Program-made: the position numbers and the translations under genes
The notes under the pieces: generated by a model
What the model was told of the DNA's origin: nothing
Database searches by the model: none
What the model saw: only the letters and a program-made list of their open reading frames with translations
Part shown: piece after piece, positions 1-64,000 of the stretch
Position numbering within the stretch: the first letter of the stretch is position 1
Layout: each line of letters starts with the position of its first letter
Origin: Pseudomonadota bacterium
GTDB taxonomy: Bacteria > Pseudomonadota > Alphaproteobacteria > Acetobacterales > Acetobacteraceae
Length of the DNA: 64,000 bases
Assembly (NCBI GenBank): GCA_021805565.1
Contig: JAJZFA010000033.1
Span: 1-64,000 of the forward strand
Direction: 5' to 3'

Positions 1-57
1 CAGGTTAAATTGCTCCGAAGGCGAAGGTCGCACGTTCGAATCGTGTCGGGTCCGCCA
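1..57 (+). tRNA. tRNA 3' fragment, partial or remnant (Arg-CCG-like)
   Basis: Bases 30-46 form a T arm (GCACG, loop TTCGAAT, CGTGT). Bases 47-53 are a 3' acceptor strand, 54 is the discriminator and 55-57 the encoded CCA. Counting back with a 5-base variable loop puts an anticodon loop CTCCGAA at 13-19 (anticodon CCG, arginine) and a 3' anticodon strand GGCGA at 20-24. The bases where the 5' strand should lie (8-12, AATTG) do not pair with it. So this is either a 3' fragment left by integration into a tRNA gene, the 3' exon of an intron-containing tRNA, or an unusual tRNA cut by the window edge. Amino-acid identity is tentative. Confidence 0.5.
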
Positions 58-170
58 ATTAAATAAAAAAGTTACGGGGTTGTCATCGTATCCGGGGAAA
101 GTCCTGGTTAGCCGGCGCCCGGATTGGCGATTAGTTCCTGGGTCGGACCAGACGAACGAGCGTTCGCGGA

Positions 171-629
171 TCACGCGACCGCGTGCTGCCACATGCTGGT
201 GACAATCTTGTATCCGGGGCCATCGACCCGGCGCCCCGTCGCGGGATCGAGCAGTAACGGATCGACGCTGTCTCCGGTTTCGGTGTTGACGATCCGGACC
301 GAACGGTCATCCGGCGGAAAATGCCTGTTGCCGAATGCCAGCATGGCCAGCAGAACGGGACGGAAATCCGTCCCGCGCGGGGTCAGCACGTATGCGTCGC
401 GCGGCGGGCGTTCATTGTACCGCCGCCGTTCCAGCATGCCCGCCTCCACCAGCGCGTTCAGCCGGCGCGTCAGCATATTCGGCGCGATGCCAAGGCTTTC
501 GCTGAATTCGTCGAATCGGCTCAGGCCGCGAAATGCATCGCGCAGGATCAGGATGCTCCACCATTCGCCGACATGTTCCAGTCCGCGAGCGATCGGGCAT
601 TGCATCGTGCTGAAACTCTTGCGCTGCAT
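171..629 (-). CDS. HxlR-family winged-helix transcriptional regulator
   Basis: A 152-residue DNA-binding regulator. The HxlR signature is clear: a cysteine in CPIARGLEHVG near residues 11-21, then a helix-turn-helix region (WSILILRDA, FDEFSESLGIAPNMLTRRL) and a wing (LVEAGMLERR). HxlR proteins bind DNA as dimers and often control adjacent oxidoreductase or detoxification genes. The ATG at 627-629 was chosen because the family motif starts right after it; the open frame continues upstream to 1106 only as antisense shadow of the next gene. It is divergent from the DsbA-like isomerase at 756, with about 125 bp between them, so it probably regulates that gene (inference). The inducer is unknown. 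About 40 extra C-terminal residues follow the wing. Confidence 0.85.
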   Translation of the reverse strand: MQRKSFSTMQCPIARGLEHVGEWWSILILRDAFRGLSRFDEFSESLGIAPNMLTRRLNALVEAGMLERRRYNERPPRDAYVLTPRGTDFRPVLLAMLAFGNRHFPPDDRSVRIVNTETGDSVDPLLLDPATGRRVDGPGYKIVTSMWQHAVA

Positions 630-755
630 TTTACAAAGCACCCGTTGTGAAACTACAATCGTGATAGTCGGTCGTCCGGGCGGTCCCGTCAATGGCCCAT
701 CCGTCACGATCCGCGTCGCCCGTCCCCATCGCCAACCCCAGCCGAGGCCTTCGCC

Positions 756-1358
756 ATGCAGGTGGAATTCCATTTCGATTTCGGCAGTCCCAACGCTTAT
801 CTGTCGCATCGCATCATCCCAGCGATCGAAGCCCGCATCGGGGCCCGCTTCCGCTATGTGCCCGTGCTGCTGGGCGGCGTGTTCAAGGCGACCGGCAACC
901 GGTCGCCGGCCGAGGCCTTCGCCGGTATCCGCAACAAGCCGGAGTATGAACGGCTGGAGACCGAACGGTTCATCCGTCGGCACAGGATCGAGGGCTATGT
1001 CCGGAATCCGTTCTTTCCCGTGAATACCTTGCAAATGATGCGGGGGGCGGCGGCGGCCGAGATCGATGGCGGGCTGGACCGCTATATCGGCGCAATGTTT
1101 CACCATATGTGGGAAGCGCCGAAGAAAATGGACGAGCCGGACGTTTTCCGCGATGCGTTGACCGCGTCCGGCCTGGACGCCGTCGCGACGCTGGCCCGCA
1201 TTCAGGATCCGGTGGTCAAGGCCCGGCTGATCGCCAACACCGAGGCATCGGTCGCCCGGGGGGCATTCGGATCGCCGACCTTTTTTGTTGGGGATGCGAT
1301 ATACTTTGGCAAAGACCGGCTTCGCGACGTGGAAGAGGCAATCGCAGGGATAGCGTAA
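756..1358 (+). CDS. 2-hydroxychromene-2-carboxylate isomerase / DsbA-like oxidoreductase
   Basis: A 200-residue protein of the DsbA/GST-kappa thioredoxin-fold family. The N-terminus reads as a beta strand followed by FDFGSPNAY; the serine in GSPNAY replaces the CxxC of DsbA and matches the catalytic serine of hydroxychromene carboxylate isomerases. A helical insertion follows, and the C-terminal GSPTFFVGDAIYFGKDRL is the usual cis-proline and final-strand signature. The family's best known step isomerises 2-hydroxychromene-2-carboxylate in naphthalene catabolism with glutathione, but many members act on unknown substrates and no naphthalene genes are nearby. It stands alone on this strand, divergent from the HxlR regulator. 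Confidence 0.82.
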   Translation: MQVEFHFDFGSPNAYLSHRIIPAIEARIGARFRYVPVLLGGVFKATGNRSPAEAFAGIRNKPEYERLETERFIRRHRIEGYVRNPFFPVNTLQMMRGAAAAEIDGGLDRYIGAMFHHMWEAPKKMDEPDVFRDALTASGLDAVATLARIQDPVVKARLIANTEASVARGAFGSPTFFVGDAIYFGKDRLRDVEEAIAGIA

Positions 1359-1414
1359 CGGGCGCGATCCCGTTTAGAGTCCGCGGGCGATGAATCGGCG
1401 GGAGATCGAACACA

Positions 1415-2010
1415 ATGGCGGCAAGCCCCCCTGACCGCGCAAAGGCGTCGGGCATTGCGACGGTGCTGCGTGTCACCAGCGGCAATTTCCTGGAAATGTT
1501 CGATTTTTTCCTGTTCGGCTTCTACGCGACCTACATTTCGAAGGCGTTTTTCCCCGCCGGCAGCGACTTCGCCAGCCTGATGCTGACCTTCATGACCTTC
1601 GGCGCGGGCTTCCTGATGCGCCCGCTCGGTGCCGTCATCCTGGGGGCGTACGTGGACCGGATCGGCCGCCGGAAAGGCCTGATCCTGACCCTGGCCATCA
1701 TGGCGAGCGGCACCATGCTGATCGCCCTCGTGCCAGGCTACACGACAATCGGACTGCTGGCCCCCGCCCTGGGTTATCTGCTCAGCGTGACCCTGACACC
1801 GCCCGAGATCGGCGCCTGGGGATGGCGAATCCCGTTCCTGATCGGCTGCATGATCGTCCCGTTTCTGTTTTACATACGGCGGTCGCTGGAGGAGACACAG
1901 GAATTCCTGGCGCGCAGGCGCCGTCCCGGCACCGCGGAGATTTTCGCCTCGATCATCCAGAACTGGACCATCGTCGTGCTGGGCATGATGCTGGTCGTGA
2001 TGGCTGCGAC
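1415..2010 (+). pseudogene. Citrate/tricarboxylate-type MFS proton symporter, broken
   Basis: The N-terminus ([19 protein letters not shown]) and the loop RIGRRKG are typical of the metabolite:H+ symporter branch of the MFS, the citrate or tricarballylate carriers of about 430 residues. Two defects are visible. After LAPAL the frame jumps directly to [19 protein letters not shown], so roughly 55 residues covering transmembrane helices 4-5 are missing without a frameshift. The reading then ends after helix 7 ([13 protein letters not shown]) where the ISKra4-like remnant begins; the last residues before the stop at 2062 are transposon-derived. The remaining five helices are not found downstream. 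Non-functional. Confidence 0.85.
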
Positions 2011-2024
2011 TCAAAGCTGTGCGA

Positions 2025-2775
2025 TCAAGCGGCGACGTTTAGCGAACCGTCTGGCTGGTTGAGGTTGGCCGGCGGGTTGGCGGCGTGCGCGAGTGCAATC
2101 TTCGCCTCTTTCCACGACAACGTTTTGCCCTTGCGCTTGTCCTTTTGCTCCGTGGCCGGCGTCACGACCGGGATCATGCCCCCGTCGATCTGGGCGACGA
2201 TCTGCTTATGCCGGCCCGGCGCGTTGGGAAATTCCAGCGAAGGCCGGCCGGTCTCGAAAATCGCCCGGGCATGGCCCAGAGCGATCCGTTGGATCGTGCT
2301 TTCGCCGATCCCGAAACCGTAATGCTCGCGCAATTTCAACGCGACCCGGGCGAAAGGATCGTCCGCCGCGAAATCCACGATCGCCCGCTGCAACGGTCGC
2401 GAACATCCGCGCGGACTGACCTTCGCGCCCAGAACAAAGGGGCGCACGCGGTTGGTTCCGAGCCTGTATTGCGGCTCCAGAACTACGATGTCGCCGAATT
2501 TCGTATGCCAGCAGAGTTTTTTTACCCTGGCGGTGCATACCGGCTTGGCTGCGAACGCTCCGCTCCGTCGTCTCGACCCGATCGTTCGCCCAACCTTGCA
2601 ACGCCTCGCGGCCCAAAAGCCGCATCTCCTCGACAAGCCGCTCCTCGGCCGCGTCCCCAAGCTCGCCGTCCAGGTTCCCTACCGCGCCAACGATCGACGC
2701 CAGACGGTCGCGAAAATGCGGGTGCGATCGCAAGAAGGCCAAAAGCGCTTCGTCGCTGACTTTCACCGTCGCCAT
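2025..2775 (-). mobile_element. ISKra4-family transposase remnant, frameshifted and truncated
   Basis: The N-terminal part reads in one frame from an ATG at 2773-2775 (MATVKVSDEALLAFLRSHP...) to about QGKKTL. The homologous reading then continues in the -1 frame (LCWHTKFGDIVVLEP...GFGIGESTIQRIAL...HKQIVAQIDGGMIPVV...GKTLSWKEAKIALAHA). The switch falls on a run of seven A on the coding strand (2517-2523), which could be a programmed -1 slippage site, as used by some ISKra4 relatives, or a decay mutation. The protein stops about 50 residues after the first catalytic aspartate region (QIDGGM), so the rest of the DDE domain is missing. The fragment abuts the broken MFS gene. Inactive unless helped in trans. 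Confidence 0.75.
2517..2523 (-). other. A7 frameshift site in the ISKra4-like transposase
   Basis: A homopolymer of seven A on the coding strand lies exactly where the conserved transposase reading moves from frame 0 (GKKTL) to frame -1 (VKKLCW). This position fits a slippery sequence for -1 ribosomal frameshifting, but no downstream pseudoknot was demonstrated. Confidence 0.45.
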
Positions 2776-2808
2776 GGGTCGGAGTTCCGCGATTGCCGAA
2801 TCCTCAGC

Positions 2809-3480
2809 TTACTCCACACAACGTAGAATCGCACCTGCGGAGGTATAGTGATCGGTTACTTTGACAGGCCGCCGCCTTGCAGGGGCGCGACGATCATGAC
2901 CAGATTGGCGATGCCATTTACGCTCATACCCGTAGTCATGCCGTGCCGGACCTCCTGGCTTCGCCCCGACCGGAACGCGTGTCCCGTCAACACACACCAT
3001 GGGGGACGCCGACTCGCGGGGCCTCCGATAAACCTTCAGCACATTCTCTATCGCGGCGACGAACGCGATGCTGGCATCCAAGAGGATGACCCGTTGCTTT
3101 CGCAGGGAGGGTCTGAATCTATTTTTTCAGCACCCGCCCGATCATGTTATCGCGGACACGGTCAACTATGTTCAATTCCACGACCGCGCGTTACCGCAGT
3201 TGCGGCGTCCGCCACGCGCGTCCCTTTGACGGTTTGGAACAGACCAGGGCGATTGGTTCGGCCTCGGCGGCGCCATCGGAAATGCGCCGTCTGGCCGATC
3301 CAGGCGAGTGCTTGCAGGTCAGCACTGCCTCAAATTCTTCCTCCACCAGAAGCTGACGGGTTCGGATGACGGTCGCACCTGTCGTATCCAGCGATGTGGC
3401 GATCCGGCTGTTGCTTTATCCTTCACCGGCGTCCCAGGCGTCGGCCTTTAGCAATCTCCGCGCCTTCGTGGTCTGCGATG
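2809..3480 (-). pseudogene. IS630-family transposase, heavily degraded
   Basis: Fragments in several minus-strand frames line up with an IS630 transposase. The 5' part (about 3480-3200) reads ARRLLKADAWDAGEG, an in-frame TAA, then SRIATSLDTTGATVIRTRQ and LVEEEFEAVLTCK, matching the N-terminal helix-turn-helix. The 3' part (3081-2809) reads VLKVYRRPRE, VCVDGTRVP and DYGYERK, matching the region around the catalytic aspartate, then VKVTDHYTSAG before it runs out at the ISKra4-like remnant. Stops and frameshifts show it is dead. Its position suggests the ISKra4 element landed in or beside an older IS630 copy. Confidence 0.7.
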
Positions 3481-3527
3481 GCCGATGTTTGACGTTATGA
3501 ATCAACGACAAATCAATGACGGGGACA

Positions 3528-4691
3528 CTAGCGCGGGTTTGCGTAAATCGCGGCTTCGAACCCGGCCAGCGTTTCCAGAACGACGGGATCGTTCGCCGGC
3601 AGCAACTGCATCATCAGCACCGCCGTTATCCGCGATTTCGGATCGACCCAGAAGAACGTGTTATGCACACCCGCCCAGGTCAGGCTGCCTGCCGCCCGGC
3701 CACCGGGCAGGTCCGCCATATTGAGCAGGAAACTCAAGCCCCATTTCTTGACGATCCCAGGGAAGGAAGCGACCTCCAGCGCCATTTGCGGATTGTCGCT
3801 GCGCATTTTCGGCACATCGATCGCACCGATATGGTTCTGCCCCATCAGCGCGACGGTCTCGGGTCTGAGAATCTGGCGGCCATTGGACGAACCGTCCGCC
3901 AGCAACATGCGGCAGAACGCCAAATAATCCCCGGCGGTGGAGCAAAGCCCGCCGCCGCCCATCAGAAAGTCGGAGTCGGCTGGAAAGCCGAAGTCGATGG
4001 GCACCAGCGACCCATCGGGCGCGCGCGCATGCGCGCCGGCCATACGGGCCTGCATCGCCGCCCCTGGCCGGAAACTGGTGTCGGCCATACCCAGCGGGCC
4101 GGCGATATGCTGCTGGACATAGGCTTCCAGATCCTGGCCGCTGACCGTCTCGACGATCCGGCCCGCCAGATCGATGCCGATGCCGTATTCCCACCGCGTG
4201 CCGGGATCGAACAACAGAGGCACCGTCAGCGACCCATGCTTGCACGTTGCGATGCTCGGTAAGCCCGCGATCTGGATATAGCGGGCCAGATCGGCATTGA
4301 AAATATCGTAGCCATACCCCGATGTGTGCGTCAGCAAGTGCCGCAGAGTCACCGGCCCGGCTGGTGCCCGCAGCCTGGGCTGGCCGCCCGCATCGAAGCC
4401 TTCCAGCACCTGCACCCCGCGGGTGAACGGCAGAATATCGGCGATCGGTTGCTCCAGCGCGATCCGTCCGGCTTCGACCAACTGCATCGCGGCGGCGGCG
4501 GTGACGGCCTTGGTCATCGATGCGATGCGAAACACCGTATCCAGGGTCATCGGGTCTGGCTTACCCGCGGTGCGATGCCCGAATGCACCCTGGTAAACGA
4601 TGCCGGAGTCGTCGGCGACCATGCCGACCACGCCGGGCAGTTTGCCGCTGTCGATGGGTTTCGCCAGCACGCGATCGATGGCTGCCTTCAT
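3528..4691 (-). CDS. Serine hydrolase, class C beta-lactamase/esterase fold
   Basis: A 387-residue member of the beta-lactamase-like serine hydrolases (penicillin-binding-protein/EstB type). The nucleophile motif SMTK lies at residues 58-61, followed by the conserved LLTHTSGYGYD stretch near 118-128 and a tyrosine motif WEYGIGID. No signal peptide is visible, so it is probably cytoplasmic, which fits the esterase or peptidase branch rather than a secreted beta-lactamase. Substrate unknown. The start is the first ATG of the conserved domain. The gene ends just downstream of the IS remnants and lies 141 bp from the GST gene upstream on the same strand. Confidence 0.85.
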   Translation of the reverse strand: MKAAIDRVLAKPIDSGKLPGVVGMVADDSGIVYQGAFGHRTAGKPDPMTLDTVFRIASMTKAVTAAAAMQLVEAGRIALEQPIADILPFTRGVQVLEGFDAGGQPRLRAPAGPVTLRHLLTHTSGYGYDIFNADLARYIQIAGLPSIATCKHGSLTVPLLFDPGTRWEYGIGIDLAGRIVETVSGQDLEAYVQQHIAGPLGMADTSFRPGAAMQARMAGAHARAPDGSLVPIDFGFPADSDFLMGGGGLCSTAGDYLAFCRMLLADGSSNGRQILRPETVALMGQNHIGAIDVPKMRSDNPQMALEVASFPGIVKKWGLSFLLNMADLPGGRAAGSLTWAGVHNTFFWVDPKSRITAVLMMQLLPANDPVVLETLAGFEAAIYANPR

Positions 4692-4832
4692 GATACTGTG
4701 TTTCCCGCCTCGGTGTCCGAAGAACGATAGAGCGGCGGCGCACCGCTGAAAACCCCGGTCAACCGAGGGCCTGTGCGTCGCCCCGCCTGACGAAATTCGG
4801 CAAACAGCGGGTATTTCCCGCCAGTTCGGCCG

Positions 4833-5519
4833 TTAGACCCGCGTAGCCGCGTGCCCCAGACCACCATAAAGACCCAGCACCCGATCGAACCAGACCGCAA
4901 TAGGGTCGTCCGGCGTCAATATCTCGAAACGGCTGGCGCAGCGCGGCCACATTAGGGTTCCCGCGACAATATGATCGGCATAGCTGGGCGCCGCGCCACC
5001 CAGCCAAGCCTGCTGGCGCAACACCAGGCGAATGGGCAGCAGCGATTCCCGGAACGCCAGCACGCGGTCCTCACGCCCATCCTGCACCGCTTCCAGGCTC
5101 ATGCCGAAACGGGCCTCGCGGCTGGCGCGGAAGTAGTCGCGGTCCGCGGGATCGATCGCATCGAGCAGGTCGCGCACGATCAACCGCGCGATCCCGCCAA
5201 CCATGACCGAATCCGCCCAGCCATTCAGGAACAACGCATGCGCGCGACCCACCGGACCGCCGAACAGCGGCGGCACCGGGACCAAATCTTCCAGATATCC
5301 GGCGATGGCCCAGCTATCGGAAACCACGGTGCCTTCGTCGCGCAGCACGGGCACCTTGGCCTGGCCGGAAAATGCGATCGCATGGCGGTCGCTGAATCGC
5401 CAGGGCACGGTTTCCACCGGCAACCCTTTATGGGCAAGCGCGAAGCGGCTCCGCCAGCAATACGGGCTGAATCGCAAATCAGGGTCTGCTCCGGCGAGGT
5501 CGTGGAGAATCATGCTCAT
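4833..5519 (-). CDS. Glutathione S-transferase family protein
   Basis: A 228-residue protein with an N-terminal thioredoxin-like domain: RFSPYCWRSRFAL in the active-site helix region, KVPVLRD with the cis-proline that contacts glutathione, and SDSWAIAGYLED for the gamma-glutamyl contact. The helical C-terminal domain includes WLGGAAPSYADHIVAGTLMW, the usual N-capping and hydrophobic-staple region. It resembles soil-bacterial GSTs of the beta-etherase or unclassified groups; the substrate cannot be told from sequence. It is 51 bp upstream of nothing on its own strand except the hydrolase at 3528, with the DUF3237 gene 51 bp further upstream. Confidence 0.85.
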   Translation of the reverse strand: MSMILHDLAGADPDLRFSPYCWRSRFALAHKGLPVETVPWRFSDRHAIAFSGQAKVPVLRDEGTVVSDSWAIAGYLEDLVPVPPLFGGPVGRAHALFLNGWADSVMVGGIARLIVRDLLDAIDPADRDYFRASREARFGMSLEAVQDGREDRVLAFRESLLPIRLVLRQQAWLGGAAPSYADHIVAGTLMWPRCASRFEILTPDDPIAVWFDRVLGLYGGLGHAATRV

Positions 5520-5570
5520 GCCGCATGATGCGCCTGGCGCGCGCGCGGAACAACCGGAGACAGGACGCGC

Positions 5571-6026
5571 CTACCCAACCTCGAAAACCGTAATCTCCAC
5601 GTGATCGGGCCGCCGCGCACCGGTCGCGATGAACAGCGGGCGGGTCAGCCAACGGTATTCGGGCGCGGCGGTTTCGAAGCGCGGTACGGTTCGAAAATAT
5701 ACCAGTGCCGGATCGACGATTTCACCGGCGGCAATCCGGTCGAGCACCGCCGGCGGCGCGAAGCGGATGCCCGTGTTGACAACATAGATCAGCGCGCCGT
5801 CGTCCAGGCGCACGACGTATCGCGCTTCCAGCGTGGTATAGCCATCCGGCCGGACAATCTGGAAGTCGGCGCCGGCCGGCAGAACCGTGCCCTTCAGCCG
5901 CGGCCCTTCGATGGTGCCACCGACGATGGGAATGACACGGCGCATGCCATCCCCGGTTTCACCCACGGCGATGGGCGGCGCGATCAGAACATGCAGCCTG
6001 GCGACGTGCGACAGTGTGGGGATCAT
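5571..6026 (-). CDS. DUF3237 family protein
   Basis: A 151-residue protein matching DUF3237: LIAPPIAVGETGDGMRRVIPIVGGT near the start, then GPRLKGTVLPAGADFQ, a central EARYVVRLDDGALIYVVNTGIR and a C-terminal YRWLTRPLFIATGARRPD. The family folds as a small beta barrel of unknown biochemical role. The ATG at 6024-6026 overlaps the stop of the upstream deoxyribosyltransferase gene (ATGA, 4 bp), so the two are translationally coupled and probably act together. A longer frame upstream is only overlap with that gene. Confidence 0.8.
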   Translation of the reverse strand: MIPTLSHVARLHVLIAPPIAVGETGDGMRRVIPIVGGTIEGPRLKGTVLPAGADFQIVRPDGYTTLEARYVVRLDDGALIYVVNTGIRFAPPAVLDRIAAGEIVDPALVYFRTVPRFETAAPEYRWLTRPLFIATGARRPDHVEITVFEVG

Positions 6027-6610
6027 GACGGCGGCTCCTTGGACGGGACGGTCCGCAGGGACCGGGCGGCGGCGTGCACGCATTGTTCGAAGATAGTCAG
6101 GTCGTGCCAGCGATCCCGGTCGGACCGGATCAGGGTGCCGCCAGAGTCCGCGATGCCACCTTCGATCATCAAATTATCGAACAGCCCGAATTGTTCCATC
6201 AGCAATCCGTCCGCGTCGCGCCACGTTCCGTCAAGGTCCTGGTGTGCTCCCGTGGCCGCCAACAGCGTGCGGTCGAAAAATTCCGCAACGACCGTGGCAT
6301 AACCAAACACCTTCAATCCAAGCCCGCGCGCGAAGCCAATTTCAAAAACAGTACCGACATCGGCGCTCGGGCCCCGAAACGGAGTCAGATTGGCAAGAAC
6401 GGCCGAACAGCCACGGATATGGGCCTCATTACGCAGGGCGATCCGGCGCCATTCGGGATACTCATCCCATGCGGGGGGTTGGTCCGGCAATTCATCCAGC
6501 GGCGATATTCCGGTCAGGCCCGCACTGGCGCAGACCGCCTTTTTCCGGTCCAGCCAAGCAACCGCCCGCGGGAGGAACACGTCCGGGCCGGCGAGGTACA
6601 CCCTGGTCAT
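6023..6610 (-). CDS. Nucleoside 2-deoxyribosyltransferase-like protein
   Basis: A 195-residue protein starting MTRVYLAGPDVF, the first strand and loop of the nucleoside 2-deoxyribosyltransferase fold. The helix EWRRIALRNEAHI, the strand CSAVLANLTPFRGPSADVGT and FEIGFARGLGLKVFGY form the deoxyribose-binding core; the glutamate of the FEIGFA segment is at the position of the family's catalytic nucleophile. Such enzymes exchange bases between deoxynucleosides or hydrolyse deoxynucleoside 5'-phosphates. The start is set by the conserved N-terminal motif. It sits 23 bp downstream of pgk and overlaps the DUF3237 gene by 4 bp, suggesting one transcript. Confidence 0.78.
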   Translation of the reverse strand: MTRVYLAGPDVFLPRAVAWLDRKKAVCASAGLTGISPLDELPDQPPAWDEYPEWRRIALRNEAHIRGCSAVLANLTPFRGPSADVGTVFEIGFARGLGLKVFGYATVVAEFFDRTLLAATGAHQDLDGTWRDADGLLMEQFGLFDNLMIEGGIADSGGTLIRSDRDRWHDLTIFEQCVHAAARSLRTVPSKEPPS

Positions 6611-6633
6611 GCCCGCACGTCCCGCCGATCCAC

Positions 6634-7824
6634 TCAGTTTTCCAGCGCGGCGACACCGGGGAGCGTCTTGCCTTCCAGCCATTCCAGAAACGCACCGCCG
6701 GCCGACGATACGTAGGTCAACTGGCCGAGCACGCCGGCTTGGCGAAGCGCGGATACGGTATCGCCGCCGCCGGCTACGCTGCACAGTCCGCCGGTCTGGG
6801 TGGCCACGGCCACGGCATGCGCAAGGGCGACCGTCGCGGCGTCGAAAGGCGGCGTTTCAAACGCACCCAGCGGGCCGTTCCAAACCAGGGTTTTCAGGGA
6901 GGGGAGCAGTCCGGTCAGTGTGGCGACCGAAGCCGGCCCGACATCGAGGATCATGGTATCCGCCGGAACGGCGTCCACCGAAACGGTCTGGGTGGGCGGG
7001 TCCGGCTTGAACTCGCGCGCCACCACCGCGTCGGCCGGCAGAACGATCCGGCATCCGGCGGCCTGCGCCCTGGCCAAAATATCGCGTGCCGTGACATGCA
7101 TGTCCGCTTCTTGCAGCGATTTACCGACGCCTTTGCCCTGCGCGGCCAGGAAGGTGTTGGCCATGGCACCGCCGATGACCAGGACATCGACCTTGCCCAC
7201 CAGATTACCGAGCAGTTCCAGTTTTGTGGATACCTTCGCGCCACCGACGATCGCGGCGACAGGCCGAACCGGATGTCCCAGCGCCGCGTGCAACGCCTCC
7301 AGTTCGGCTTGCATCAGCCGGCCGGCACAGGACGGCAGCAGGTGCGCCACGCCCTCGGTACTGGCATGCGCGCGGTGCGCCGCCGAGAACGCATCGTTGA
7401 CGAAGATATCGGCAAGTTTGGCCAGCGCTGCGGCGAAGGCTGGATCGTTTTTTTCCTCGCCGGCATGGAAGCGGGTATTTTCCAGCAACAGGACGTCGCC
7501 CGGCGACAGCAGTTCGACCGCCTGTTCGGCGGCGACACCGATGCAGTCCTCGACGAAGCGAACGTGCCGGCCCAAAACGCCTTCCAGCGCCGCCGCCATC
7601 GGGGCGAGCGACATCGACAGCACGCGCTTGCCCTTGGGCCGGTCGAAATGGCTGCACACGATGACCCTGGCGCCCTTTGCCGACAATTCGCGGATGGTCG
7701 GCGACAAACGCTCGATGCGCGAGAGATCGGATATCCTGCCGTCATGCACCGGAACGTTGAGGTCGGCACGCACCAGGACACGCTTGCCGGCGACGTCAAC
7801 GGTGTCGAGGGTGCGAAACGGCAT
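6634..7824 (-). CDS. pgk: Phosphoglycerate kinase
   Basis: A 396-residue cytoplasmic kinase that makes ATP and 3-phosphoglycerate from 1,3-bisphosphoglycerate in glycolysis, or runs the reverse step in gluconeogenesis. Seen directly: [12 protein letters not shown] at residues 14-25, [10 protein letters not shown] for the basic patch, [35 protein letters not shown], and a C-terminal VAGGGDTV nucleotide-binding loop. The ATG at 7822-7824 fits the family length; the frame upstream is not conserved. The catalytic residues of both domains appear intact. It is unusual that gap and fba are not adjacent; instead a deoxyribosyltransferase gene follows after 23 bp. Confidence 0.96.
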
Positions 7825-8002
7825 GGATCGGTTTCCTGCTGGGACGGCGTTCGATTGTGTAATGCGGCAACACGCGCCGCCGTTGGGAAGGCAGTCGCCG
7901 CGAAATGACCCGCGACGATAGTCCGATTCACGGTGAACGGACCAGACCCACCGGGTGTGCAGCTTCATCGGCGTGCCAACGCTCGGATTGCCGGTGCCGC
8001 GC

Positions 8003-9208
8003 TTATCGCCGCCCGGTCATTGCCCCGGTGTTCCGCCGCTCCTCCTCCGCCCGCACCGTGTCCAGCAGGAAGTGCGGTCCCAGCGCCGCCAGGTTAACCG
8101 CTCCGACCTGGCCCATGACCAGGTCGATCTCCCGTTGCAGGATCGACACCGCCTTCTTCACCCCCGCCAGCCCGCCGGCCGTCGCGCCGTACAGCGTCGC
8201 CCGGCCGGTCAGCACGAAGTCCGCGCCCATACACAGCGCCGCCACGATATCGGACCCGCGCCGCACCCCGCTATCCAGCAGCAGCGGCACGTCCGGCCCC
8301 ACGGCGGACCGGATCATCGGCAGCATGTCCAGAGGCGACGGCATCGTATCCAGTTGCCGTCCGCCGTGGTTGGACACGATCAGCCCGTCCACGCCGTTGC
8401 CGATGGCAATTCGTGCGTCTTCGGGGTGCATCACGCCCTTCAGCAGCAGCTTGCCGGGCCACGCGCGGCGAATAGCATCCAGATCCGCCCAGGTCTGGCT
8501 GGGGTCCGGAGTCTGGCTGGCGAACAACCCCGCCACTTGATCCGGCGTCGCGCCCTTCGCCGCATAGGGCTGCCAGTTGCCCAGCATCGGCAGTCCGCCG
8601 GACCGGTAGTAGTTCACTACCCAGGCCGGATGCAGCATCGCCTCCAATATCGTGGGCAGGGTCATCCGCAGCGGGCGCACGAACCCGTTGCGCCGGTTGC
8701 GTTCGCGGTTCGAGGCGACCGGCACATCGCACGTCACCGCCAGCGTCGTCAGCCCGAGATCGATGGCGCGCTTCACCAGATCGAGCTGAAACGTCCGGTC
8801 GCGCGACCCGTAAATCTGGTACCACAGGTTCTTGCCGGCCAGCTTCGCCGCCTGCTCCATCGAAGCATTGGACGCGCCGGACATCAGATACGGTACGTCC
8901 GCGTCCGCCGCCGTCTGGGCCAGATACAGTTCGGCATCGCGGCGGAACGCGCCAGCCATGCCGGTGGGCGCGATGCCGAAGGGGCTGGCATAGGTCCGGC
9001 CGAACAGGGTCGCCTTCTGCTCGCGTTTGGCGGTGTCCACATAATAACGCGGCACCAGCCGCAGGTCGCGAAACGCATTGGCGTTGGTCCGCAATCCGGT
9101 CTCATCGTCGGCACCGCCCTCGATGAAATCGAACATGATCTTGGGCAGACGGCGCTTGGCCAGGCGTTTGAGATCGTCGATGTTGATCGCGCTGTCGATG
9201 CCGGCCAT
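8003..9208 (-). CDS. FMN-dependent alpha-hydroxy-acid oxidase/dehydrogenase (LldD family)
   Basis: A 401-residue TIM-barrel flavoprotein. N-terminal [25 protein letters not shown] is typical of L-lactate or mandelate dehydrogenases; GIAPTGM begins the FMN site; the catalytic histidine lies in SNHGGRQLD near residue 280, followed by [13 protein letters not shown] and GRATLYGA for FMN phosphate binding. These enzymes oxidise L-2-hydroxy acids to 2-keto acids and pass electrons to quinone or oxygen. The substrate (lactate, mandelate, glycolate or another) cannot be fixed here. It is divergent from the NRDE gene with about 100 bp between them and has no lactate permease beside it. Confidence 0.9.
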
Positions 9209-9310
9209 GGCCGTTTCGTCCCCTTTTGGTTACGTCCGGTCTTATCAGCGGCACGGCGAGTCCGCCAAGCGCCCTGGCCTTTCGCGGCCGCCCGCGCCAT
9301 TGTCCCGGGC

Positions 9311-10012
9311 GTGTGTACCGTCGTCGTCCTCGTCCGCCCCGGCGGCGTTCTGCTGGCCGCCAACCGCGATGAACGGGTGGACCGTCCATGGGATCCACCC
9401 GCCGCTTGGTGGCCGCGCCATCCAAACGTGGTCGGCGGGCGCGACCGCACCGGCGGTGGCACCTGGCTAGGCATCAACCGGAGCGGAGTCTCCGCCGCCG
9501 TCCTTAACCGCGCTGGCACGCTTGGACCCGCTATCGGCAAGCGCAGCCGCGGCGACCTGCCGCTGATCGCACTGGACCATGACAGCGCCGAAGCCGCCGC
9601 CGCTGCCATCGCCGGTCTGGACGCCGCGCTGTGGCGCGGCTTCAACATGGTGCTGGCGGACCCGGCGGGCGCGTGGTTCGTTAAGGGCGCCGGCTATGGG
9701 AACCCTTCCGCCAAACACCTGCCGCAAGGCGTGTCCATGGTCACCGCGTACAATCCGAACGACCTGGAAAGCCCCCGCACCGCCCGTCATTTGCCGCGGT
9801 TCCAGGCGGCCGAACCGACCGTCGAGGCGTGGCGCGCGCTGTTGGCGGACTCGGCCGGCGAACCGGCACAGCAGCTCAACGTCGTGACCAGGGGCGGCTT
9901 CGGCACCGTCAGTTCAACGGCGATCGTGTTGCCCGCGGCCGGTGCACCGACATGGCTGTTCGCGGCCGGCCCGCCGCACGAAGCGCCGTTCCGCCCCGTG
10001 ACGATCGGATAA
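9311..10012 (+). CDS. NRDE/TANGO2 family protein
   Basis: A 233-residue protein with the defining N-terminal pattern CTVVVLVRPG followed by LLAANRDE at about residues 15-22, then GGTWLGINRSG and a final TWLFAAGPP segment. Family members (TANGO2 in animals, YkuJ/NRDE proteins in bacteria) have an Ntn-hydrolase-like fold; their biochemical role is unsettled. The start is taken as the GTG at 9311, which gives the usual V/M-C-T beginning; the in-frame ORF extends far upstream only as shadow of the opposite hydroxy-acid dehydrogenase gene. No clear ribosome binding site precedes it. purC follows 131 bp downstream. Confidence 0.8.
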   Translation: MCTVVVLVRPGGVLLAANRDERVDRPWDPPAAWWPRHPNVVGGRDRTGGGTWLGINRSGVSAAVLNRAGTLGPAIGKRSRGDLPLIALDHDSAEAAAAAIAGLDAALWRGFNMVLADPAGAWFVKGAGYGNPSAKHLPQGVSMVTAYNPNDLESPRTARHLPRFQAAEPTVEAWRALLADSAGEPAQQLNVVTRGGFGTVSSTAIVLPAAGAPTWLFAAGPPHEAPFRPVTIG

Positions 10013-10143
10013 CGCGGTAGTCCTGTTGCCGCCGGGGTCGCGGTGCTAGGATCGCCGCGCGGCACAACCTGTTCCCGATCCGCCGCACTCGCTATATACA
10101 AGCGCCACCGCCCCAAAGCGGTGACCACCTGAGGAAACCCGCG

Positions 10144-10908
10144 ATGGCCCGCCGCCGACAGCTCTATGAGGGCAAAGCCAAAATCCTGTTCGAAGGACCC
10201 GAACCGGGCACGCTCGTTCAGTATTTCAAGGACGACGCCACCGCCGGCAACGGCGCCAAGAAGGGCGTCATCACCGGCAAGGGCGTGCTGAACAACCGCA
10301 TCAGCGAATACCTGATGATGCGCCTGCACGACATCGGCGTGCCCACCCACTTCGTCCGCCGCCTGAACATGCGGGAACAACTGATCCGCGAGGTGGAGAT
10401 CGTCCCGCTGGAGGTCGTCGTCCGCAACGTCGCCGCCGGCAGCCTCGCCACGCGGCTGGGAATCGTGGAAGGCACCCGCCTGCCCCGCTCCATCATCGAG
10501 TATTATTACAAGAACGACGCGCTGAACGACCCGATGGTGTCGGAAGAACACATCACGTGCTTCGGCTGGGCCAACACGGCGGACCTGGACGATATCGTCG
10601 CGCTGACGTTGCGGATCAACGATTTCCTGTCCGGCCTTCTGCTGGGCGTCGGTATCACCCTGGTCGATTTCAAGCTGGAATTCGGTCGGCTGTGGGAAAA
10701 TGACGAAATGCGCATTATCCTGGCCGATGAGATCAGCCCGGATAACTGCCGCCTGTGGGACAGCAAGACCAACGAGAAGATGGACAAGGACCGGTTCCGT
10801 CGCGACCTGGGCAAGGTGGAGGAAGGCTATCAGGAAGTCGCCCGCCGCCTGGGAATCCTGCCCGAAGCCGGCACGCGCGACCTCAAGGGGCCGGAGTTGA
10901 TGCAATGA
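10144..10908 (+). CDS. purC: Phosphoribosylaminoimidazole-succinocarboxamide synthase
   Basis: A 254-residue SAICAR synthase, which joins CAIR and aspartate with ATP in purine biosynthesis. The sequence shows [11 protein letters not shown] at the N-terminus (nucleotide loop), [21 protein letters not shown], and DFKLEFGR followed by [14 protein letters not shown] with the catalytic acidic residues. A ribosome binding site GAGGAA lies about 8 bases before the ATG. The stop overlaps the purS start (ATGA type), so purC and purS are translationally coupled, which is the standard alphaproteobacterial order. Confidence 0.96.
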
Positions 10909-11147
10909 AAGCCACCGTCACCGTGATGCTGAAGGACGGCGTGCTGGACCCGCAAGGCAAGGCCATCGCCCACGCGCTGGAAAGCCTGGGGTTTGCCGGG
11001 GTGCGGGACGTACGCGCCGGCAAGGTTATCGAAATTGAACTGGCCGAGACCGATCCCGCGAAGGCGGAAGTCGCGGCCGGCGACATGGCGCGCAAACTAC
11101 TGGCGAACGTGGTGATCGAAAGCTTCCGGGTCTCGGTGGGCGACTGA
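10905..11147 (+). CDS. purS: Phosphoribosylformylglycinamidine synthase subunit PurS
   Basis: An 80-residue small subunit of the PurLQS FGAM synthase complex, which passes ammonia from PurQ to PurL. It begins [20 protein letters not shown], the family's hallmark, and ends with [12 protein letters not shown]. The ATG at 10905 overlaps the purC stop; a longer in-frame ORF upstream lies inside purC. PurQ and PurL normally follow directly, but here a 656-bp gene-free stretch follows, so the operon is split. Confidence 0.93.
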
Positions 11148-11803
11148 ACGTATCCGCGGAGCAAGTTTGCGTGACGCCGGGCCGGCGGATCGCCTTGTGG
11201 CGGACGATACCGGCTGATTTTTGGCGGCGGCAGAACCGTACTCGGCATCCCCGTCGACTCTACCTATAACGCCAGGACGAAAATTCACGCCGGGACCGTC
11301 CCGTTCGCAGGGCGGCCCGCGATGGCAATGGCCACCGGGTTCCCAAGGATCGCGGTCCCCCGTTGACGATTGCCCGGCTGGCCGGCATTCGGACAGTACA
11401 TCGTCGTCGCCCTGATCCTCCGGCTCATTGGATTGCGCATGCCGCACCAAGACAAGGCGACGAGCCGGACTGCGAACCGGCGATCGCCGAGCGCGGCAGT
11501 CGCGCGGATCCGGGCTGGCGACCCTGTTCGCGGTGCCATCGCGACGCGGCTAATATCGTCTGTCCGCATCGTCCGAGGTGCCTGCTCGCCCCGCATCCGA
11601 AACGGGAGATCGCGGATCGTATCGCCCGCGAATGATCGCTGCTTTTTGAACGGACCACAATGAAAAACTATGACAGGTCCGAATGGACGTGATTATAAGT
11701 AATTTCAAAATGATCGTCCGTTCTGGCAAAAAATATCTCGATCTGGCCAGAAAACGCACGAAAATTTGAAGTAAAATGCAGATTACCAGCCAGCAGGGTT
11801 CAA
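11148..11803. other. Gene-free region between purS and the PhyH-like gene
   Basis: No frame here gives a recognisable protein, and the short ORFs on both strands look like chance high-GC readings. The first 480 bases are GC-rich. The last 150 (about 11640-11800) turn distinctly AT-rich with several A/T runs, which probably holds the promoter of the dioxygenase gene at 11804. No purQ remnant, tRNA or strong terminator hairpin was recognised. Confidence 0.6.
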
Positions 11804-12673
11804 ATGTCGCACCGGATTCACGATGACAATGAAGCGGCGTTTCACAGGGACGGATTCGTCGCCGTCGATAAATTCGCGAGCGATAAAGAGATATCGCGCA
11901 TAAAGACTATTCTTCTGGATTTACATGAAAACAATGCCGGATTTCGCGAGGGCGCGCAATTCGACGCGGCAGCGCCAGTGGAAGGCGATCCGAAGTCCCG
12001 CCGATTTCCCCAGATACTGCACCCCCATGTATTTGCGAAAGAACTGGCTTCGACCGAATATTTTAAAGCCGGCCTGGAGATCGCGCGACAACTTCTGGGG
12101 CCGTCCGCCCGCTTTCAAACGGATATCTCTTTTTTGAAGCCGCCCAAAATCGGTAGCGATACGCCGTGGCACCAAGATCAGGCGTTCAGCAATCCAGCCT
12201 ACGAAAATGAGCAAATCACGATTTGGCTTGCCGTTACGCCGGCAAGCGCAACAAATAGTTGCATGTCGTTTATTCCCAAATCTCATTCGCTTCCGGTGCT
12301 GAAGCACCGGCCGATCGGCGGCGATCCGCGCGTTCATGCGCTTGAATGCGTGGACGACTTCGACCGGTCCGGCGCGATCGAATGCCCGCTGCCCGCCGGA
12401 GGCATGACGATCCATGGTCACCGGACCCTGCATTACGCGGGTCCGAACCGATCGGACGAGGCACGTCTTGCCTATGCTTTGCTGTTCGATACGCCTTACA
12501 AACCAAGGGCCGGCGCGCTGGACTTTTCCTGGAACAAGGAACAACTGACCGATCGCCAATTGCGCGAACAAAACTGGCGCCGTCGTGGCGGGATACTCAG
12601 CCATATGTGGCGCCAGCGACATCGGCTTCAGCCCGTTCAGTTAATGACGAAACTGCGATGGCCCAAAGCTTGA
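11804..12673 (+). CDS. Phytanoyl-CoA dioxygenase (PhyH) family protein
   Basis: A 289-residue Fe(II)/2-oxoglutarate oxygenase-like protein. It opens with a FHRDGFVAVDKF segment, carries the iron-binding HxD as WHQDQAF (His123, Asp125), and the distal histidine in LHYAGPNRSDEAR (about His210) followed by an arginine that should hold 2-oxoglutarate (Arg221). All cofactor residues look intact. Such enzymes hydroxylate lipids, small acids or natural-product intermediates; no pathway partner is adjacent. It stands alone between two intergenic gaps, and its upstream DNA is more AT-rich than its surroundings, which is compatible with acquisition. The substrate is unknown. Confidence 0.83.
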   Translation: MSHRIHDDNEAAFHRDGFVAVDKFASDKEISRIKTILLDLHENNAGFREGAQFDAAAPVEGDPKSRRFPQILHPHVFAKELASTEYFKAGLEIARQLLGPSARFQTDISFLKPPKIGSDTPWHQDQAFSNPAYENEQITIWLAVTPASATNSCMSFIPKSHSLPVLKHRPIGGDPRVHALECVDDFDRSGAIECPLPAGGMTIHGHRTLHYAGPNRSDEARLAYALLFDTPYKPRAGALDFSWNKEQLTDRQLREQNWRRRGGILSHMWRQRHRLQPVQLMTKLRWPKA

Positions 12674-12757
12674 AAGCCGCAAATCCCCGATAGCGGCGCT
12701 CGGAAAACGCTACCCGAAGGCCGCTGGTTGCAACGCCCGACCGAGGTGGTGCAAGGC

Positions 12758-15700
12758 TTACCTGGCCACAACATGCTTGCCCGGCAACCCCGCGGCCGGC
12801 AGCGGGTCGCCGGCTGGGTCCGTTACAATGCTGCCAGCGTCGGCGACAGTGCCCGGCACCCGTGTCCACGCGGCATACAGCGCCGGAACAAACACCAGGG
12901 TGAGGAAGGTCGCGCTGACCAGACCGCCCATGATGGCGATCGCCATCGGCCCCCAAAACACCGAAAACGCCAATGGCACCAACCCCAGGATCGCGGCCGC
13001 CGCCGTTAGCACGATAGGACGGGTCCGCCGCACCACCGCATTGGCGATCGCTTCGGCCGGATGCCAGCCCTGGCGCAGATCGCGCTCGATCTGATCGACC
13101 AGAATAACCGAATTCCGCATGATGATCCCGGCCAGGGCGATAAAGCCCAGCGTGGCCACGAACCCGAACGGCGCACCCGCGATCAGCAGCGCGGCGGTGA
13201 CGCCGATCAGGCCAAGCGGTGCGGTTAGCAGCACCATCGCCACCCGGCTGAAGCTTTGCATCTGCACCATCAGCAGCGTCAGCATGACCAGCACCATCAG
13301 TGGCACCACGGCGCTGACGGACGCCTGGCCCTTGGCGCTCTCCGCCGCCGCGCCGGCCGCCTCGATCGCATAGCCCAGCGGCAGCGCGGCCTTCAGCGGC
13401 GCCAGCAACGGCAGGATGGCGGCGGTTACATCGGGTGCCTGCGCATCGCCAACAATATCGCCGCGCACGGTCAGGGCCGGCAACCGCGCTCGGCGGTCCA
13501 GAAACGCCTCCTCCATGTCAGGGCGCACCGTGGCAATCTGCGACAGCGGGACGCTCCGGCCGGTCGCGGACTGGATCATGACCGAATCCAGGTTGGCCAG
13601 ATCATGACGTTCGGTTTCGTTCGCCCGGATCACAACGGGGATCAAATCCAGATTTTCCCGGTACTGGGTGACCGTCACCCCTTGCAGCAGAGTCTGCAAC
13701 GCCTGGCCCACATCCTGGCTGGACAGGCCCAGCAGACGCGCTTTGTCCTGGTCCACATCGATGCGCACCGATTTTGCCAGATTGCCCCAGTTGTCGCTGA
13801 CGTTCCGCAAATGCGGGTTGTCGCGCATGATCCGGCGGACCTGGCCGGCAATACGGCGCAGCGTTGCCGGATCGGGTCCGGTCACCCGGAACTGCACCGG
13901 GTATCCGACCGGCGGCCCAAGCTCGAGCCGAGCGGCCCGCATGCGGATGTCGGCGTAGTCGCCGGCATCGATCGCGGCGGTCAGGCGGGTCAACAACGCC
14001 TCCCGCGCTGGCACGTTATCCATGTTGATGACGAATTGGGCGAAATTGGCGGTCTGCAACTGCGGCGCGAAAGCCAGGAAAAAGCGTGGCGTGCCAACAC
14101 CGGTATAAGCGACCCAGGACCGGATGCCAGGCTGGTGCGCCAGCGTGGTTTCCAGTTGCCCGACCGCGGCGGCGGTGGCGGCGAAGGATCCGCCTTCCGG
14201 CAGGCGCATATCGACCAGCACCTCCAACCGGTCGGATGACGGAAAGAACTGCCGCGGGACGAGGCTGAAACCGGCGAGCGACAGGGCGAACGCCGCCACG
14301 GTGGCGCCGATCACCCACCAGCGGGCACTGATGCACCAGCCGGCGACCCGGCGGACCATGCGGTAGAACCGCGTGTCGTACACCGTGGCTTCCGGGTCGC
14401 CATGCGCCGGATCGTGCCGGGTTTCGGGCAGCAGCAGAGCACCGATGAACGGCACGAACAGCACCGCGACGAACCACGACAGCACCAGGGCAAGCCCGAC
14501 CACGCGAAAGATGTCGCGCGTGTATTCGCCGGTCGCCGATTGCGCGAGCCCGATGGGCAAGTAGCCGGCAACGGTGACCAGCGTGCCGGTCAGCATGGGC
14601 ATCGCCGTGGAGGTATAGGCAAAACTGCCGGCGCGCATGCGGTCCCAGCCCTGTTCGAGCTTCACGACCATGGTTTCGACCGCGATGATGGCGTCATCGA
14701 CCAGCAGCCCCAGGGCGATAATCATCGCGCCGAGGGATATCCGTTGCAGGTCGATGCCCAGCAGTTTCATCCCCACCAGCGTTCCGGCCAGCACCAGCGG
14801 CACGCTGATCGCCACCACCAGTCCGGTGCGCCAACCCAGCGACAGGAAACTGACCAGCAGCACGATGGCCAGCGCCTCCAGAAAACTGTCCTGGAACTCC
14901 GTCACATCCGTGGCCACGACCTGCGACTGGTCGTTGACCCGTTCGGCCTTCACGCCCAGCGGCAGGGTCGCCGCGACCGTCCGCATGCGGGCGGCGACAA
15001 GCCGTCCGAGGTTCAGGATATCGCCGCCCTGCGCCATGGAGATGGCCAGCCCGATCGCCGGTTTGCCGTTCACCCGCATCGTCGCGGCGGGCGGATCGGC
15101 GGTGCCGCGACCGATCGTGGCGATGTCGCCGAGTTGCAGGCGCCGGTTGCCGGCCGCGATGGGGATCGCCCGCAGCATCGCCTCGCCGGTCAGGCCGTCG
15201 CCGGTGCGGACATAGATCCGGTCATGGTCCGTATCGGCAAAGCCGCCGGGTTGCATCGCGTTCTCGCGGCCGGTGACTGCCGCGACATCTGCGACCGACA
15301 ACCCAAGTTCGGCCAGCTTGCGGTGGGAGACGTCGATGTACAGGCGTTCTTCCTGGTCGCCAACCAAGGCAATTTTCCCGACGCCGGGCAAGGTCAGCAG
15401 GGTCTCGCGCACGTCTTCGGCGACATGGCGCAGTTGCGGCAGCGAAAACCCGTCTCCGGTAAAGGCATAGACAATACCGAAGACATCGCCGAATTCGTCG
15501 TTGAAGAACGGCCCCTGCACGCCCTGCGGCAGCGTGGCGGCGATGTCGCCGATTTTCTTGCGCACCTGGTACCACAGCGCCGGAACATCGGCGGGCGGGG
15601 TGTCGTCGCGCAGCGTGACGATGGTGAAGGCAAGCCCTGCTTGCACCGTGGTTTCGACAAAGTCCAGCGAAGGCAATTCCTCCAGCTTGCGTTCGATGCG

Positions 15701-15925
15701 ATCAACCACCGAATTCGCCATCTGCACGGCCGACGCGCCGGGCCATTGGGTCTGGATGACGATCTGCTTGAGGGTAAACGGTGGGTCTTCCGCTCGGCCC
15801 AGCGTCAGATATGCCCAGATCCCCGCCACGGCGATGGCGAGGATGAAGTAGAAAGTCAGCGCGCGATGACGCAGCGCCCATGCCGAGAGGTTGACCCCGG
15901 CACCCTGCCCCGCCGGTTCGTTCAA
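12758..15925 (-). CDS. RND-family efflux pump, inner-membrane permease
   Basis: A permease of about 1055 residues in the AcrB/HAE1-like superfamily, in the branch often called CzcA-like or AcrB/AcrD/AcrF. It shows the first helix (LTFYFILAIAVAGI), periplasmic porter loops, helix 4 with LGLLVDDAIIAVET (the proton-relay aspartates), and the second half with GFIALAGIIMRNSVILVDQ. It exports hydrophobic compounds using the proton gradient. The start is best placed at a TTG (15923-15925) overlapping the adaptor's TGA, because no ATG or GTG lies near; the frame upstream is adaptor sequence. No TolC-like outer-membrane gene is adjacent. Confidence 0.92.
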   Translation of the reverse strand: MNEPAGQGAGVNLSAWALRHRALTFYFILAIAVAGIWAYLTLGRAEDPPFTLKQIVIQTQWPGASAVQMANSVVDRIERKLEELPSLDFVETTVQAGLAFTIVTLRDDTPPADVPALWYQVRKKIGDIAATLPQGVQGPFFNDEFGDVFGIVYAFTGDGFSLPQLRHVAEDVRETLLTLPGVGKIALVGDQEERLYIDVSHRKLAELGLSVADVAAVTGRENAMQPGGFADTDHDRIYVRTGDGLTGEAMLRAIPIAAGNRRLQLGDIATIGRGTADPPAATMRVNGKPAIGLAISMAQGGDILNLGRLVAARMRTVAATLPLGVKAERVNDQSQVVATDVTEFQDSFLEALAIVLLVSFLSLGWRTGLVVAISVPLVLAGTLVGMKLLGIDLQRISLGAMIIALGLLVDDAIIAVETMVVKLEQGWDRMRAGSFAYTSTAMPMLTGTLVTVAGYLPIGLAQSATGEYTRDIFRVVGLALVLSWFVAVLFVPFIGALLLPETRHDPAHGDPEATVYDTRFYRMVRRVAGWCISARWWVIGATVAAFALSLAGFSLVPRQFFPSSDRLEVLVDMRLPEGGSFAATAAAVGQLETTLAHQPGIRSWVAYTGVGTPRFFLAFAPQLQTANFAQFVINMDNVPAREALLTRLTAAIDAGDYADIRMRAARLELGPPVGYPVQFRVTGPDPATLRRIAGQVRRIMRDNPHLRNVSDNWGNLAKSVRIDVDQDKARLLGLSSQDVGQALQTLLQGVTVTQYRENLDLIPVVIRANETERHDLANLDSVMIQSATGRSVPLSQIATVRPDMEEAFLDRRARLPALTVRGDIVGDAQAPDVTAAILPLLAPLKAALPLGYAIEAAGAAAESAKGQASVSAVVPLMVLVMLTLLMVQMQSFSRVAMVLLTAPLGLIGVTAALLIAGAPFGFVATLGFIALAGIIMRNSVILVDQIERDLRQGWHPAEAIANAVVRRTRPIVLTAAAAILGLVPLAFSVFWGPMAIAIMGGLVSATFLTLVFVPALYAAWTRVPGTVADAGSIVTDPAGDPLPAAGLPGKHVVAR

Positions 15926-17001
15926 TGGATCGCACCCGTCCAGGCGATAACGGGGGTCGAGGCATCCAGTTGGGCGGCGCCCGCCGTCACCACCTGCATG
16001 CCATCGGCCACTCCGCCGCCGATCGCCGCCTGTCCGTCGCCATTCCACGCCAGCACGCTCACTTTATGCGCAACCGCCCGGTGGGTCGCCGGATCGAGCA
16101 CCCAGACGGAGGTGACGCCATCGGCCGACACGATGGACGAACCCGGCAAATAGGCCACGGGCGGACCGCCGGCGTGGCCGAAGCGGACCGCGGCGGTCGT
16201 GCCCAGCGCAAGTCTGGCGGCCGCTTCAGGGTCCAGCACGGTGACTTTTACCGCGAAGGTACGGCTGGCGCTGTCGGCCAGGGCACCGATTTCTCGCGTC
16301 CGGCCTTTCAGGGCGAGACCGGGCTGGGACCACAGCGTAATATCGGCGGTGGTGGCGTTGCGCACGTCCGCGAGCCGGTTCTCCGGTACGTCGGCAACGA
16401 CTTCGATTTCAGCGGTATGGGCCAGGGTGGCGACGGTCTGGCCGGCCGCCACCACCTGACCGATTTCCATGGCCAGACCGGCGATCGCGCCATCGGCGTC
16501 CGCGCGCAGCACGGTATAGGCAAGCTGGTCGTTTGCGAGTGCCACCTGCCTGCCGGCCTGAGCCAGCCGGGCCACCGCGCCGTCGAGCGTGGCCTGACGG
16601 CGGTCGAACTCCGTGGGAAGCCAGGCCGGGGACGCGGACCCCAGCTTCTGGTAGCGCTGGAACTCGATCCGGGCATTCAGTGCTTCGGCCTCGGCCGCGC
16701 GTTCGGCCTGAATCGCGGCCTGCGCGGTCAGCGTTGCATCGGCTGGATCGAGCCGTGCCAGAATCTGGCCGACGGTGACCCGGTCGCCGATGTTCACCGC
16801 ACGTTCGGTTACCGCGCCGCCGACACGAAAAGCAATGCTGGCCAGAACGCGCGCCTGCACGGTGCCGGGAAAGGTGACAGACGCATCGCTGGGCACGAAA
16901 ACGACGGTCTGCACCCGCACCGGGCGCGGCTGCTGATCCGCCTGAGCGATGACGGGTAACAGAAGTGGAAATAGAACGGCGAGGCGGAACGGAGAGAACA
17001 T
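15922..17001 (-). CDS. RND efflux periplasmic adaptor subunit (membrane fusion protein)
   Basis: A 359-residue adaptor linking the RND permease to an outer-membrane channel. The start at 16999-17001 gives a signal peptide (MFSPFRLAVLFPLLLPVIAQA). Next come a beta-barrel/lipoyl half (VLASIAFRVGGAVTERAVNIGDRVTVGQ), an alanine-rich helical hairpin (about residues 90-150), the second lipoyl half (GAIAGLAMEIGQVVAAGQ) and a C-terminal beta-barrel and proximal domain. It lacks the lipobox cysteine of AcrA-type lipoproteins. Its stop overlaps the permease start. No dedicated regulator is seen upstream; ppc ends 97 bp away on the same strand. Confidence 0.9.
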   Translation of the reverse strand: MFSPFRLAVLFPLLLPVIAQADQQPRPVRVQTVVFVPSDASVTFPGTVQARVLASIAFRVGGAVTERAVNIGDRVTVGQILARLDPADATLTAQAAIQAERAAEAEALNARIEFQRYQKLGSASPAWLPTEFDRRQATLDGAVARLAQAGRQVALANDQLAYTVLRADADGAIAGLAMEIGQVVAAGQTVATLAHTAEIEVVADVPENRLADVRNATTADITLWSQPGLALKGRTREIGALADSASRTFAVKVTVLDPEAAARLALGTTAAVRFGHAGGPPVAYLPGSSIVSADGVTSVWVLDPATHRAVAHKVSVLAWNGDGQAAIGGGVADGMQVVTAGAAQLDASTPVIAWTGAIH

Positions 17002-17097
17002 CGATAAAAAGCCCGAAAACCACTGGCCAAGTAACCGATTTATTGTTGCCCCACAATGCGCGATAAATGGCGGTGGTCCGCCGATTGCAGGCAATAT

Positions 17098-19896
17098 CTA
17101 GCCGAAAGCTCCGACCTCGTGCGTGATCGCGGTCGCGATTTCCCGCACCATGGCGAACAGCCGCCGCATGGGCGCGAAGATTTCCTCGTGCTCTCGCGCA
17201 TAAGCGGCGGAACGGCGGTTCGGGGCGGGTTCTCCGTAATCGCAATCGGCGGCGGGATCGGTTGCCGAGGGGAAGATCTCGGCCAGGACAGTTAGCGAGG
17301 ATTCGATGTCCAGCCGCAGGATCGCCGCTTCCAGCGCCAGCCGCGTGACCCCGTGGCGCGGAGAAAAGTCCGGAATTTCCGTCGCCAGAAGCCATATCCG
17401 GTGGATCAGGGCGAGCCGCAGCGCATGCAGCAGGATTTCCCGGTTCGCCATATGCGGCGCGTCGGGCCAGGTCGCGCGCAAGGCCAGACGATCGGCGGAA
17501 ATCCGGCGGAACATCGACTGCGCCGCCGCCCAGATATCCAACCGTTCCAGCGCTTTGGCGACGGACACCAAAGCTTCCCGCCGGCCAGGCCGTTTCGTGT
17601 GCGCGGCTCGGTCCAGCCACATGCCGGGGTCCAGCGACGCGATCACGGCGCGCAAAACCTCGATATCGGAGTGTGCCAGCGCGTGACTGGCCAGATCCAT
17701 CGCGCGCTTAAACCGGCGGCTGGTTTGCCGCAGTTCGGTGAACGTTTCCGGATGACGGGCGGCGGCGGCGCCGATGCCTTGCAAGGTATTCGCGCACCAG
17801 CCGATTTGTTGCAAAATCGCGTTGTTGGGGATCGCGCGCAGTTCGCTGGGATGGCGGATGCGCGCGGCGCCGCCCATGCCGTCCGTTTGGCGGGCGGCCG
17901 GACGGGAACCGGTCCGGTCGAGCAGCGCCGGCCCGAACGCACCGAGCAGCGCGGCGTAGCCGGCGTCTTCGACCAGACCTTCCATGTTGGAGCGGATGGT
18001 GGCGAAGAAATCGGCGGCGAAATCCGGGTCTGCGTAAACCGGATCCTCGATCGGGCCGGCGGCCGGATGATAGGTTTGTTCGGCGATGCGGGTGATTGTC
18101 GCCAGCGCCAGTTCGGGTGTGCCGAACAGCAGGTATCCGTCGCCGCCCTGAAACGCCGCTTCTTCCCGCACCTTTAGTCCGGCGCGCCCGAGGGCCTGCC
18201 GCGACGCTGTGGGTGACAGGTATTTCAGCCGGTCGGCCAGCGACCCAGGATGGGCGCCGCGGCCGATGCTTTCGCCGTGGGTGTCGAACAGAATTACCTC
18301 GACGCCGGTCACGCCATGATGTTCAAGCGTCTGGCCGATTTTCAGCCGCAGCCGCTCGATCAGGTAGCTGGCGGCTAGCTGTCCGACATAGCGCCCGGAA
18401 TCGGAGTAGCCGAATTGCAGCGCCAGCCGGCCGGTCTGTTTCAGGTAATGCCGGTAATGCGGGCTGCGCAGCGCTTCCTCTAGCACCGTAGCGCCTTGTT
18501 CCAGCGCCTCGGCGGTTTCGAACAGCGGCGAGATTTCGATATGCCGTTCGATCCCGAACAGCCGTGCTAGCCACAGCGCGGCCAGCAGCGTGTAGCCGGT
18601 TTCGGTTTCCGCGATCAGGAAGCGAACCGGGACCGAGTTGTCCACGTGTTTGACGATCTGGGCGACCGTCATCATCAGCTTCGCGGCGGATGCCTGTTCG
18701 GCGATCAGAGCGCCGAAATCGACCGGTTCAGGCTTGACCGTATCCAGCGCGGTATTGATCGCGGCGAACAGCGCCCGGCGGCGGGACGGATCCTCCGGTG
18801 GGTCGGCGATACCGAGCCGCTGGCGGACGACGTTGTGGATTTGGGCGGCATTGAGGCGGGTGTGGGTGTGCGCCAGCGCCATGCCGTGCGACACCAGCCC
18901 GGCTCGGGCTACGGTCAGGGCCAGCTTATCATGGTCTTCCGCCTGGGCGATGGCAGAACGGAACAACGGCAGCAGGGGCGCCGGGGATGTCAGCGCGGTA
19001 TCGCGGCCGCCAATCAGGGCGTGGGCGAAGGCCGCGGATTTAGCCGGTTCCGGCTGGTTGGGGCAGAGTTCGATCTGGCGGGCGACCTCATCCCGCGCTT
19101 GCGCGAGGCGTCCGGCCAGAGGTCCGGCGGTGGGCAGGCCGGACACCTGGGCGTGCAGCCGGACGAGTTGTTTGTGCTTCATCTCCAGGCGGAGGTTCAG
19201 CGTGTCCCACCAGCCGATATCGGTTCGGCCGTCGGTGTCGTAGCCGACCCAGGTGGACAATATCACCGGGCTGGGCGTCAGTTCGGTCCAGCGGTCCGGC
19301 CAGGCTGTGCGCGCGACCGAGATCAGCGCGGCGTTGAAGCGGTCGATCGCGTCGCGCCCGTTGGCGATGGCGGCGGCGGCCTGATCGAACTCGCTGCGCA
19401 GGACGATCGGCGGCGGACGATGGGATTCGAATTTGGGGATCGGGCGGCCACAGGCGCCTTCGGCCAGGGCCTGGTTGACCGGGAGCGGCAGCGAGAACGT
19501 TGGATGCGCGGTGAAGACCGCCGCGAACCGGGTGCGTTCGGTCAGTGCCTGATATTCCGCCCAGCGGATCGGGCTGTCGTCGGGGTCGGGGCGCAGCAGG
19601 TGCTGGGCGAGGCCGGCCAGGATGCCGTCGTTCACCGCGGTATCGATCCCGCCGAGGTAGCCGGCGATGCGTGCCGCCCGGTCCGCGAACGCGGCGTCGC
19701 GGAGGTGGCGGATCAGCGCGGCGATATCTGCCTGTGTCAGGGTGCCGGAGTCCAGTTGCCGGGTGATCGCCAGGGAAACGAGCAATACGGGATTGCCGAA
19801 CGGGTCTTCGTCCGCCCGGGCGCCGACGCGGGCGGTCAGGTCCAGAAGTTCGGTGGCGAGGGCGGCGGTTGGGTCGGCGATTGGCAGGTCCGGCAT
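17098..19896 (-). CDS. ppc: Phosphoenolpyruvate carboxylase homologue with altered catalytic motifs
   Basis: A 932-residue protein of the length and overall plan of bacterial PEP carboxylase, which makes oxaloacetate from PEP and bicarbonate. The N-terminal motif is AVFTAHPTFSL (His131) where canonical enzymes have TAHPTE. The central PEP-binding loop, near residues 532-549, reads THGESIGRGAHPG: it keeps one GRG arginine but is two residues shorter than the canonical HGRGGTVGRGGG and lacks its first arginine. A region RAIPNNAILQQIG matches the RAIPW segment. The C-terminus ends HEVGAFG, not the conserved QNTG. It is either a distinct active subfamily or an inactive relative. The start is set by MPDLPIADP at 19896. 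Confidence 0.75.
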   Translation of the reverse strand: MPDLPIADPTAALATELLDLTARVGARADEDPFGNPVLLVSLAITRQLDSGTLTQADIAALIRHLRDAAFADRAARIAGYLGGIDTAVNDGILAGLAQHLLRPDPDDSPIRWAEYQALTERTRFAAVFTAHPTFSLPLPVNQALAEGACGRPIPKFESHRPPPIVLRSEFDQAAAAIANGRDAIDRFNAALISVARTAWPDRWTELTPSPVILSTWVGYDTDGRTDIGWWDTLNLRLEMKHKQLVRLHAQVSGLPTAGPLAGRLAQARDEVARQIELCPNQPEPAKSAAFAHALIGGRDTALTSPAPLLPLFRSAIAQAEDHDKLALTVARAGLVSHGMALAHTHTRLNAAQIHNVVRQRLGIADPPEDPSRRRALFAAINTALDTVKPEPVDFGALIAEQASAAKLMMTVAQIVKHVDNSVPVRFLIAETETGYTLLAALWLARLFGIERHIEISPLFETAEALEQGATVLEEALRSPHYRHYLKQTGRLALQFGYSDSGRYVGQLAASYLIERLRLKIGQTLEHHGVTGVEVILFDTHGESIGRGAHPGSLADRLKYLSPTASRQALGRAGLKVREEAAFQGGDGYLLFGTPELALATITRIAEQTYHPAAGPIEDPVYADPDFAADFFATIRSNMEGLVEDAGYAALLGAFGPALLDRTGSRPAARQTDGMGGAARIRHPSELRAIPNNAILQQIGWCANTLQGIGAAAARHPETFTELRQTSRRFKRAMDLASHALAHSDIEVLRAVIASLDPGMWLDRAAHTKRPGRREALVSVAKALERLDIWAAAQSMFRRISADRLALRATWPDAPHMANREILLHALRLALIHRIWLLATEIPDFSPRHGVTRLALEAAILRLDIESSLTVLAEIFPSATDPAADCDYGEPAPNRRSAAYAREHEEIFAPMRRLFAMVREIATAITHEVGAFG

Positions 19897-20043
19897 GGGT
19901 GGACTGTGACCGGTATTGTGCGGCGCAGCAAGAATTATGGTTGCGGCTTTGGCTGGCTGCCTCGTTTTGGGTTTGGGCTGTGCGGGCTGGCGGGAAGGTG
20001 GCAGGCGGTTTGGGACTCCTGACATTCGTTCCGTCGGGTGGTA

Positions 20044-20057
20044 TATCCGATCGGATA
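20044..20057. promoter_or_regulatory. Perfect palindrome upstream of higA, candidate operator
   Basis: TATCCGATCGGATA is a perfect 14-base inverted repeat lying about 80 bases before the HigA start. HigA proteins bind palindromes in their own promoters, so this is a plausible autoregulatory operator. A GATAAT hexamer that could serve as a -10 overlaps its right half. No binding evidence. Confidence 0.4.
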
Positions 20058-20137
20058 ATGGGCTTCAGGGTAGAAGGCGGTCGGAACGGGCCGGCAGGCT
20101 TGTATGCCTTCGGCCGCCGCGATTTGCGAGGTAAACC

Positions 20138-20446
20138 ATGTTGACGACAAAGCGCAGGCCGGCCAGCGTCGGCGAGATTTTGAGCGAAGAGTTCACGCAA
20201 CCGATGGGCCTGACTCAAGGCGCATTGGCGACCGCGATGGGTTTGCCGCGTAAGCATGTCAACGAGTTATGCAACGAACGCAGGGCGGTGACCGCGCCGA
20301 CCGCGCTTATTCTGGCCCGTGTGTTCGGGAACAGCCCGGATTTTTGGCTGAACGTGCAGCGGCGCGGCGACCTGTGGGAGGCGATGCACTCGCCGCGCGA
20401 GCGCGAACGGATCGAACGGGCCCGTCCGTTGACCGCTGCCGCCTGA
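20138..20446 (+). CDS. higA: HigA-family antitoxin / XRE helix-turn-helix protein
   Basis: A 102-residue protein typical of HigA antitoxins: PASVGEILSEEFTQPMGLTQ at the start, helix-turn-helix GALATAMGLPRKHVNELCNERRAVT, then ALILARVFGNSPDFWLNVQRR at the C-terminal end of the domain. In complete systems HigA binds and neutralises the ribosome-dependent RNase HigB encoded immediately upstream. Here the 240 bp upstream contain no HigB-like frame, so it is an orphan that may act as a plain regulator. The start ATG follows an AGGTAA-like ribosome site. Confidence 0.83.
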   Translation: MLTTKRRPASVGEILSEEFTQPMGLTQGALATAMGLPRKHVNELCNERRAVTAPTALILARVFGNSPDFWLNVQRRGDLWEAMHSPRERERIERARPLTAAA

Positions 20447-20816
20447 GTTCCATTGCATGGTGAGCAGCGCCCGCAGCCGGCTCCGCGGGCATCGGAACCA
20501 ACTATTGGTTGGGCGAATGACGATTATCTGGACACAGGCGCGACATCGAGCGATCGATTAGCCCGGTAGACGATTGGACCGATGGGCGGCCAAGGCGTTG
20601 ACGCCGTCGTGCGACACCTGACCAAGGCTCCCTGACCAAGTCTCATTACGAGAGAATGGTCACGCATCGGTTAAAATTTCTTTAGACAATTTTCCTATAA
20701 ACCCACCTCGGCCATCAGGACATTTTCGCAACAAATCCACTTTCCCAGCCACCGCGCCGCCGCGACCGCCCACGGTTCTACTCGCCCCCGTCGCCCTGCC
20801 CCGCTATAGACCGGCG
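20447..20816. other. Gene-free region downstream of higA
   Basis: No supported gene. A GC hairpin (GCCCGC...GCGGGC, about 20470-20491) lies about 25 bases after the higA stop and may terminate it. Around 20670-20700 the DNA is AT-rich (TTAAAATTTCTTTAGAC, CCTATAAA) and probably carries the promoter of the transporter at 20817. Confidence 0.5.
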
Positions 20817-21704
20817 ATGACTCCCGACGATCCACTCCGAGCGATTGCCATGGCCGTCGGCGCGACGCTGTTTTTCAGTTCGTCGGACACGATTTCCAAA
20901 TATCTCAGTCTGGGCCTGCCGATCGCCGAGTTCATGTGGATCCGCTACGTCATCCTGCTGGTGTTCGCGCTGAGTCTGGCCGGGCGCCGCCCAGGGCCTT
21001 CGATCCGGGCGCGCAGCCCCGGCCTGCAAGTGCTACGGGCGCTGACCGGGGTCGCGTCGGGTCTGCTGTTCGTGCATGGCGTCCGGCAGATGACCATGGC
21101 GCAGGCGACCACGATCAGTTTCCTGTCGCCGCTGCTGGTGACCATCCTTTCGATTCCGCTGCTGGGTGAAACGGTCGGTGCGCGCCGTTGGGCGGCGGTC
21201 GCGGCGGGGCTGCTGGGCATGATCGTCGTCGTGCGGCCAGGACTAGACGATTTTCAGCCAGCCACGGTGTTCGGCGCCAGTTCCGCGCTGTGCTGGGCCC
21301 TGGCGCTGGTCATCACCCGTAAGCTCAGCCTGACCGACACGTCGCGGACCACGCTGCTGTGGTCGGCCGGAATCGGCACGCTGATCCTGACCGCCATCCT
21401 GCCGTTCCAGGCGGTCTGGCCCAGTTTCGGGCAGCTTGGCCTGTCGCTGCTGATGGGAGTGCTGGCAGCCGGCGGGCAATGGCTGGTCATCCTGGCGCAC
21501 CGGGTGGCGCCGGCTTCGCTGCTCGCGCCGTTCTTCTATGGCCAGTTGATCTGGTCGGCGGCCCTTGGCCTGGCGGTGTTCGGCAATCTACCCGACCGGT
21601 GGACGCTGGCCGGTGCCGCCATCATCGTCGCCAGCGGGCTGTACACGGCGCACCGGGAACGTGTGCGCCGTAACACCGGGGCGATTGCGCGCCCGGCCAA
21701 TTGA
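20817..21704 (+). CDS. EamA/DMT-superfamily transporter
   Basis: A 295-residue membrane protein with ten predicted hydrophobic helices in two EamA repeats, about residues 8-135 and 150-285. Each repeat ends in the usual segment (LLSPLLVTILSIPLLGE-like in repeat 1, ALGLAVFGNLPDRWTLAGAAII in repeat 2). DMT carriers export amino acids or other metabolites; the substrate cannot be read from sequence. The gene is followed after 66 bp by a substrate-binding protein gene on the same strand, though DMT carriers do not need binding proteins. Confidence 0.85.
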   Translation: MTPDDPLRAIAMAVGATLFFSSSDTISKYLSLGLPIAEFMWIRYVILLVFALSLAGRRPGPSIRARSPGLQVLRALTGVASGLLFVHGVRQMTMAQATTISFLSPLLVTILSIPLLGETVGARRWAAVAAGLLGMIVVVRPGLDDFQPATVFGASSALCWALALVITRKLSLTDTSRTTLLWSAGIGTLILTAILPFQAVWPSFGQLGLSLLMGVLAAGGQWLVILAHRVAPASLLAPFFYGQLIWSAALGLAVFGNLPDRWTLAGAAIIVASGLYTAHRERVRRNTGAIARPAN

Positions 21705-21770
21705 CGGTATCCGCCGAATCAAGCGGCCACCATCGCGATGCGCCGCACCCGGTTAGAGGAAACGTCCCCC

Positions 21771-22988
21771 ATGCGAATACCGCGCGTGGCCGCGCTATCG
21801 GCCCTGTTATCTTTGGCCGGGCTATGCCTGTCCGGTGGCGTGGCCTGGGCGGGCGGCGACACCGTCAGGATCGGCGTACTGAACGACCAGACCGGCATGA
21901 ACGCCGATCTGTCCGGCCAGGGGTCGGTGATCGCCGCCCGGATGGCCGCGGAAGACGCGGGCGGCAGCGTGGCTGGAAAGAAGATCGAGATTATTTTCGC
22001 CGACCATCAGAACAAGGCCGATATCGGATCCTCCATCGCAACCCGCTGGTATGATTCCGAAGGGGTCGATGCGATCGTCGATTTGCCATTTTCCTCGGTC
22101 GCGCTGGCAGTGCAGGACGTCGCTCGGCAGCGCCAGAAGATCGTATTGTTTTCCGGACCGGGTTCGTCGGACCTGACGGGCAAGGCGTGTTCCCCGTTCG
22201 GCTTTCACTGGACGTTCGATACGGTCGCACTGGCCCGCGGCACCGGGTCGGCGGTGGTGAAAAGCGGCGGCGATACGTGGTTTTTCCTAACGTCGGATTA
22301 CGCCTTCGGCCATGCGCTGGCCAAGGACACGATGGAAGTGGTGAAGGCGAACGGCGGCAAGGTGCTGGGCGAAGCGGTGCACCCGGTCAATACGTCGGAC
22401 TTCTCGTCCTATCTGGTGCAGGCGCAGGCGTCGGGCGCGAAAATAATCGGACTGGCGAACGGCGCGACGGACACGACCAACTCGATCAAACAGGCGCATG
22501 AATTCGGGCTGACCGACCATGGCCAGAAGCTGGCGGGATTGCTGGTGTTCATCACCGATGTCCACAGCCTGGGCTTACAGACGGCGCAGGGGCTGCAACT
22601 GACCTCCAGTTTCTACTGGGATCAGACCGATGCCACGCGCGCGTTCGCCAAGCGGTTCGGGGAACGGATGCACGGCACGATGCCGTCGATGGCTCAGGCC
22701 GGGGTGTACAGCGCCGTGGCGCATTACCTGAAAGCGGTCGCGGCCGCCGGCACCACGGACGGCCCCGCCGTGGCGGCGAAAATCCGGGAAATTCCGATCA
22801 ACGACTTCATGAGCAAGGATGTCCACATCCGGCGCAACGGCCGGGTCATGCGGGATTTTTACCTATTCGAGGTGAAGTCGTCGGCGGAGTCCAAGGGTTC
22901 GTGGGATCTTTACAAGCAAATCCGTGTCATTCCGGCCGAGGACGCCGCCCGGCCGGAATCCGAAGACGCCTGTCCGCTGAGCAAATAA
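21771..22988 (+). CDS. ABC transporter substrate-binding protein, branched-chain amino-acid type
   Basis: A 405-residue periplasmic binding protein of the LivJ/type I fold. The ATG at 21771 gives a signal peptide ending in GGVAWAGG and has GAGGAA about 9 bases upstream; an earlier in-frame ATG at 21738 would spoil the signal. Mature sequence shows VRIGVLNDQTGMNADLSGQG, FADHQNKADIG, and a central lobe with FFLTSDYAFGHALAKDT. Family ligands include amino acids, amides, urea and aromatic acids. No LivHMGF-like permease or ATPase genes are next to it. Confidence 0.88.
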   Translation: MRIPRVAALSALLSLAGLCLSGGVAWAGGDTVRIGVLNDQTGMNADLSGQGSVIAARMAAEDAGGSVAGKKIEIIFADHQNKADIGSSIATRWYDSEGVDAIVDLPFSSVALAVQDVARQRQKIVLFSGPGSSDLTGKACSPFGFHWTFDTVALARGTGSAVVKSGGDTWFFLTSDYAFGHALAKDTMEVVKANGGKVLGEAVHPVNTSDFSSYLVQAQASGAKIIGLANGATDTTNSIKQAHEFGLTDHGQKLAGLLVFITDVHSLGLQTAQGLQLTSSFYWDQTDATRAFAKRFGERMHGTMPSMAQAGVYSAVAHYLKAVAAAGTTDGPAVAAKIREIPINDFMSKDVHIRRNGRVMRDFYLFEVKSSAESKGSWDLYKQIRVIPAEDAARPESEDACPLSK

Positions 22989-23009
22989 CGGGGCGTTGTC
23001 ACGCACTTT

Positions 23010-23035
23010 GGGACGATGCTGGCCGGCATCGTTCC
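23010..23035. terminator. Hairpin between convergent genes, possible bidirectional terminator
   Basis: GGGACGATGC and GCATCGTTCC form a 10-bp stem (one G-T pair) with a 6-base loop, 22 bases after the binding-protein stop and 58 bases after the thiolase stop on the other strand. There is no following T run, so termination is likely but not certain. Confidence 0.4.
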
Positions 23036-23092
23036 GGGGATTGTCCGATCCGGCGGACTCTATAGTTTACCCGGTCCGGCGAACTGCACGCT

Positions 23093-24277
23093 TCAATGGA
23101 CTCGTTCGTAGATCGCCGCGATCCCCTGACCGCCGCCGATGCACATCGTCACCAGCGCATAACGGCCATTGGTGCGGGCCAGTTCGTACAGTGCCTTGAC
23201 CGTCAGGATCGCCCCGGTCGCCCCCACCGGATGTCCGAGCGAGATGCCTGAGCCATTTGGATTGGTTTTTTCCGGATCGAACCCGAGGTCCTTCGCCACC
23301 GCACAGGCCTGGGCGGCGAACGCTTCGTTGGATTCGATCACGTCCATCTGGTCCAGCGACAGCCCAGCCCGCCGCAAGGCGGATCGGGTGGCCGGAACCG
23401 GACCGATTCCCATCACCCTGGGATCGACCCCGGCATGAGCATAAGCGACAAGCCGGCCCAGCGGCTTGGCGTTCCGCTTGGCGACGGTATCGCCGTCCAT
23501 CAACACCACGGCCGCCGCACCGTCATTGATGCCGGACGCATTGCCGGCCGTCACCGTCCCGTCCTTTTTGAACACGGCGCGCAATTTGGCGAAGTCTTCG
23601 GCCTTGGCATCGGCGCGGACATGTTCGTCGGTGTCGAAAACCGTCTCGCCCTTGCGGGTTTTCAGGGTCACCGGCAAAATTTGCGACTTGAAGCGGCCTT
23701 CGCTGATCGCCCGCGCGGCGCGCCGGTGGGACAGAAGCGCCAGGTCGTCCTGCTGGCCACGGGTGACCTGATGGGATTCGGCCAGATTTTCCGCTGTGAC
23801 GCCCATGTGGATATTCTCGAACGGGTCATGCAGCGCCGCCGTCATCATGTCGATCATCGCGGTGTCGCCCATACGCGCGCCCCAGCGCATGCCGCTGGAC
23901 AGATAGCCGGCGCGGCTCATGTTTTCGGCGCCGCCGGCAACGGCGATATCGGCGTCGCCCAGAGTCACGGCCTGCGCGGCGGATACGATGGCCTGCAGGC
24001 CGGAGCCGCATAGCCGGTTCAGCGTCAGGGCCGGCGCGTTCTGGGTAATGCCGGCATTCACGGCGGCGACGCGGGACAGATACATGTCCTTGGCCTCGGT
24101 GTGGACGACGTTGCCGAACACCACGTGCTGCACTTCGTCGCCGGCGACGCTGGCACGCAAAAGCGCCTCCCGCGCGACCTGTGCCCCGAGTTCGGTGGGC
24201 GGTAGGTCTTTCAAGCTGCCGCCGAAATCGCCGATGGCGGTGCGGACGCCGGAAACGATAAAGACCTCGCGTTGCAT
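23093..24277 (-). CDS. Acetyl-CoA C-acyltransferase (BktB-like thiolase)
   Basis: A 394-residue thiolase that condenses or cleaves 3-ketoacyl-CoA. The nucleophilic cysteine is Cys90 in NRLCGSGLQA; the active-site histidine is in SLGHPVGATG and the second cysteine in MCIGGGQG near the C-terminus. The N-terminal EVFIVSGVRTAIGDFGGSL and the loop GVDPRVMGIGPVPAT resemble BktB/beta-ketothiolases that accept C4-C5 substrates. All catalytic residues are present. It has no adjacent dehydrogenase or hydratase. A second thiolase lies at 46061. Confidence 0.92.
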   Translation of the reverse strand: MQREVFIVSGVRTAIGDFGGSLKDLPPTELGAQVAREALLRASVAGDEVQHVVFGNVVHTEAKDMYLSRVAAVNAGITQNAPALTLNRLCGSGLQAIVSAAQAVTLGDADIAVAGGAENMSRAGYLSSGMRWGARMGDTAMIDMMTAALHDPFENIHMGVTAENLAESHQVTRGQQDDLALLSHRRAARAISEGRFKSQILPVTLKTRKGETVFDTDEHVRADAKAEDFAKLRAVFKKDGTVTAGNASGINDGAAAVVLMDGDTVAKRNAKPLGRLVAYAHAGVDPRVMGIGPVPATRSALRRAGLSLDQMDVIESNEAFAAQACAVAKDLGFDPEKTNPNGSGISLGHPVGATGAILTVKALYELARTNGRYALVTMCIGGGQGIAAIYERVH

Positions 24278-24776
24278 GGATGTTGCCCCCGGTTGATAGA
24301 TTTCCGATCCTGATTCCCATACGGCTTGGCTGGGCGCAAGATGGTAGCCCTGCGTCCGGTTCGATAGGCCGTGCTTGTCTGACGAGACCGGCCCGGAGAG
24401 TCCGGTTATCGGCGTTGTTTCGGCGTGGCTTTTCGCGATCTGGCGGTTCGCTTGTCGCCGTGGCGGTTACTGAGCAGGCGACCGAAACAATGGGTGAAAA
24501 AATCCGGTCGTGATCATACGAAGTCGCGAGATCGGGTGATAGGCTTAGATTGATTGCCTTAAGGAAGGTCTGAACAAGTCCCATCGGGAACAAGATAGGT
24601 GAGCCTTTTCAACGACTCTGCCGGCCAGGGACGGATTTATTCAAATATTTCTTGAGGCCTTTCCTCGGCATTTGTCAGCGGCCTGCCTTGGGCTGTCAGG
24701 CGACGATTGTCCCGGCTTTTTTTTGTGCGGGGCATGCCGGAATCCCATCTCGCGTTTGGCCTATTCTGCGATGAGC
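24278..24776. other. Gene-free region upstream of the thiolase
   Basis: No supported coding sequence in about 500 bp. It should contain the thiolase promoter at its left end and the 3' untranslated part of the minus-strand gene at 24777 at its right end. One stretch near 24557-24580 (CTTAAGGAAGGTCTGAACAAGTCC) looks like an IS terminus, but no matching repeat or transposase was found. Confidence 0.5.
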
Positions 24777-25520
24777 CTATTTCGCGTCGGGCACGGGTTC
24801 CGTTCCGGACTCTTGCGGGGTTGGCCGTGCCGCGCTGAACAGAAACCGGCTCATGTCCGTTTCACCCGGCCCGCCGGTCCCCAGGGTTGCGAGGTGGGCG
24901 TTCACCCACGTCTCAAAAGCCACGTCATGAGAATTTATCTCATTTTGTGAGAAGGGTTCTTCCGGTGCCACAGCCGGCGCGGCCACCGAAGCCGCCGCCG
25001 GACGGGCAACCGGAGCCGCCTCCGGCGCCTGTTGCCGCCGGATCGGTTCGGCCGGTTCGGCGTCTGGCTGCGCCAGCACCACATCCAGCATGGATCGTTC
25101 GGCGATATAGCGCGCCCAGGCGTCCTCCTTCTCCGTCACGGGATCGGCATCGCGCTTGCGGCGCTCCGCCTGCGCCTGCCGCAGCCGAGCGTGAACCGCC
25201 ATCCATAGCCGCGTCATCGAGGCGTACTGTGCGTTCAGTTTTACCATCAATTCGGGGTCGTGGTCGTTCCTGCGAACCAGCCGCAGCATTTCCTCGGCCT
25301 GCGCGCGGGAGGCGATGCAGTGGCTGGCGATATCGGCCTCATCGGCGTTGACCGGGGCCAACGATGCGACTTTGGCGATGGCGGTCAGATTCCTGGCCCG
25401 CACTCCGGCCGGGGTGTCATCCAGCGGCGGCGGTAACAGGTCCATGAGGGTATAGACGAGCTGATAATACAGCGTTGGCATGAGGTCGATGGCCGAACGG
25501 GGCGGGGATGAGGTTTCCAT
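24777..25520 (-). CDS. Hypothetical protein, helical with Pro/Ala-rich linker
   Basis: A 247-residue protein I do not recognise. Residues 1-130 are predicted helical and contain PTLYYQLVYTLMDLLPPP, an ALA-rich helix with SHCIASRAQAEEMLRLVRRN and WMAVHARLRQAQAERRKRD. A low-complexity linker (about 160-195) of Pro, Ala and Val follows, then a short acidic tail. No signal peptide or transmembrane helix is seen. The arrangement is reminiscent of phage or plasmid accessory and regulatory proteins, but that is only an impression. AT-rich DNA just upstream (25530-25560) holds both a TATAAT and a TTGACA on the coding strand. Confidence 0.65.
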   Translation of the reverse strand: METSSPPRSAIDLMPTLYYQLVYTLMDLLPPPLDDTPAGVRARNLTAIAKVASLAPVNADEADIASHCIASRAQAEEMLRLVRRNDHDPELMVKLNAQYASMTRLWMAVHARLRQAQAERRKRDADPVTEKEDAWARYIAERSMLDVVLAQPDAEPAEPIRRQQAPEAAPVARPAAASVAAPAVAPEEPFSQNEINSHDVAFETWVNAHLATLGTGGPGETDMSRFLFSAARPTPQESGTEPVPDAK

Positions 25521-25854
25521 TCCTTGGCGTTTAGATTATTATAGGAAATATGTCAATAGCGATCGACGATGGGCGTGGATGGGGGAACCGACGGCCTTGG
25601 TGCGAGGTGTTGGCCGGCCCGGCACACCATCCACATCGGCGCAATAGACGGAAGAATCATTCTTTGCACCGATCGGTTACACCGCTTGTCCCGGTCCGGC
25701 GCTACCGCGGTGAACCGTTCGCCGGCCAACGATGGATCTGTCCTTGAGCAATCCCGGCGCGCATTCGCGCGCGCCAGACTGGCCGCCGCGGACCATCGGC
25801 CGGGCGACGTTGAGCGATCCGGCGGCCTGTGGCCGACGCCCTTGCGATCTGGCG
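25521..25854. other. Gene-free region with promoter-like AT patch
   Basis: Only an AT-rich patch at about 25530-25560 stands out; read on the minus strand it contains TTGACA and TATAAT 7 bases apart, so only one of the two can be used with a normal partner. It probably drives the 247-residue gene at 24777-25520. The remainder has no recognisable gene. Confidence 0.4.
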
Positions 25855-26052
25855 TCAGGCGGGTTCCACTGTAAACCCCGCATCGCGCATCGCCTCGGCC
25901 ACGGCATCGTCGCCTGCCGTGGTATCGACGCGCACAAGTTTAGTCGTCAGATCGGCATGCAGCGTGGCGTTGTCGTCCAGATCCCGCACCGCGCCGGTCA
26001 GGGACCGGATGCAACCGTCGCAATGAATGTCGGGAACATGGAACTGGGACAT
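25855..26052 (-). CDS. Heavy-metal-associated (HMA) domain protein, copper-chaperone type
   Basis: A 65-residue single HMA domain. The metal site is MSQFHVPDIHCDGCIRSL, with CxxC at Cys11 and Cys14, and the C-terminal strand ends VAEAMRDAGFTVE. Such small proteins carry Cu(I) to P-type ATPases, or mercury in mer systems. No copper ATPase or CueR-like regulator is next to it. The gene is 13 bp downstream of the cyclase gene on the same strand, so it is likely the last gene of that transcript. Confidence 0.85.
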   Translation of the reverse strand: MSQFHVPDIHCDGCIRSLTGAVRDLDDNATLHADLTTKLVRVDTTAGDDAVAEAMRDAGFTVEPA

Positions 26053-26065
26053 GCCGGACCTCGGA

Positions 26066-26854
26066 TCAATCGTTGAAAACAGCCACCGCTCGGGTCCAGC
26101 CCGCCGACGCCCGATGGACTTTCACCGGGAAGCACACGACCTGAAACCCATCGGCTGGTAATTGGGCAAGGTTACCCAGCTTTTCCATCTGAAAATAGCC
26201 GATGTCGCGTCCGGCGCGATGGCCTTCCCATATCAGTTCGGCATCTCCGGTCGCTTTCACCCTCTCCCGCGTGAAGGAAAACGGCGCATCCCAACTCCAG
26301 GCGTCGGTCCCCACCACGCGCACCCCGCGTTCGGTCAGCCACAATGTCGCCGCCCGGCCCATGCCGCAGCCACGGTCCACGAAATCGTCTTCCCCGTACC
26401 GCGCACCGGCGGCGGTATTGACGATGACTATTTCCAGCGGCCGTATCTGATGGCCGATGCGCTTCAACTCGGCCTCCACATCGCCGGCCGTGGCGACGTA
26501 GCCGTCCGCCATATGCCGGAAATCCAGCTTCACGCCAGGCTGAAAGCACCAGTCCAGCGGCACGTCGTCAATTCGCCAGGACGGTTCGCCGCCGGGCTTC
26601 AGGGCGTGGTTCATGCTGGAGAAGAAGTGGTAAGGCGCGTCCATATGTGTGCCGTTATGGGTGCTGATCGTGGCCACCTCGACCGCCGCGTATTCGCCGT
26701 CCGGCAGTTGGTCCACCCGGACGCCCATGTAATCCGCCATCGCCGGAGCGGTCTGATGGTGGTCCATGTAATCGATCCTTGGCAGCATATGCGGCGGATC
26801 GCTGGCGATGCCCGCCTTCAGCGGCGAGGAGATATCCACAAGACGGCGGGCCAT
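26066..26854 (-). CDS. Cyclase family protein (kynurenine formamidase-like)
   Basis: A 262-residue metal-dependent hydrolase-fold protein. The family's metal-binding motif HNGTHMDAPYHF lies near residue 66, with a further histidine in the C-terminal part. Relatives hydrolyse N-formylkynurenine or lactone and amide bonds in aromatic-ring pathways. Its start codon overlaps the stop of the intradiol dioxygenase gene (TAATG), a strong sign of coupled translation, so a role downstream of ring opening is likely (inference). Confidence 0.85.
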   Translation of the reverse strand: MARRLVDISSPLKAGIASDPPHMLPRIDYMDHHQTAPAMADYMGVRVDQLPDGEYAAVEVATISTHNGTHMDAPYHFFSSMNHALKPGGEPSWRIDDVPLDWCFQPGVKLDFRHMADGYVATAGDVEAELKRIGHQIRPLEIVIVNTAAGARYGEDDFVDRGCGMGRAATLWLTERGVRVVGTDAWSWDAPFSFTRERVKATGDAELIWEGHRAGRDIGYFQMEKLGNLAQLPADGFQVVCFPVKVHRASAGWTRAVAVFND

Positions 26855-27756
26855 TATTCCGCTGCCTTCATCAGCTTCGTCGGGTCCGCCCCGACGCGCC
26901 CGCTTTCCCCCAGGGTCGCTTTGGCCAGGCGGAAATCGTAATGCACCGCCCGCAATCCCGGCACCGGGCTTGCCGGGTCTTCATGCGCATCGACGACCAG
27001 CGACTGGGATACGCCAAATACCGTATCCGAATCGATAAACGGATCGTCGCCGAAATACAGCGCCGTCACCAGTTCGCGGTACCCCTCGGCCCCGACCAAG
27101 CAATGAATGTGCGACGGGCGCATGCCATGACGCTTTTGCTGCATCACCATTTCGCCCACCGGGCCGTCCATCGGGATCGAGTAGCCCAGCGGCCGGACGG
27201 TGCGGAAATAATAAATCCCGTCAGGACCAGTGCGGAACGTCCCGCGCATGTCCATCGACTCGCCGTTGCGTTCCTGTAAATCGTATAAGCCCCGTTCGCT
27301 GGTCTGCCAGACCTGGATCAGCGCGTTGGCCAGCGGGCTGCCGTCGTTTCCGGTGATCTTGCCATAAACCACGATCTCCTCGACCGTGGGTTTTTCAACG
27401 ATTTGCGTGCCCATCGGCGTTACTTCGACGCCTTCGCGGAAGAACGGGCCGAGCAGGCTGCTTTGCGAACCGAGTTCCTTGGCTTTTTTGTCGTGCAGCG
27501 CATTCACCACGGCACTCAGGCCCAGCACGTCTGACAACAGGATGAACTCCTGCCGCAACGGGGTGCAGGCATGGCCGACGGCGGTCATGAACCGGATGCC
27601 TTGAATCCATTCCGCGGGCGTCAGGTTCACCTCGCGCGCGAAAGCGTGCAGATGACGCACCGCCGCATCGGCGATTTCCTTCAGCCGGGGATTGTCCGTG
27701 CCCGCCATCTGGCGCACCGTTTCGTCGGTGACGGTAAATTCGTCCAGGTCCTGCAT
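26854..27756 (-). CDS. Intradiol ring-cleavage dioxygenase (hydroxyquinol/catechol 1,2-dioxygenase)
   Basis: A 300-residue non-haem Fe(III) dioxygenase. The N-terminal helical linker (FMTAVGHACTPLRQEF region) is typical of the hydroxyquinol and catechol class. Four iron ligands are visible: Tyr in RGLYDLQ, Tyr in RPLGYSIP, and two His in MRPSHIHCLV. It opens an ortho-dihydroxy aromatic ring to a muconate or maleylacetate-type acid. The best match is hydroxyquinol 1,2-dioxygenase, but substrate choice is not certain. No maleylacetate reductase gene is adjacent; the cyclase follows with a 1-base overlap. Confidence 0.88.
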   Translation of the reverse strand: MQDLDEFTVTDETVRQMAGTDNPRLKEIADAAVRHLHAFAREVNLTPAEWIQGIRFMTAVGHACTPLRQEFILLSDVLGLSAVVNALHDKKAKELGSQSSLLGPFFREGVEVTPMGTQIVEKPTVEEIVVYGKITGNDGSPLANALIQVWQTSERGLYDLQERNGESMDMRGTFRTGPDGIYYFRTVRPLGYSIPMDGPVGEMVMQQKRHGMRPSHIHCLVGAEGYRELVTALYFGDDPFIDSDTVFGVSQSLVVDAHEDPASPVPGLRAVHYDFRLAKATLGESGRVGADPTKLMKAAE

Positions 27757-27872
27757 CGAAGCCTCCCGATGATTATCTCGACGGCAGCATATCCCCGAAC
27801 ACGGGGACTTTGCCAGCCGCGCCCGCTGCCGTAGGGTATCGGCAAGAAGCCAATCCGGAGGAACCCTACATC

Positions 27873-29144
27873 ATGCCAAGACTCCCCAAGGCCGGTCTTT
27901 GGAGCAGCATTACGCTCGCCGCCAGTATTCTGACCGGAGCCGCCCAGGCCGGCACCGCCCAAGCCGCCGAACCGATCACGATTGGATTCGGCATGGCACT
28001 GACCGGCGGTCTGGCGCCAAATGGCAAGTCCGCCCTTCTGGCCATGCAAATCTGGGAGCAGGAAACCAACGCCAAAGGCGGCCTGCTCGGTCGCCCCGTA
28101 AAGCTGGTTTATTACGACGATCAGTCCAACCCATCGACAGTGCCTGGAATTTACACCAAACTGTTGGATGTGGACAAAGTCGATCTGGTGGTCAGCGGTT
28201 ACGCCACCAACATGGTCGCGCCCGCCATGCCCGTCATCATGCAGCACAACCGCACCTTCCTCGGGCTGCTTGGCCTCGCCGCGAACAGCGAATTCAACTA
28301 CCCGAATTACTTCTCCATCAGCCCCACCGGCGGCCCGCATCCCAAGCAAAGCTTTTCGGCCGGCTTCTTCAGCGTCGCGATGGCGCAAAATCCGAAGCCC
28401 GCAACCGTTGCGATCGTCGGCGCGGATGCCGAATTCGCCCGCAACGCGGTCGATGGCGCGCGGGAACTGGCCAAGGAATTTGGCCTGAAAATCGTTTACG
28501 ACAAATCCTATCCGCCCACGACCAACGACTACAGCCCGATCGTTCGAGCCATTCAGGCGACCAATCCGGATCTGGTGTTCGTGGCGTCCTATCCGCCGGA
28601 TACGGTCGGCATGATCCGCGCGGCCAGCGAAATCGGGCTAAAAGCGAAATTGTTCGGCGGCGGCATGGTCGGGCTGCAGGCCACGGCGATCAAGACGCAA
28701 CTCGGGCCGTTGCTAAACGGCATCGTCGATTACGATTTCTGGCAACCCGTCGGGTCTTACGCCACACCCGAGGCGCTCGATTTCCTGAAACGATACCAGG
28801 CGCAATCCGCCGCCGCCGGGGTCGATCTGCTGGGATTCTACCTGCCGCCGTTCGCGTACGCCGATATGCAGGTGCTGCAACAGTCGGTCGAGGCGACGAA
28901 CGGCCTGGATCAGCAGAAACTTGCCGATTACATGCGGTCGCACACGTTCCACACCATCGCCGGCGACATCACGTTCGGTGCGAATGGCGAATGGACCGAT
29001 GCCCGGGTGTTGGAGGTTCAGTTCCAGGGTGTGAAAGGCAACGACGTGGCACAGTTTAAGGATCCAAAGGTCGAGGTGGTGCTTTATCCGCCAGCGCTCA
29101 AGGATGGCGACGTGGTGTATCCCTATAGCGACGCGAGGAAATGA
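27873..29144 (+). CDS. ABC transporter substrate-binding protein, aromatic/branched-chain type
   Basis: A 423-residue periplasmic protein. The ATG at 27873 is preceded by GGAGGA and gives a signal peptide with [20 protein letters not shown]. The mature N-terminus [18 protein letters not shown] fits type I binding proteins. The gene is divergent from the intradiol dioxygenase with 116 bp between, so it probably binds the aromatic substrate of that pathway (inference). No permease or ATPase genes are near. Confidence 0.88.
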
Positions 29145-29247
29145 CCGGTATGTCTCCGCCGCGCGATGCGGCGGGGACTGGCGTGGCGGCTTCGCGCAGG
29201 CTTTGGATATTACTCGCGATATCGCCGATTGCCTGTATGATGCGAGG

Positions 29248-30132
29248 ATGGAAACGTCCCCAGACCCGCATCGGATCAATTTGCACCTTGTATCGGACGC
29301 CACCGGCGAAACGCTGAACGCAATCGCCAGGGCAACCACGGTACAGTTCGAGCCGGCACAGATCGTCCATCACCGCTGGAGCCTTGTGCGCACCCGCTTT
29401 CAGCTTCACCGCGTGCTGGAAGGGATCGAGGCCGAACCCGGCCCGGTGCTGTCCACGCTGATCGACCGGCCCTTGCGGCTGGAGCTGGACACCACCTGCC
29501 AGCGACTGAACGTGAAGGTGGTGAATGTGCTGGACCCGGTTATCGCCGCCTTGCAGGACGCGATCGGACAGCAGGCGGAGGCCCGGCCCGGCCGCCAGTA
29601 CGTGCTCAACGCGGATTACTTCTCCCGTATCGATGCGATGCATTACGTCCTGGCGCATGACGACGGGCAGGCGCAGCCGGGACTGGCCGGCGCCGACGTG
29701 GTGCTGGTCGGCGTTTCGCGCAGTTCGAAGACTCCGACCTGCTTCTATCTGGCCAACCGGGGCATCAAGGCAGCCAACGTGCCGCTGGTGCCCAACCTGC
29801 CCATTCCGCCAGGGCTGGAGGAGATCAAATGCCCGGTTATAGGGTTGACCCTGGCGGCCGAGGCGCTGATCGACATCCGGCGCCACCGGCTGCGCCTGAT
29901 CGGCGGCGGCGGCCAGACCGGCCCCATCCGGGCTGATAGTTCGGAATACGTCGATGAAGATGCGGTAAAGGCGGAACTGCTGTGGGCACGCCGGTTCTGC
30001 AATAGCCATGGCTGGCCAACCATCGACGTAACCCGGCGGTCGATCGAGGAAACAGCGGCGACCGTGCTGCAATTGATGGAATCATGGCACAACCGCAAGG
30101 CCAAGGCGACTGACGGCGGCCCCGCGACATAA
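29248..30132 (+). CDS. ppsR: PEP synthase regulatory protein (kinase-pyrophosphorylase, DUF299)
   Basis: A 294-residue bifunctional regulator that phosphorylates and dephosphorylates PEP synthase or pyruvate phosphate dikinase, using ADP and pyrophosphate. The N-terminal [20 protein letters not shown] and the P-loop-like [16 protein letters not shown] near residues 150-165 are the family's signature. The ATG at 29248 was chosen because the conserved sequence starts there; the longer ORF to 29104 overlaps the preceding gene. Neither the PEP synthase nor PPDK gene is in this window. Confidence 0.92.
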
Positions 30133-30156
30133 TCCGGCCGGAAGCGTTTAAGTGCC

Positions 30157-30185
30157 TTGCCTCGGATGCGGGTGGGGGCTATACG
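30157..30185 (+). promoter_or_regulatory. Promoter of the tRNA-Pro gene
   Basis: TTGCCT (30157-30162) and TATACG (30180-30185) are separated by exactly 17 bases and place a transcription start about 6 bases before the tRNA. The elements match a sigma-70 promoter well. Confidence 0.6.
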
Positions 30186-30197
30186 CCGCCCTTCGGC

Positions 30198-30274
30198 CGG
30201 AGTGTAGCTCAGCCTGGTAGAGCACTGTGTTCGGGACGCAGGGGCCGGAGGTTCGAATCCTCTCACTCCGACCA
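30198..30274 (+). tRNA. tRNA-Pro(CGG)
   Basis: A complete 77-base tRNA with paired acceptor strands (CGGAGTG and CACTCCG), a D arm, anticodon stem CTGTG/CGCAG around loop TTCGGGA with anticodon CGG, a T arm with TTCGAAT loop and an encoded CCA at 30272-30274. It decodes proline CCG codons, which are frequent in high-GC genomes. It lies 65 bp downstream of the PEP synthase regulator and has its own promoter. Confidence 0.95.
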
Positions 30275-30553
30275 GTTCGTTCAATATCCTCCCAGGGATT
30301 CACTGTTTTTACAGCAGTGGTCCCATGTCCGGCCGCCGGCCATTTATGGTCCGGCCAGTCGGCTTCATCGCTTGCTTGAACGCTCCCGGAAAACCATCCG
30401 CCCCACTTTACGTACCTTCGCGTAAGAAAGCCCCATAAAGCAGCGGCCTGCGCCTTACAGACATTCAAGGCTGCGCGACATTGCGCGATCCGGTGATCGC
30501 CCGCGGTCAGGTACGGCACCGCAACCCCGGGGCGATCGATGCCGGGCCTGCCA

Positions 30554-32173
30554 TCAGGCCTGTCCGGCGATCCCATCCGCGACGGAACCGTCCCCGGCAT
30601 CCAGGGTAAAGGCCGCCGCCATCAGCGCCCTGGTGTAGTCATGCTTCGGTCGGGCGAGAATTTCGGCGGCGGGGCCATCCTCCACCACCCGTCCGTGGCG
30701 CATCACCACGATCCGGTGCGCCAAGGCCCGGACAACTCGCAGATCGTGACTGATGAACAGATAGCCCAAACGATGGTCGCATTGCAGTTGCTGCAGCAGA
30801 TCGACAATTTGCGCCTGCACCGACATATCCAGCGCACTGGTCGGTTCGTCCAGGACAACGAAACGCGGCTTCAGCACCATGGCGCGGGCAATGGCAACGC
30901 GCTGGCGCTGACCGCCGCTAAATTCGTGCGGATAACGCCCGCCGCTGTCGCTGGCGAGACCCACCTCCTCCAAGGCCGCCGCGACACGCCGGCCGCGTTC
31001 AGCGGCCGATAAGCAGGGTTCATGGACGGACAAGCCCTCGGCGATGATTTCCGCGACGGTCAGCCGGGGGGACAGGCTGCCGAAAGGGTCCTGGAAGACA
31101 ATCTGCATGCCGGCGCGCAAGCCGCGCAGTTGCTTTTTGCCGAGGCATGATAAATCGGTGCCGCCAAACCGGATCAGCCCTTGCGCCTCCACCAGCCGCA
31201 GCATGGCATAGCCCATGGTGGATTTGCCGGAGCCGCTTTCGCCCACCAAACCCACCGTCTCGCCCTCATGCACCCTCACATCGACACCGTCCACCGCTCG
31301 GACATGCCCCACCGTCCGCCGCAAAACGCCCCGGCGAATGGGAAAATGCACCGTCACGTCGCTGCCCTGTATCAGCACCGGCGCCGCCTGGCGCAGCGGC
31401 CAGGGCTGGCCGCGCGGTTCCGCCGCCAGCAGCATTTTCGTATAGGGGTGGCTGGGACGATCGAACACCGCCGGAACGCGGCCAGCCTCTACCACGCAGC
31501 CGTCCTTCATCACGCACACCCGGTCGGCATAGCGGCGGACGATGGCAAGGTCGTGGCTGATCAGCAGCAATGCCAGGCCCCGCGCGGATTTTTCCGCTGC
31601 CAGCAGTTTCAGGATTTGCGCCTGAATGGTGACATCCAGCGCGGTTGTCGGTTCGTCGGCGATCAGCAGGGCGGGATCGTTGGCCAGCGCCATCGCGATC
31701 ATCACCCGCTGGCGCTGGCCGCCGGACAGTTGATGCGGGAAGGCATCGAGCCGCCTGGATGCATCGGGAAAGCCAACCTCATCGAGCAGTGTCGTTACGC
31801 GGGCGCGGGCAGCCGCGCTGGTCATCGGATGGTGCAGTTGCACGGCCTCGGCGATCTGTTTGCCGATCCGCGCGAGCGGATTGAGGCTGGTCATCGGCTC
31901 CTGAAACACCATGCCGGCGATACCGCCGCGCAGGCGGCGCAGCAGCTTGTCGCCCGCGCCGATCACGCTTTGGCCGTCCACCGCGACATGGCCGGTACAC
32001 GCCGCGCCGGGCGGCAGCAATTGCAGCAACGACAGGGCTGTCAGCGACTTGCCGGAGCCGCTTTCGCCGACCAAAGCGAGCGTCTCGCCGCGATCCAGAA
32101 CGAAGCTGACGCGATCGACGACGGTACGATTGCCGAATGTTATCGTTAGATCCTGGACCGTGACCAGACTCAT
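30554..32173 (-). CDS. yejF: Oligopeptide/microcin C ABC transporter, dual ATPase YejF-like
   Basis: A 539-residue protein with two complete ABC domains. Each has Walker A (GESGSGKS), a signature ([20 protein letters not shown]) and Walker B ([18 protein letters not shown]), the arrangement of YejF. It energises uptake of peptides, including microcin C in Escherichia coli. The true start is ATG at 32171-32173; the much longer in-frame ORF upstream overlaps yejE in another frame. The start overlaps the yejE stop by 4 bp. Confidence 0.93.
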
Positions 32174-33213
32174 TTGGACAATCCGGACCGGGGGGCCTTG
32201 CGCGGATCGAAGGCATCGCGCACGGCTTCCCCGGCGAAAACCAGCAAGGTCAGCAGACCGCCCAGCACGACGAAGGCGGTGATTCCCAGCCACGGTGCCT
32301 GCAGGTTGTTTTTGCCCTGGGAAACAAGCTCGCCGAGCGACGGCGATCCAGGGGGCAGGCCGAAACCGAGGAAGTCCAGGCTCGCGAGAACCGTGACGGA
32401 CCCAGACAGGGTAAACGGCAGGAAGGTCAGCGTCGCGACCATGGCGTTGGGCAAAATGTGCCGCCACATCACGGCCGCTTCGGACACGCCCAGCGCTGTC
32501 GCCGCCCGGACATATTCCAGATTCCGGCCGCGCAGAAACTCGGCGCGCACCACGCCGGTCAGGTTCATCCAACTGAACAACAGCAGAAAAACCAGCAATA
32601 TCCAAAAACTGGGGGTAATGATGCTGCCAAGAATAATCAGCAAATACAGCTGCGGCATGCCAGACCACATTTCGATGAACCGCTGAAACAGCAAGTCCAC
32701 CAAGCCGCCGCGAAAGCCCTGGATGGCGCCGGCGGCGATGCCGATCATGGATGAAACGATCGTCAGGGTGAAACCGAACAGCACCGAGAGGCGAAATCCA
32801 TAGATCGTTCGGGCCAGCACGTCGCGCGCCTGATCGTCGGTGCCAAGCAGGTTCTGCCGGTCCGGCGGCGACGGGGCCGGCGTGGACGGATGTTTTACAA
32901 TTGTATCGTAAGAATATCGTATGGGTGGCCAGACCATCCAGCCCCGCCTGGCGATTGCCGCCTGAACGTCGGGTTCGGTGTAGTCGGCACCGGTCGGCAT
33001 GAAGTCCGCGCCAAAGGTGTCTTCGCTATAGTCCTTCATTACCGGCACGTACCAGCGATCGTTAAACCGTATAAGTAATGGCCTGTCATTGGCGAGAATT
33101 TCCGCGAACAGGCTAAGGCCGAACAGTGCGATAAAAATCCACATCGACCAATAGCCGCGTTTGTGGGCGCGGAACACCGCCAGCCGGCGGCGTGTTAGCG
33201 GGGACAGGCGCAT
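32170..33213 (-). CDS. yejE: Oligopeptide ABC transporter permease YejE-like
   Basis: A 347-residue inner-membrane protein, one of the two permeases of the YejABEF-type importer. It has an N-terminal helix near residues 20-40, a periplasmic extension (NDRPLLIRFNDRWYVPV), then five more helices and the EAA loop region (AATALGVSEAAVMWRHILPNA) that contacts the ATPase. Its start overlaps the yejB stop by 1 base (TAATG) and its stop overlaps the yejF start by 4, so translation is coupled. Confidence 0.93.
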   Translation of the reverse strand: MRLSPLTRRRLAVFRAHKRGYWSMWIFIALFGLSLFAEILANDRPLLIRFNDRWYVPVMKDYSEDTFGADFMPTGADYTEPDVQAAIARRGWMVWPPIRYSYDTIVKHPSTPAPSPPDRQNLLGTDDQARDVLARTIYGFRLSVLFGFTLTIVSSMIGIAAGAIQGFRGGLVDLLFQRFIEMWSGMPQLYLLIILGSIITPSFWILLVFLLLFSWMNLTGVVRAEFLRGRNLEYVRAATALGVSEAAVMWRHILPNAMVATLTFLPFTLSGSVTVLASLDFLGFGLPPGSPSLGELVSQGKNNLQAPWLGITAFVVLGGLLTLLVFAGEAVRDAFDPRKAPRSGLSK

Positions 33214-34292
33214 TACTGCCGAGCCTCAAAGTCGATTCGTGGATCGACGACAGTGTAAAGCAGGTCTCCCGCAATTTGCATCAGTAAACCGAGCAGGGTG
33301 AAAATGAAGAGGGTGCCGAACATAACGGGGTAGTCGCGCTGGATGGCGGCTTCGAATCCCAGCAGGCCGAGGCCGTCGAGCGAGAAGATAATTTCAACGA
33401 GTAAGGCGGACGAAAACAGGATGCCGATGAAGGCCGATGGAAATCCCGCGACGATCAGCAGCATCGCGTTGCGAAACACGTGGCCATACAGGATGCGCCG
33501 CTCGCTGGCGCCCTTGGCGCGCGCGGTCACGACGTATTGTTTGCGCACTTCCTCCAGGAAGCAGTTCTTGGTCAGAACGGTCAGCCCGGCGAAGCCGCCA
33601 ACGACGATTGCGACGGTGGGCAGCACCATATGCCAGATATAATCCGCGACCTGGGCGGGAATGCTCCAGGTTTCGGCGCCTTCGCTGTGCAGGCCGCGCA
33701 GCGGGAACCATTGCACGAAGCTGCCGCCGGCGAACAGCACCACCAGCAGGATGGCGAACAGGAATCCGGGTATTGCATAGCCGATCAGAACGGCGGCGCT
33801 GCTGGCCACGTCGAAGCGGCTGCCGTCGCGCACCGCCTTGGCGATGCCCAGCGGGATAGAAATGAAATACACCAGCAGCGTTGACCACAGGCCAAGCGAA
33901 ACCGATACGGGCATTTTCTCCTCGATCAGCCGCAGGACCGGCTTATCGCGAAAGAAGCTGCGGCCGAAGTCGAAATGCAGATAGCCGTGCAGCATCAACA
34001 GAAATCGTTCCGGGGCGGGCTTGTCGAAACCGAACATTTTCCTGATGTCGGCCACGACTTTCGGATCGAGGCCGCGGGCGCCGCGATAGGTGGCATCGCC
34101 GGCCGGCATCGCCTCGGCCCCGCCTGCCCCGGTCATGCGTCCGGTCACGCCGGTTCCATGGCCTTTCAGTTCGGCGACCATCTGCTCCACCGGGCCGCCG
34201 GGCGCGAACTGCACGACCGCGAAATTGATGGCGACGATGCCGAATAATGTGGGAATAACCAGCAGCAGGCGCCGGAGAAGGTAAGCCGTCAT
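33213..34292 (-). CDS. yejB: Oligopeptide ABC transporter permease YejB-like
   Basis: A 359-residue permease paired with YejE. The N-terminal helix [19 protein letters not shown] is typical of DppB/OppB proteins; a periplasmic insertion rich in Gly and Ala (about 50-75) is characteristic of YejB. It has six helices and an EAA-like loop ([20 protein letters not shown]). The ATG at 34290-34292 was chosen by match to the family N-terminus. It lies only 7 bp from the yejA stop. Confidence 0.93.
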
Positions 34293-34299
34293 CGGGCAA

Positions 34300-36129
34300 T
34301 CATGGTCCGTGGCGCCGGGCGGCGTCGATGGCGGCGGCCTTGGCGGGGTCGATCCACCAACTGTCGAAGTCCAGGCCGGTGCGAACCGGCTTATCGGGGC
34401 GGCCGAAGATATCCCAGTACGCAACCCGCACCGATTGCAGATACCAGTGCGGCACCACGTACCAGCCGGCCAGCAGCACACGGTCCAGCGCCCTGGACGC
34501 GGTCACCAAATGCGCGCGATCGGGGGCCGCGACGATCTGCTGCACCAGCGCATCGATGACCGGGCTGCACACCCCCATCAGGTTGTTGCCGCCTTCATCG
34601 TTCACGCTGCCGCAGGTCCAATAGCCTGTTTGTTCGTTGCCGGGGCTTTCGCCTTCGCCGATCTCCGCGACGATCATGTCGTAGTCATAGCTATCGGACA
34701 GCCGTTGAAACTGCGCCGGATCGACGGTTCTCACGTGCGCCTCGATCCCCAGTCTCGCGAGCCATTGCACATAGGGCAGCGCGACGCGCTCGAATGCCGG
34801 CTGATCCAGCAGGATCTCGAAACTGAACGGCTGGCCATCGGCGTTGACCAGCTTGCGGTCCTTTACGGTCCAGCCCGCCTGTTCCAGCAGTGCCAGGGCG
34901 GCGCGCAATTCCGTCCGGTTGTTGCCGGACGCATCGGTGACCGGCAGATCGAACGGTTTGTCGAAAATATCGGGCGGCAACTGGTTGCGGTACGTGTTCA
35001 GCAGCGCCAGTTCGTCGCCTTCGGGGACACCGTTGGAGGCGAGTTCGCTGTTGCTGAAATAACTCCGGGTGCGGGTGTAGGCGCCGTAGAACAGGTTGGC
35101 GTCGGCCCATTCAAAGTCGAAGGCTAGCGCGAGGGCGTGCCGGACCCGTACATCCTTGAACAAGGCCCGGCGTGTATTCATGCCGAATCCCTGCATGCCG
35201 GTTGGCATGCGGTGGGTCAGCAGTTCCTTCTTCACCAGCCCCTTCTGTTCGGCGGGAAAATTGTATGCCGTGGCCCATTCCTTGGCGATGTTTTCCTCGC
35301 GGAAGTCGGTCTGTCCGGCCTTGAACGCTTCCAGCGCCACCGTTGCATCGCGAAAATATTCCGTGCGGCGGATATCGAAATTATTCAACCCGCGCATGAC
35401 CGGCAGGTCTTTCGACCAGACATCGGCGACGCGCAGCATGGACACCGAGCGGCCGAACTCGAAATGGCCGACGCGATAGGGGCCGGAGCCAAGCGGAGGA
35501 TCGGTCAGCGGCGTGGCGAAGTCCCGGCCGGCCCACCAGTGTTCCGGCAGAACCGGCATCTGGCCCAGGATCAGCGGCAATTCGCGGTTGGTCGCCGATT
35601 TGAAACGGAAGACAACGCGGAGCGGCGTTTCCGCCGTCACCGAGGCGACATCGGCGTAATACTGGCGGTAGAACGGGCGGCCCTTGTCGCGCAGTGTCCG
35701 GAAAGTCCAGACGACGTCTTCGGCTGTAACCGGGGTGCCGTCGTTGAATTTCGCCTCCGGCCGCAGTTCGAAGGCGACTCCCATCCGATCGGCGGGCAAT
35801 TCGACGGTTTTCGCGAGAAGTCCGTATTCGGTTTCGGCCTCGTCGGCATTGGGTTTCATCAGCGTGTCCCAGACGCGCATGACATCGGCGGCCGCGGTGC
35901 CGCGGACGATAAACGGATTGAAGCTGTCGAATGTGCCGATCGCGCTCAGTGCAACCTCGCCGCCCTTGTGGGCGTTGGGATCGGCGAACGGGAAATAGGC
36001 AAAGTCTGGCGGCAGCGACGGTGCGGCCATCAGAGACAAGGCATAGGTGCGTATGGGCGCCTGGGCATGGGCCGGCGCAGCGGCGGCCAACAGCCACAGC
36101 GTCAGTCCGAGTCCCGCGATGATACGCAT
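34300..36129 (-). CDS. yejA: Oligopeptide ABC transporter substrate-binding protein YejA-like
   Basis: A 609-residue periplasmic peptide-binding protein (SBP family 5). The chosen start gives a signal peptide [23 protein letters not shown]. The mature protein shows [32 protein letters not shown] and [20 protein letters not shown]-like sequence, as in YejA. It is the first gene of the yejABEF-type operon and determines specificity, probably short peptides and peptide antibiotics. A longer in-frame start upstream would add a non-hydrophobic extension. Confidence 0.93.
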
Positions 36130-36260
36130 GCGCCGCCCCCCTGCTTCGATTCCGACCATATAGCGATCAAAGCGTGGCTTCGTCAGCAGGTTGAAGCGGC
36201 GCGGCAAAGATAGATTTCGCAACCAGACCCCATGACCGGTCCGCGGCCGCATTCGGTTCG

Positions 36261-36662
36261 CTAGGGAACAATGTCGATGGTGCCGTGCATTCCGAACACG
36301 CTGTGGAGAAAATGGGTACATTCGAGCCGGTATGTCCCGGGGGTCCGCGGCACTAGCAGGACCTCTTCGGTCCGGTGCGATCCGACCGCCACCGCGCCGC
36401 CGGACGGCGCCGCTCCGCCGGGCAGCACATTGCTGGCCGCGAAGAAACCCGGTGCGCTGAAATCATGACCGCCGCCGCTTTCGTTCACCAGCCGGAGCCG
36501 CACCGGCACGCCGGCGCTAAGCCGGAGATGGTCCGGACTAAAATCGAAGTTCGACAGCACGACCGTGACCGTCGCGGCCGCCGGTACTGCTGCCGGCTGG
36601 GCACGAACGGTGTGCGATGCCGAAAGCGCGGCGAGAACCGAAACACAGGCGAATATCCGCAT
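36261..36662 (-). CDS. Cupredoxin-domain protein, probable secreted type I copper protein
   Basis: A 133-residue protein with a signal peptide (MRIFACVSVLAALSASHTVRAQ). The mature part is a single beta barrel with NFDFSPDHLRLSAGVPVRLRL and the possible copper ligands His in GGGHDFSAP and Cys and two His in LECTHFLHSVFGMHG. The typical Cys-x(4)-His-x(4)-Met spacing is seen as C-THFL-H-SVFG-M, suggesting a true blue-copper site. Electron-transfer partner unknown. The ATG at 36660-36662 is favoured by the signal sequence. Confidence 0.8.
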   Translation of the reverse strand: MRIFACVSVLAALSASHTVRAQPAAVPAAATVTVVLSNFDFSPDHLRLSAGVPVRLRLVNESGGGHDFSAPGFFAASNVLPGGAAPSGGAVAVGSHRTEEVLLVPRTPGTYRLECTHFLHSVFGMHGTIDIVP

Positions 36663-36766
36663 CGATTGCTCCCGAACGATCTGGACGCCAACGATAAGCC
36701 GGGTATCGCGCCGCCGCCACCGGAACAAGCGATTGCCAGAAATGGCCAGACGGTTTTGCCTATCCG

Positions 36767-37102
36767 CTACGCCTTGGCGATCCGCTCGAATGCGGCCTTC
36801 CGCGCCTCGAGACCAGCCAATTTGGCCCTTAATCCGGTTATTTCCTTCTTGATCGCGCGTAATTCGGCCTGCGACTTCGCGCCGATCAAATATTCGGAAC
36901 CAAGCGTTTCGGCGATGTAGGATTCAAGCTGACGCCGCAAAATCCGCAGGTAAGGATTGCCCCAGACAGCACCATCCCGGAATTCGAGCTTGCCGGCCCG
37001 GATTCCCAGGACGATGAAATCGCGGGCGACTCCATAGTCCTTTTGAGCGGTCACGTCGCTCAGGACCGCGCCCTTCCGATTCCATTCGCCATCTTCCGCC
37101 AT
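36767..37102 (-). CDS. Small hypothetical protein with C-terminal coiled coil
   Basis: A 111-residue protein I cannot assign. The N-terminal half (MAEDGEWNRKGAVLSDVTAQ, YGVARDFIVLGIRAGKLEFRD, YLRILRRQLESYIAE) looks like a compact helix/strand domain and the last 40 residues (ELRAIKKEITGLRAKLAGLE) form a heptad coiled coil, suggesting a dimer. Basic and acidic residues alternate. It may be a DNA-binding or adaptor protein; no name is justified. It is bounded by two small secreted-protein genes on the same strand. Confidence 0.65.
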   Translation of the reverse strand: MAEDGEWNRKGAVLSDVTAQKDYGVARDFIVLGIRAGKLEFRDGAVWGNPYLRILRRQLESYIAETLGSEYLIGAKSQAELRAIKKEITGLRAKLAGLEARKAAFERIAKA

Positions 37103-37160
37103 GTCGGCGTTTATACAGCAACAGACACCAAGTGCGAACCGGTGCCGATGAGCTGGCCAG

Positions 37161-37586
37161 CTAGTTGCCCGGACCGGCCGCCGTCCGCGTATCGGTTGCC
37201 ATGATCGTATGCAGGGCCGGATAGGTCCGCTGTACCGCCGACCGGGGCCGCGACGTGTCGTCCGCCGACGGCTTGCCCAGCCGATGGGCCGCCTTCCGCA
37301 TGACCCGCCATGCCCGGATATCGTTTTCGGTGACATACCCTTTGCGGTCCACGTCGATGTCGTCGAAATGCCTGGCGATCGTCGCGTATCCGCCCTTGGC
37401 CTCTGCCCGCGTCAGGTGGCCGTCGTGTGCCAGATTGGCGCCCGCAAACCGGTGCTCCCATGTTTGCCGAACGGAATGGGTGGCAGCGGCCGGATCGGTC
37501 GCCGGCGCATCCGCGGCGCGCGCGGGCGGGTCGAGAACGGGGAGGCTGACCAAAAGAGGCAAAAAAAGACAAAGAAACCGGCGCAC
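37161..37586 (-). CDS. Secreted EF-hand-like protein
   Basis: A 141-residue protein with a signal peptide (MRRFLCLFLPLLVSLPVLDPPARAA). Two EF-hand-like loops follow: NLAHDGHLTRAE, where the first ligand position carries Asn in place of Asp, and DIDVDRKGYVTEND. The second loop has the usual D-x-D-x-K-G spacing and should bind calcium; the first is less certain. The C-terminal tail is disordered. Function unknown, probably a periplasmic calcium-responsive protein. Confidence 0.75.
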   Translation of the reverse strand: MRRFLCLFLPLLVSLPVLDPPARAADAPATDPAAATHSVRQTWEHRFAGANLAHDGHLTRAEAKGGYATIARHFDDIDVDRKGYVTENDIRAWRVMRKAAHRLGKPSADDTSRPRSAVQRTYPALHTIMATDTRTAAGPGN

Positions 37587-37617
37587 GGCGATCTTCCCAG
37601 GCTGTGACCTGCCTAGC

Positions 37618-38703
37618 TTATCCGGTGTTTGCTAACGAAAAGTGAATCGCCCGGGATACCGCACGCGCCGCGGCCGCTACGTCCGCCGCATCGATATCCA
37701 GATGGGTGCAGGCGCGCACCCGGTTCGGCCCCACGACCGAAAGCGACACCCCGTCCTGTCTGACAAGCCGAACCAAACCATCCGCGCTCAGACCGGTGCC
37801 CCCGGTGTCGAAGAACACCAGATTTGTCTCCGGCTGCTCCACCGCCAGCCCTGGAATTTGTGCCAGATCGCGTGCCAGCAGACGGGCGTTGGCGTGATCC
37901 AGGGTCAGGCGGTCCACGTTGTGGTCCAGTGCGTAAAGACAGGCCGCCGCGCAAATCCCGGCCTGACGCAGCGAACCGCCGAGTCGCTGTTTCCAGCGCC
38001 AGGCCTCATCAATGAACGATTCGGAGCCGCACAGCACCGCGCCCAGCGGCGCACCCAGGCCCTTGGTGAAGTCAAGCCAGACGGAGTCGCAATCTCCGGC
38101 CATGTCACGCGCGGTAACCCCCGCGGCGACGACGGCATTCATTAACCGGGCACCGTCCATGTGGGTTTTCAGCCCTGCGTCGTGTGCCGTGGTCAACACA
38201 TCGGTCAGCCGGTCCAGCGGCCAGACGGCACCGCCGCCCGCGTTCGTGGTCTGCTCGACCGCCAAAAGCGTCTGCGGCGGCGCATTCCGTCGCTTTTCCC
38301 GCAGCGCGGCCGTCACGGCTGCGCTGTCGAACAGTCCGCGCGCGCCGCGCAGGCCCAGCACAACGGCGCCGGCCAGGGCACCCGGCCCGCCGCCTTCGTT
38401 TGCCACGATGTGCGCGCTTTCATGCGCCAGGATCTCATCGCCGGGCCGGCAATGCACGAGGATCGAAATCTGGTTGCACATCGTGCCGGTGGGCAGAAAC
38501 ATCGCCGCCTGCTTGCCGGTCAATGCCGCCATGCGGTCGCAAAGCGCATTCACGGTGGGATCGTCGCCGTTCTGTTCGTCGCCCATTTCGGCCCGCATCA
38601 TCGCGTCTTTCATCGCGGCGGACGGACGGGTCTGGGTATCGGAAAACAGATTGACCGACACGGGCGGCAGCGACCTGTCCGGCCGGATGGGGGCATAGAC
38701 CAC
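37618..38703 (-). CDS. Low-specificity L-threonine aldolase
   Basis: A 361-residue PLP enzyme that splits L-threonine or allo-threonine to glycine and acetaldehyde, used for glycine supply or threonine breakdown. It shows NLFSDTQTRPSAAM at the N-terminus, FLPTGTMCNQ, the HMDGARLMNA loop and the PLP lysine in DFTKGLGAPLG (about residue 220). The family's typical length is 330-360. It lies 12 bp from the downstream-strand COQ10 gene, which precedes it on the same strand, so the two may share a transcript. Confidence 0.9.
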   Translation of the reverse strand: MVYAPIRPDRSLPPVSVNLFSDTQTRPSAAMKDAMMRAEMGDEQNGDDPTVNALCDRMAALTGKQAAMFLPTGTMCNQISILVHCRPGDEILAHESAHIVANEGGGPGALAGAVVLGLRGARGLFDSAAVTAALREKRRNAPPQTLLAVEQTTNAGGGAVWPLDRLTDVLTTAHDAGLKTHMDGARLMNAVVAAGVTARDMAGDCDSVWLDFTKGLGAPLGAVLCGSESFIDEAWRWKQRLGGSLRQAGICAAACLYALDHNVDRLTLDHANARLLARDLAQIPGLAVEQPETNLVFFDTGGTGLSADGLVRLVRQDGVSLSVVGPNRVRACTHLDIDAADVAAAARAVSRAIHFSLANTG

Positions 38704-38715
38704 GGGACGATCCTT

Positions 38716-39159
38716 TTAAGCGATGGGCGGCGGACCATAAACGTCGCGGGCACGTTTAAGAAAGGCATTCACCATCCGGCGCACCGCCTCATTGAATACC
38801 ACACCGATGGCCGCTTGCAGAATGCGGCTGCGGAACTCGAAATCGACGAAGAACGCCACATCCGCGCCGGACCCGTGCGGGGAAAAGTCCCATTGATTGT
38901 TGAGGTATCGGAAAGGCCCGTTTTCGTAGGTCACGGTTACCCGGTTCGGCCGGTCCAGCGTGACCCGGCTGCTGAAGCTTTCCCGGAACGGCCCGAACCC
39001 GATCGTCAGGTCTGCGACAAGCAGCGTGTCCGACCGGCTTTTGACGCGGGCGGCGACACACCACGGCAGGAATTGTGGATACGAACCGACATCCGCCACC
39101 AGATCGAACAACTGTTCGCGGCTGTACGGGACGATCTTACGCTCCGCATGCGTCGGCAT
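38716..39159 (-). CDS. Coenzyme Q-binding protein COQ10-like (START domain)
   Basis: A 147-residue START/polyketide-cyclase-fold protein. MPTHAERKIVPYSREQLFDLVADVGSYPQFLPWC is the family's start, followed by IGFGPFRESFSSRV and RNLNNQWDF-like strands and a C-terminal helix AVRRMVNAFLKRA. In eukaryotes COQ10 carries ubiquinone for respiration; bacterial homologues are also annotated as RatA. The start is the conserved ATG at 39159. It lies 13 bp downstream of lipA, an order seen in many alphaproteobacteria. Confidence 0.85.
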   Translation of the reverse strand: MPTHAERKIVPYSREQLFDLVADVGSYPQFLPWCVAARVKSRSDTLLVADLTIGFGPFRESFSSRVTLDRPNRVTVTYENGPFRYLNNQWDFSPHGSGADVAFFVDFEFRSRILQAAIGVVFNEAVRRMVNAFLKRARDVYGPPPIA

Positions 39160-39172
39160 CAGCTGCAGCGCA

Positions 39173-40177
39173 TCAAATGGGCGACTCTTGCAGATGGGCA
39201 TCCTGTGCCAATCGCGCATCCCGGGCGGTCCGCAACGCGGCAAAATCAGAGTCAGCGTGATACGAACTGCGGGTCAGCGGGGTTGCCGAAACCAGCAGAA
39301 ATCCCTTGGACCGGGCGAGCGAGGCATAGAGGGCGAATTCGTCCGGCGTGACGAACCTGTCCACGGCCGCATGCTTGACCGTGGGCTGCAGGTATTGGCC
39401 GATGGTCAAAAAATCGACCCCGGCGATGCGAAGGTCGTCCATCACCTGCGCGATTTCGGATTTTGTCTCGCCCAGCCCGACCATCAGGCCCGATTTCGCG
39501 AAGATCGACGGATCGATCTGCTTCACCCGGTCAAGCAGCCGCAACGACTGGTAATAGCGTGCGCCCGGACGGATCGTGGGATAAAGCCGCGGCACGGTTT
39601 CCAGATTGTGGTTGAACACATCCGGCCGGGCGGTGGCGACGATTTCGATGGCACCGGGTTTGCGAAGGAAATCGGGCGTCAGCACCTCGATCGTGGTGGC
39701 GGGCGCGGCCGAACGGATTGCCTGGATCGTCGCGGCAAAATGCGTCGCACCGCCATCCTCCAGATCGTCGCGATCGACCGACGTTATCACCACATGCCGC
39801 AACCCGAGCCGGGCCACCGCAGCCGCGACGCGGGCGGGTTCGCTGGCGTCCAGCGCGGCCGGATTGCCGGTGCGGACATTGCAAAAGCTACAGGCTCGCG
39901 TGCAGGTATCGCCCATGATCATCATCGTGGCATGACGCTGCGACCAGCACTCGCCTATATTCGGGCAGGCGGCTTCCTCGCACACCGTCACCAGCCCGTG
40001 GTCGCGGATCAGCGCCCTGGTCGCGTGATAGACCGGATGGTTCGGCGCCTTCACCCTGATCCAGTCCGGCTTACGCTGGATCGGATGATCGGGGCGATTT
40101 GCCTTTTCCGGATGGCGGATCGCACTATCCGTCCGATGGTCGATAAGGACACGGGTCGAGGTCATGATAAAACTCAT
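39173..40177 (-). CDS. lipA: Lipoyl synthase
   Basis: A 334-residue radical SAM enzyme that inserts two sulphurs into octanoyl groups on lipoyl domains of dehydrogenase complexes. The auxiliary cluster cysteines are Cys66, Cys71 and Cys77 ([13 protein letters not shown]) and the radical SAM cysteines Cys92, Cys96 and Cys99 (CTRACSFC). The C-terminal serine ligand lies in RSSYHAD. All are present. The start may be either the ATG at 40177 or one four codons later. coq10 follows at once. Confidence 0.95.
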
Positions 40178-40502
40178 GTGACCAGCAGGCGGCCGGCCGT
40201 CAAGCAGCCGGTCGCATCATTCGGCAAAAATGACCCTGCATGCGCGTGTTGACTCCAGCACGGGTTGTAAAGTCGCATGCATACGCACCAGCCGCACATG
40301 CGGCAGCTTTGTACACGGCGATTGTACGAGCGACGGAAATGTCGCCCCTGGGCCGACGTTTTATCGCGACGACCGATTCGGATTGTTTGACACCGCGGGG
40401 GTCGCCAAACCCTGACGGCGACCAATATACTCGTTGCTTGAAAATATTGCCCGGATGGCCTGAAACAATCCTTGTTTTTGGCGGTGAAAACGAAAGTGAA
40501 TC
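40178..40502. other. Gene-free region between divergent lipA and the 40503 gene
   Basis: No gene or RNA was recognised in this 325-bp divergent spacer. It must carry promoters for lipA (minus) and for the 40503-41783 gene (plus). No clear palindrome or -35/-10 pair stands out. Confidence 0.45.
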
Positions 40503-41783
40503 ATGGCAATCGCGTGCGATCTAACGATTGACTTTGCGACATCGGGCAACAGCCTCGGGTTCCTGGGTGGCGGCTGGGCGCGGTCAGAAGATAATTTTAC
40601 CTGGGCGATCGGTCACGAGAGCCATCTGGTGTTGCCCCGGATTCAATCCTCCAGCGCGTATATCCTTACGCTCGACGTGATTCCATACGTCCACCTGCCT
40701 CGCCTGCAGAATCAACGGCTGATCGTATCGATTAACAATATCGTGATCGGATCGGCCAGCCTGTCCCGGCCTACGCGGCTTGGGTACCGCCTTCCGACCG
40801 GCGTGGCCCTTGGCACCGACAAATTGGCGGTCACGCTTCAGCACCCGGATGCCGCCCGCCCATGCGATCTGTCCGATAGCGCCGACGACCGGCCGCTGGC
40901 GTTCGCGCTGTCCAAAGCGAAACTTAGCAGGGTTACCGATACAACCGCGCCGGCACACGGCTTGCTGCCCGCCGGCCTGATGCTTGGACCATCGCAGAAC
41001 ACCGCCTTCAATGCGGATTCTCCTGCCAGCCTGACCGACTGGGCGACAGCACGAACCGGCCTCACGGTTCCGCAAATCGCAATCCAGTTCGAATCGATCG
41101 GCGAAAACTGCGAATTCGGACTCTTTCAACGCCGCTGCGACGCCGAACCGCTGGGACTGCTCCGGTTCTCCAGCACGTTCATGCGCAACCTGATCCGGGG
41201 GATCGAAACCGGCTTCGCCGGCCTGGGCGAAATCGAGGATATCGACCCGCGGCTGGAGGGCACACCTCGGCGGGAATTCATGATTCACGAGAACAAATTC
41301 GAGTTGGTTTATCACACGTTCGTTTATGAGGGCGAACGCAGCATCTGGATGATGCGCGAGCAAGAATCCGCGCGGTTAAAATTTCTTCGCCGGAAGTTCC
41401 TCGAAGATCTTGAATCATCTGATAAAATCTTTGTTTATAAACTCGGTTCCGGGGTGTCGGACGAAGAAATTCTGCCCTTGCATATGGCATTGAACCTGCG
41501 TGGATCGGCTACGTTGCTGTGGGTCGTACAGGCCGAAGCCAGCCGTCCCGCTGGAACGGTGGAGGTTCTGATGCGCGGACTGCTGAAGGGCTACATCGAC
41601 CGCTTCGCGCCTGAAGACGACGCCCATGACTTCTCCTTCGCCGGATGGCTACAAGTCTGCGCCAACGCCTGCGCGCTTGTCCGGCTGGAACGTGCAGCGG
41701 CCCAGGCGGGCGAACCCATAGACGCGCTGCCTGTCGCGGACGACCCGGTACCTTTGCGGACGCCCCGCACCGGCACGCTCTGA
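40503..41783 (+). CDS. Unrecognised two-domain protein
   Basis: A 426-residue protein with no name I can support. Residues 1-130 look like an all-beta jelly roll (GNSLGFLGGGWARSEDNF, SAYILTLDVIPYVH, RLIVSINNIVIGSA), of the kind found in carbohydrate-binding modules. From about residue 195 a different domain starts with FESIGENCEFGLFQRRC and continues with EPLGLLRFSS, a conserved pattern I have the impression of seeing in proteins of methylobacteria and acetic-acid bacteria. A soluble location is likely, as there is no signal peptide. Its stop overlaps the start of the HAD gene (TGATG), so the two are probably coupled. It may take part in surface glycan handling, but that is speculation. Confidence 0.6.
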   Translation: MAIACDLTIDFATSGNSLGFLGGGWARSEDNFTWAIGHESHLVLPRIQSSSAYILTLDVIPYVHLPRLQNQRLIVSINNIVIGSASLSRPTRLGYRLPTGVALGTDKLAVTLQHPDAARPCDLSDSADDRPLAFALSKAKLSRVTDTTAPAHGLLPAGLMLGPSQNTAFNADSPASLTDWATARTGLTVPQIAIQFESIGENCEFGLFQRRCDAEPLGLLRFSSTFMRNLIRGIETGFAGLGEIEDIDPRLEGTPRREFMIHENKFELVYHTFVYEGERSIWMMREQESARLKFLRRKFLEDLESSDKIFVYKLGSGVSDEEILPLHMALNLRGSATLLWVVQAEASRPAGTVEVLMRGLLKGYIDRFAPEDDAHDFSFAGWLQVCANACALVRLERAAAQAGEPIDALPVADDPVPLRTPRTGTL

Positions 41784-42433
41784 TGGACGGCACCCAGCCC
41801 TCGGTATTGTTGTACGACTGGGACAATACGCTTGTCGATGGCTGGATAGGCATAACCGCCGCGCTTAACGCAGCCTTCGCGGCATTCGGCCTTACACCCT
41901 GGACCGTAGCAGACACGCGCAATCGCGTGCGCGTGTCGCTGAAAGACAGTTTTCCGGCGATGTTCGGCGGCGAATGGGAACGCGCCCGCGATATTTTCTA
42001 TGAAACCTTCGCCGCCCGGCACCTGGAGTGTGTCGTTCCCATGCCCGGCGTTCCCGATGTGCTGGTCGCCGGGGCGGCATGGCCGCAGGGCGTGGTTTCC
42101 AACAAGGCTGGCCGCTTCCTGCGAAAGGAAGCAGCGCATCTTGGGTGGGACCGCTTCTTCGGTGCGGTCGTAGGCGCGGGCGATGCCGCTCATGACAAAC
42201 CCGACGCCGCGCCCATTCACCTCGCGCTGAAGCAACTCGGCCGTACCGCCGATCCGTCGGTTTGGTACATGGGCGACACGGCGCTGGATATGCAAGCGGC
42301 GCGCGCGGCCGGTGTAACGGCGATACTGATCGGCGACGCCAGTCACGATGAAGGTGTTGAACACGCGGCCCCGCATATCCATTTCCATTCCGCGCATGAC
42401 CTGCGCATCAGATTGAACAGCCTTGCACGATAG
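41783..42433 (+). CDS. HAD-superfamily phosphatase (phosphoglycolate phosphatase-like)
   Basis: A 216-residue haloacid-dehalogenase-fold hydrolase. Motif I is LLYDWDNTLVDG with Asp12 and Asp14; motif II is VVSNKAG; motif III and IV are the lysine in HDKPDAAP and the acidic WYMGDTALDMQAA. The cap domain is alpha-helical (residues about 20-90), as in subfamily I phosphatases. All catalytic groups are present. The start at 41783 overlaps the stop of the 40503 gene. The substrate is unknown, with sugar phosphates plausible. Confidence 0.85.
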   Translation: MDGTQPSVLLYDWDNTLVDGWIGITAALNAAFAAFGLTPWTVADTRNRVRVSLKDSFPAMFGGEWERARDIFYETFAARHLECVVPMPGVPDVLVAGAAWPQGVVSNKAGRFLRKEAAHLGWDRFFGAVVGAGDAAHDKPDAAPIHLALKQLGRTADPSVWYMGDTALDMQAARAAGVTAILIGDASHDEGVEHAAPHIHFHSAHDLRIRLNSLAR

Positions 42434-42518
42434 GTGTGGGCTGGTAAGGTGAACCGTTGCGGCGGACGTGCCACGCACCGCCGTTAAGTTGAATCGAACG
42501 AAATTTCCTCACAAAAAA

Positions 42519-42524
42519 GAAGGA
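42519..42524 (+). promoter_or_regulatory. Ribosome binding site that fixes the hfq start
   Basis: GAAGGA is 8 bases before the GTG at 42533 but only 2 before an in-frame TTG at 42527. This spacing, and the usual Hfq beginning, favour the GTG. Confidence 0.65.
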
Positions 42525-42532
42525 TTTTGGCC

Positions 42533-42826
42533 GTGGCCAACGAGAAATCGCAAAATGTGCAGGACGTGTTCCTGAACCATGTGCGGAAAAGCAAGACGCC
42601 GGTTACGGTGTTCCTTGTGAACGGTGTCAAGCTACAGGGGATTATCACCTGGTTTGACAATTTTTCCGTTCTGCTGCGCCGGGATGGGCACACCCAACTC
42701 GTGTATAAGCACGCTATCAGCACCGTCATGCCGGGTGCGCCTATCCAGTTGTTCGATGCAACCAAGGTAGAAGGCACCGTCGCCGCTCCCGTCCGGGAAC
42801 TGACCGGCGTGACCGGGACCGACTGA
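42533..42826 (+). CDS. hfq: RNA chaperone Hfq
   Basis: A 97-residue Sm-like hexameric protein that brings small RNAs to their targets. The core is [35 protein letters not shown] and [12 protein letters not shown] with the KH motif that binds uridines at the RNA 3' end. The C-terminal tail is short and acidic. The start is read as GTG (MANEKSQ) on the ribosome-site spacing; a TTG two codons earlier is less likely. hflX follows 48 bp downstream, the conserved order. Confidence 0.96.
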
Positions 42827-42874
42827 TATCCTGGGCACCTCAGTCAGGGTCCTCTCGAACCGGGATTATCCAAC

Positions 42875-44272
42875 GTGATTGAACCACCGATCGGTGGGGG
42901 TCCGGACAAGCACACTGCATTGTCCGGACTTTCAGACGTACCCGTTGTCAGCGAACCGCCGCCCGGCGGCCCCACCCGAGCGGCCGTGATTTTGCCGTGG
43001 GAGCGTCAGGGACGAGATGTATCCGGCGCCGATCAACCGCGCGCCGCCGATGCCCGACTGGCGGAAGCGGTAGGATTGGCGGCGTCCATCGGCCTGGTCG
43101 TGGTTCACACCGCGATCTTGCCGCTGCGTGCCCGCCGCCCGTCCATGCTGTTCGGCGAAGGTCAGGTTTCCATCCAGGGCCAGTCGCTCGGGCAAAACCA
43201 TGTCGAGGTGGTAATCGTCGATGCCGCCCTGTCGCCCGTGCAACAGCGCAACCTGGAACGCGCCTGGGGCTGCAAGGTCATCGACCGTACCGGCCTGATC
43301 CTGGATATTTTCGGCGAACGCGCGGCGACCAGGGAAGGCACACTTCAGGTCGAGCTCGCCCATCTACAGTATCAGCGATCGCGGCTGGTGCGGTCGTGGA
43401 CCCATCTCGAACGCCAGCGCGGCGGTTTCGGCTTCCTGGGCGGACCGGGCGAAACCCAGATCGAGGCCGACCGGCGATTGATCGATGACCGGCTGGTGCG
43501 GCTCCGCAAGGAACTGGAACAGGTCCGGCGGACTCGCGGCTTGCACCGGTCGGCGCGGCGGCGGGTCCCGTTTCCGGTGATCGCGCTGGTCGGCTATACC
43601 AACGCCGGAAAATCGACCCTGTTCAATGCCTTGACAGGCGCCGAAGTCACCGCGAAGGACCAACTGTTCGCGACGCTGGACCCGACGATGCGCGGGCTGC
43701 GAATGCCGTCCGGGCGGCGGGTCATCCTGTCAGACACCGTGGGCTTCATCAGCCAGTTGCCGCACGAATTGGTCGAGGCGTTCCGCGCCACGCTGGAAGA
43801 AGTGTCCGAGGCCGACGTGATCCTGCATGTGCGCGACGCGGCGCATCCGGAAACCACGGCCCAGCGCGGCGACGTTATCAAGGTGCTCGACGACATGGTC
43901 GCCGATGGCACCCTGGATGCGGACTGGCCGGATCGTATGATCGAAGTGCTGAACAAGGCCGACCTGCTGGGCGGGGTTTTCGGGGTACCGCTGCGCGAAG
44001 GCGCCGTCGCCGTGTCCGCGATAACGGGGGAGGGTCTGGAAATCCTGAAGGCCGCGATCGACCTTCGCATCGCCCAGGGAATGGTGGTCGCCGACTATGA
44101 TATTCCGCCGCGCGACGGCGCCCGCGTCGCCTGGCTTTACCAGCATGGGGAAGTCATGGAGCGGTACGATGACGAGTCGACGGTCCATATGAAAGTTCGG
44201 TTGCTGCCGGCGGATCGGGCGCGGTTCGAACGGTGGAACCAGGACGGCACCAGAGATGAAAATGCGCGATAG
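42875..44272 (+). CDS. hflX: GTPase HflX
   Basis: A 465-residue ribosome-associated GTPase that rescues or splits stalled 70S ribosomes. The N-terminal domain (residues about 30-200) includes HQ/RPSMLFGEGQV and ends in a coiled coil with GFGFLGGPGETQIEADRR. The G domain has G1 GYTNAGKSTLFNAL at about 240, G3 DTVGFISQLP and G4 NKAD. It starts with GTG at 42875. The gene lies downstream of hfq and is followed by a HAD gene after 60 bp. Confidence 0.95.
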   Translation: MIEPPIGGGPDKHTALSGLSDVPVVSEPPPGGPTRAAVILPWERQGRDVSGADQPRAADARLAEAVGLAASIGLVVVHTAILPLRARRPSMLFGEGQVSIQGQSLGQNHVEVVIVDAALSPVQQRNLERAWGCKVIDRTGLILDIFGERAATREGTLQVELAHLQYQRSRLVRSWTHLERQRGGFGFLGGPGETQIEADRRLIDDRLVRLRKELEQVRRTRGLHRSARRRVPFPVIALVGYTNAGKSTLFNALTGAEVTAKDQLFATLDPTMRGLRMPSGRRVILSDTVGFISQLPHELVEAFRATLEEVSEADVILHVRDAAHPETTAQRGDVIKVLDDMVADGTLDADWPDRMIEVLNKADLLGGVFGVPLREGAVAVSAITGEGLEILKAAIDLRIAQGMVVADYDIPPRDGARVAWLYQHGEVMERYDDESTVHMKVRLLPADRARFERWNQDGTRDENAR

Positions 44273-44332
44273 ACCGACCGTCTTGCCGGACGAGTGCACC
44301 CCGGACAGCCGCGTCGTCGCCGGAGCAGCGGC

Positions 44333-45079
44333 ATGACCATCAAGGCGATCGTGTTCGACGCTTATGGCACGCTGTACGACGTGCAGGCGGTCGCCCGCGT
44401 CACCGATGCGGCTTTCCCCGGCCAGGGCGACACTATCACCCAGATCTGGCGACTAAAGCAGCTTGAATACACATGGCTCCGTGGCCTCATGGGCCGCTAC
44501 GTGGATTTCCGGACGGTCACACGAGACTCCCTGGGTTACACCTTAGGCACGCTCGGCCTGGACGCCGACAGTGCGCTGTTCGACCGTATCGCCGATGCCT
44601 ACAACACGCTGTCGCTTTACCCCGAAGCGGTAGAAGCGCTCGGTCAGTTGGCGCACTACCGGCTGGCGATCCTGTCGAACGGCAGCCCGGACATGCTTGA
44701 CGCGCTGGTCCGGAACAGCGGCTTGGATCGCATCCTGGAGGCGGTCATCAGCGTCGATGCGAAGAAGGCGTATAAGCCCGACCCGCGCGCCTACGAACTG
44801 ATCGAAGAGCGCCTGGGCGTCCCGCCGCGGGAGGTGCTGTTCGTTTCCTCCAACGGGTTCGACGTCGCGGGGGCGAAAAGCTTCGGCTTCAAGGTGGCGC
44901 GGATCGAGCGAGTGACCCCGGCCGCCCTGCGCCAGGACCTGACCGGCGGCGCACGGATCGGGCCAGCGACGATGTTCCGCGCGCTGCGCACCCAGACCGA
45001 GGCGCTGGGATTCGCAGCCGATGCGACAATCAATTCGCTGCTCGCGCTGCCGGACGCGATCCGGTCATTCGGGGACTGA
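44333..45079 (+). CDS. Haloacid dehalogenase type II
   Basis: A 248-residue enzyme of the L-2-haloacid dehalogenase class. The nucleophile is Asp9 in AIVFDAYGTLYD; the loop with RLKQLEYTWLRGLMGRY, the serine-bearing LSNGSPDML, the lysine in KAYKPDPR and the final acidic VSSNGFDVAGAKSFGF complete the active site. These enzymes hydrolyse halogenated short acids with inversion, although physiological substrates are often unknown. The start follows GAGCAGCGGC. It lies 60 bp downstream of hflX. Confidence 0.9.
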   Translation: MTIKAIVFDAYGTLYDVQAVARVTDAAFPGQGDTITQIWRLKQLEYTWLRGLMGRYVDFRTVTRDSLGYTLGTLGLDADSALFDRIADAYNTLSLYPEAVEALGQLAHYRLAILSNGSPDMLDALVRNSGLDRILEAVISVDAKKAYKPDPRAYELIEERLGVPPREVLFVSSNGFDVAGAKSFGFKVARIERVTPAALRQDLTGGARIGPATMFRALRTQTEALGFAADATINSLLALPDAIRSFGD

Positions 45080-45129
45080 AGCAGTCTGCCGCTGAACCCA
45101 GCCGGCCGCCCCGTTCGTCTGTTGCAACT

Positions 45130-46059
45130 TCACCGGCCGAGTAAGGTCCGCACCCAGGCGCAGGCTTCGTCCATCGCCGCACCCGCGCGATCCACAACAC
45201 CCGGCCAGAAGAAGAATCCGTGGTTCATTCCGTCCCACCGCTTCATCTGCGTCGGCACGCCGGCCTTGCGCAGCCGTTCGGCGTAGTATTCGGCCTCATC
45301 CCGCAGCGGGTCGAATTCGGCCGTTACCACCAGCGCGGGCGGCAACCGGCTGAGGTCCGCGGCGCGTAGCGGACTGGCGTGCGGGTTCGCCGCATCGGCC
45401 GCGCTCGCCAGGTAGTGGTCCCAGAACCAGATCATGCCGGCGCGGGTCAATCCGTAACCCTCGGCGTTCTCGGTCATCGACGGCGTGCCGGCATCGTAAT
45501 GGTCGGTCACCGGATAGATCAGAAGCTGCCCCATCAGCTTTGGCCCGCCCTCATCGCGGATACGCAACGCGGTGACAGCGGCAAGATTGCCGCCCGCGCT
45601 GTCGCCCGAGACGAATACACGGTCAGGGTCGGCCCCCAGCGCGGCGGCATTCGCCACCGCCCAGCGAATCGCCGCCAGACAATCGTCGGGTGCGGCCGGA
45701 AATTTCGCTTCCGGCGCCAGACGATAATCCACCGATACCACGACGCACCCGGTTCCCGCGCACAGATTGCGGCACATTCCGTCATGCGTATCGAGGCTGC
45801 ACACCACGAAACCGCTGCCATGGAAGAACACCATCAGCGGAAACGGCCCCTGCCCCAGCGGCGTGTAAATCCGCAAGGCCAGCGAACCGCCAGGGCCCGG
45901 CATGTCCCGGTTGGCGACATGGGCGATCTCTGGCTTGCGTAACCCGGGAAAATCGCGGGCGGCGAATTGGATGCGCGCATCCGGCACCGACAACGTATGC
46001 AGTTCGGGCAGGCCGGCCCGCAAATTCAGCAGCGTCTGAATCTGGGGATCGACCGGCAT
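45130..46059 (-). CDS. Alpha/beta hydrolase, hormone-sensitive lipase family
   Basis: A 309-residue carboxylesterase of the HSL (family IV) group. The oxyanion motif is FFHGSGFVV (about residues 75-84), the nucleophile serine lies in VSGDSAGGNLA, the acid in VVTAEFDPLRDE and the histidine in WDGMNHGFFFW. The canonical HGGG motif reads HGSG here, a mild change. It probably hydrolyses short-chain esters. It starts 1 base after the stop of the upstream thiolase gene on the same strand, so the two are in an operon. Confidence 0.9.
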   Translation of the reverse strand: MPVDPQIQTLLNLRAGLPELHTLSVPDARIQFAARDFPGLRKPEIAHVANRDMPGPGGSLALRIYTPLGQGPFPLMVFFHGSGFVVCSLDTHDGMCRNLCAGTGCVVVSVDYRLAPEAKFPAAPDDCLAAIRWAVANAAALGADPDRVFVSGDSAGGNLAAVTALRIRDEGGPKLMGQLLIYPVTDHYDAGTPSMTENAEGYGLTRAGMIWFWDHYLASAADAANPHASPLRAADLSRLPPALVVTAEFDPLRDEAEYYAERLRKAGVPTQMKRWDGMNHGFFFWPGVVDRAGAAMDEACAWVRTLLGR

Positions 46060-46060
46060 G

Positions 46061-47263
46061 CTATGCCACCTCGAACAGGCCGGCCGCACCCATCCCGCCG
46101 CCGACGCACATGGTCACGACGACGAATTTCGCGCCGCGCCGCTTGCCCTCGATCAATGCATGGCCGGTCATCCGGGCACCGGACATGCCATAGGGATGGC
46201 CGATGGAAATGGCGCCGCCATTGACGTTCAACTTGTCCGGGTCGATGCCCAGCCGGTCGCGGCAATACAGAACCTGACAGGCGAACGCTTCATTCAATTC
46301 CCACAGATCGATATCGTCCACGCGCAAACCATGTTTCGCCAGCAGCTTCGGCACGGCGAAAACCGGGCCGATTCCCATTTCGTCCGGCGCGCAGCCGGCC
46401 ACCGCCATGCCGCGATAGATGCCCAGCGGCTGCAAACCCCGGCGGGATGCCTCGGCTTCCTCCATCAGCACCGCGGCCGAAGCGCCGTCCGAAAGCTGCG
46501 AGGCATTACCTGCCGTGATGAATTTCCCCTGCTTCACCACCATGCCGCCGGCAAAGACCGGCTTCAGGCTGGACAGCCCTTCGAGCGACGTTTCCGGCCG
46601 GTTGCCTTCATCCCTGGTAATGGCGACCTTCCTGGAACTGGTTTCGCCGGTGGCTTTATCGGCAACCAGCATCTCCGTCGGCATGACAACGATCTCGTCG
46701 TCGAACCGGCCTGCCTGCTGTGCGGCCGCGGTGCGTTGCTGAGACCGCAGGGAGTATTCGTCCTGCGCCTCGCGGGACACATTGTAGCGGTCGGCGACCA
46801 ATTCCGCGGTTTCGATCATCATCATGTACAGTCCAGGAGCCTCCGCCAGCAGTTTTGGATCCTGCGCTCGGCTGCGGTTGACGGCGTTGGTCTGCACCAG
46901 CGAAATCGATTCCAGCCCGCCGCCGACGGTGATTTGCATATCGTCCTGGATAATCTGCTTGGCGGCGGTCGCGATTGCCATCAGGCCGGACGCGCACTGG
47001 CGGTCCACCGACATGCCCGCCACGCTGTCGGGCAGACCGGCGCGCAACGCGGCCTGACGCGCGACATTGAAGCCCTGCGCACCTTGCTGCAACGCGGCGC
47101 CCATCACCACGTCTTCGACTTCGGCCGGATCGACCCCGGCCCGTTTCACCGCCTGGGCGATGGCATGTCCACCCAGCGCCTGGCTTTGCGTGTCGTTGAA
47201 GGCGCCGCGATAGGCGCGTCCGATGGGGGTGCGGGCGGTGGATACGATAACGGCGCTGCGCAT
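46061..47263 (-). CDS. Acetyl-CoA C-acyltransferase (thiolase)
   Basis: A 400-residue thiolase. The nucleophilic cysteine is Cys90 in [20 protein letters not shown] carries the histidine and MCVGGGMGA the C-terminal cysteine. The pattern with [14 protein letters not shown] is common in FadA-like or acetyl-CoA acetyltransferase members that act in fatty-acid or branched substrate breakdown. It is followed by an esterase gene one base later. It differs clearly from the first thiolase of this window (24.2 kb). Confidence 0.92.
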
Positions 47264-47332
47264 CGGCTGGTTTCCTTTAGGACGTTTCGTCCATTATGGG
47301 CTGATTGGCGGAAAATTTGAAGTCCCGGCGGT

Positions 47333-49378
47333 TCAGGCCACAACCGGCAGGGCCATCCGAAGGCTCCGCGCCAGATTGGGCAGGATCGGGAGTAGCATAT
47401 CCAGATCCCGTTCCGCCTTACAGACCAGATATTGTTGGGCGGGCGGCGTGTCGCCGTCCGATTCCGGCAGCGGCAGGCCATCCGCACCCAGCGGCAGCGC
47501 CGTCAACCCCAGATCGCCATAGATGTGCAACAGTTCGGGGCCGGCGTGCCAGACAGCGGCATCCAATCCTTCCTGCGCCGCCAGATCGCGCAGGCGCCAG
47601 ATCGCCGAGACCCTGTCATTCTCCTCCCCAACCGGGTCGCCCAAACCAAGCAGCACCCGTCCGCACCGGCGGAATGCGATGGCGGACCGACCTGTCTCAC
47701 CCAGAACGACCCCATCGGCCACCTGATGCAGCCCCGCACCCATGGTCTGGATAAGCTGCCGAGCGTTCGCATCCCAGGGCAGATAGCGCACGCGGCCCGG
47801 CCGCAGCAGGAACCAGATCGCACTCAGCCCCAGCATCACCGATATCGCGACCGCCAGACGCACGGTATTGGGTAACTCGGGGGAGATGACCACCGCCCAG
47901 AATGCATTATTCTGCATCAGCCGAGTTTGGCCGCGCGTGACCGCCAAGGCGAACAGGGACAAACCCAGCACCGCGAGGGTCAGGGCGCTGCCTGGCTGGA
48001 GAGGCCCGCTCATCAGGTGCGCATGGCGATAAAAACATGTTCGGAACGGCGCCAGCAGCAAAATCGTCAGCACCAGGATGCCCACCACCCACAGCCGGCT
48101 GTCCTGCGTCGCCGCGAACGCCGCGCCCAGCACCAGCAACGCGATGGTAAGGCTCCATGCCAGATTGACCCGGTGCGACAGGCCGATGGCCATCATCACC
48201 AGACCCGCGCCAATGAGCGACGGCACGAACTGGCCGGCCTGGGCGGCGAGCGGACCATAATCGGGGTCGATCCAAGAGAAATTCGCCTCCGGCGCCAGCA
48301 CGCCAAGACATAGCATCAAGGCGCCGCACAGGCCGACCGCGCCGGTGGCGGCGGTAACGGCGAAGTCCGGTTCGCTCCAGCGGCCGATCGCCTGGACCGG
48401 CGGCAGGCGGCGGAAATGCCGGAACACGCCGCCGCCGCGCAACAGAACCTCGTTCCCGGCGAACAACGACCCGGCAAGGAACAGAGGTATCGCATAATAA
48501 TACAGACGGAACACCAGGATCGCACCGACGATGTGCGGCGCGCTGACATAAGGTTCCAGTCCGAACAACATCGCGGTATCGAACACCCCGATGCCGCCCG
48601 GCAGGTTGGCGGCCAGCCCGGCGGTGTACGAAGCGACATAGACGCCCAAAAAGATCAGCCATGTCAGGCCGGGCGCCGCCGGCAGCAGGGCGTAGAATAT
48701 GGTAGCGGTCACCGCGACATCGACCGTGGCCAAGAGAACCTGCACGACCGCCATGCGCCAGCCGGGCAGTTCGATATCGTGGCCGAACATTTTCACCCGG
48801 CCAAACATCCTGGCGAACGTCACATAGCCGAGGACAATTCCCCAAAACAACGCACCGACCGCGTACAGCGCGACCATGGGCAGATGCTGTCCGAAGAACG
48901 GAATGGCGCGCGGTTCCACGAATAGGATCGCGCCGCCCAGCACCAGTCCGCCAAGGCCGAACGTCAGGCTGCAGAACGCAACAGTCTTGCCGATCTGCAA
49001 CGGCGTCAGGCCCCAATGGGCATACAGCCGGTACCGCACGGCGGCCCCCGAAATGGCGGCGAACCCAAGATTATGCGCCAGCGCGTACGCACAGAACGAG
49101 GCGAAGGCCACCCGGCCGTACGATACTTTATGGCCCGCGTAGATCGTGCCAAGACGATCGTAAAATGTCAGGATGAAGTAGGACAGGATGGTCCAGGTAC
49201 CCGAAAACACCAGCGCGGCGACCGGAATCGCTTTCAGCGCGGCGCCAATATCCTTTAGGCTGAGATGACGAAACTCCCGTTGAACGACATAAATCGCGCC
49301 GATCAGCAGAAACACGCCCAACAGGGGCGGCAGGTGACGGGCCCAGTTTTTTAACCTGTGTCGCTTTCCTGACACCAT
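47333..49378 (-). CDS. MprF-like membrane protein with shortened synthase domain
   Basis: A 681-residue protein. Residues 1-520 hold about 13-14 membrane helices, the first 320 matching the lysyl-phosphatidylglycerol flippase part (YDRLGTIYAGHKVSYGRV, SYTAGLAANLPGGIGVFDT). The soluble part from about 545 matches only the first GNAT half of the MprF synthase domain (GRSAIAFRRCGRVLLGLGDPVGEE); the second half, which takes lysyl-tRNA, is missing, and only 69 bp separate its stop from the next gene. Full-length MprF is about 840-870 residues. It starts 3 bp after lysK ends, so the two are an operon, fitting a lysine-lipid role (inference). The synthase activity is doubtful. Confidence 0.75.
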   Translation of the reverse strand: MVSGKRHRLKNWARHLPPLLGVFLLIGAIYVVQREFRHLSLKDIGAALKAIPVAALVFSGTWTILSYFILTFYDRLGTIYAGHKVSYGRVAFASFCAYALAHNLGFAAISGAAVRYRLYAHWGLTPLQIGKTVAFCSLTFGLGGLVLGGAILFVEPRAIPFFGQHLPMVALYAVGALFWGIVLGYVTFARMFGRVKMFGHDIELPGWRMAVVQVLLATVDVAVTATIFYALLPAAPGLTWLIFLGVYVASYTAGLAANLPGGIGVFDTAMLFGLEPYVSAPHIVGAILVFRLYYYAIPLFLAGSLFAGNEVLLRGGGVFRHFRRLPPVQAIGRWSEPDFAVTAATGAVGLCGALMLCLGVLAPEANFSWIDPDYGPLAAQAGQFVPSLIGAGLVMMAIGLSHRVNLAWSLTIALLVLGAAFAATQDSRLWVVGILVLTILLLAPFRTCFYRHAHLMSGPLQPGSALTLAVLGLSLFALAVTRGQTRLMQNNAFWAVVISPELPNTVRLAVAISVMLGLSAIWFLLRPGRVRYLPWDANARQLIQTMGAGLHQVADGVVLGETGRSAIAFRRCGRVLLGLGDPVGEENDRVSAIWRLRDLAAQEGLDAAVWHAGPELLHIYGDLGLTALPLGADGLPLPESDGDTPPAQQYLVCKAERDLDMLLPILPNLARSLRMALPVVA

Positions 49379-49381
49379 GTC

Positions 49382-50959
49382 TCAGGCCGCGCCGGCCGGC
49401 CGGGCCAATGCGGCGCCGATCAGCGCGATGGTTTCCGGAACGCCGTATAGCGCCACGAAACCGCCAAAGCGCGGCCCTTCCCGCTGGCCCAGCAAAATTT
49501 GATACAAGGCGGCGAACCAGCTTCGCAGGTCGGGGAACGGATGACGCTTACCGACATCGAATACCAATGTCTGAATGGTTTCCGCCGACGTGTCGCCGAC
49601 GGCGCCGAGCGCCGTGGCGAGATCTTCGAGCGCGGTGCGTTCCATCGCGGTGGGCTGGCGGTAGCGTTTTTCCGGCCGGACGAAATCCCGGTAATACGCG
49701 ACTGCGTGGCTGACCAGACGCCCCAGCAGGGGCTGGGTTTCGGGGCTGGCGTCGGGGACGTAGCGGTGGATGAAACCCCACAGCATATCCGGCGAGTCCG
49801 CGTTCACGACACTGGCAAGGTTCAACAGCATGGCGAAAGAGATTGGGCTGCCGGCATGGTCCGGCAAGCGGCCGCCGTGGATATGCCAGACCGGATTGGC
49901 CGGATCGGGCTGCGCCCGCTGTTTGTCGAGATTGCCGGTGTATTCGTCCACCGCGCGGGGAATGACATCGAAGTGCAGCCGCTTTGCGCTGTTCGGCTTG
50001 TTATACATAAACTGGGACAGCGATTCCGGGGGCGCATAGGTCAGCCACTCATCGACCGACAATCCGTTACCTTTAGATTTGCTTATCTTTTGTCCATCCT
50101 GATCCAGGAACAATTCATAAGTCATACCTTCCGGCGGTTGACCGCCCAGAATGCGGCAAAGCCGGCTCGACAGCTTGACGGAATCGATCAAATCCTTGCC
50201 GGACATTTCGTAATCGACCTGGAGTGCATACCACCGCATAGCCCAATCGGCTTTCCATTGCAGCTTGCAAGCACCGCCTTTGACGGATGTTTCAAACCTG
50301 TCCCCGGTGGCCGGATCTTTCCAGGTCACTGTAGCGGCCACGGCATCGATCCCCTCCAACGGCACCTGCATCACAATGCCGGTATGCGGATGGATGGGCA
50401 GGATCGGCGAATAGGTGGCCTGACGTTCAGCCCGCAGCGTGGGTAAGGTCGCGGCCATGATGGCGTCGTGGCATTCCAGCACGCGGACCAGCGCGGCATC
50501 GAAACGGCCCGCTTTGTAGTATGCGGTGGAGGACGCGAATTCGTATTCGAAGCCGAAGGAGTCCAAAAACGCGCGCAGCCGCGCATTGTTGTGGGCACCG
50601 AAGCTGTCATGTGTGCCGAACGGGTCGGGGATTTGCGTCAGCGGCTTACCAAGATGCGGCGTCAGCCGGTCCTTATCCGGGATATTGTCCGGCACCTTGC
50701 GCAGCCCGTCCATATCGTCGCTGAAAGCCAGCAGCTTCGAGGGCAGACCGGTCAGTTCGGTAAAGGCGCGGCGCACCCATGTGGTTCGCGCGACCTCTCC
50801 GAACGTGCCGATATGCGGCAGGCCGGAGGGTCCGTACCCGGTCTCGAACAGCGCCGAGGTCTTTCCCGACGCCGCCAAACGGGCCACGACCTTACGCGCT
50901 TCCTCGAACGGCCAGGCCTTCGGACTATCGTTCGGGGTGTTGCGAATTGTATCGGACAT
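49382..50959 (-). CDS. lysK: Lysyl-tRNA synthetase, class I
   Basis: A 525-residue class I synthetase, unrelated to the class II LysS found in most bacteria but usual in many alphaproteobacteria. The HIGH signature is [11 protein letters not shown] (about residues 43-53) and the KMSKS loop is KISKSKGN at about residue 290. It charges tRNA-Lys. Catalytic regions are intact. The gene is 3 bp upstream of an MprF-like gene, so its product may also serve lipid lysylation. The ATG at 50959 is the family start. Confidence 0.94.
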
Positions 50960-51152
50960 AACGCGGGAAGCTATGGACCGGGCGGCATCAGGTCAATCGG
51001 AACCATGCCCGTCCGAACGCATGGACACGAATTCATCGGTGGCCGAACCCGGCCGCTGGTCAAGTTGCGCCGACCGCGGATCGCCCATACCTTACTCGCA
51101 GGTAACCGATCGACCACAGAATAATCGACGACAGAATACGGGCAGGAAACGC

Positions 51153-52766
51153 ATGGCCGACGACAACGTCACCCAATCGCACACAGAATCGCCGCCGGCG
51201 TCCGCAGTGGGCTGGGAACCGGAACTGGCCGAATTGCGTCAGCGGCAGGCGCTTGCACGCGAAATGGGCGGCAAGGACCGGGTGGAGCGTCAGCACGCCG
51301 GCGGGCGGCTCACCGTCCGGGAACGGATCGATCGGATGCTCGATCCGGGCACCTTCAGGGAAATCGGTAGCATCGCCGGCAAGGCAACGTACGGTCCGGA
51401 CGGCGCAATCGCTGAATTTATGCCTGGCAACTGCATATTCGGCCGTGGCACGGTCGATGGGCGGCCGGTGGTGATCGCGGGCGACGATTTCACCCTGCGC
51501 GGCGGATCGGCGGATGCGTCCATCAAGGGCAAACCCAAGATGTCGGAGGAGATCGCGACACAATTCCGCATGCCGATCATCCGCCTGATCGAGGGCTCTG
51601 GCGGCGGCGGGTCTGTCAAGACGATCGAAACGACAGGACGGGCCAACCTGCCGGGCGGGCTGACGGAAACAACGTCGTTCGACCTTGTGGCCAACCAGAT
51701 GGCGCAGGTGCCCGTTGTCGGCCTCGGCCTGGGATCGGTCGCGGGTTTGGGGGCGGCCAGACTGGTGGCGTCGCATTATTCGGTGATGGTCAAGGAGATA
51801 GCCGCCGTTTTCGTCGCCGGACCGCCGGTGGTGGAACGCCTGGGCGAACCGCGGACCAAGCAGGAACTGGGCGGCTGGCAAATCCAGTTGCGCTGCGGCG
51901 CGGTCGATCACGCCGTCGATACCGAAGCCGACGCCTTCGCGGCCGCCCGGCGGTTTCTGTCATATCTGCCCAGTTCCATCCACGACGTTCCGCCGCGGGT
52001 GCGCGGATGGGACGATCCGGAGCGTGCGGATGAATCGCTGATCTCGGCCATCCCCAAGGTCAAGAAGCAGGCCTATCACATGCGCCGGATCATCGATTCG
52101 GTGGTGGATAAAGACAGCTTCTTCGAAATGGGCGCGCTGTTCGGCCGGTCCATCATTACCGGCCTGGCGCGTCTGGACGGCTGGCCGGTGGCGGTGATGG
52201 CCGGCGATCCGCTGTTCGACGGCGGTGCCTGGACGGCCGATGCGTGCAGCAAGATCGTCCGATTCGTCGATATGGCACAGACATTCCATCTGCCGGTGGT
52301 CCATCTGGTGGATTGTCCCGGCTTTCAGGTTGGGTTGCGGGCGGAAAGCAACGCGGTGATCCGCTGGGGCGTGCGCGCGCTGTCGGCGATCAACCAGACG
52401 ACGGTGCCATGGTGCAGCGTGATCGTGCGGAACTGTTACGGGGTCGGCGGCCTGGGGCACCAGCCGGTCGGGCATCTGTGCCTGCGCTATGCGTGGCCGT
52501 CCGCCAGTTGGGGATCGTTGCCGCTGGAAGGCGGGATCGAGGCGGCCTATCGCGCCGATATCGATGCGGCGGACGATCCGGTGGCGAAACTGGACGAAAT
52601 CGAGGTCCGGCTGAACCGGCTGCGGTCGCCCTTTCGCACAGCCGAGGCGTTCTGGGTCGATGAGGTGATCGACCCGCGCGATACCCGGAAACTCCTGTGC
52701 GACTTCGCCAATCTGGCGGCACCGTTGCGCACGCCGGGACCGTCGGCATTTGGCATGCGCCCGTGA
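51153..52766 (+). CDS. Acyl-CoA carboxylase carboxyltransferase (beta) subunit
   Basis: A 537-residue carboxyltransferase of the propionyl/methylcrotonyl/geranyl-CoA carboxylase type. The N-half shows RLTVRERIDRMLDPGTFREIG and GSGGGGSVKTIE; the C-half shows MGALFGRSIITGLARL and NCYGVGGLG with the acyl-CoA-binding glycines. It transfers CO2 from biotin to an acyl-CoA. The biotin carboxylase/biotin carrier subunit is not in the window. The start is ATG 51153 after GGCAGGAAAC; the in-frame ORF upstream overlaps lysK on the other strand. Confidence 0.9.
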   Translation: MADDNVTQSHTESPPASAVGWEPELAELRQRQALAREMGGKDRVERQHAGGRLTVRERIDRMLDPGTFREIGSIAGKATYGPDGAIAEFMPGNCIFGRGTVDGRPVVIAGDDFTLRGGSADASIKGKPKMSEEIATQFRMPIIRLIEGSGGGGSVKTIETTGRANLPGGLTETTSFDLVANQMAQVPVVGLGLGSVAGLGAARLVASHYSVMVKEIAAVFVAGPPVVERLGEPRTKQELGGWQIQLRCGAVDHAVDTEADAFAAARRFLSYLPSSIHDVPPRVRGWDDPERADESLISAIPKVKKQAYHMRRIIDSVVDKDSFFEMGALFGRSIITGLARLDGWPVAVMAGDPLFDGGAWTADACSKIVRFVDMAQTFHLPVVHLVDCPGFQVGLRAESNAVIRWGVRALSAINQTTVPWCSVIVRNCYGVGGLGHQPVGHLCLRYAWPSASWGSLPLEGGIEAAYRADIDAADDPVAKLDEIEVRLNRLRSPFRTAEAFWVDEVIDPRDTRKLLCDFANLAAPLRTPGPSAFGMRP

Positions 52767-53011
52767 CGGAGCGGTGCATTCGGTCCATCGCAGTAGGCGC
52801 CGGCCCGATCTTGCGCTCAGTCGCGGCAGAAACGCGGGTCGCCCCGCGCCCCCGGCACAGATCCGAGCGTGCACTGATAGAGTAATCGGCTCTTGCCTTG
52901 GTCGTGCATACGATCTCGACGAGAGTTTGTCGTGCGAGTGCATGCAAAAACGCCCTGCCCCGAGCGGCCGCACTACCGCATAGTGAGTCCGCGCGTATTC
53001 ATGGAGTCTCT

Positions 53012-54040
53012 ATGGCCTGGCCCACACAACAAGGGACGTTCGATGCCGGCGATATCGTCCTGCAAAGCGGCGCGCGCCTGGCCTCTGCCCGGCTATCCTG
53101 GAAAACGCATGGCACACTGTCCCCGGCCCGCGACAACGTCATCGTTTATCCCACCAGTTATGGCGCACGACACCCCGATCTGGAATGGCTGATCGGACCT
53201 GGCAAGATTCTGGATCCGTTACGGTGGTTCATCGTCATCCCAGACATGTTCGGCAACGGGTTGTCGTCCTCGCCATCGAACACACCGGATTATCCCACGA
53301 TGGTCACCATCCACGACATTGTACAGGTGCAGCGTAACGCCCTGCGGGCACTGTTCGGAATCGACCGGATTGCCTGCGTCTATGGCTGGTCGATGGGTGC
53401 GTTGCAGGCCTACCACTGGGCGGCGCTGTTTCCCGCGGCGGTCGAGCGCATCGTCGTGAACTGCGGTTCGGCGGCCACTTCGGTGCACAATCAGGTGTTT
53501 CTGCGGTCGCTCATGGCGGTGCTGGAAGCGGCGCCCCAGCATATCGGCAATGGCCGTTTTTCCACCGAACCGCGTGCCGCCAAACGCGCGTTCGGCCGGA
53601 TTTACGCGGGTTGGGCGCTCAGTCAGGATTTCTACCGCGCTGGATTGCATCCGGCGGTCGGTCCCGCCCCGAATTTGGGTGCTCGGGATTTGGAGACGTT
53701 CCTGAAAACCGATTGGGAAGACCGCTTCGGCGTGCGGCCGGCGGCGGATTTATATGCCCAGCTTTGCACCTGGGATACCGCCGATATCGCCGCCAATGCC
53801 CTGTACCACGGCGATAGACCCGCTGCGCTTCGCGCGATCCAGGCGCGGGTGCTGTTGATGCCGGGTGCCACCGATCTGTATTTCCGTACCGCCGACAACG
53901 AGGCCGAATTGCCGTTCCTGGCGAACGCCGCGCTGCGGCCGATCCCCAGCATCTGGGGCCATCGTGCCGGAAATCCGGTTGCCAATCCGGCCGATATGCT
54001 GTTCATCCAGCGCGAAGTACAAGACTGGCTCGCGCATTAA
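53012..54040 (+). CDS. Alpha/beta-fold hydrolase, MetX/homoserine O-acetyltransferase-like
   Basis: A 342-residue alpha/beta hydrolase of the homoserine O-acetyltransferase family. The nucleophile is in YGWSMGALQAYHWA (Ser about residue 127), with the family's preceding FVIPDMFGNGLSSSPSNT-like segment; a likely acid is in GATDLYF and a histidine in WGHRAGNP. The strict MetX signature is not fully kept, so it may act on another ester or amide. A RidA gene starts 17 bp after its stop and an acyl-CoA ligase follows, so it belongs to that operon. The ATG at 53012 has a weak ribosome site. Confidence 0.82.
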   Translation: MAWPTQQGTFDAGDIVLQSGARLASARLSWKTHGTLSPARDNVIVYPTSYGARHPDLEWLIGPGKILDPLRWFIVIPDMFGNGLSSSPSNTPDYPTMVTIHDIVQVQRNALRALFGIDRIACVYGWSMGALQAYHWAALFPAAVERIVVNCGSAATSVHNQVFLRSLMAVLEAAPQHIGNGRFSTEPRAAKRAFGRIYAGWALSQDFYRAGLHPAVGPAPNLGARDLETFLKTDWEDRFGVRPAADLYAQLCTWDTADIAANALYHGDRPAALRAIQARVLLMPGATDLYFRTADNEAELPFLANAALRPIPSIWGHRAGNPVANPADMLFIQREVQDWLAH

Positions 54041-54056
54041 AGCAGGGAGAGTGGAT

Positions 54057-54446
54057 ATGGCCGCGACAATCGCCCACAGCAATCCGTCGGCGGTGCGAAC
54101 CCCCACCGGCTACACTCATGCGATCCAGGTCTCCGGGGAGTACCGCCGTCTGATTATCTCCGGCCAGGTCGGCATGGCCGTGGACGGGACCGTGCCCGAT
54201 AGCGGCGATGGACAACTCGCGCAGGCTTTCGCCAATCTGCGCGCGATTTTAATGGCGAACGGGATGACGATCGAAAACATCGTTAAAACCACGGCATTTC
54301 TGACCGATCGCGACCTGCTGCCGGCCTACCGTCAGGCACGTTTGGCGGTGTTCGGCGACCATGCGCCGGCATCGACCCTGTTGTTCGTTGCCGGTCTGGC
54401 CGACCCGCGCTGGGTGGTGGAGATCGAAGCCGAGGCCGTGGCCTGA
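54057..54446 (+). CDS. RidA/YER057c/UK114 family protein
   Basis: A 129-residue trimeric protein that hydrolyses reactive enamines and imines or related intermediates. The conserved pieces LIISGQVGMAVDGTV, QAFANLRAILMANGMTIENIVK and the C-terminal VVEIEAEAVA are visible. The catalytic arginine common in RidA proper (near position 105) is not at the usual place, so substrate and activity may differ. AGGGAGAG precedes the ATG. It lies 1 bp before the acyl-CoA ligase gene. Confidence 0.87.
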   Translation: MAATIAHSNPSAVRTPTGYTHAIQVSGEYRRLIISGQVGMAVDGTVPDSGDGQLAQAFANLRAILMANGMTIENIVKTTAFLTDRDLLPAYRQARLAVFGDHAPASTLLFVAGLADPRWVVEIEAEAVA

Positions 54447-54447
54447 C

Positions 54448-55944
54448 ATGGACCCGATCCGCCGGAATACTGCGTGGGACGCCGTGCACAGAGCCGTTCG
54501 GCTGTTCCGGGACCGATCGGCGTTGGTGTTCGGCGACCGGGATTGGTCTTATGCCGCACTGGACCTGGCCGCGGGCCGTGTCGCGGGGTATTTTGCCGCG
54601 CTGGGGCTAAAACCGGGCGATCGCATCGCCGCCTATGGCCGCAATTCCGATGCGTATTTCATTGCCTTCCTGGCCTGTTTGCGCGGCGGATTTGTGCACG
54701 TTCCGGTTAATTATGCACTGACTGGCGAGGAGCTATCCTACATCGTCGTTCAGTCTGGCGCCCGGCTGGTTCTGGTGGGGGCAGGCCTGGAAGGCAACCT
54801 GAACGCTGTCTCGGTTCCGTCGCAGGCAATTCTGGATCTGATCGCGGTTGCACTGAACCCGGACGCCGCGGTGGGGCCCGAAGCGGATCTGGAAGACGAT
54901 TCCCTGGCACAGATTGTCTATACATCCGGCACGACGGCCGCGCCGAAGGGCGCAATGATGACCCATAAGGCGATGGTCTCGCAGTATTATTCGGTCATTC
55001 ACAACATGGACTACACCGGAACAGACCGGTGCCTCGCCGCCCTTCCGCTGTATCATACGGCGCAGATGCACGCCTTCACGCTGCCGCAGATCCTGGTTGG
55101 CGCGCGCAACATCCTGATCGAGGCGCCGGCGCCGGATATCGTTCTGCGGCTGATCGAGCAGGAAAAAATCACCTCGTTCTTCGCGCCGCCGACCGTGTGG
55201 ATCAGCCTGCTGCGCCACCCGGATTTTTCGGCGCGCGACCTTTCGTCCCTGGAAAAGCTCTATTACGGCGCGTCGATCATGCCGGTGCCGGTGCTGCACG
55301 AACTGCGCGAACGGTTGCCGCGCGCGCTTCCGTACAACTGTTACGGCCAGACCGAGATCGCGCCCTTAGCGACGGTGCTGCGGCCGGAGGAGCATGACGC
55401 GCGCCCGGCATCATGCGGACGCCCCGTCCTGAACGTGCAAACCCGCGTCGTCGATCCGGACATGAACGACGTGCCGGCGGGGACGCATGGGGAAATCGTG
55501 CATCGGTCGCCGCACCTGATGACCGGGTACTGGGACAAACCGGCCGAAACCGCCGAGGCTTTCGCAGGCGGATGGTTTCATTCCGGCGACGTAGGGTATT
55601 TCGACGACGAGGGCTACCTATACATCGTCGATCGCATCCGCGACGTGATCAACACGGGCGGCGTGCTGGTGGCTAGCCGGGAGGTGGAGGACGTGCTGTT
55701 CGCCCACCCCGCCGTGTCGGAAGTTGCTGTTGTCGGACTGCCCGACGATAAATGGATCGAGGCGGTTTGCGCGTTCGTGGTGCTGCGCGCGGGGCATGAC
55801 GCCACCGAAGCCGATTTGCAGAGTTTCGCCCGGCGACATCTGGCGCCCTATAAACTGCCAAAGAAAGTCGTGTTCGTCGAAAGCTTGCCGCGCAACACGG
55901 CGGGTAAATTGTTGAAACGGGAATTGCGGCATCTGTACGGTTAA
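54448..55944 (+). CDS. Acyl-CoA synthetase / AMP-dependent ligase
   Basis: A 498-residue adenylate-forming ligase that activates a carboxylic acid with ATP and CoA. The P-loop is QIVYTSGTTAAPKGA at about residues 155-169, the A5 motif is NCYGQTEIAP, the A7 GWFHSGDVGYFDDEG, and the A10 lysine is in NTAGKLLKRE. The acid could be fatty or aromatic. It starts one base after the RidA stop. An FMN reductase gene follows 121 bp later. Confidence 0.92.
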   Translation: MDPIRRNTAWDAVHRAVRLFRDRSALVFGDRDWSYAALDLAAGRVAGYFAALGLKPGDRIAAYGRNSDAYFIAFLACLRGGFVHVPVNYALTGEELSYIVVQSGARLVLVGAGLEGNLNAVSVPSQAILDLIAVALNPDAAVGPEADLEDDSLAQIVYTSGTTAAPKGAMMTHKAMVSQYYSVIHNMDYTGTDRCLAALPLYHTAQMHAFTLPQILVGARNILIEAPAPDIVLRLIEQEKITSFFAPPTVWISLLRHPDFSARDLSSLEKLYYGASIMPVPVLHELRERLPRALPYNCYGQTEIAPLATVLRPEEHDARPASCGRPVLNVQTRVVDPDMNDVPAGTHGEIVHRSPHLMTGYWDKPAETAEAFAGGWFHSGDVGYFDDEGYLYIVDRIRDVINTGGVLVASREVEDVLFAHPAVSEVAVVGLPDDKWIEAVCAFVVLRAGHDATEADLQSFARRHLAPYKLPKKVVFVESLPRNTAGKLLKRELRHLYG

Positions 55945-56065
55945 TATTGCCGGTTTGTCCTGGCCATGACCGGCCATCCGGGGGAACGCCCCGACGATGG
56001 CGGTTTCGATCCCGTCCGCGGCCGCACTTTTACAACATGCAATGTAAACCACAGGATAAGCATCG

Positions 56066-56638
56066 ATGTCCGAACACACACCGCTTCGCTTCGTCACGCT
56101 TCTGGGTAGCCTGCGCAAGGCTTCGTATCATCGTGCCGTTGCCCAGACACTCCCCGCCCTCGCCCCTAACGGCGTAACAATCGAACCGCTCGGTTCCATC
56201 GGCGATTTTCCCCTGTATAACGCCGACATCCAGGCCGAGGGCTTCCCCGCCCCGGTCGTCGCAATGGGCGAAGCCATCGCCGGGGCGGACGGCGTCATTA
56301 TCGTGACGCCGGAATACAACTATTCCATTCCGGGTGGACTGAAGAACGCGATCGACTGGCTGTCCCGCCTGCCGGGGGCGCCCTTCGCCGGTAAGCCAAC
56401 AGCGATCCAGACTGGTTCACCAGGATTGGTGGGCGGCGCGCGGGCTCAGTATCACCTGCGGCAGACCCTGGTGTTTCTGGATGCCGCCACGATGAACAAG
56501 CCGGAGGTCATGATCGCCCAGATCATGACCAAGGTTGACCTGACGGGCGGCGGACTGACGGATGAAGCGACCCGGACTTTCATCGCCGCTCAGTTGACGG
56601 CTTTCGCGGCATTCGCCCGGCGGGTCAATGCAGCTTGA
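56066..56638 (+). CDS. NADPH-dependent FMN reductase
   Basis: A 190-residue flavodoxin-like reductase. The phosphate loop is LLGSLRKASYHRA and the flavin-ring loop PEYNYSIPGGLKNAIDWLSR. It reduces FMN, quinones or azo compounds with NADPH and could supply reduced flavin to a partner oxygenase. Its last 14 bases overlap the NDH-2 gene tail on the other strand. Confidence 0.9.
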   Translation: MSEHTPLRFVTLLGSLRKASYHRAVAQTLPALAPNGVTIEPLGSIGDFPLYNADIQAEGFPAPVVAMGEAIAGADGVIIVTPEYNYSIPGGLKNAIDWLSRLPGAPFAGKPTAIQTGSPGLVGGARAQYHLRQTLVFLDAATMNKPEVMIAQIMTKVDLTGGGLTDEATRTFIAAQLTAFAAFARRVNAA

Positions 56639-57959
56639 CGGTTGGGGTTGGACGTTGGGAGATCGTACTGACGATGGTGCGCCACAGGACCGAGGATCCG
56701 CCATGAAGGGCGGCTTCGTGCATTTTGTAAAGCGACCGGTACATCAGACGGGCGAACAGACCCTCGATAAACATGCTGCGCCCGACCAGAAACCCCATCA
56801 GGCTGCCAACGGTGCTGTACCGCCCGAGTGAGACCAGCGACCCGAAATCCTTGTAGGTGTATGGCTCCAGCGCCGCGCCTGCCAGGATATGGTCGATCTG
56901 CCGCACCATATGCGAAGCCATCTGGTGTGCGGCCTGCGCCCGCGGCGGAACGGGCGCGGGCGATCCTTCACGTGGGCAGGATGCGCAGTCCCCAATGGCA
57001 AAGATGTGCGGATCGCGAGTGACCTGCAGCGTTGGCTTGACAACCAGCTGGTTGATCCGGTTGGTTTCCAGACCGTCTATCTCGCGCAGGAAATCGGGTG
57101 CCTTGACCCCGGCGGACCAAACAACGAGTTCGGACGGGATCAATTCGCCGCTTGCCAGCAGTACGCCGTCCGGGCGTACCTCGGCGACGCGGGCGCCAGT
57201 GCGGACCTCCACGCCGATGCCGCGCAACAGGCCCATCGTCGCCACCGATATCCGTTCCGGCAGGGCGGGCAGGATCCGCTCGGCCGCCTCGATCAGCACA
57301 ATCCGCACGTCGCGGGCCGGATCGAGCCGGTCCAACCCGTACGCCAGCACCGCGCGCACCGTGCGATGCAGTTCGGCCGCGAGTTCCGTGCCGGTTGCGC
57401 CGGCACCGATAATCGCGACATGCAACTGGCCGGGCCGAACGGGTTCGGATTGCGCATTCGCGCGTAAACAGGCGTTGACAAGGCGGCGGTTGAATCGGGT
57501 GGCCTGATCGGGATTTTCCAGGGGCACCGCATAGCGCGCCGCACCTGGCGTGCCGAAGTCGTTAGTCACGCTGCCAATCGCCATGATCAACGTGTCATAC
57601 GGAACCTGGGCCGGCGGCGTGATCTCGCGCCCTTCGTCATCGACCATGGCCGCCAGATGAAGCTGCCGAGCGCTGCGGTCCAGTCCGGTGACCTCGCCGT
57701 ACGTGTAGTTGAAATGGTGCCAGTGGGCCTGTGCCAGATAATTCAGCTCATGCTCGGACCGTTCCAGACTGCCGGCTGCCACGGAATGTAGCAACGGCTT
57801 CCACAAATGCGTACGCGACCGTTCGACCAGCGTGACTTTCGCCCGGCCGCGCCTGCCGATCGTGTCGCCGAGTTTGGTGACGAGTTCCAGCCCGCCTGCC
57901 CCACCCCCGGCGACAACGATGCGATGAGGTTCGTCTTTCGGATTGCCCGGCTGGACCAT
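56625..57959 (-). CDS. ndh: Type II NADH:quinone oxidoreductase (NDH-2)
   Basis: A 444-residue FAD enzyme that oxidises NADH without pumping protons. It has the FAD dinucleotide motif VVAGGGAGGLELV near residue 16, the NADH motif IIGAGATGTELAAEL near 185, the second FAD motif HIFAIGDCASC, and a C-terminal amphipathic tail with RLMYRSLYKMHE. This tail anchors the protein on the membrane. The gene is convergent with the FMN reductase, overlapping by 14 bp. Confidence 0.92.
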   Translation of the reverse strand: MVQPGNPKDEPHRIVVAGGGAGGLELVTKLGDTIGRRGRAKVTLVERSRTHLWKPLLHSVAAGSLERSEHELNYLAQAHWHHFNYTYGEVTGLDRSARQLHLAAMVDDEGREITPPAQVPYDTLIMAIGSVTNDFGTPGAARYAVPLENPDQATRFNRRLVNACLRANAQSEPVRPGQLHVAIIGAGATGTELAAELHRTVRAVLAYGLDRLDPARDVRIVLIEAAERILPALPERISVATMGLLRGIGVEVRTGARVAEVRPDGVLLASGELIPSELVVWSAGVKAPDFLREIDGLETNRINQLVVKPTLQVTRDPHIFAIGDCASCPREGSPAPVPPRAQAAHQMASHMVRQIDHILAGAALEPYTYKDFGSLVSLGRYSTVGSLMGFLVGRSMFIEGLFARLMYRSLYKMHEAALHGGSSVLWRTIVSTISQRPTPTVKLH

Positions 57960-58043
57960 GAAATCTACCTTCTGTCTGATCGTAGCGAGCGTAACGACGA
58001 TCGACGCCGGACGAAAGCGTTACCATCATGCAGTTGACACCGA

Positions 58044-59150
58044 TCATGCAGCCGCGGGTTGACGATCCTTGACAACCTGGTTCCGGCCGCCGCGCTTGGC
58101 CCTGTAAAGCGCATCGTCGGCGCGGGTCATGACCTGTTCGATGGACCCATCCGATTCCTGCTGTACCGCCAGACCGATGCTGATGGTCATGGGAATCAAC
58201 TGGCCGCCAAACATCAGACCTCCACCGGCCACCTGGGCGCACAGGCGTTCGGCCACTGCGTCCGCCGCTGCCGGCTGGGTGCCGGTCAAGGCGATCGCAA
58301 ACTCCTCGCCGCCCAGGCGTCCGAGAAAGTCGATGTCACGTATGTCATCGCGTAGCGTGGCCACAAGGTATTGCAGCGCATAATCGCCGCCCGCATGGCC
58401 GAACCGGTCGTTGATGGCCTTGAAGTGATCTACGTCGATCATCAGCACCACAAGCGACTGCCCCGCCCGCCGAACCGATTCGAATGCTCGCTGGGCGCAT
58501 GCGAGGAATTCCCTGCGGTTCAATGCACCGGTCAGGCCGTCCGTCGTCGCCAGGACACGCAATTTAATTTCCAACTGCTGCCGTTCGGCGATCTCGTTTT
58601 CCAATAAAATCCGGGCCTGCTCTGCCTTCTGGGCGTTTTCGGCCGCGGTTTCAGCCAGCGAAACCAAATACGATGCCTGATCCTCCAACACCTCGGTATT
58701 AAACCGCAGTTCGGCGTTGACCCTGACCACTGCGTCCGACGCTTCGCGGCGCAATTCCAGGGAGATGTCGGTGTACGTCAGAATACGGCCACCATCGGCG
58801 CAGGCAACGCACTGAAACAGCATGCGGCGGCGGTCGGCGAATTCGATCACGACCGGCGGAATCGAACCAGCGCGTATGGCACGCTCCCGGGCGTCCAGAA
58901 ACGCCGGCAAATCCGCGGCGGGGACATCGTACCATTCGTTGGCGCCGCCATGATCCAACAGTTGACGCAGTGTCGGCGGCGCTATTTGCAAAATCGCGGG
59001 CAATTGCCACAGCTCGGCAAACCGCCGGTTGACAAACCGGAGACGCATATCGGAATTGAACAGAATAATGGCGAAATCCACCACATCCAACGCCTCCGCC
59101 AGAGCAACATTCAGGACTTCGGGAGGCTCATCGATAAGGATACACGGCAT
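58044..59150 (-). CDS. PAS-GGDEF diguanylate cyclase
   Basis: A 368-residue signalling protein. Residues about 15-140 form a PAS domain (DFAIILFNSDMRLRFVNRRF), followed by a coiled coil (about 150-195) and a GGDEF domain with active-site GGEEF at residues 280-284. The RDID motif five residues before GGEEF is the product-inhibition I-site. It should make cyclic di-GMP in the cytoplasm. There is no EAL domain. The gene lies alone with a long gene-free stretch upstream. Confidence 0.93.
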   Translation of the reverse strand: MPCILIDEPPEVLNVALAEALDVVDFAIILFNSDMRLRFVNRRFAELWQLPAILQIAPPTLRQLLDHGGANEWYDVPAADLPAFLDARERAIRAGSIPPVVIEFADRRRMLFQCVACADGGRILTYTDISLELRREASDAVVRVNAELRFNTEVLEDQASYLVSLAETAAENAQKAEQARILLENEIAERQQLEIKLRVLATTDGLTGALNRREFLACAQRAFESVRRAGQSLVVLMIDVDHFKAINDRFGHAGGDYALQYLVATLRDDIRDIDFLGRLGGEEFAIALTGTQPAAADAVAERLCAQVAGGGLMFGGQLIPMTISIGLAVQQESDGSIEQVMTRADDALYRAKRGGRNQVVKDRQPAAA

Positions 59151-59544
59151 ATTTGGATGGTCCCGCCTGGATTCGAGTTTGCGCGTCCGCTGGCCGGCCG
59201 CGCGCGCCAGACAATCTGCCGAAATAATTAATATAACGTAAATCCGCCAGAAAATGGCTTGGCCAAATGAAATTTATTATACCGACAGCCTGCTCCTGTC
59301 CGGCCGACGGCGAACAAACTGTCGATAAAATTTTAGGTCAGAATGATTTTTTGGCGATTTTGCCCTTTGTCGATTTGAAGTGCGCGGCGATTTCCCCTCC
59401 CCTTTTCCCGGGGGGCCGACCGTGAACGTCGGAAAGCCAAAATTGTCGCAGCTGATGGGTTGCGTGCCCTGGAGCACGTTCGCTCGGCGCGTCGCGCATC
59501 GTCGTGGCGACTACGATCTGCGATCATGTCGCCGCATAAATTCT
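59151..59544. other. Gene-free region upstream of the GGDEF gene
   Basis: No coding sequence is supported. The first 150 bases are AT-rich and should include the GGDEF promoter on the minus strand. From about 59400 several small hairpins occur (CCGAC...GTCGG, GTGC...GCAC, GTCGC...GCGAC), leading into the stronger hairpin array at 59545. Confidence 0.45.
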
Positions 59545-59664
59545 GGGGCCGCGTAGGCGACCCCGCCCAGCCACCGTTTGGTGGCTCACTTCCTACAAGC
59601 CGCGTCAGCGACTTGCCTGCCGCTTCGAGCGACCAACATTTAAAGCCCCCGGCTTTGCCGGGGG
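59545..59664 (+). ncRNA. Candidate structured RNA or IS200/IS605 right-end (omega-RNA-like) remnant
   Basis: Four hairpins lie in a row. 59545-59564: GGGG C CGC GTAG GCG A CCCC. 59569-59586: AGCCACC GTTT GGTGGCT. 59597-59614: AAG C CGC GTCA GCG A CTT. 59646-59664: CCCCCGGC TTT GCCGGGGG, flanked by TTTAAAG and ATATTTAC. The first and third share the same plan with a C-A mismatch. The last is very like the right-end hairpin of IS200/IS605 elements, which forms the 3' end of TnpB guide RNAs. There is no tnpB, tnpA or other transposase near. Alternatively, the last hairpin is a terminator for the minus-strand thioesterase at 59767, which ends about 100 bases away. The strand is assumed. Confidence 0.35.
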
Positions 59665-59766
59665 ATATTTACTGTTTCGCTACGGAGGTTTTTGAGCAGC
59701 CTGCCAGATTTTTCCCTGAGCGGGCAGCTTTATCGGCGTGCTGACACATTTATTGCCGATGCCGCC

Positions 59767-60240
59767 CTAGCCCGGCAGCACGATCTTCCGTCCCGCGCCC
59801 CTGGGCAGCGTTTTCGGCGCGTGGTCAGTGACCGCCTGCCGTAACGCGGTAAATCTGTCCGGCGGAAATGGCGCCACGCGCCGAACCCCCATGTCGATAT
59901 GCAAGGCCAGAATTTCCTGCGCGGCAGATCGTTCGCCGCTTCCGGTATGGAACATTTCATGAAAATAATGCAGGCGCTTGCTGTCGGCACCCAGCAGCCA
60001 GGCGCGAACCCGCAGTGTGTCGCCAAGCACGACCTCACGTTCGTACAGCGTGTGGGTTTCGGCGGTGAAGCAGGAAAATCCCGACGCCTCGCGATAGGCG
60101 TCGCCGATCCCCAAAGCCGCATACATCGCGTCGGTCGCCAGATCGAAGACCACCACATAATAGGCGAGATTGAGGTGCCCGTTGGAGTCTATCCACTCCG
60201 GCCGGACGACCGCCTCGTATTCGACGATGGGTTTACTCAT
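59767..60240 (-). CDS. Acyl-CoA thioesterase, hot-dog fold (4HBT)
   Basis: A 157-residue thioesterase-like protein, most similar to betainyl/carnityl-CoA thioesterases. RPEWIDSNGHLNLAYYVVVFD matches the 4HBT active-site motif (the acid in WIDSNGHL), followed by LYEREVVLGDTLRVRAWLLGADSKRLHYFHEM. It hydrolyses an acyl-CoA. The ATG at 60240 was chosen; one a few codons upstream (60255) is possible. It is divergent from the CaiB gene, with 139 bp between starts. Confidence 0.85.
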   Translation of the reverse strand: MSKPIVEYEAVVRPEWIDSNGHLNLAYYVVVFDLATDAMYAALGIGDAYREASGFSCFTAETHTLYEREVVLGDTLRVRAWLLGADSKRLHYFHEMFHTGSGERSAAQEILALHIDMGVRRVAPFPPDRFTALRQAVTDHAPKTLPRGAGRKIVLPG

Positions 60241-60379
60241 GATGCGACGCACCATGTTAGGGGCGCGAGCGTCGGTCAAGTCGCATCCTGCGCTGCCGGT
60301 TCCGTGGATGGCGGCTGCTCGCCTCGACCGGCCGGATGGTTTCGTGGCAAGATGCGGTCCCGGAGAAAAGGATGCACGC

Positions 60380-61552
60380 ATGACAACAGGCCCCCTGTCC
60401 CGCTTCAAGGCGATCGATCTGACCCGCGTCCGTGCCGGCCCCACCGCTGTCCGGCAGTTGGCGGATTGGGGCGCGGACGTCATCAAGATCGAGTCGCCCG
60501 ATGGAGACGCCGGCCTGGGCGGCGAACGCCACGGACCCGATTTCCAAAACCTGCACCGCAACAAGCGCAGCGTCACGCTGAACCTAAAGGCGCCGGAAGG
60601 CGTCGCGATCATGAAGCGTCTGGTCGCCAAATCCGACGTCGTAGTGGAAAATTACCGGCCCGACGTGAAATTCCGGCTGGGCGTGGATTATGAAAGCCTG
60701 AAGGCGATCAATCCACGCATTGTGTATGCCAGCATCTCGGGGTTCGGGCAGGACGGACCGTATCGCGATCGTCCCGGCTTCGATCAAATCGCGCAAGGCA
60801 TGGGCGGATTGATGTCGATCACGGGCGAACCGGGGCGCGGCCCGATGCGCGTCGGCATACCGGTGGCCGACCTGACCGCCGGAATTTTCGCCGCGATGGG
60901 CATTTTGATCGCGCTGCTGGAACGGGAGCAATCCGGCCAGGGCCAATGGGTAACCAGCTCGTTGCTTGGCGCCCAGATTTCCATGCTGGATTTCCAGGCC
61001 GCGCGCTGGACCATTGGCAACGAAGTGCCAGGACAGGCCGGCAACAATCACCCCACCAGCATCCCGACCGGCGTTTTCGCGACCAGCGACGGTTACATCA
61101 ACATCGCCGCGGCGGGAGACGACATCTACCGCCGTCTGTGTAAAGCACTGCAAGCGGAACATCTGTTAACCGATCCGCGTTTCGTTACAGGGGCAGTCCG
61201 GTCGGACAACCGCGACGCCTTGAACGCGGCGATCGAGGCCGTGACCAAGACCAAAACCTCCGCCAGTTGGATCGAACTGCTGAACAAGGCCAGCGTCCCC
61301 GGCGGGCCGATTTACAAAATGAACGAAGTGTTCGCCGACCCACAGGTGAAACATCTGGGCATGACGCGAACCGTTACGCAAGCAGTGCTGGGCGACGTGG
61401 AAGTTGTCGGCCAGCCGATCGAACTCAGCCGCACGCCCTGGAGTATCCGTACAGCGGCGCCCGAACCCGGCGAACACACCGACGCGATTTTAGCCGAACT
61501 CGGATACGGTTCGGCGGAAATCGATAAACTGCACGACGCCAAGGTGGTCTAG
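60380..61552 (+). CDS. CaiB/BaiF CoA-transferase family protein
   Basis: A 390-residue class III CoA-transferase, which moves CoA between acids. N-terminal FKAIDLTRVRAGPTAVRQLADWGADVIKIE and SISGFGQDGPYRDRPGFDQIAQGMGG are the family's signature; the catalytic aspartate is in the GFDQIAQ segment (about residue 138). The ATG at 60380 has GGAGAAAAGG upstream. With the thioesterase and SDR around it, it fits a small acid or carnitine-like pathway (inference). Confidence 0.92.
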   Translation: MTTGPLSRFKAIDLTRVRAGPTAVRQLADWGADVIKIESPDGDAGLGGERHGPDFQNLHRNKRSVTLNLKAPEGVAIMKRLVAKSDVVVENYRPDVKFRLGVDYESLKAINPRIVYASISGFGQDGPYRDRPGFDQIAQGMGGLMSITGEPGRGPMRVGIPVADLTAGIFAAMGILIALLEREQSGQGQWVTSSLLGAQISMLDFQAARWTIGNEVPGQAGNNHPTSIPTGVFATSDGYINIAAAGDDIYRRLCKALQAEHLLTDPRFVTGAVRSDNRDALNAAIEAVTKTKTSASWIELLNKASVPGGPIYKMNEVFADPQVKHLGMTRTVTQAVLGDVEVVGQPIELSRTPWSIRTAAPEPGEHTDAILAELGYGSAEIDKLHDAKVV

Positions 61553-61561
61553 TGGTCCGAT

Positions 61562-61587
61562 GCCAACGCCCACTTCAGGGCGTTGGC
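61562..61587 (+). terminator. Hairpin downstream of the CaiB gene
   Basis: GCCAACGCCC and GGGCGTTGGC form a perfect 10-bp stem with a 6-base loop, nine bases after the CaiB stop. The following bases are not T-rich, so it is a probable, not certain, terminator. Confidence 0.5.
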
Positions 61588-61608
61588 TGAATCGGCCCAC
61601 AAAATCGG

Positions 61609-61658
61609 GCTAGTGCTCCGGCCCATGCTGTATCTTCTGAAAGTGTCGGAGCACTAGC
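61609..61658. repeat. 12-bp perfect inverted repeat, possible small mobile or REP-like element
   Basis: GCTAGTGCTCCG (61609-61620) and CGGAGCACTAGC (61647-61658) are exact inverted repeats 26 bases apart. Placed between the CaiB terminator and the SDR gene it could be a second terminator, a REP-type element, or the ends of a very small MITE. No target-site duplication is obvious. Confidence 0.5.
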
Positions 61659-61693
61659 GGCATTCGATTACACGACAGGAGGGGAAACAACAC

Positions 61694-62491
61694 ATGGATT
61701 TCACGGGAAAGGTGGCGCTGATCACCGGCGGCGGCGGCGGGATCGGACGCGCGGCGGCGCTGGGTTTTGCCCTGCGCGGCGCCAAAGTCATGGTCGTAGA
61801 TATGGATGCGGATTCCGGCCGGGCCAGCGCCGATATTATTATCCAGCGGGGCGGAACGGCGGCATTCGCCGAAGCGGATGTGACGAAGTCCGCATCTGTC
61901 AAAGACTATGTGGAAAAGACGCTGGCGGCGTATGGCAGAATCGACGCGTTCTTCAACAACGCGGGAATCGAGGGCAAAGTCGTTCCGATCCAGGATTACG
62001 ATGAGGACGTGTTCGACCGGGTCATCGCGGTGAACCTGAAAGGCGTCTTCCTCGGCATGCGGCACGTTCTACCCGTCATGCTGAAACAAGGGTCGGGAGC
62101 GATCGTGAATACCGCGTCCGTGGCCGGCTTGTTCGGCGGTCCGGGAATGCCCGCATACGTGGCGTCCAAACATGGCGTGCTGGGGCTGACGAAGGTCGCA
62201 TCGACCGACGTGGCCGGCCTCGGTGTCCGGGTGAACGCCGTGTGCCCCGGCCCCGTCGAAACCCGGATGATGCGGTCCCTTGAATCGCAGCGCAATCCGA
62301 ACGATCCCGATAGCGTGCGTGCCGCCTACGCCGCCGGGGCGCCGACCGGACGGTATGCCACGCCGGAAGAAATCGCCGGCGCCGTGCTGTACCTGTGTTC
62401 GGACCTGTCCAGCGACGTAACGGGCACGCATATCGTCATCGACGGTGGCCGTTCCGCGTCCGGCGGCGTCTCTCAGCCACGGCGCAATTAG
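61694..62491 (+). CDS. Short-chain dehydrogenase/reductase (SDR)
   Basis: A 265-residue NAD(P)-dependent oxidoreductase. The cofactor motif is LITGGGGGIGRAAA at about residues 9-22, then NNAG near 90, the catalytic Ser in VNTASVAG and the Tyr/Lys in AYVASKHG. DMDADS after the second strand, with an aspartate, suggests NAD rather than NADP. A ribosome site GGAGGGG precedes the ATG. The substrate is an alcohol or ketone, unidentified. The nitroreductase gene follows after 16 bp. Confidence 0.93.
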   Translation: MDFTGKVALITGGGGGIGRAAALGFALRGAKVMVVDMDADSGRASADIIIQRGGTAAFAEADVTKSASVKDYVEKTLAAYGRIDAFFNNAGIEGKVVPIQDYDEDVFDRVIAVNLKGVFLGMRHVLPVMLKQGSGAIVNTASVAGLFGGPGMPAYVASKHGVLGLTKVASTDVAGLGVRVNAVCPGPVETRMMRSLESQRNPNDPDSVRAAYAAGAPTGRYATPEEIAGAVLYLCSDLSSDVTGTHIVIDGGRSASGGVSQPRRN

Positions 62492-62507
62492 ACAAGGATC
62501 GTTTATC

Positions 62508-63146
62508 ATGCCGGATTTTTTCGAGATTATCGGTACCACCCGGTCGATGCGCCGGCTGAAACCAGACCCAGTGCCGGACGCACTGATCAAGCAAATCCTG
62601 GAGGCCGGAATCAGTGCCGCTAACGGTGGCAACAATCAAACCTGGCGCTTTCTGGTGGTGAAAGATCCCGCGATCAAGAAGGCCGTCCAGATTTGGTACA
62701 AAAAAGCGTTCGATGAAGTCGTCGGACCGCGTTACGCATCCAGCCCGCCACCGCCCGGCGTCACGGCGGACCGGTTTAAAAAACAACATGGCGCGGTCGA
62801 ATATCTGACCGAACATTTCCATGAGGCACCGGTATGGATTGTCGCGTGCCTCGTGGACGGCCCGAATCCGAACCGGGCGGCCGGGGCGTCGATCTATCCC
62901 GCCGTACAAAACATGCTGCTGACAATCCGAGCGCTCGGCCTCGGTTCCACGCTGACCACCCGCCACCTGCTGCACGCAAAGGAAAGCGAGGCGGCCCTCG
63001 GCCTGCCGGAGGGCGTGCATTCCTATGCCATTTTGCCGATCGGGTACCCGATGGGCACATTCGGACCGGTCGGACGCGGCCAATTGGCGGACTTCGTATA
63101 TCTGGACAAATGGGAGGCGCCGTACCCGGCCGTGATGGAGAAATAG
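62508..63146 (+). CDS. Nitroreductase family protein
   Basis: A 212-residue flavin-dependent enzyme. N-terminal TTRSMRRLKPDPVPD is the family start (an arginine cluster for FMN phosphate), followed by AANGGNNQTWRFLVVK and a C-terminal GLGLGSTLTTRHLLHAKES-like region. It reduces nitroaromatic compounds or quinones, or acts in an enal-reduction role. The start follows AAGGA. It is 16 bp downstream of the SDR gene, so they share an operon. Confidence 0.9.
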   Translation: MPDFFEIIGTTRSMRRLKPDPVPDALIKQILEAGISAANGGNNQTWRFLVVKDPAIKKAVQIWYKKAFDEVVGPRYASSPPPPGVTADRFKKQHGAVEYLTEHFHEAPVWIVACLVDGPNPNRAAGASIYPAVQNMLLTIRALGLGSTLTTRHLLHAKESEAALGLPEGVHSYAILPIGYPMGTFGPVGRGQLADFVYLDKWEAPYPAVMEK

Positions 63147-63252
63147 CCTTTACTGTCCTGGCGCGATCAAGGCTGGCGCAAGCCGATGCCGGAAGGGTGT
63201 CCGCTGCCATGACTTAACCGTTTGTAAACCTTTCCGGCGTACCATCGCCGGC

Positions 63253-64000
63253 ATGGACCTGACCGTCTGCATCTGCACCCACAACCGCCCCGGCTACGTC
63301 CGCGATTGCCTCGACGGACTGGCCGAGCAGACGGCCGGACGCGACCGCTTCGCCATTCTGGTGGTGGACAGTGCGTCCGCCCCCACCGCGGCGGCGGAAC
63401 TCGGTGTTCTGGCCGCGACCAGCGACGCCCGGATCGTCCGGGTTGACCAGCCGGGCGTCAGCCTGGCACGCAACGCCGGCGCATGGGCAGCGCGCACCCG
63501 GTTCATTGCCTATATCGACGACGACGCGATTCCCGCCGCGGACTGGGTGGACTCCATCTTGGCCGCGATTGCCCAGCCAGGCCGCCAGCCGGCCTTGATC
63601 GGCGGCCGTATCCTGCCGAAATGGGAAGCGCCGCTGCCCGCGTGGTGGCCGCATTCGCTGCGCGGCGTCCTGTCGATCATCGAGCATGAAGGACGCGGCG
63701 AATACCGCACCGCGGCCGTCCCCAAAGACCTGGAACCCTATGCCGCGAACATGATCGTGCATGTGTTGTCGCTGATCGCGGCCGGCGGGTTCCCCGGCAG
63801 CGCCGGCCGGTTCGGCCACTCGCTGCTGTCGGATGAGGAAGTCCAACTGGCCTGGATGCTGCAAGACGCCGGCTATTCCGTGCGCTACGATTCGCGGATC
63901 ACCGTGCATCATCAGATCCAGGCGCGCAGGCTGGAACCGGATTGGTTGTTGTCGCGACTGTATTGGCAAGGCGCGTCCACGGTGCTGACGCGGCGCCTGC
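63253..64000 (+). CDS. Glycosyltransferase family 2, partial
   Basis: The reading runs off the window; 249 residues are visible. It opens MDLTVCICTHNRPGYVRDCLDG, typical of GT-A family 2 enzymes, with FAILVVDSAS, LARNAG and YIDDDA (the acidic DxD-type motif, about residues 91-95). Later, LLSDEEVQLAWMLQDAGYSV resembles the conserved ED-type acceptor-side region. The sugar donor and acceptor are unknown. Its start ATG at 63253 was fixed by translating the DNA directly, because the frame has no stop within the window. Confidence 0.85.
   Translation, partial: MDLTVCICTHNRPGYVRDCLDGLAEQTAGRDRFAILVVDSASAPTAAAELGVLAATSDARIVRVDQPGVSLARNAGAWAARTRFIAYIDDDAIPAADWVDSILAAIAQPGRQPALIGGRILPKWEAPLPAWWPHSLRGVLSIIEHEGRGEYRTAAVPKDLEPYAANMIVHVLSLIAAGGFPGSAGRFGHSLLSDEEVQLAWMLQDAGYSVRYDSRITVHHQIQARRLEPDWLLSRLYWQGASTVLTRRL

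Follow-up and report, generated by a model that had tools for sequence, protein, structure and literature searches.

The window is a stretch of 64,000 nucleotides (positions 1 to 64,000 of contig JAJZFA010000033.1, assembly GCA_021805565.1) from an alphaproteobacterium of the family Acetobacteraceae. A hairpin array lies in it between two minus-strand genes, one for a PAS-GGDEF protein (58047-59150) and one for a 4HBT thioesterase (about 59767-60240). Accessory hairpins 1 (GGGGCCGCGTAGGCGACCCC, 59545-59564), 2 (AGCCACCGTTTGGTGGCT, 59569-59586) and 3 (CAAGCCGCGTCAGCGACTTG, 59596-59615) all fold and are read on the plus strand, as are the array features that follow. The hairpin 1 motif recurs within hairpin 3 at 59599-59612, and the common motif of 14 bases is 86% identical between the two. 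Accessory hairpin 4 (GCCGCTTCGAGCGAC, 59619-59633) is decayed, with one broken pair and a weak fold; its usual form in relatives is GCCGCTTTGAGCGGC, which is kept there with compensatory changes. An AAAG at 59642-59645, by position and sequence the likely right guide tetranucleotide, stands at the foot of the terminal hairpin, CCCCCGGC TTT GCCGGGGG (59646-59664), a putative TnpA binding site by homology. Directly 3′ of this hairpin is ATATTTAC. A TTAC at 59669-59672, identified as the right cleavage site by comparison with the empty site of a relative, forms the last bases of the element, and the first flanking base past it is a T (59673). A preliminary description had counted four strong consecutive hairpins in this gene-free stretch; all four are present, but the decayed hairpin at 59619-59633 is a fifth that the count had missed.

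The array is strongly structured as a whole. Its RNA (59530-59700) folds better than 200 of 200 dinucleotide shuffles on either strand (z -3.45 and -5.38), and the plus-strand DNA fold of 59528-59672 also beats 200 of 200 (z -3.85). Taken singly, hairpins 1 and 3 are unexceptional, with 19 and 8 of 200 shuffles, respectively, folding equally well. The terminal 19-mer, allowing three or fewer mismatches, has no second site in the window except its own reverse complement.

Other repeats lie on both sides of the array. To the left is a truncated copy of an IS4-type element, with the left end and the beginning of the transposase (DUF4372 + DDE_Tnp_1; 59293-59527, plus strand); it is 76-79% identical to longer copies in two relatives (G009 and G028); the G009 copy encodes a 347-aa transposase with both domains. 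The IS4-type matches extend to 59530-59536, so that the junction with the array fragment is inexact. To the right, a palindromic repeat of about 50 bases (GGGCAGC..ATCGGC..GCCGAT..GCTGCCC) occupies 59717-59766, directly after the thioesterase stop codon. This repeat has 39 matches at E 1e-5 in its own genome (window copy included), which occur singly or in tandem with a spacing of about 63 bases; no match turned up in 32 further genus genomes. It looks like a species-specific REP-type family. A search with a broader query gave 54 matches, and the 53 others are this repeat at the right edge of the query rather than the array. The array itself was considered as a REP and rejected: the REP rule described in PMC6006769 is a high copy number with GTAG/GTGG at the hairpin foot, and the array has one copy in the genome and an AAAG foot.

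Right ends and the parent element

Searches of the own genome and 58 relatives reveal that window positions 59528-59674 match a repeat that several genomes of the genus carry in many copies. Strong similarity ends at 59672-59674, and sequence further left matches something else. The fragment (59528-59672, plus strand, left boundary uncertain by about 8 bases) begins just past the tnpA stop, ends with the right cleavage site and shares 82-85% identity with right ends that occur in multiple copies in G027 and G007. A 27-base end pattern has an exact match in 7 of 33 genus genomes (own included), and one of the relatives (G029) holds 27 right ends and 27 left ends at two or fewer mismatches. The sequences flanking several of the G029 copies agree with Rhodopila globiformis DSM 161 records, so that the window probably comes from a Rhodopila-like genus. 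In a public genome collection, the end pattern occurs in at least 119 stretches from several phyla. A plasmid DNA search with 59280-59690 gave eight records, all with the right end only.

The gene content of the parent element is evident from the stretches upstream of these right ends. Among the matches listed, 52 right ends have at least 700 nt upstream, and 25 of the 52 have a TnpA N-terminal motif within 800 nt; for 23 of these 25 (again among the matches listed) the left-end hairpin lies in the same stretch. A tnpB gene is about 1.2 kb long by the size given in PMC7290912, and these 23 stretches, with left hairpin and tnpA within 800 nt, therefore leave no room for one. TnpA of this type, taken from one relative, belongs to Pfam Y1_Tnp (PF01797, E 1.4e-38). 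The motif is absent from the other 27 of the 52 listed right ends. A TnpA C-terminal piece was recognized in 6 of 18 such loci read by eye (L108, L120, L123, L134, L181, L190), and the remaining nine of the 27 are isolated terminal hairpins or fusions. No TnpB was found near the 27 motif-less loci among 20 Pfam-scanned ORFs, from a list of 102 ORFs of at least 150 aa that shorter TnpB remnants would escape. Two of the 102 have a zinc-ribbon-like cysteine spacing and were identified as other proteins. The surroundings of the right end in L185 are a remnant.

A plasmid search by TnpA, which involves no selection for hairpins, led to the same type of element. It gave eight relatives (L294-L301), annotated as IS200/IS605, and an accessory and a terminal hairpin lie 3′ of tnpA in seven of the eight; L300 is truncated there. 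The ends vary: L297, L298 and L301 are without the GGATAY-TTAC tail, L295 has AATG at the hairpin foot, and a ninth plasmid relative, from Collinsella, has different ends. One of the eight is ISMex34 of Methylorubrum extorquens (L294), which has the Y1 transposase, left hairpin, accessory hairpins, AAAG foot, terminal hairpin and TTAC of the parent type; compared with it, the window copy consists of the last 145 bases only, with no left end and no tnpA. On pDCA-1, a plasmid of Achromobacter, a transporter gene is disrupted by the element; the gene is uninterrupted in Delftia and in three Variovorax records. Comparison with the Delftia empty site puts the length of the element at 664 bp; it follows CTAG and ends in TTAC, with no target duplication at this one site in one relative (prefix 180 + suffix 207 = 387, overlap 0). 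Its only ORF of at least 60 aa is tnpA, with 143 aa.

The preliminary description had likened the final hairpin to the right ends of IS200/IS605 elements and called for a comparison with them. The likeness is borne out: related genomes carry the same right end in multiple copies, in many relatives it lies 3′ of an IS200-type tnpA, and the end falls exactly at TTAC in the relative with a known empty site. The array is very probably the 3′ part of a tnpA-only insertion sequence of the IS200/IS605 family, of which the window copy is a remnant. Intact copies have the order left target (CTAA-like), left hairpin, tnpA, accessory hairpins, guide tetranucleotide (AAAG), terminal hairpin and TTAC. The subterminal hairpins are near-identical at both ends of parent elements, and the window copy retains the right one only. 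By analogy with IS608 and ISDra2, a TnpA dimer would bind this near-identical pair of hairpins, left and right, while the DNA is single-stranded, the guide tetranucleotides would select the cleavage sites, and the element would move as a single-stranded circle that leaves no duplication behind.

Details of the right end can be compared with IS608 of Helicobacter pylori as described in PMC5934647. Both have a hairpin with a 5′ guide tetranucleotide and a cleavage tetranucleotide, which in the window are predicted. AAAG/TTAC is the guide/cleavage pair at the left end of IS608, whereas it stands at the right end here; IS608 uses GAAT/TCAA at its right end and carries tnpB, which the bounded relatives here do not. 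The same source reports that IS608 disfavours purines just past the right end. Among 28 distinct flanks (28 of 42 pattern matches), the first base past the right end is T in 20 cases and C in the other 8. Judged from its sequence, the window right end looks intact as a substrate, though accessory hairpin 4 has a broken pair.

The own genome (G000) contains one right end, which is that of the window, two left ends on other contigs (C38 and C58) and no complete copy; besides the array itself, no further array copy was found there at better than E 0.05. Because this genome holds only pieces, the parent was inferred from relatives. The C58 copy has an intact tnpA, 90% identical to the query, and is cut right after that gene; the TnpA of this genome matches PF01797 (Y1_Tnp) at E 1.4e-36. 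The C38 piece is cut within tnpA. The window copy has neither left end nor tnpA and abuts the IS4-type fragment, which agrees with the decayed element that the preliminary description had offered as one option. Its statement that no tnpA lies near the array also holds, the sole tnpA match in the whole genome (E 1e-5 or better) being on another contig. As a supplement to the remnant reading, the window fragment and the C58 piece could derive from a single element that a chromosomal rearrangement broke in two. The C58 copy stops right after tnpA, and the window copy begins about 16-20 bases further along the element, at the first 3′ hairpin; however, the sequences beside the two breaks have no obvious match, and the C38 piece implies that several copies were once present. 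We regard this split as possible, if rather doubtful. Right of the truncated tnpA on C58 (L197:1940-2090) there is also a long palindrome made up of ATACCAACCGGCGGAAAGGATG and, after a gap of a few bases, its complement; it is possibly another repeat family.

Guide-RNA, trans-mobility and terminator readings

The preliminary description had taken the terminal hairpin as the possible 3′ scaffold of a TnpB guide RNA, and a guide-type RNA retained for another use was among its options. A retained omega RNA of this kind would have its guide past 59672 and its nuclease encoded elsewhere. A structured right end is indeed present, and the ISDra2 reRNA, which according to PMC8612924 also includes about 16 nt of adjoining sequence, comes from the right end of an element of the same IS family. 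Unlike ISDra2, the parent here has no tnpB: the same right end in relatives goes with tnpA alone. The own genome has no TnpB match by PF01385 or PF07282, two models whose controls were positive in 7 of 14 and 6 of 14 genomes; this negative covers the full copies with tnpB that had been proposed for a search and extends to the whole genome the reported lack of tnpB around the array. Rfam gave no support to either option. At the gathering threshold the only match in the window is a tRNA far from the array, with nothing at the array, and a scan of 59150-59900 with E up to 10 gave seven matches, all below gathering scores. A sigma-70 pattern search of 58900-60500 revealed no plus-strand promoter-like site. 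Neither the scaffold claim nor the retained RNA is supported by these results, and we consider a guide RNA at this locus extremely unlikely.

A copy moved in trans, another option of the preliminary description, would be an ends-only (PATE/MITE-like) element mobilized by the C58 TnpA. The genome does have an intact tnpA, and the window right end retains hairpin, guide and cleavage site; but the left end is absent, the left neighbour being the IS4-type transposase, and both left-end pieces in this genome lie on contigs other than that of the window. Nor did a search of the own genome reveal the window piece a second time. Lacking a left end, the window copy was rejected as a MITE, and its movement in trans is very unlikely. 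The PATE-like element of Halanaerobium described in PMC7290912 is likewise a hairpin-ended remnant with no intact tnpA, but it has the hairpins of both ends and the window copy has one. The tnpA-only remnant remains the preferred reading. With the whole part from the left end through the tnpA stop missing, the fragment would be unable to excise or insert on its own, and by analogy with IS608 and ISDra2 the window copy is probably immobile.

The preliminary description had also asked whether the hairpin is simply the terminator of the minus-strand thioesterase gene that ends at 59767. The terminal hairpin lies downstream of this gene and the minus-strand fold is strong, and isolated hairpins of the same type are found elsewhere directly 3′ of ORFs (L085, L161, L170, L193). 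Against an origin or co-option as terminator, the minus-strand tail is CTTTAAAT, with no T tract, and a pattern scan calls the terminal hairpin on the plus strand only; the scan gave 3 terminator-like sites where 1.7 are expected. The palindromic repeat at 59717-59766 also intervenes between gene and hairpin. Beside the best-matching thioesterase genes in 28 other genus genomes the hairpin (two or fewer substitutions) is absent from all 29 stretches, for loci that are best matches at 65-82% identity, matched by the thioesterase side only, with some stretches cut by contig ends; the extra stretch (L293) comes from G001, which also contributes a closer match. A terminator is thus unlikely, lacking both a T tract on the strand of the gene and a counterpart beside the gene in relatives, though the hairpin may act in termination as a side effect. 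Even if real, such a side effect does not explain where the hairpin came from.

In the four isolated cases just named, the terminal hairpin stands without an array and the end of the pattern falls 35-45 nt downstream of the ORF (a small sample with no control). They look as though they had been recruited as gene terminators or had inserted into them.

Accessory hairpins and variants of the family

Covariation among the accessory hairpins was assessed with an alignment (A1) of 44 rows, made up of 37 hand-picked pattern matches and seven of nine plasmid relatives. The 37 were chosen from 61 non-redundant sequences among 114 matches listed with 75 nt upstream and the right-end foot. The alignment omits L300, which is truncated after tnpA, L302, whose ends differ, L139, which has no accessory hairpin, and also L056, L080, L147 and others. 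Over the 44 rows, pairing in the accessory hairpin next to the terminal one is kept in 94.7% of cells, and 4 of its 6 pairs show changes on both sides. The terminal hairpin is 100% paired, with both-side changes in 1 of 8 pairs, a value for which only the seven plasmid rows are a test, the search pattern having selected this hairpin in the other 37. The covariation score exceeded those of all 500 shuffles and all slid versions, which related sequences can do without structure.

The number of accessory hairpins varies among copies. One hairpin pair precedes the terminal hairpin in L200 and L053, and two pairs do so in L195 and L196, which suggests that the array grows by duplication of a two-hairpin module. 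For comparison, an element with tnpB described in PMC7290912 has as many as three hairpins at its right end. We tentatively propose, as a reading that is plausible but short of probable, that the accessory hairpins act as an evolving cis-element, which would provide an additional TnpA contact, a 3′ RNA or a shield against transcription from outside and would grow by two-hairpin duplication, with a fossil of one such array in the window. Nothing that treats the role of accessory hairpins was found in the literature by title or abstract.

Rearranged forms of the element also occur. Single hairpins that combine the left foot of the left end with the right side of the right end occur at G027:C7:19974-20005 (L050, L304) and in L086, L135 and L149, as if the element had collapsed between its near-identical hairpins in the manner of a solo LTR. 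Such hybrids were found in one of 33 genus genomes and, by eye, in a few of 109 copies among the matches listed. In two of these 109 listed copies (L170 and L186) the right-end hairpin is a perfect long palindrome (AGTAAGTATCCCCCGGCTNTGCCGGGGGATACTTACT), and in L139 an internal deletion fuses TnpA N-terminal codons straight to the right-end hairpin.

The window copy is a decayed right end of a tnpA-only IS200 element and as such is ordinary genome debris. Remnants of this kind can pass for structured RNAs because there are at least 119 such right ends and 27 of the 52 listed have no TnpA N-terminal motif. A hairpin-rich, gene-free stretch that resembles an orphan guide RNA is here the remnant of a TnpB-less element, which settles a tempting misreading, and the conserved accessory hairpin poses a small question in IS200 biology.
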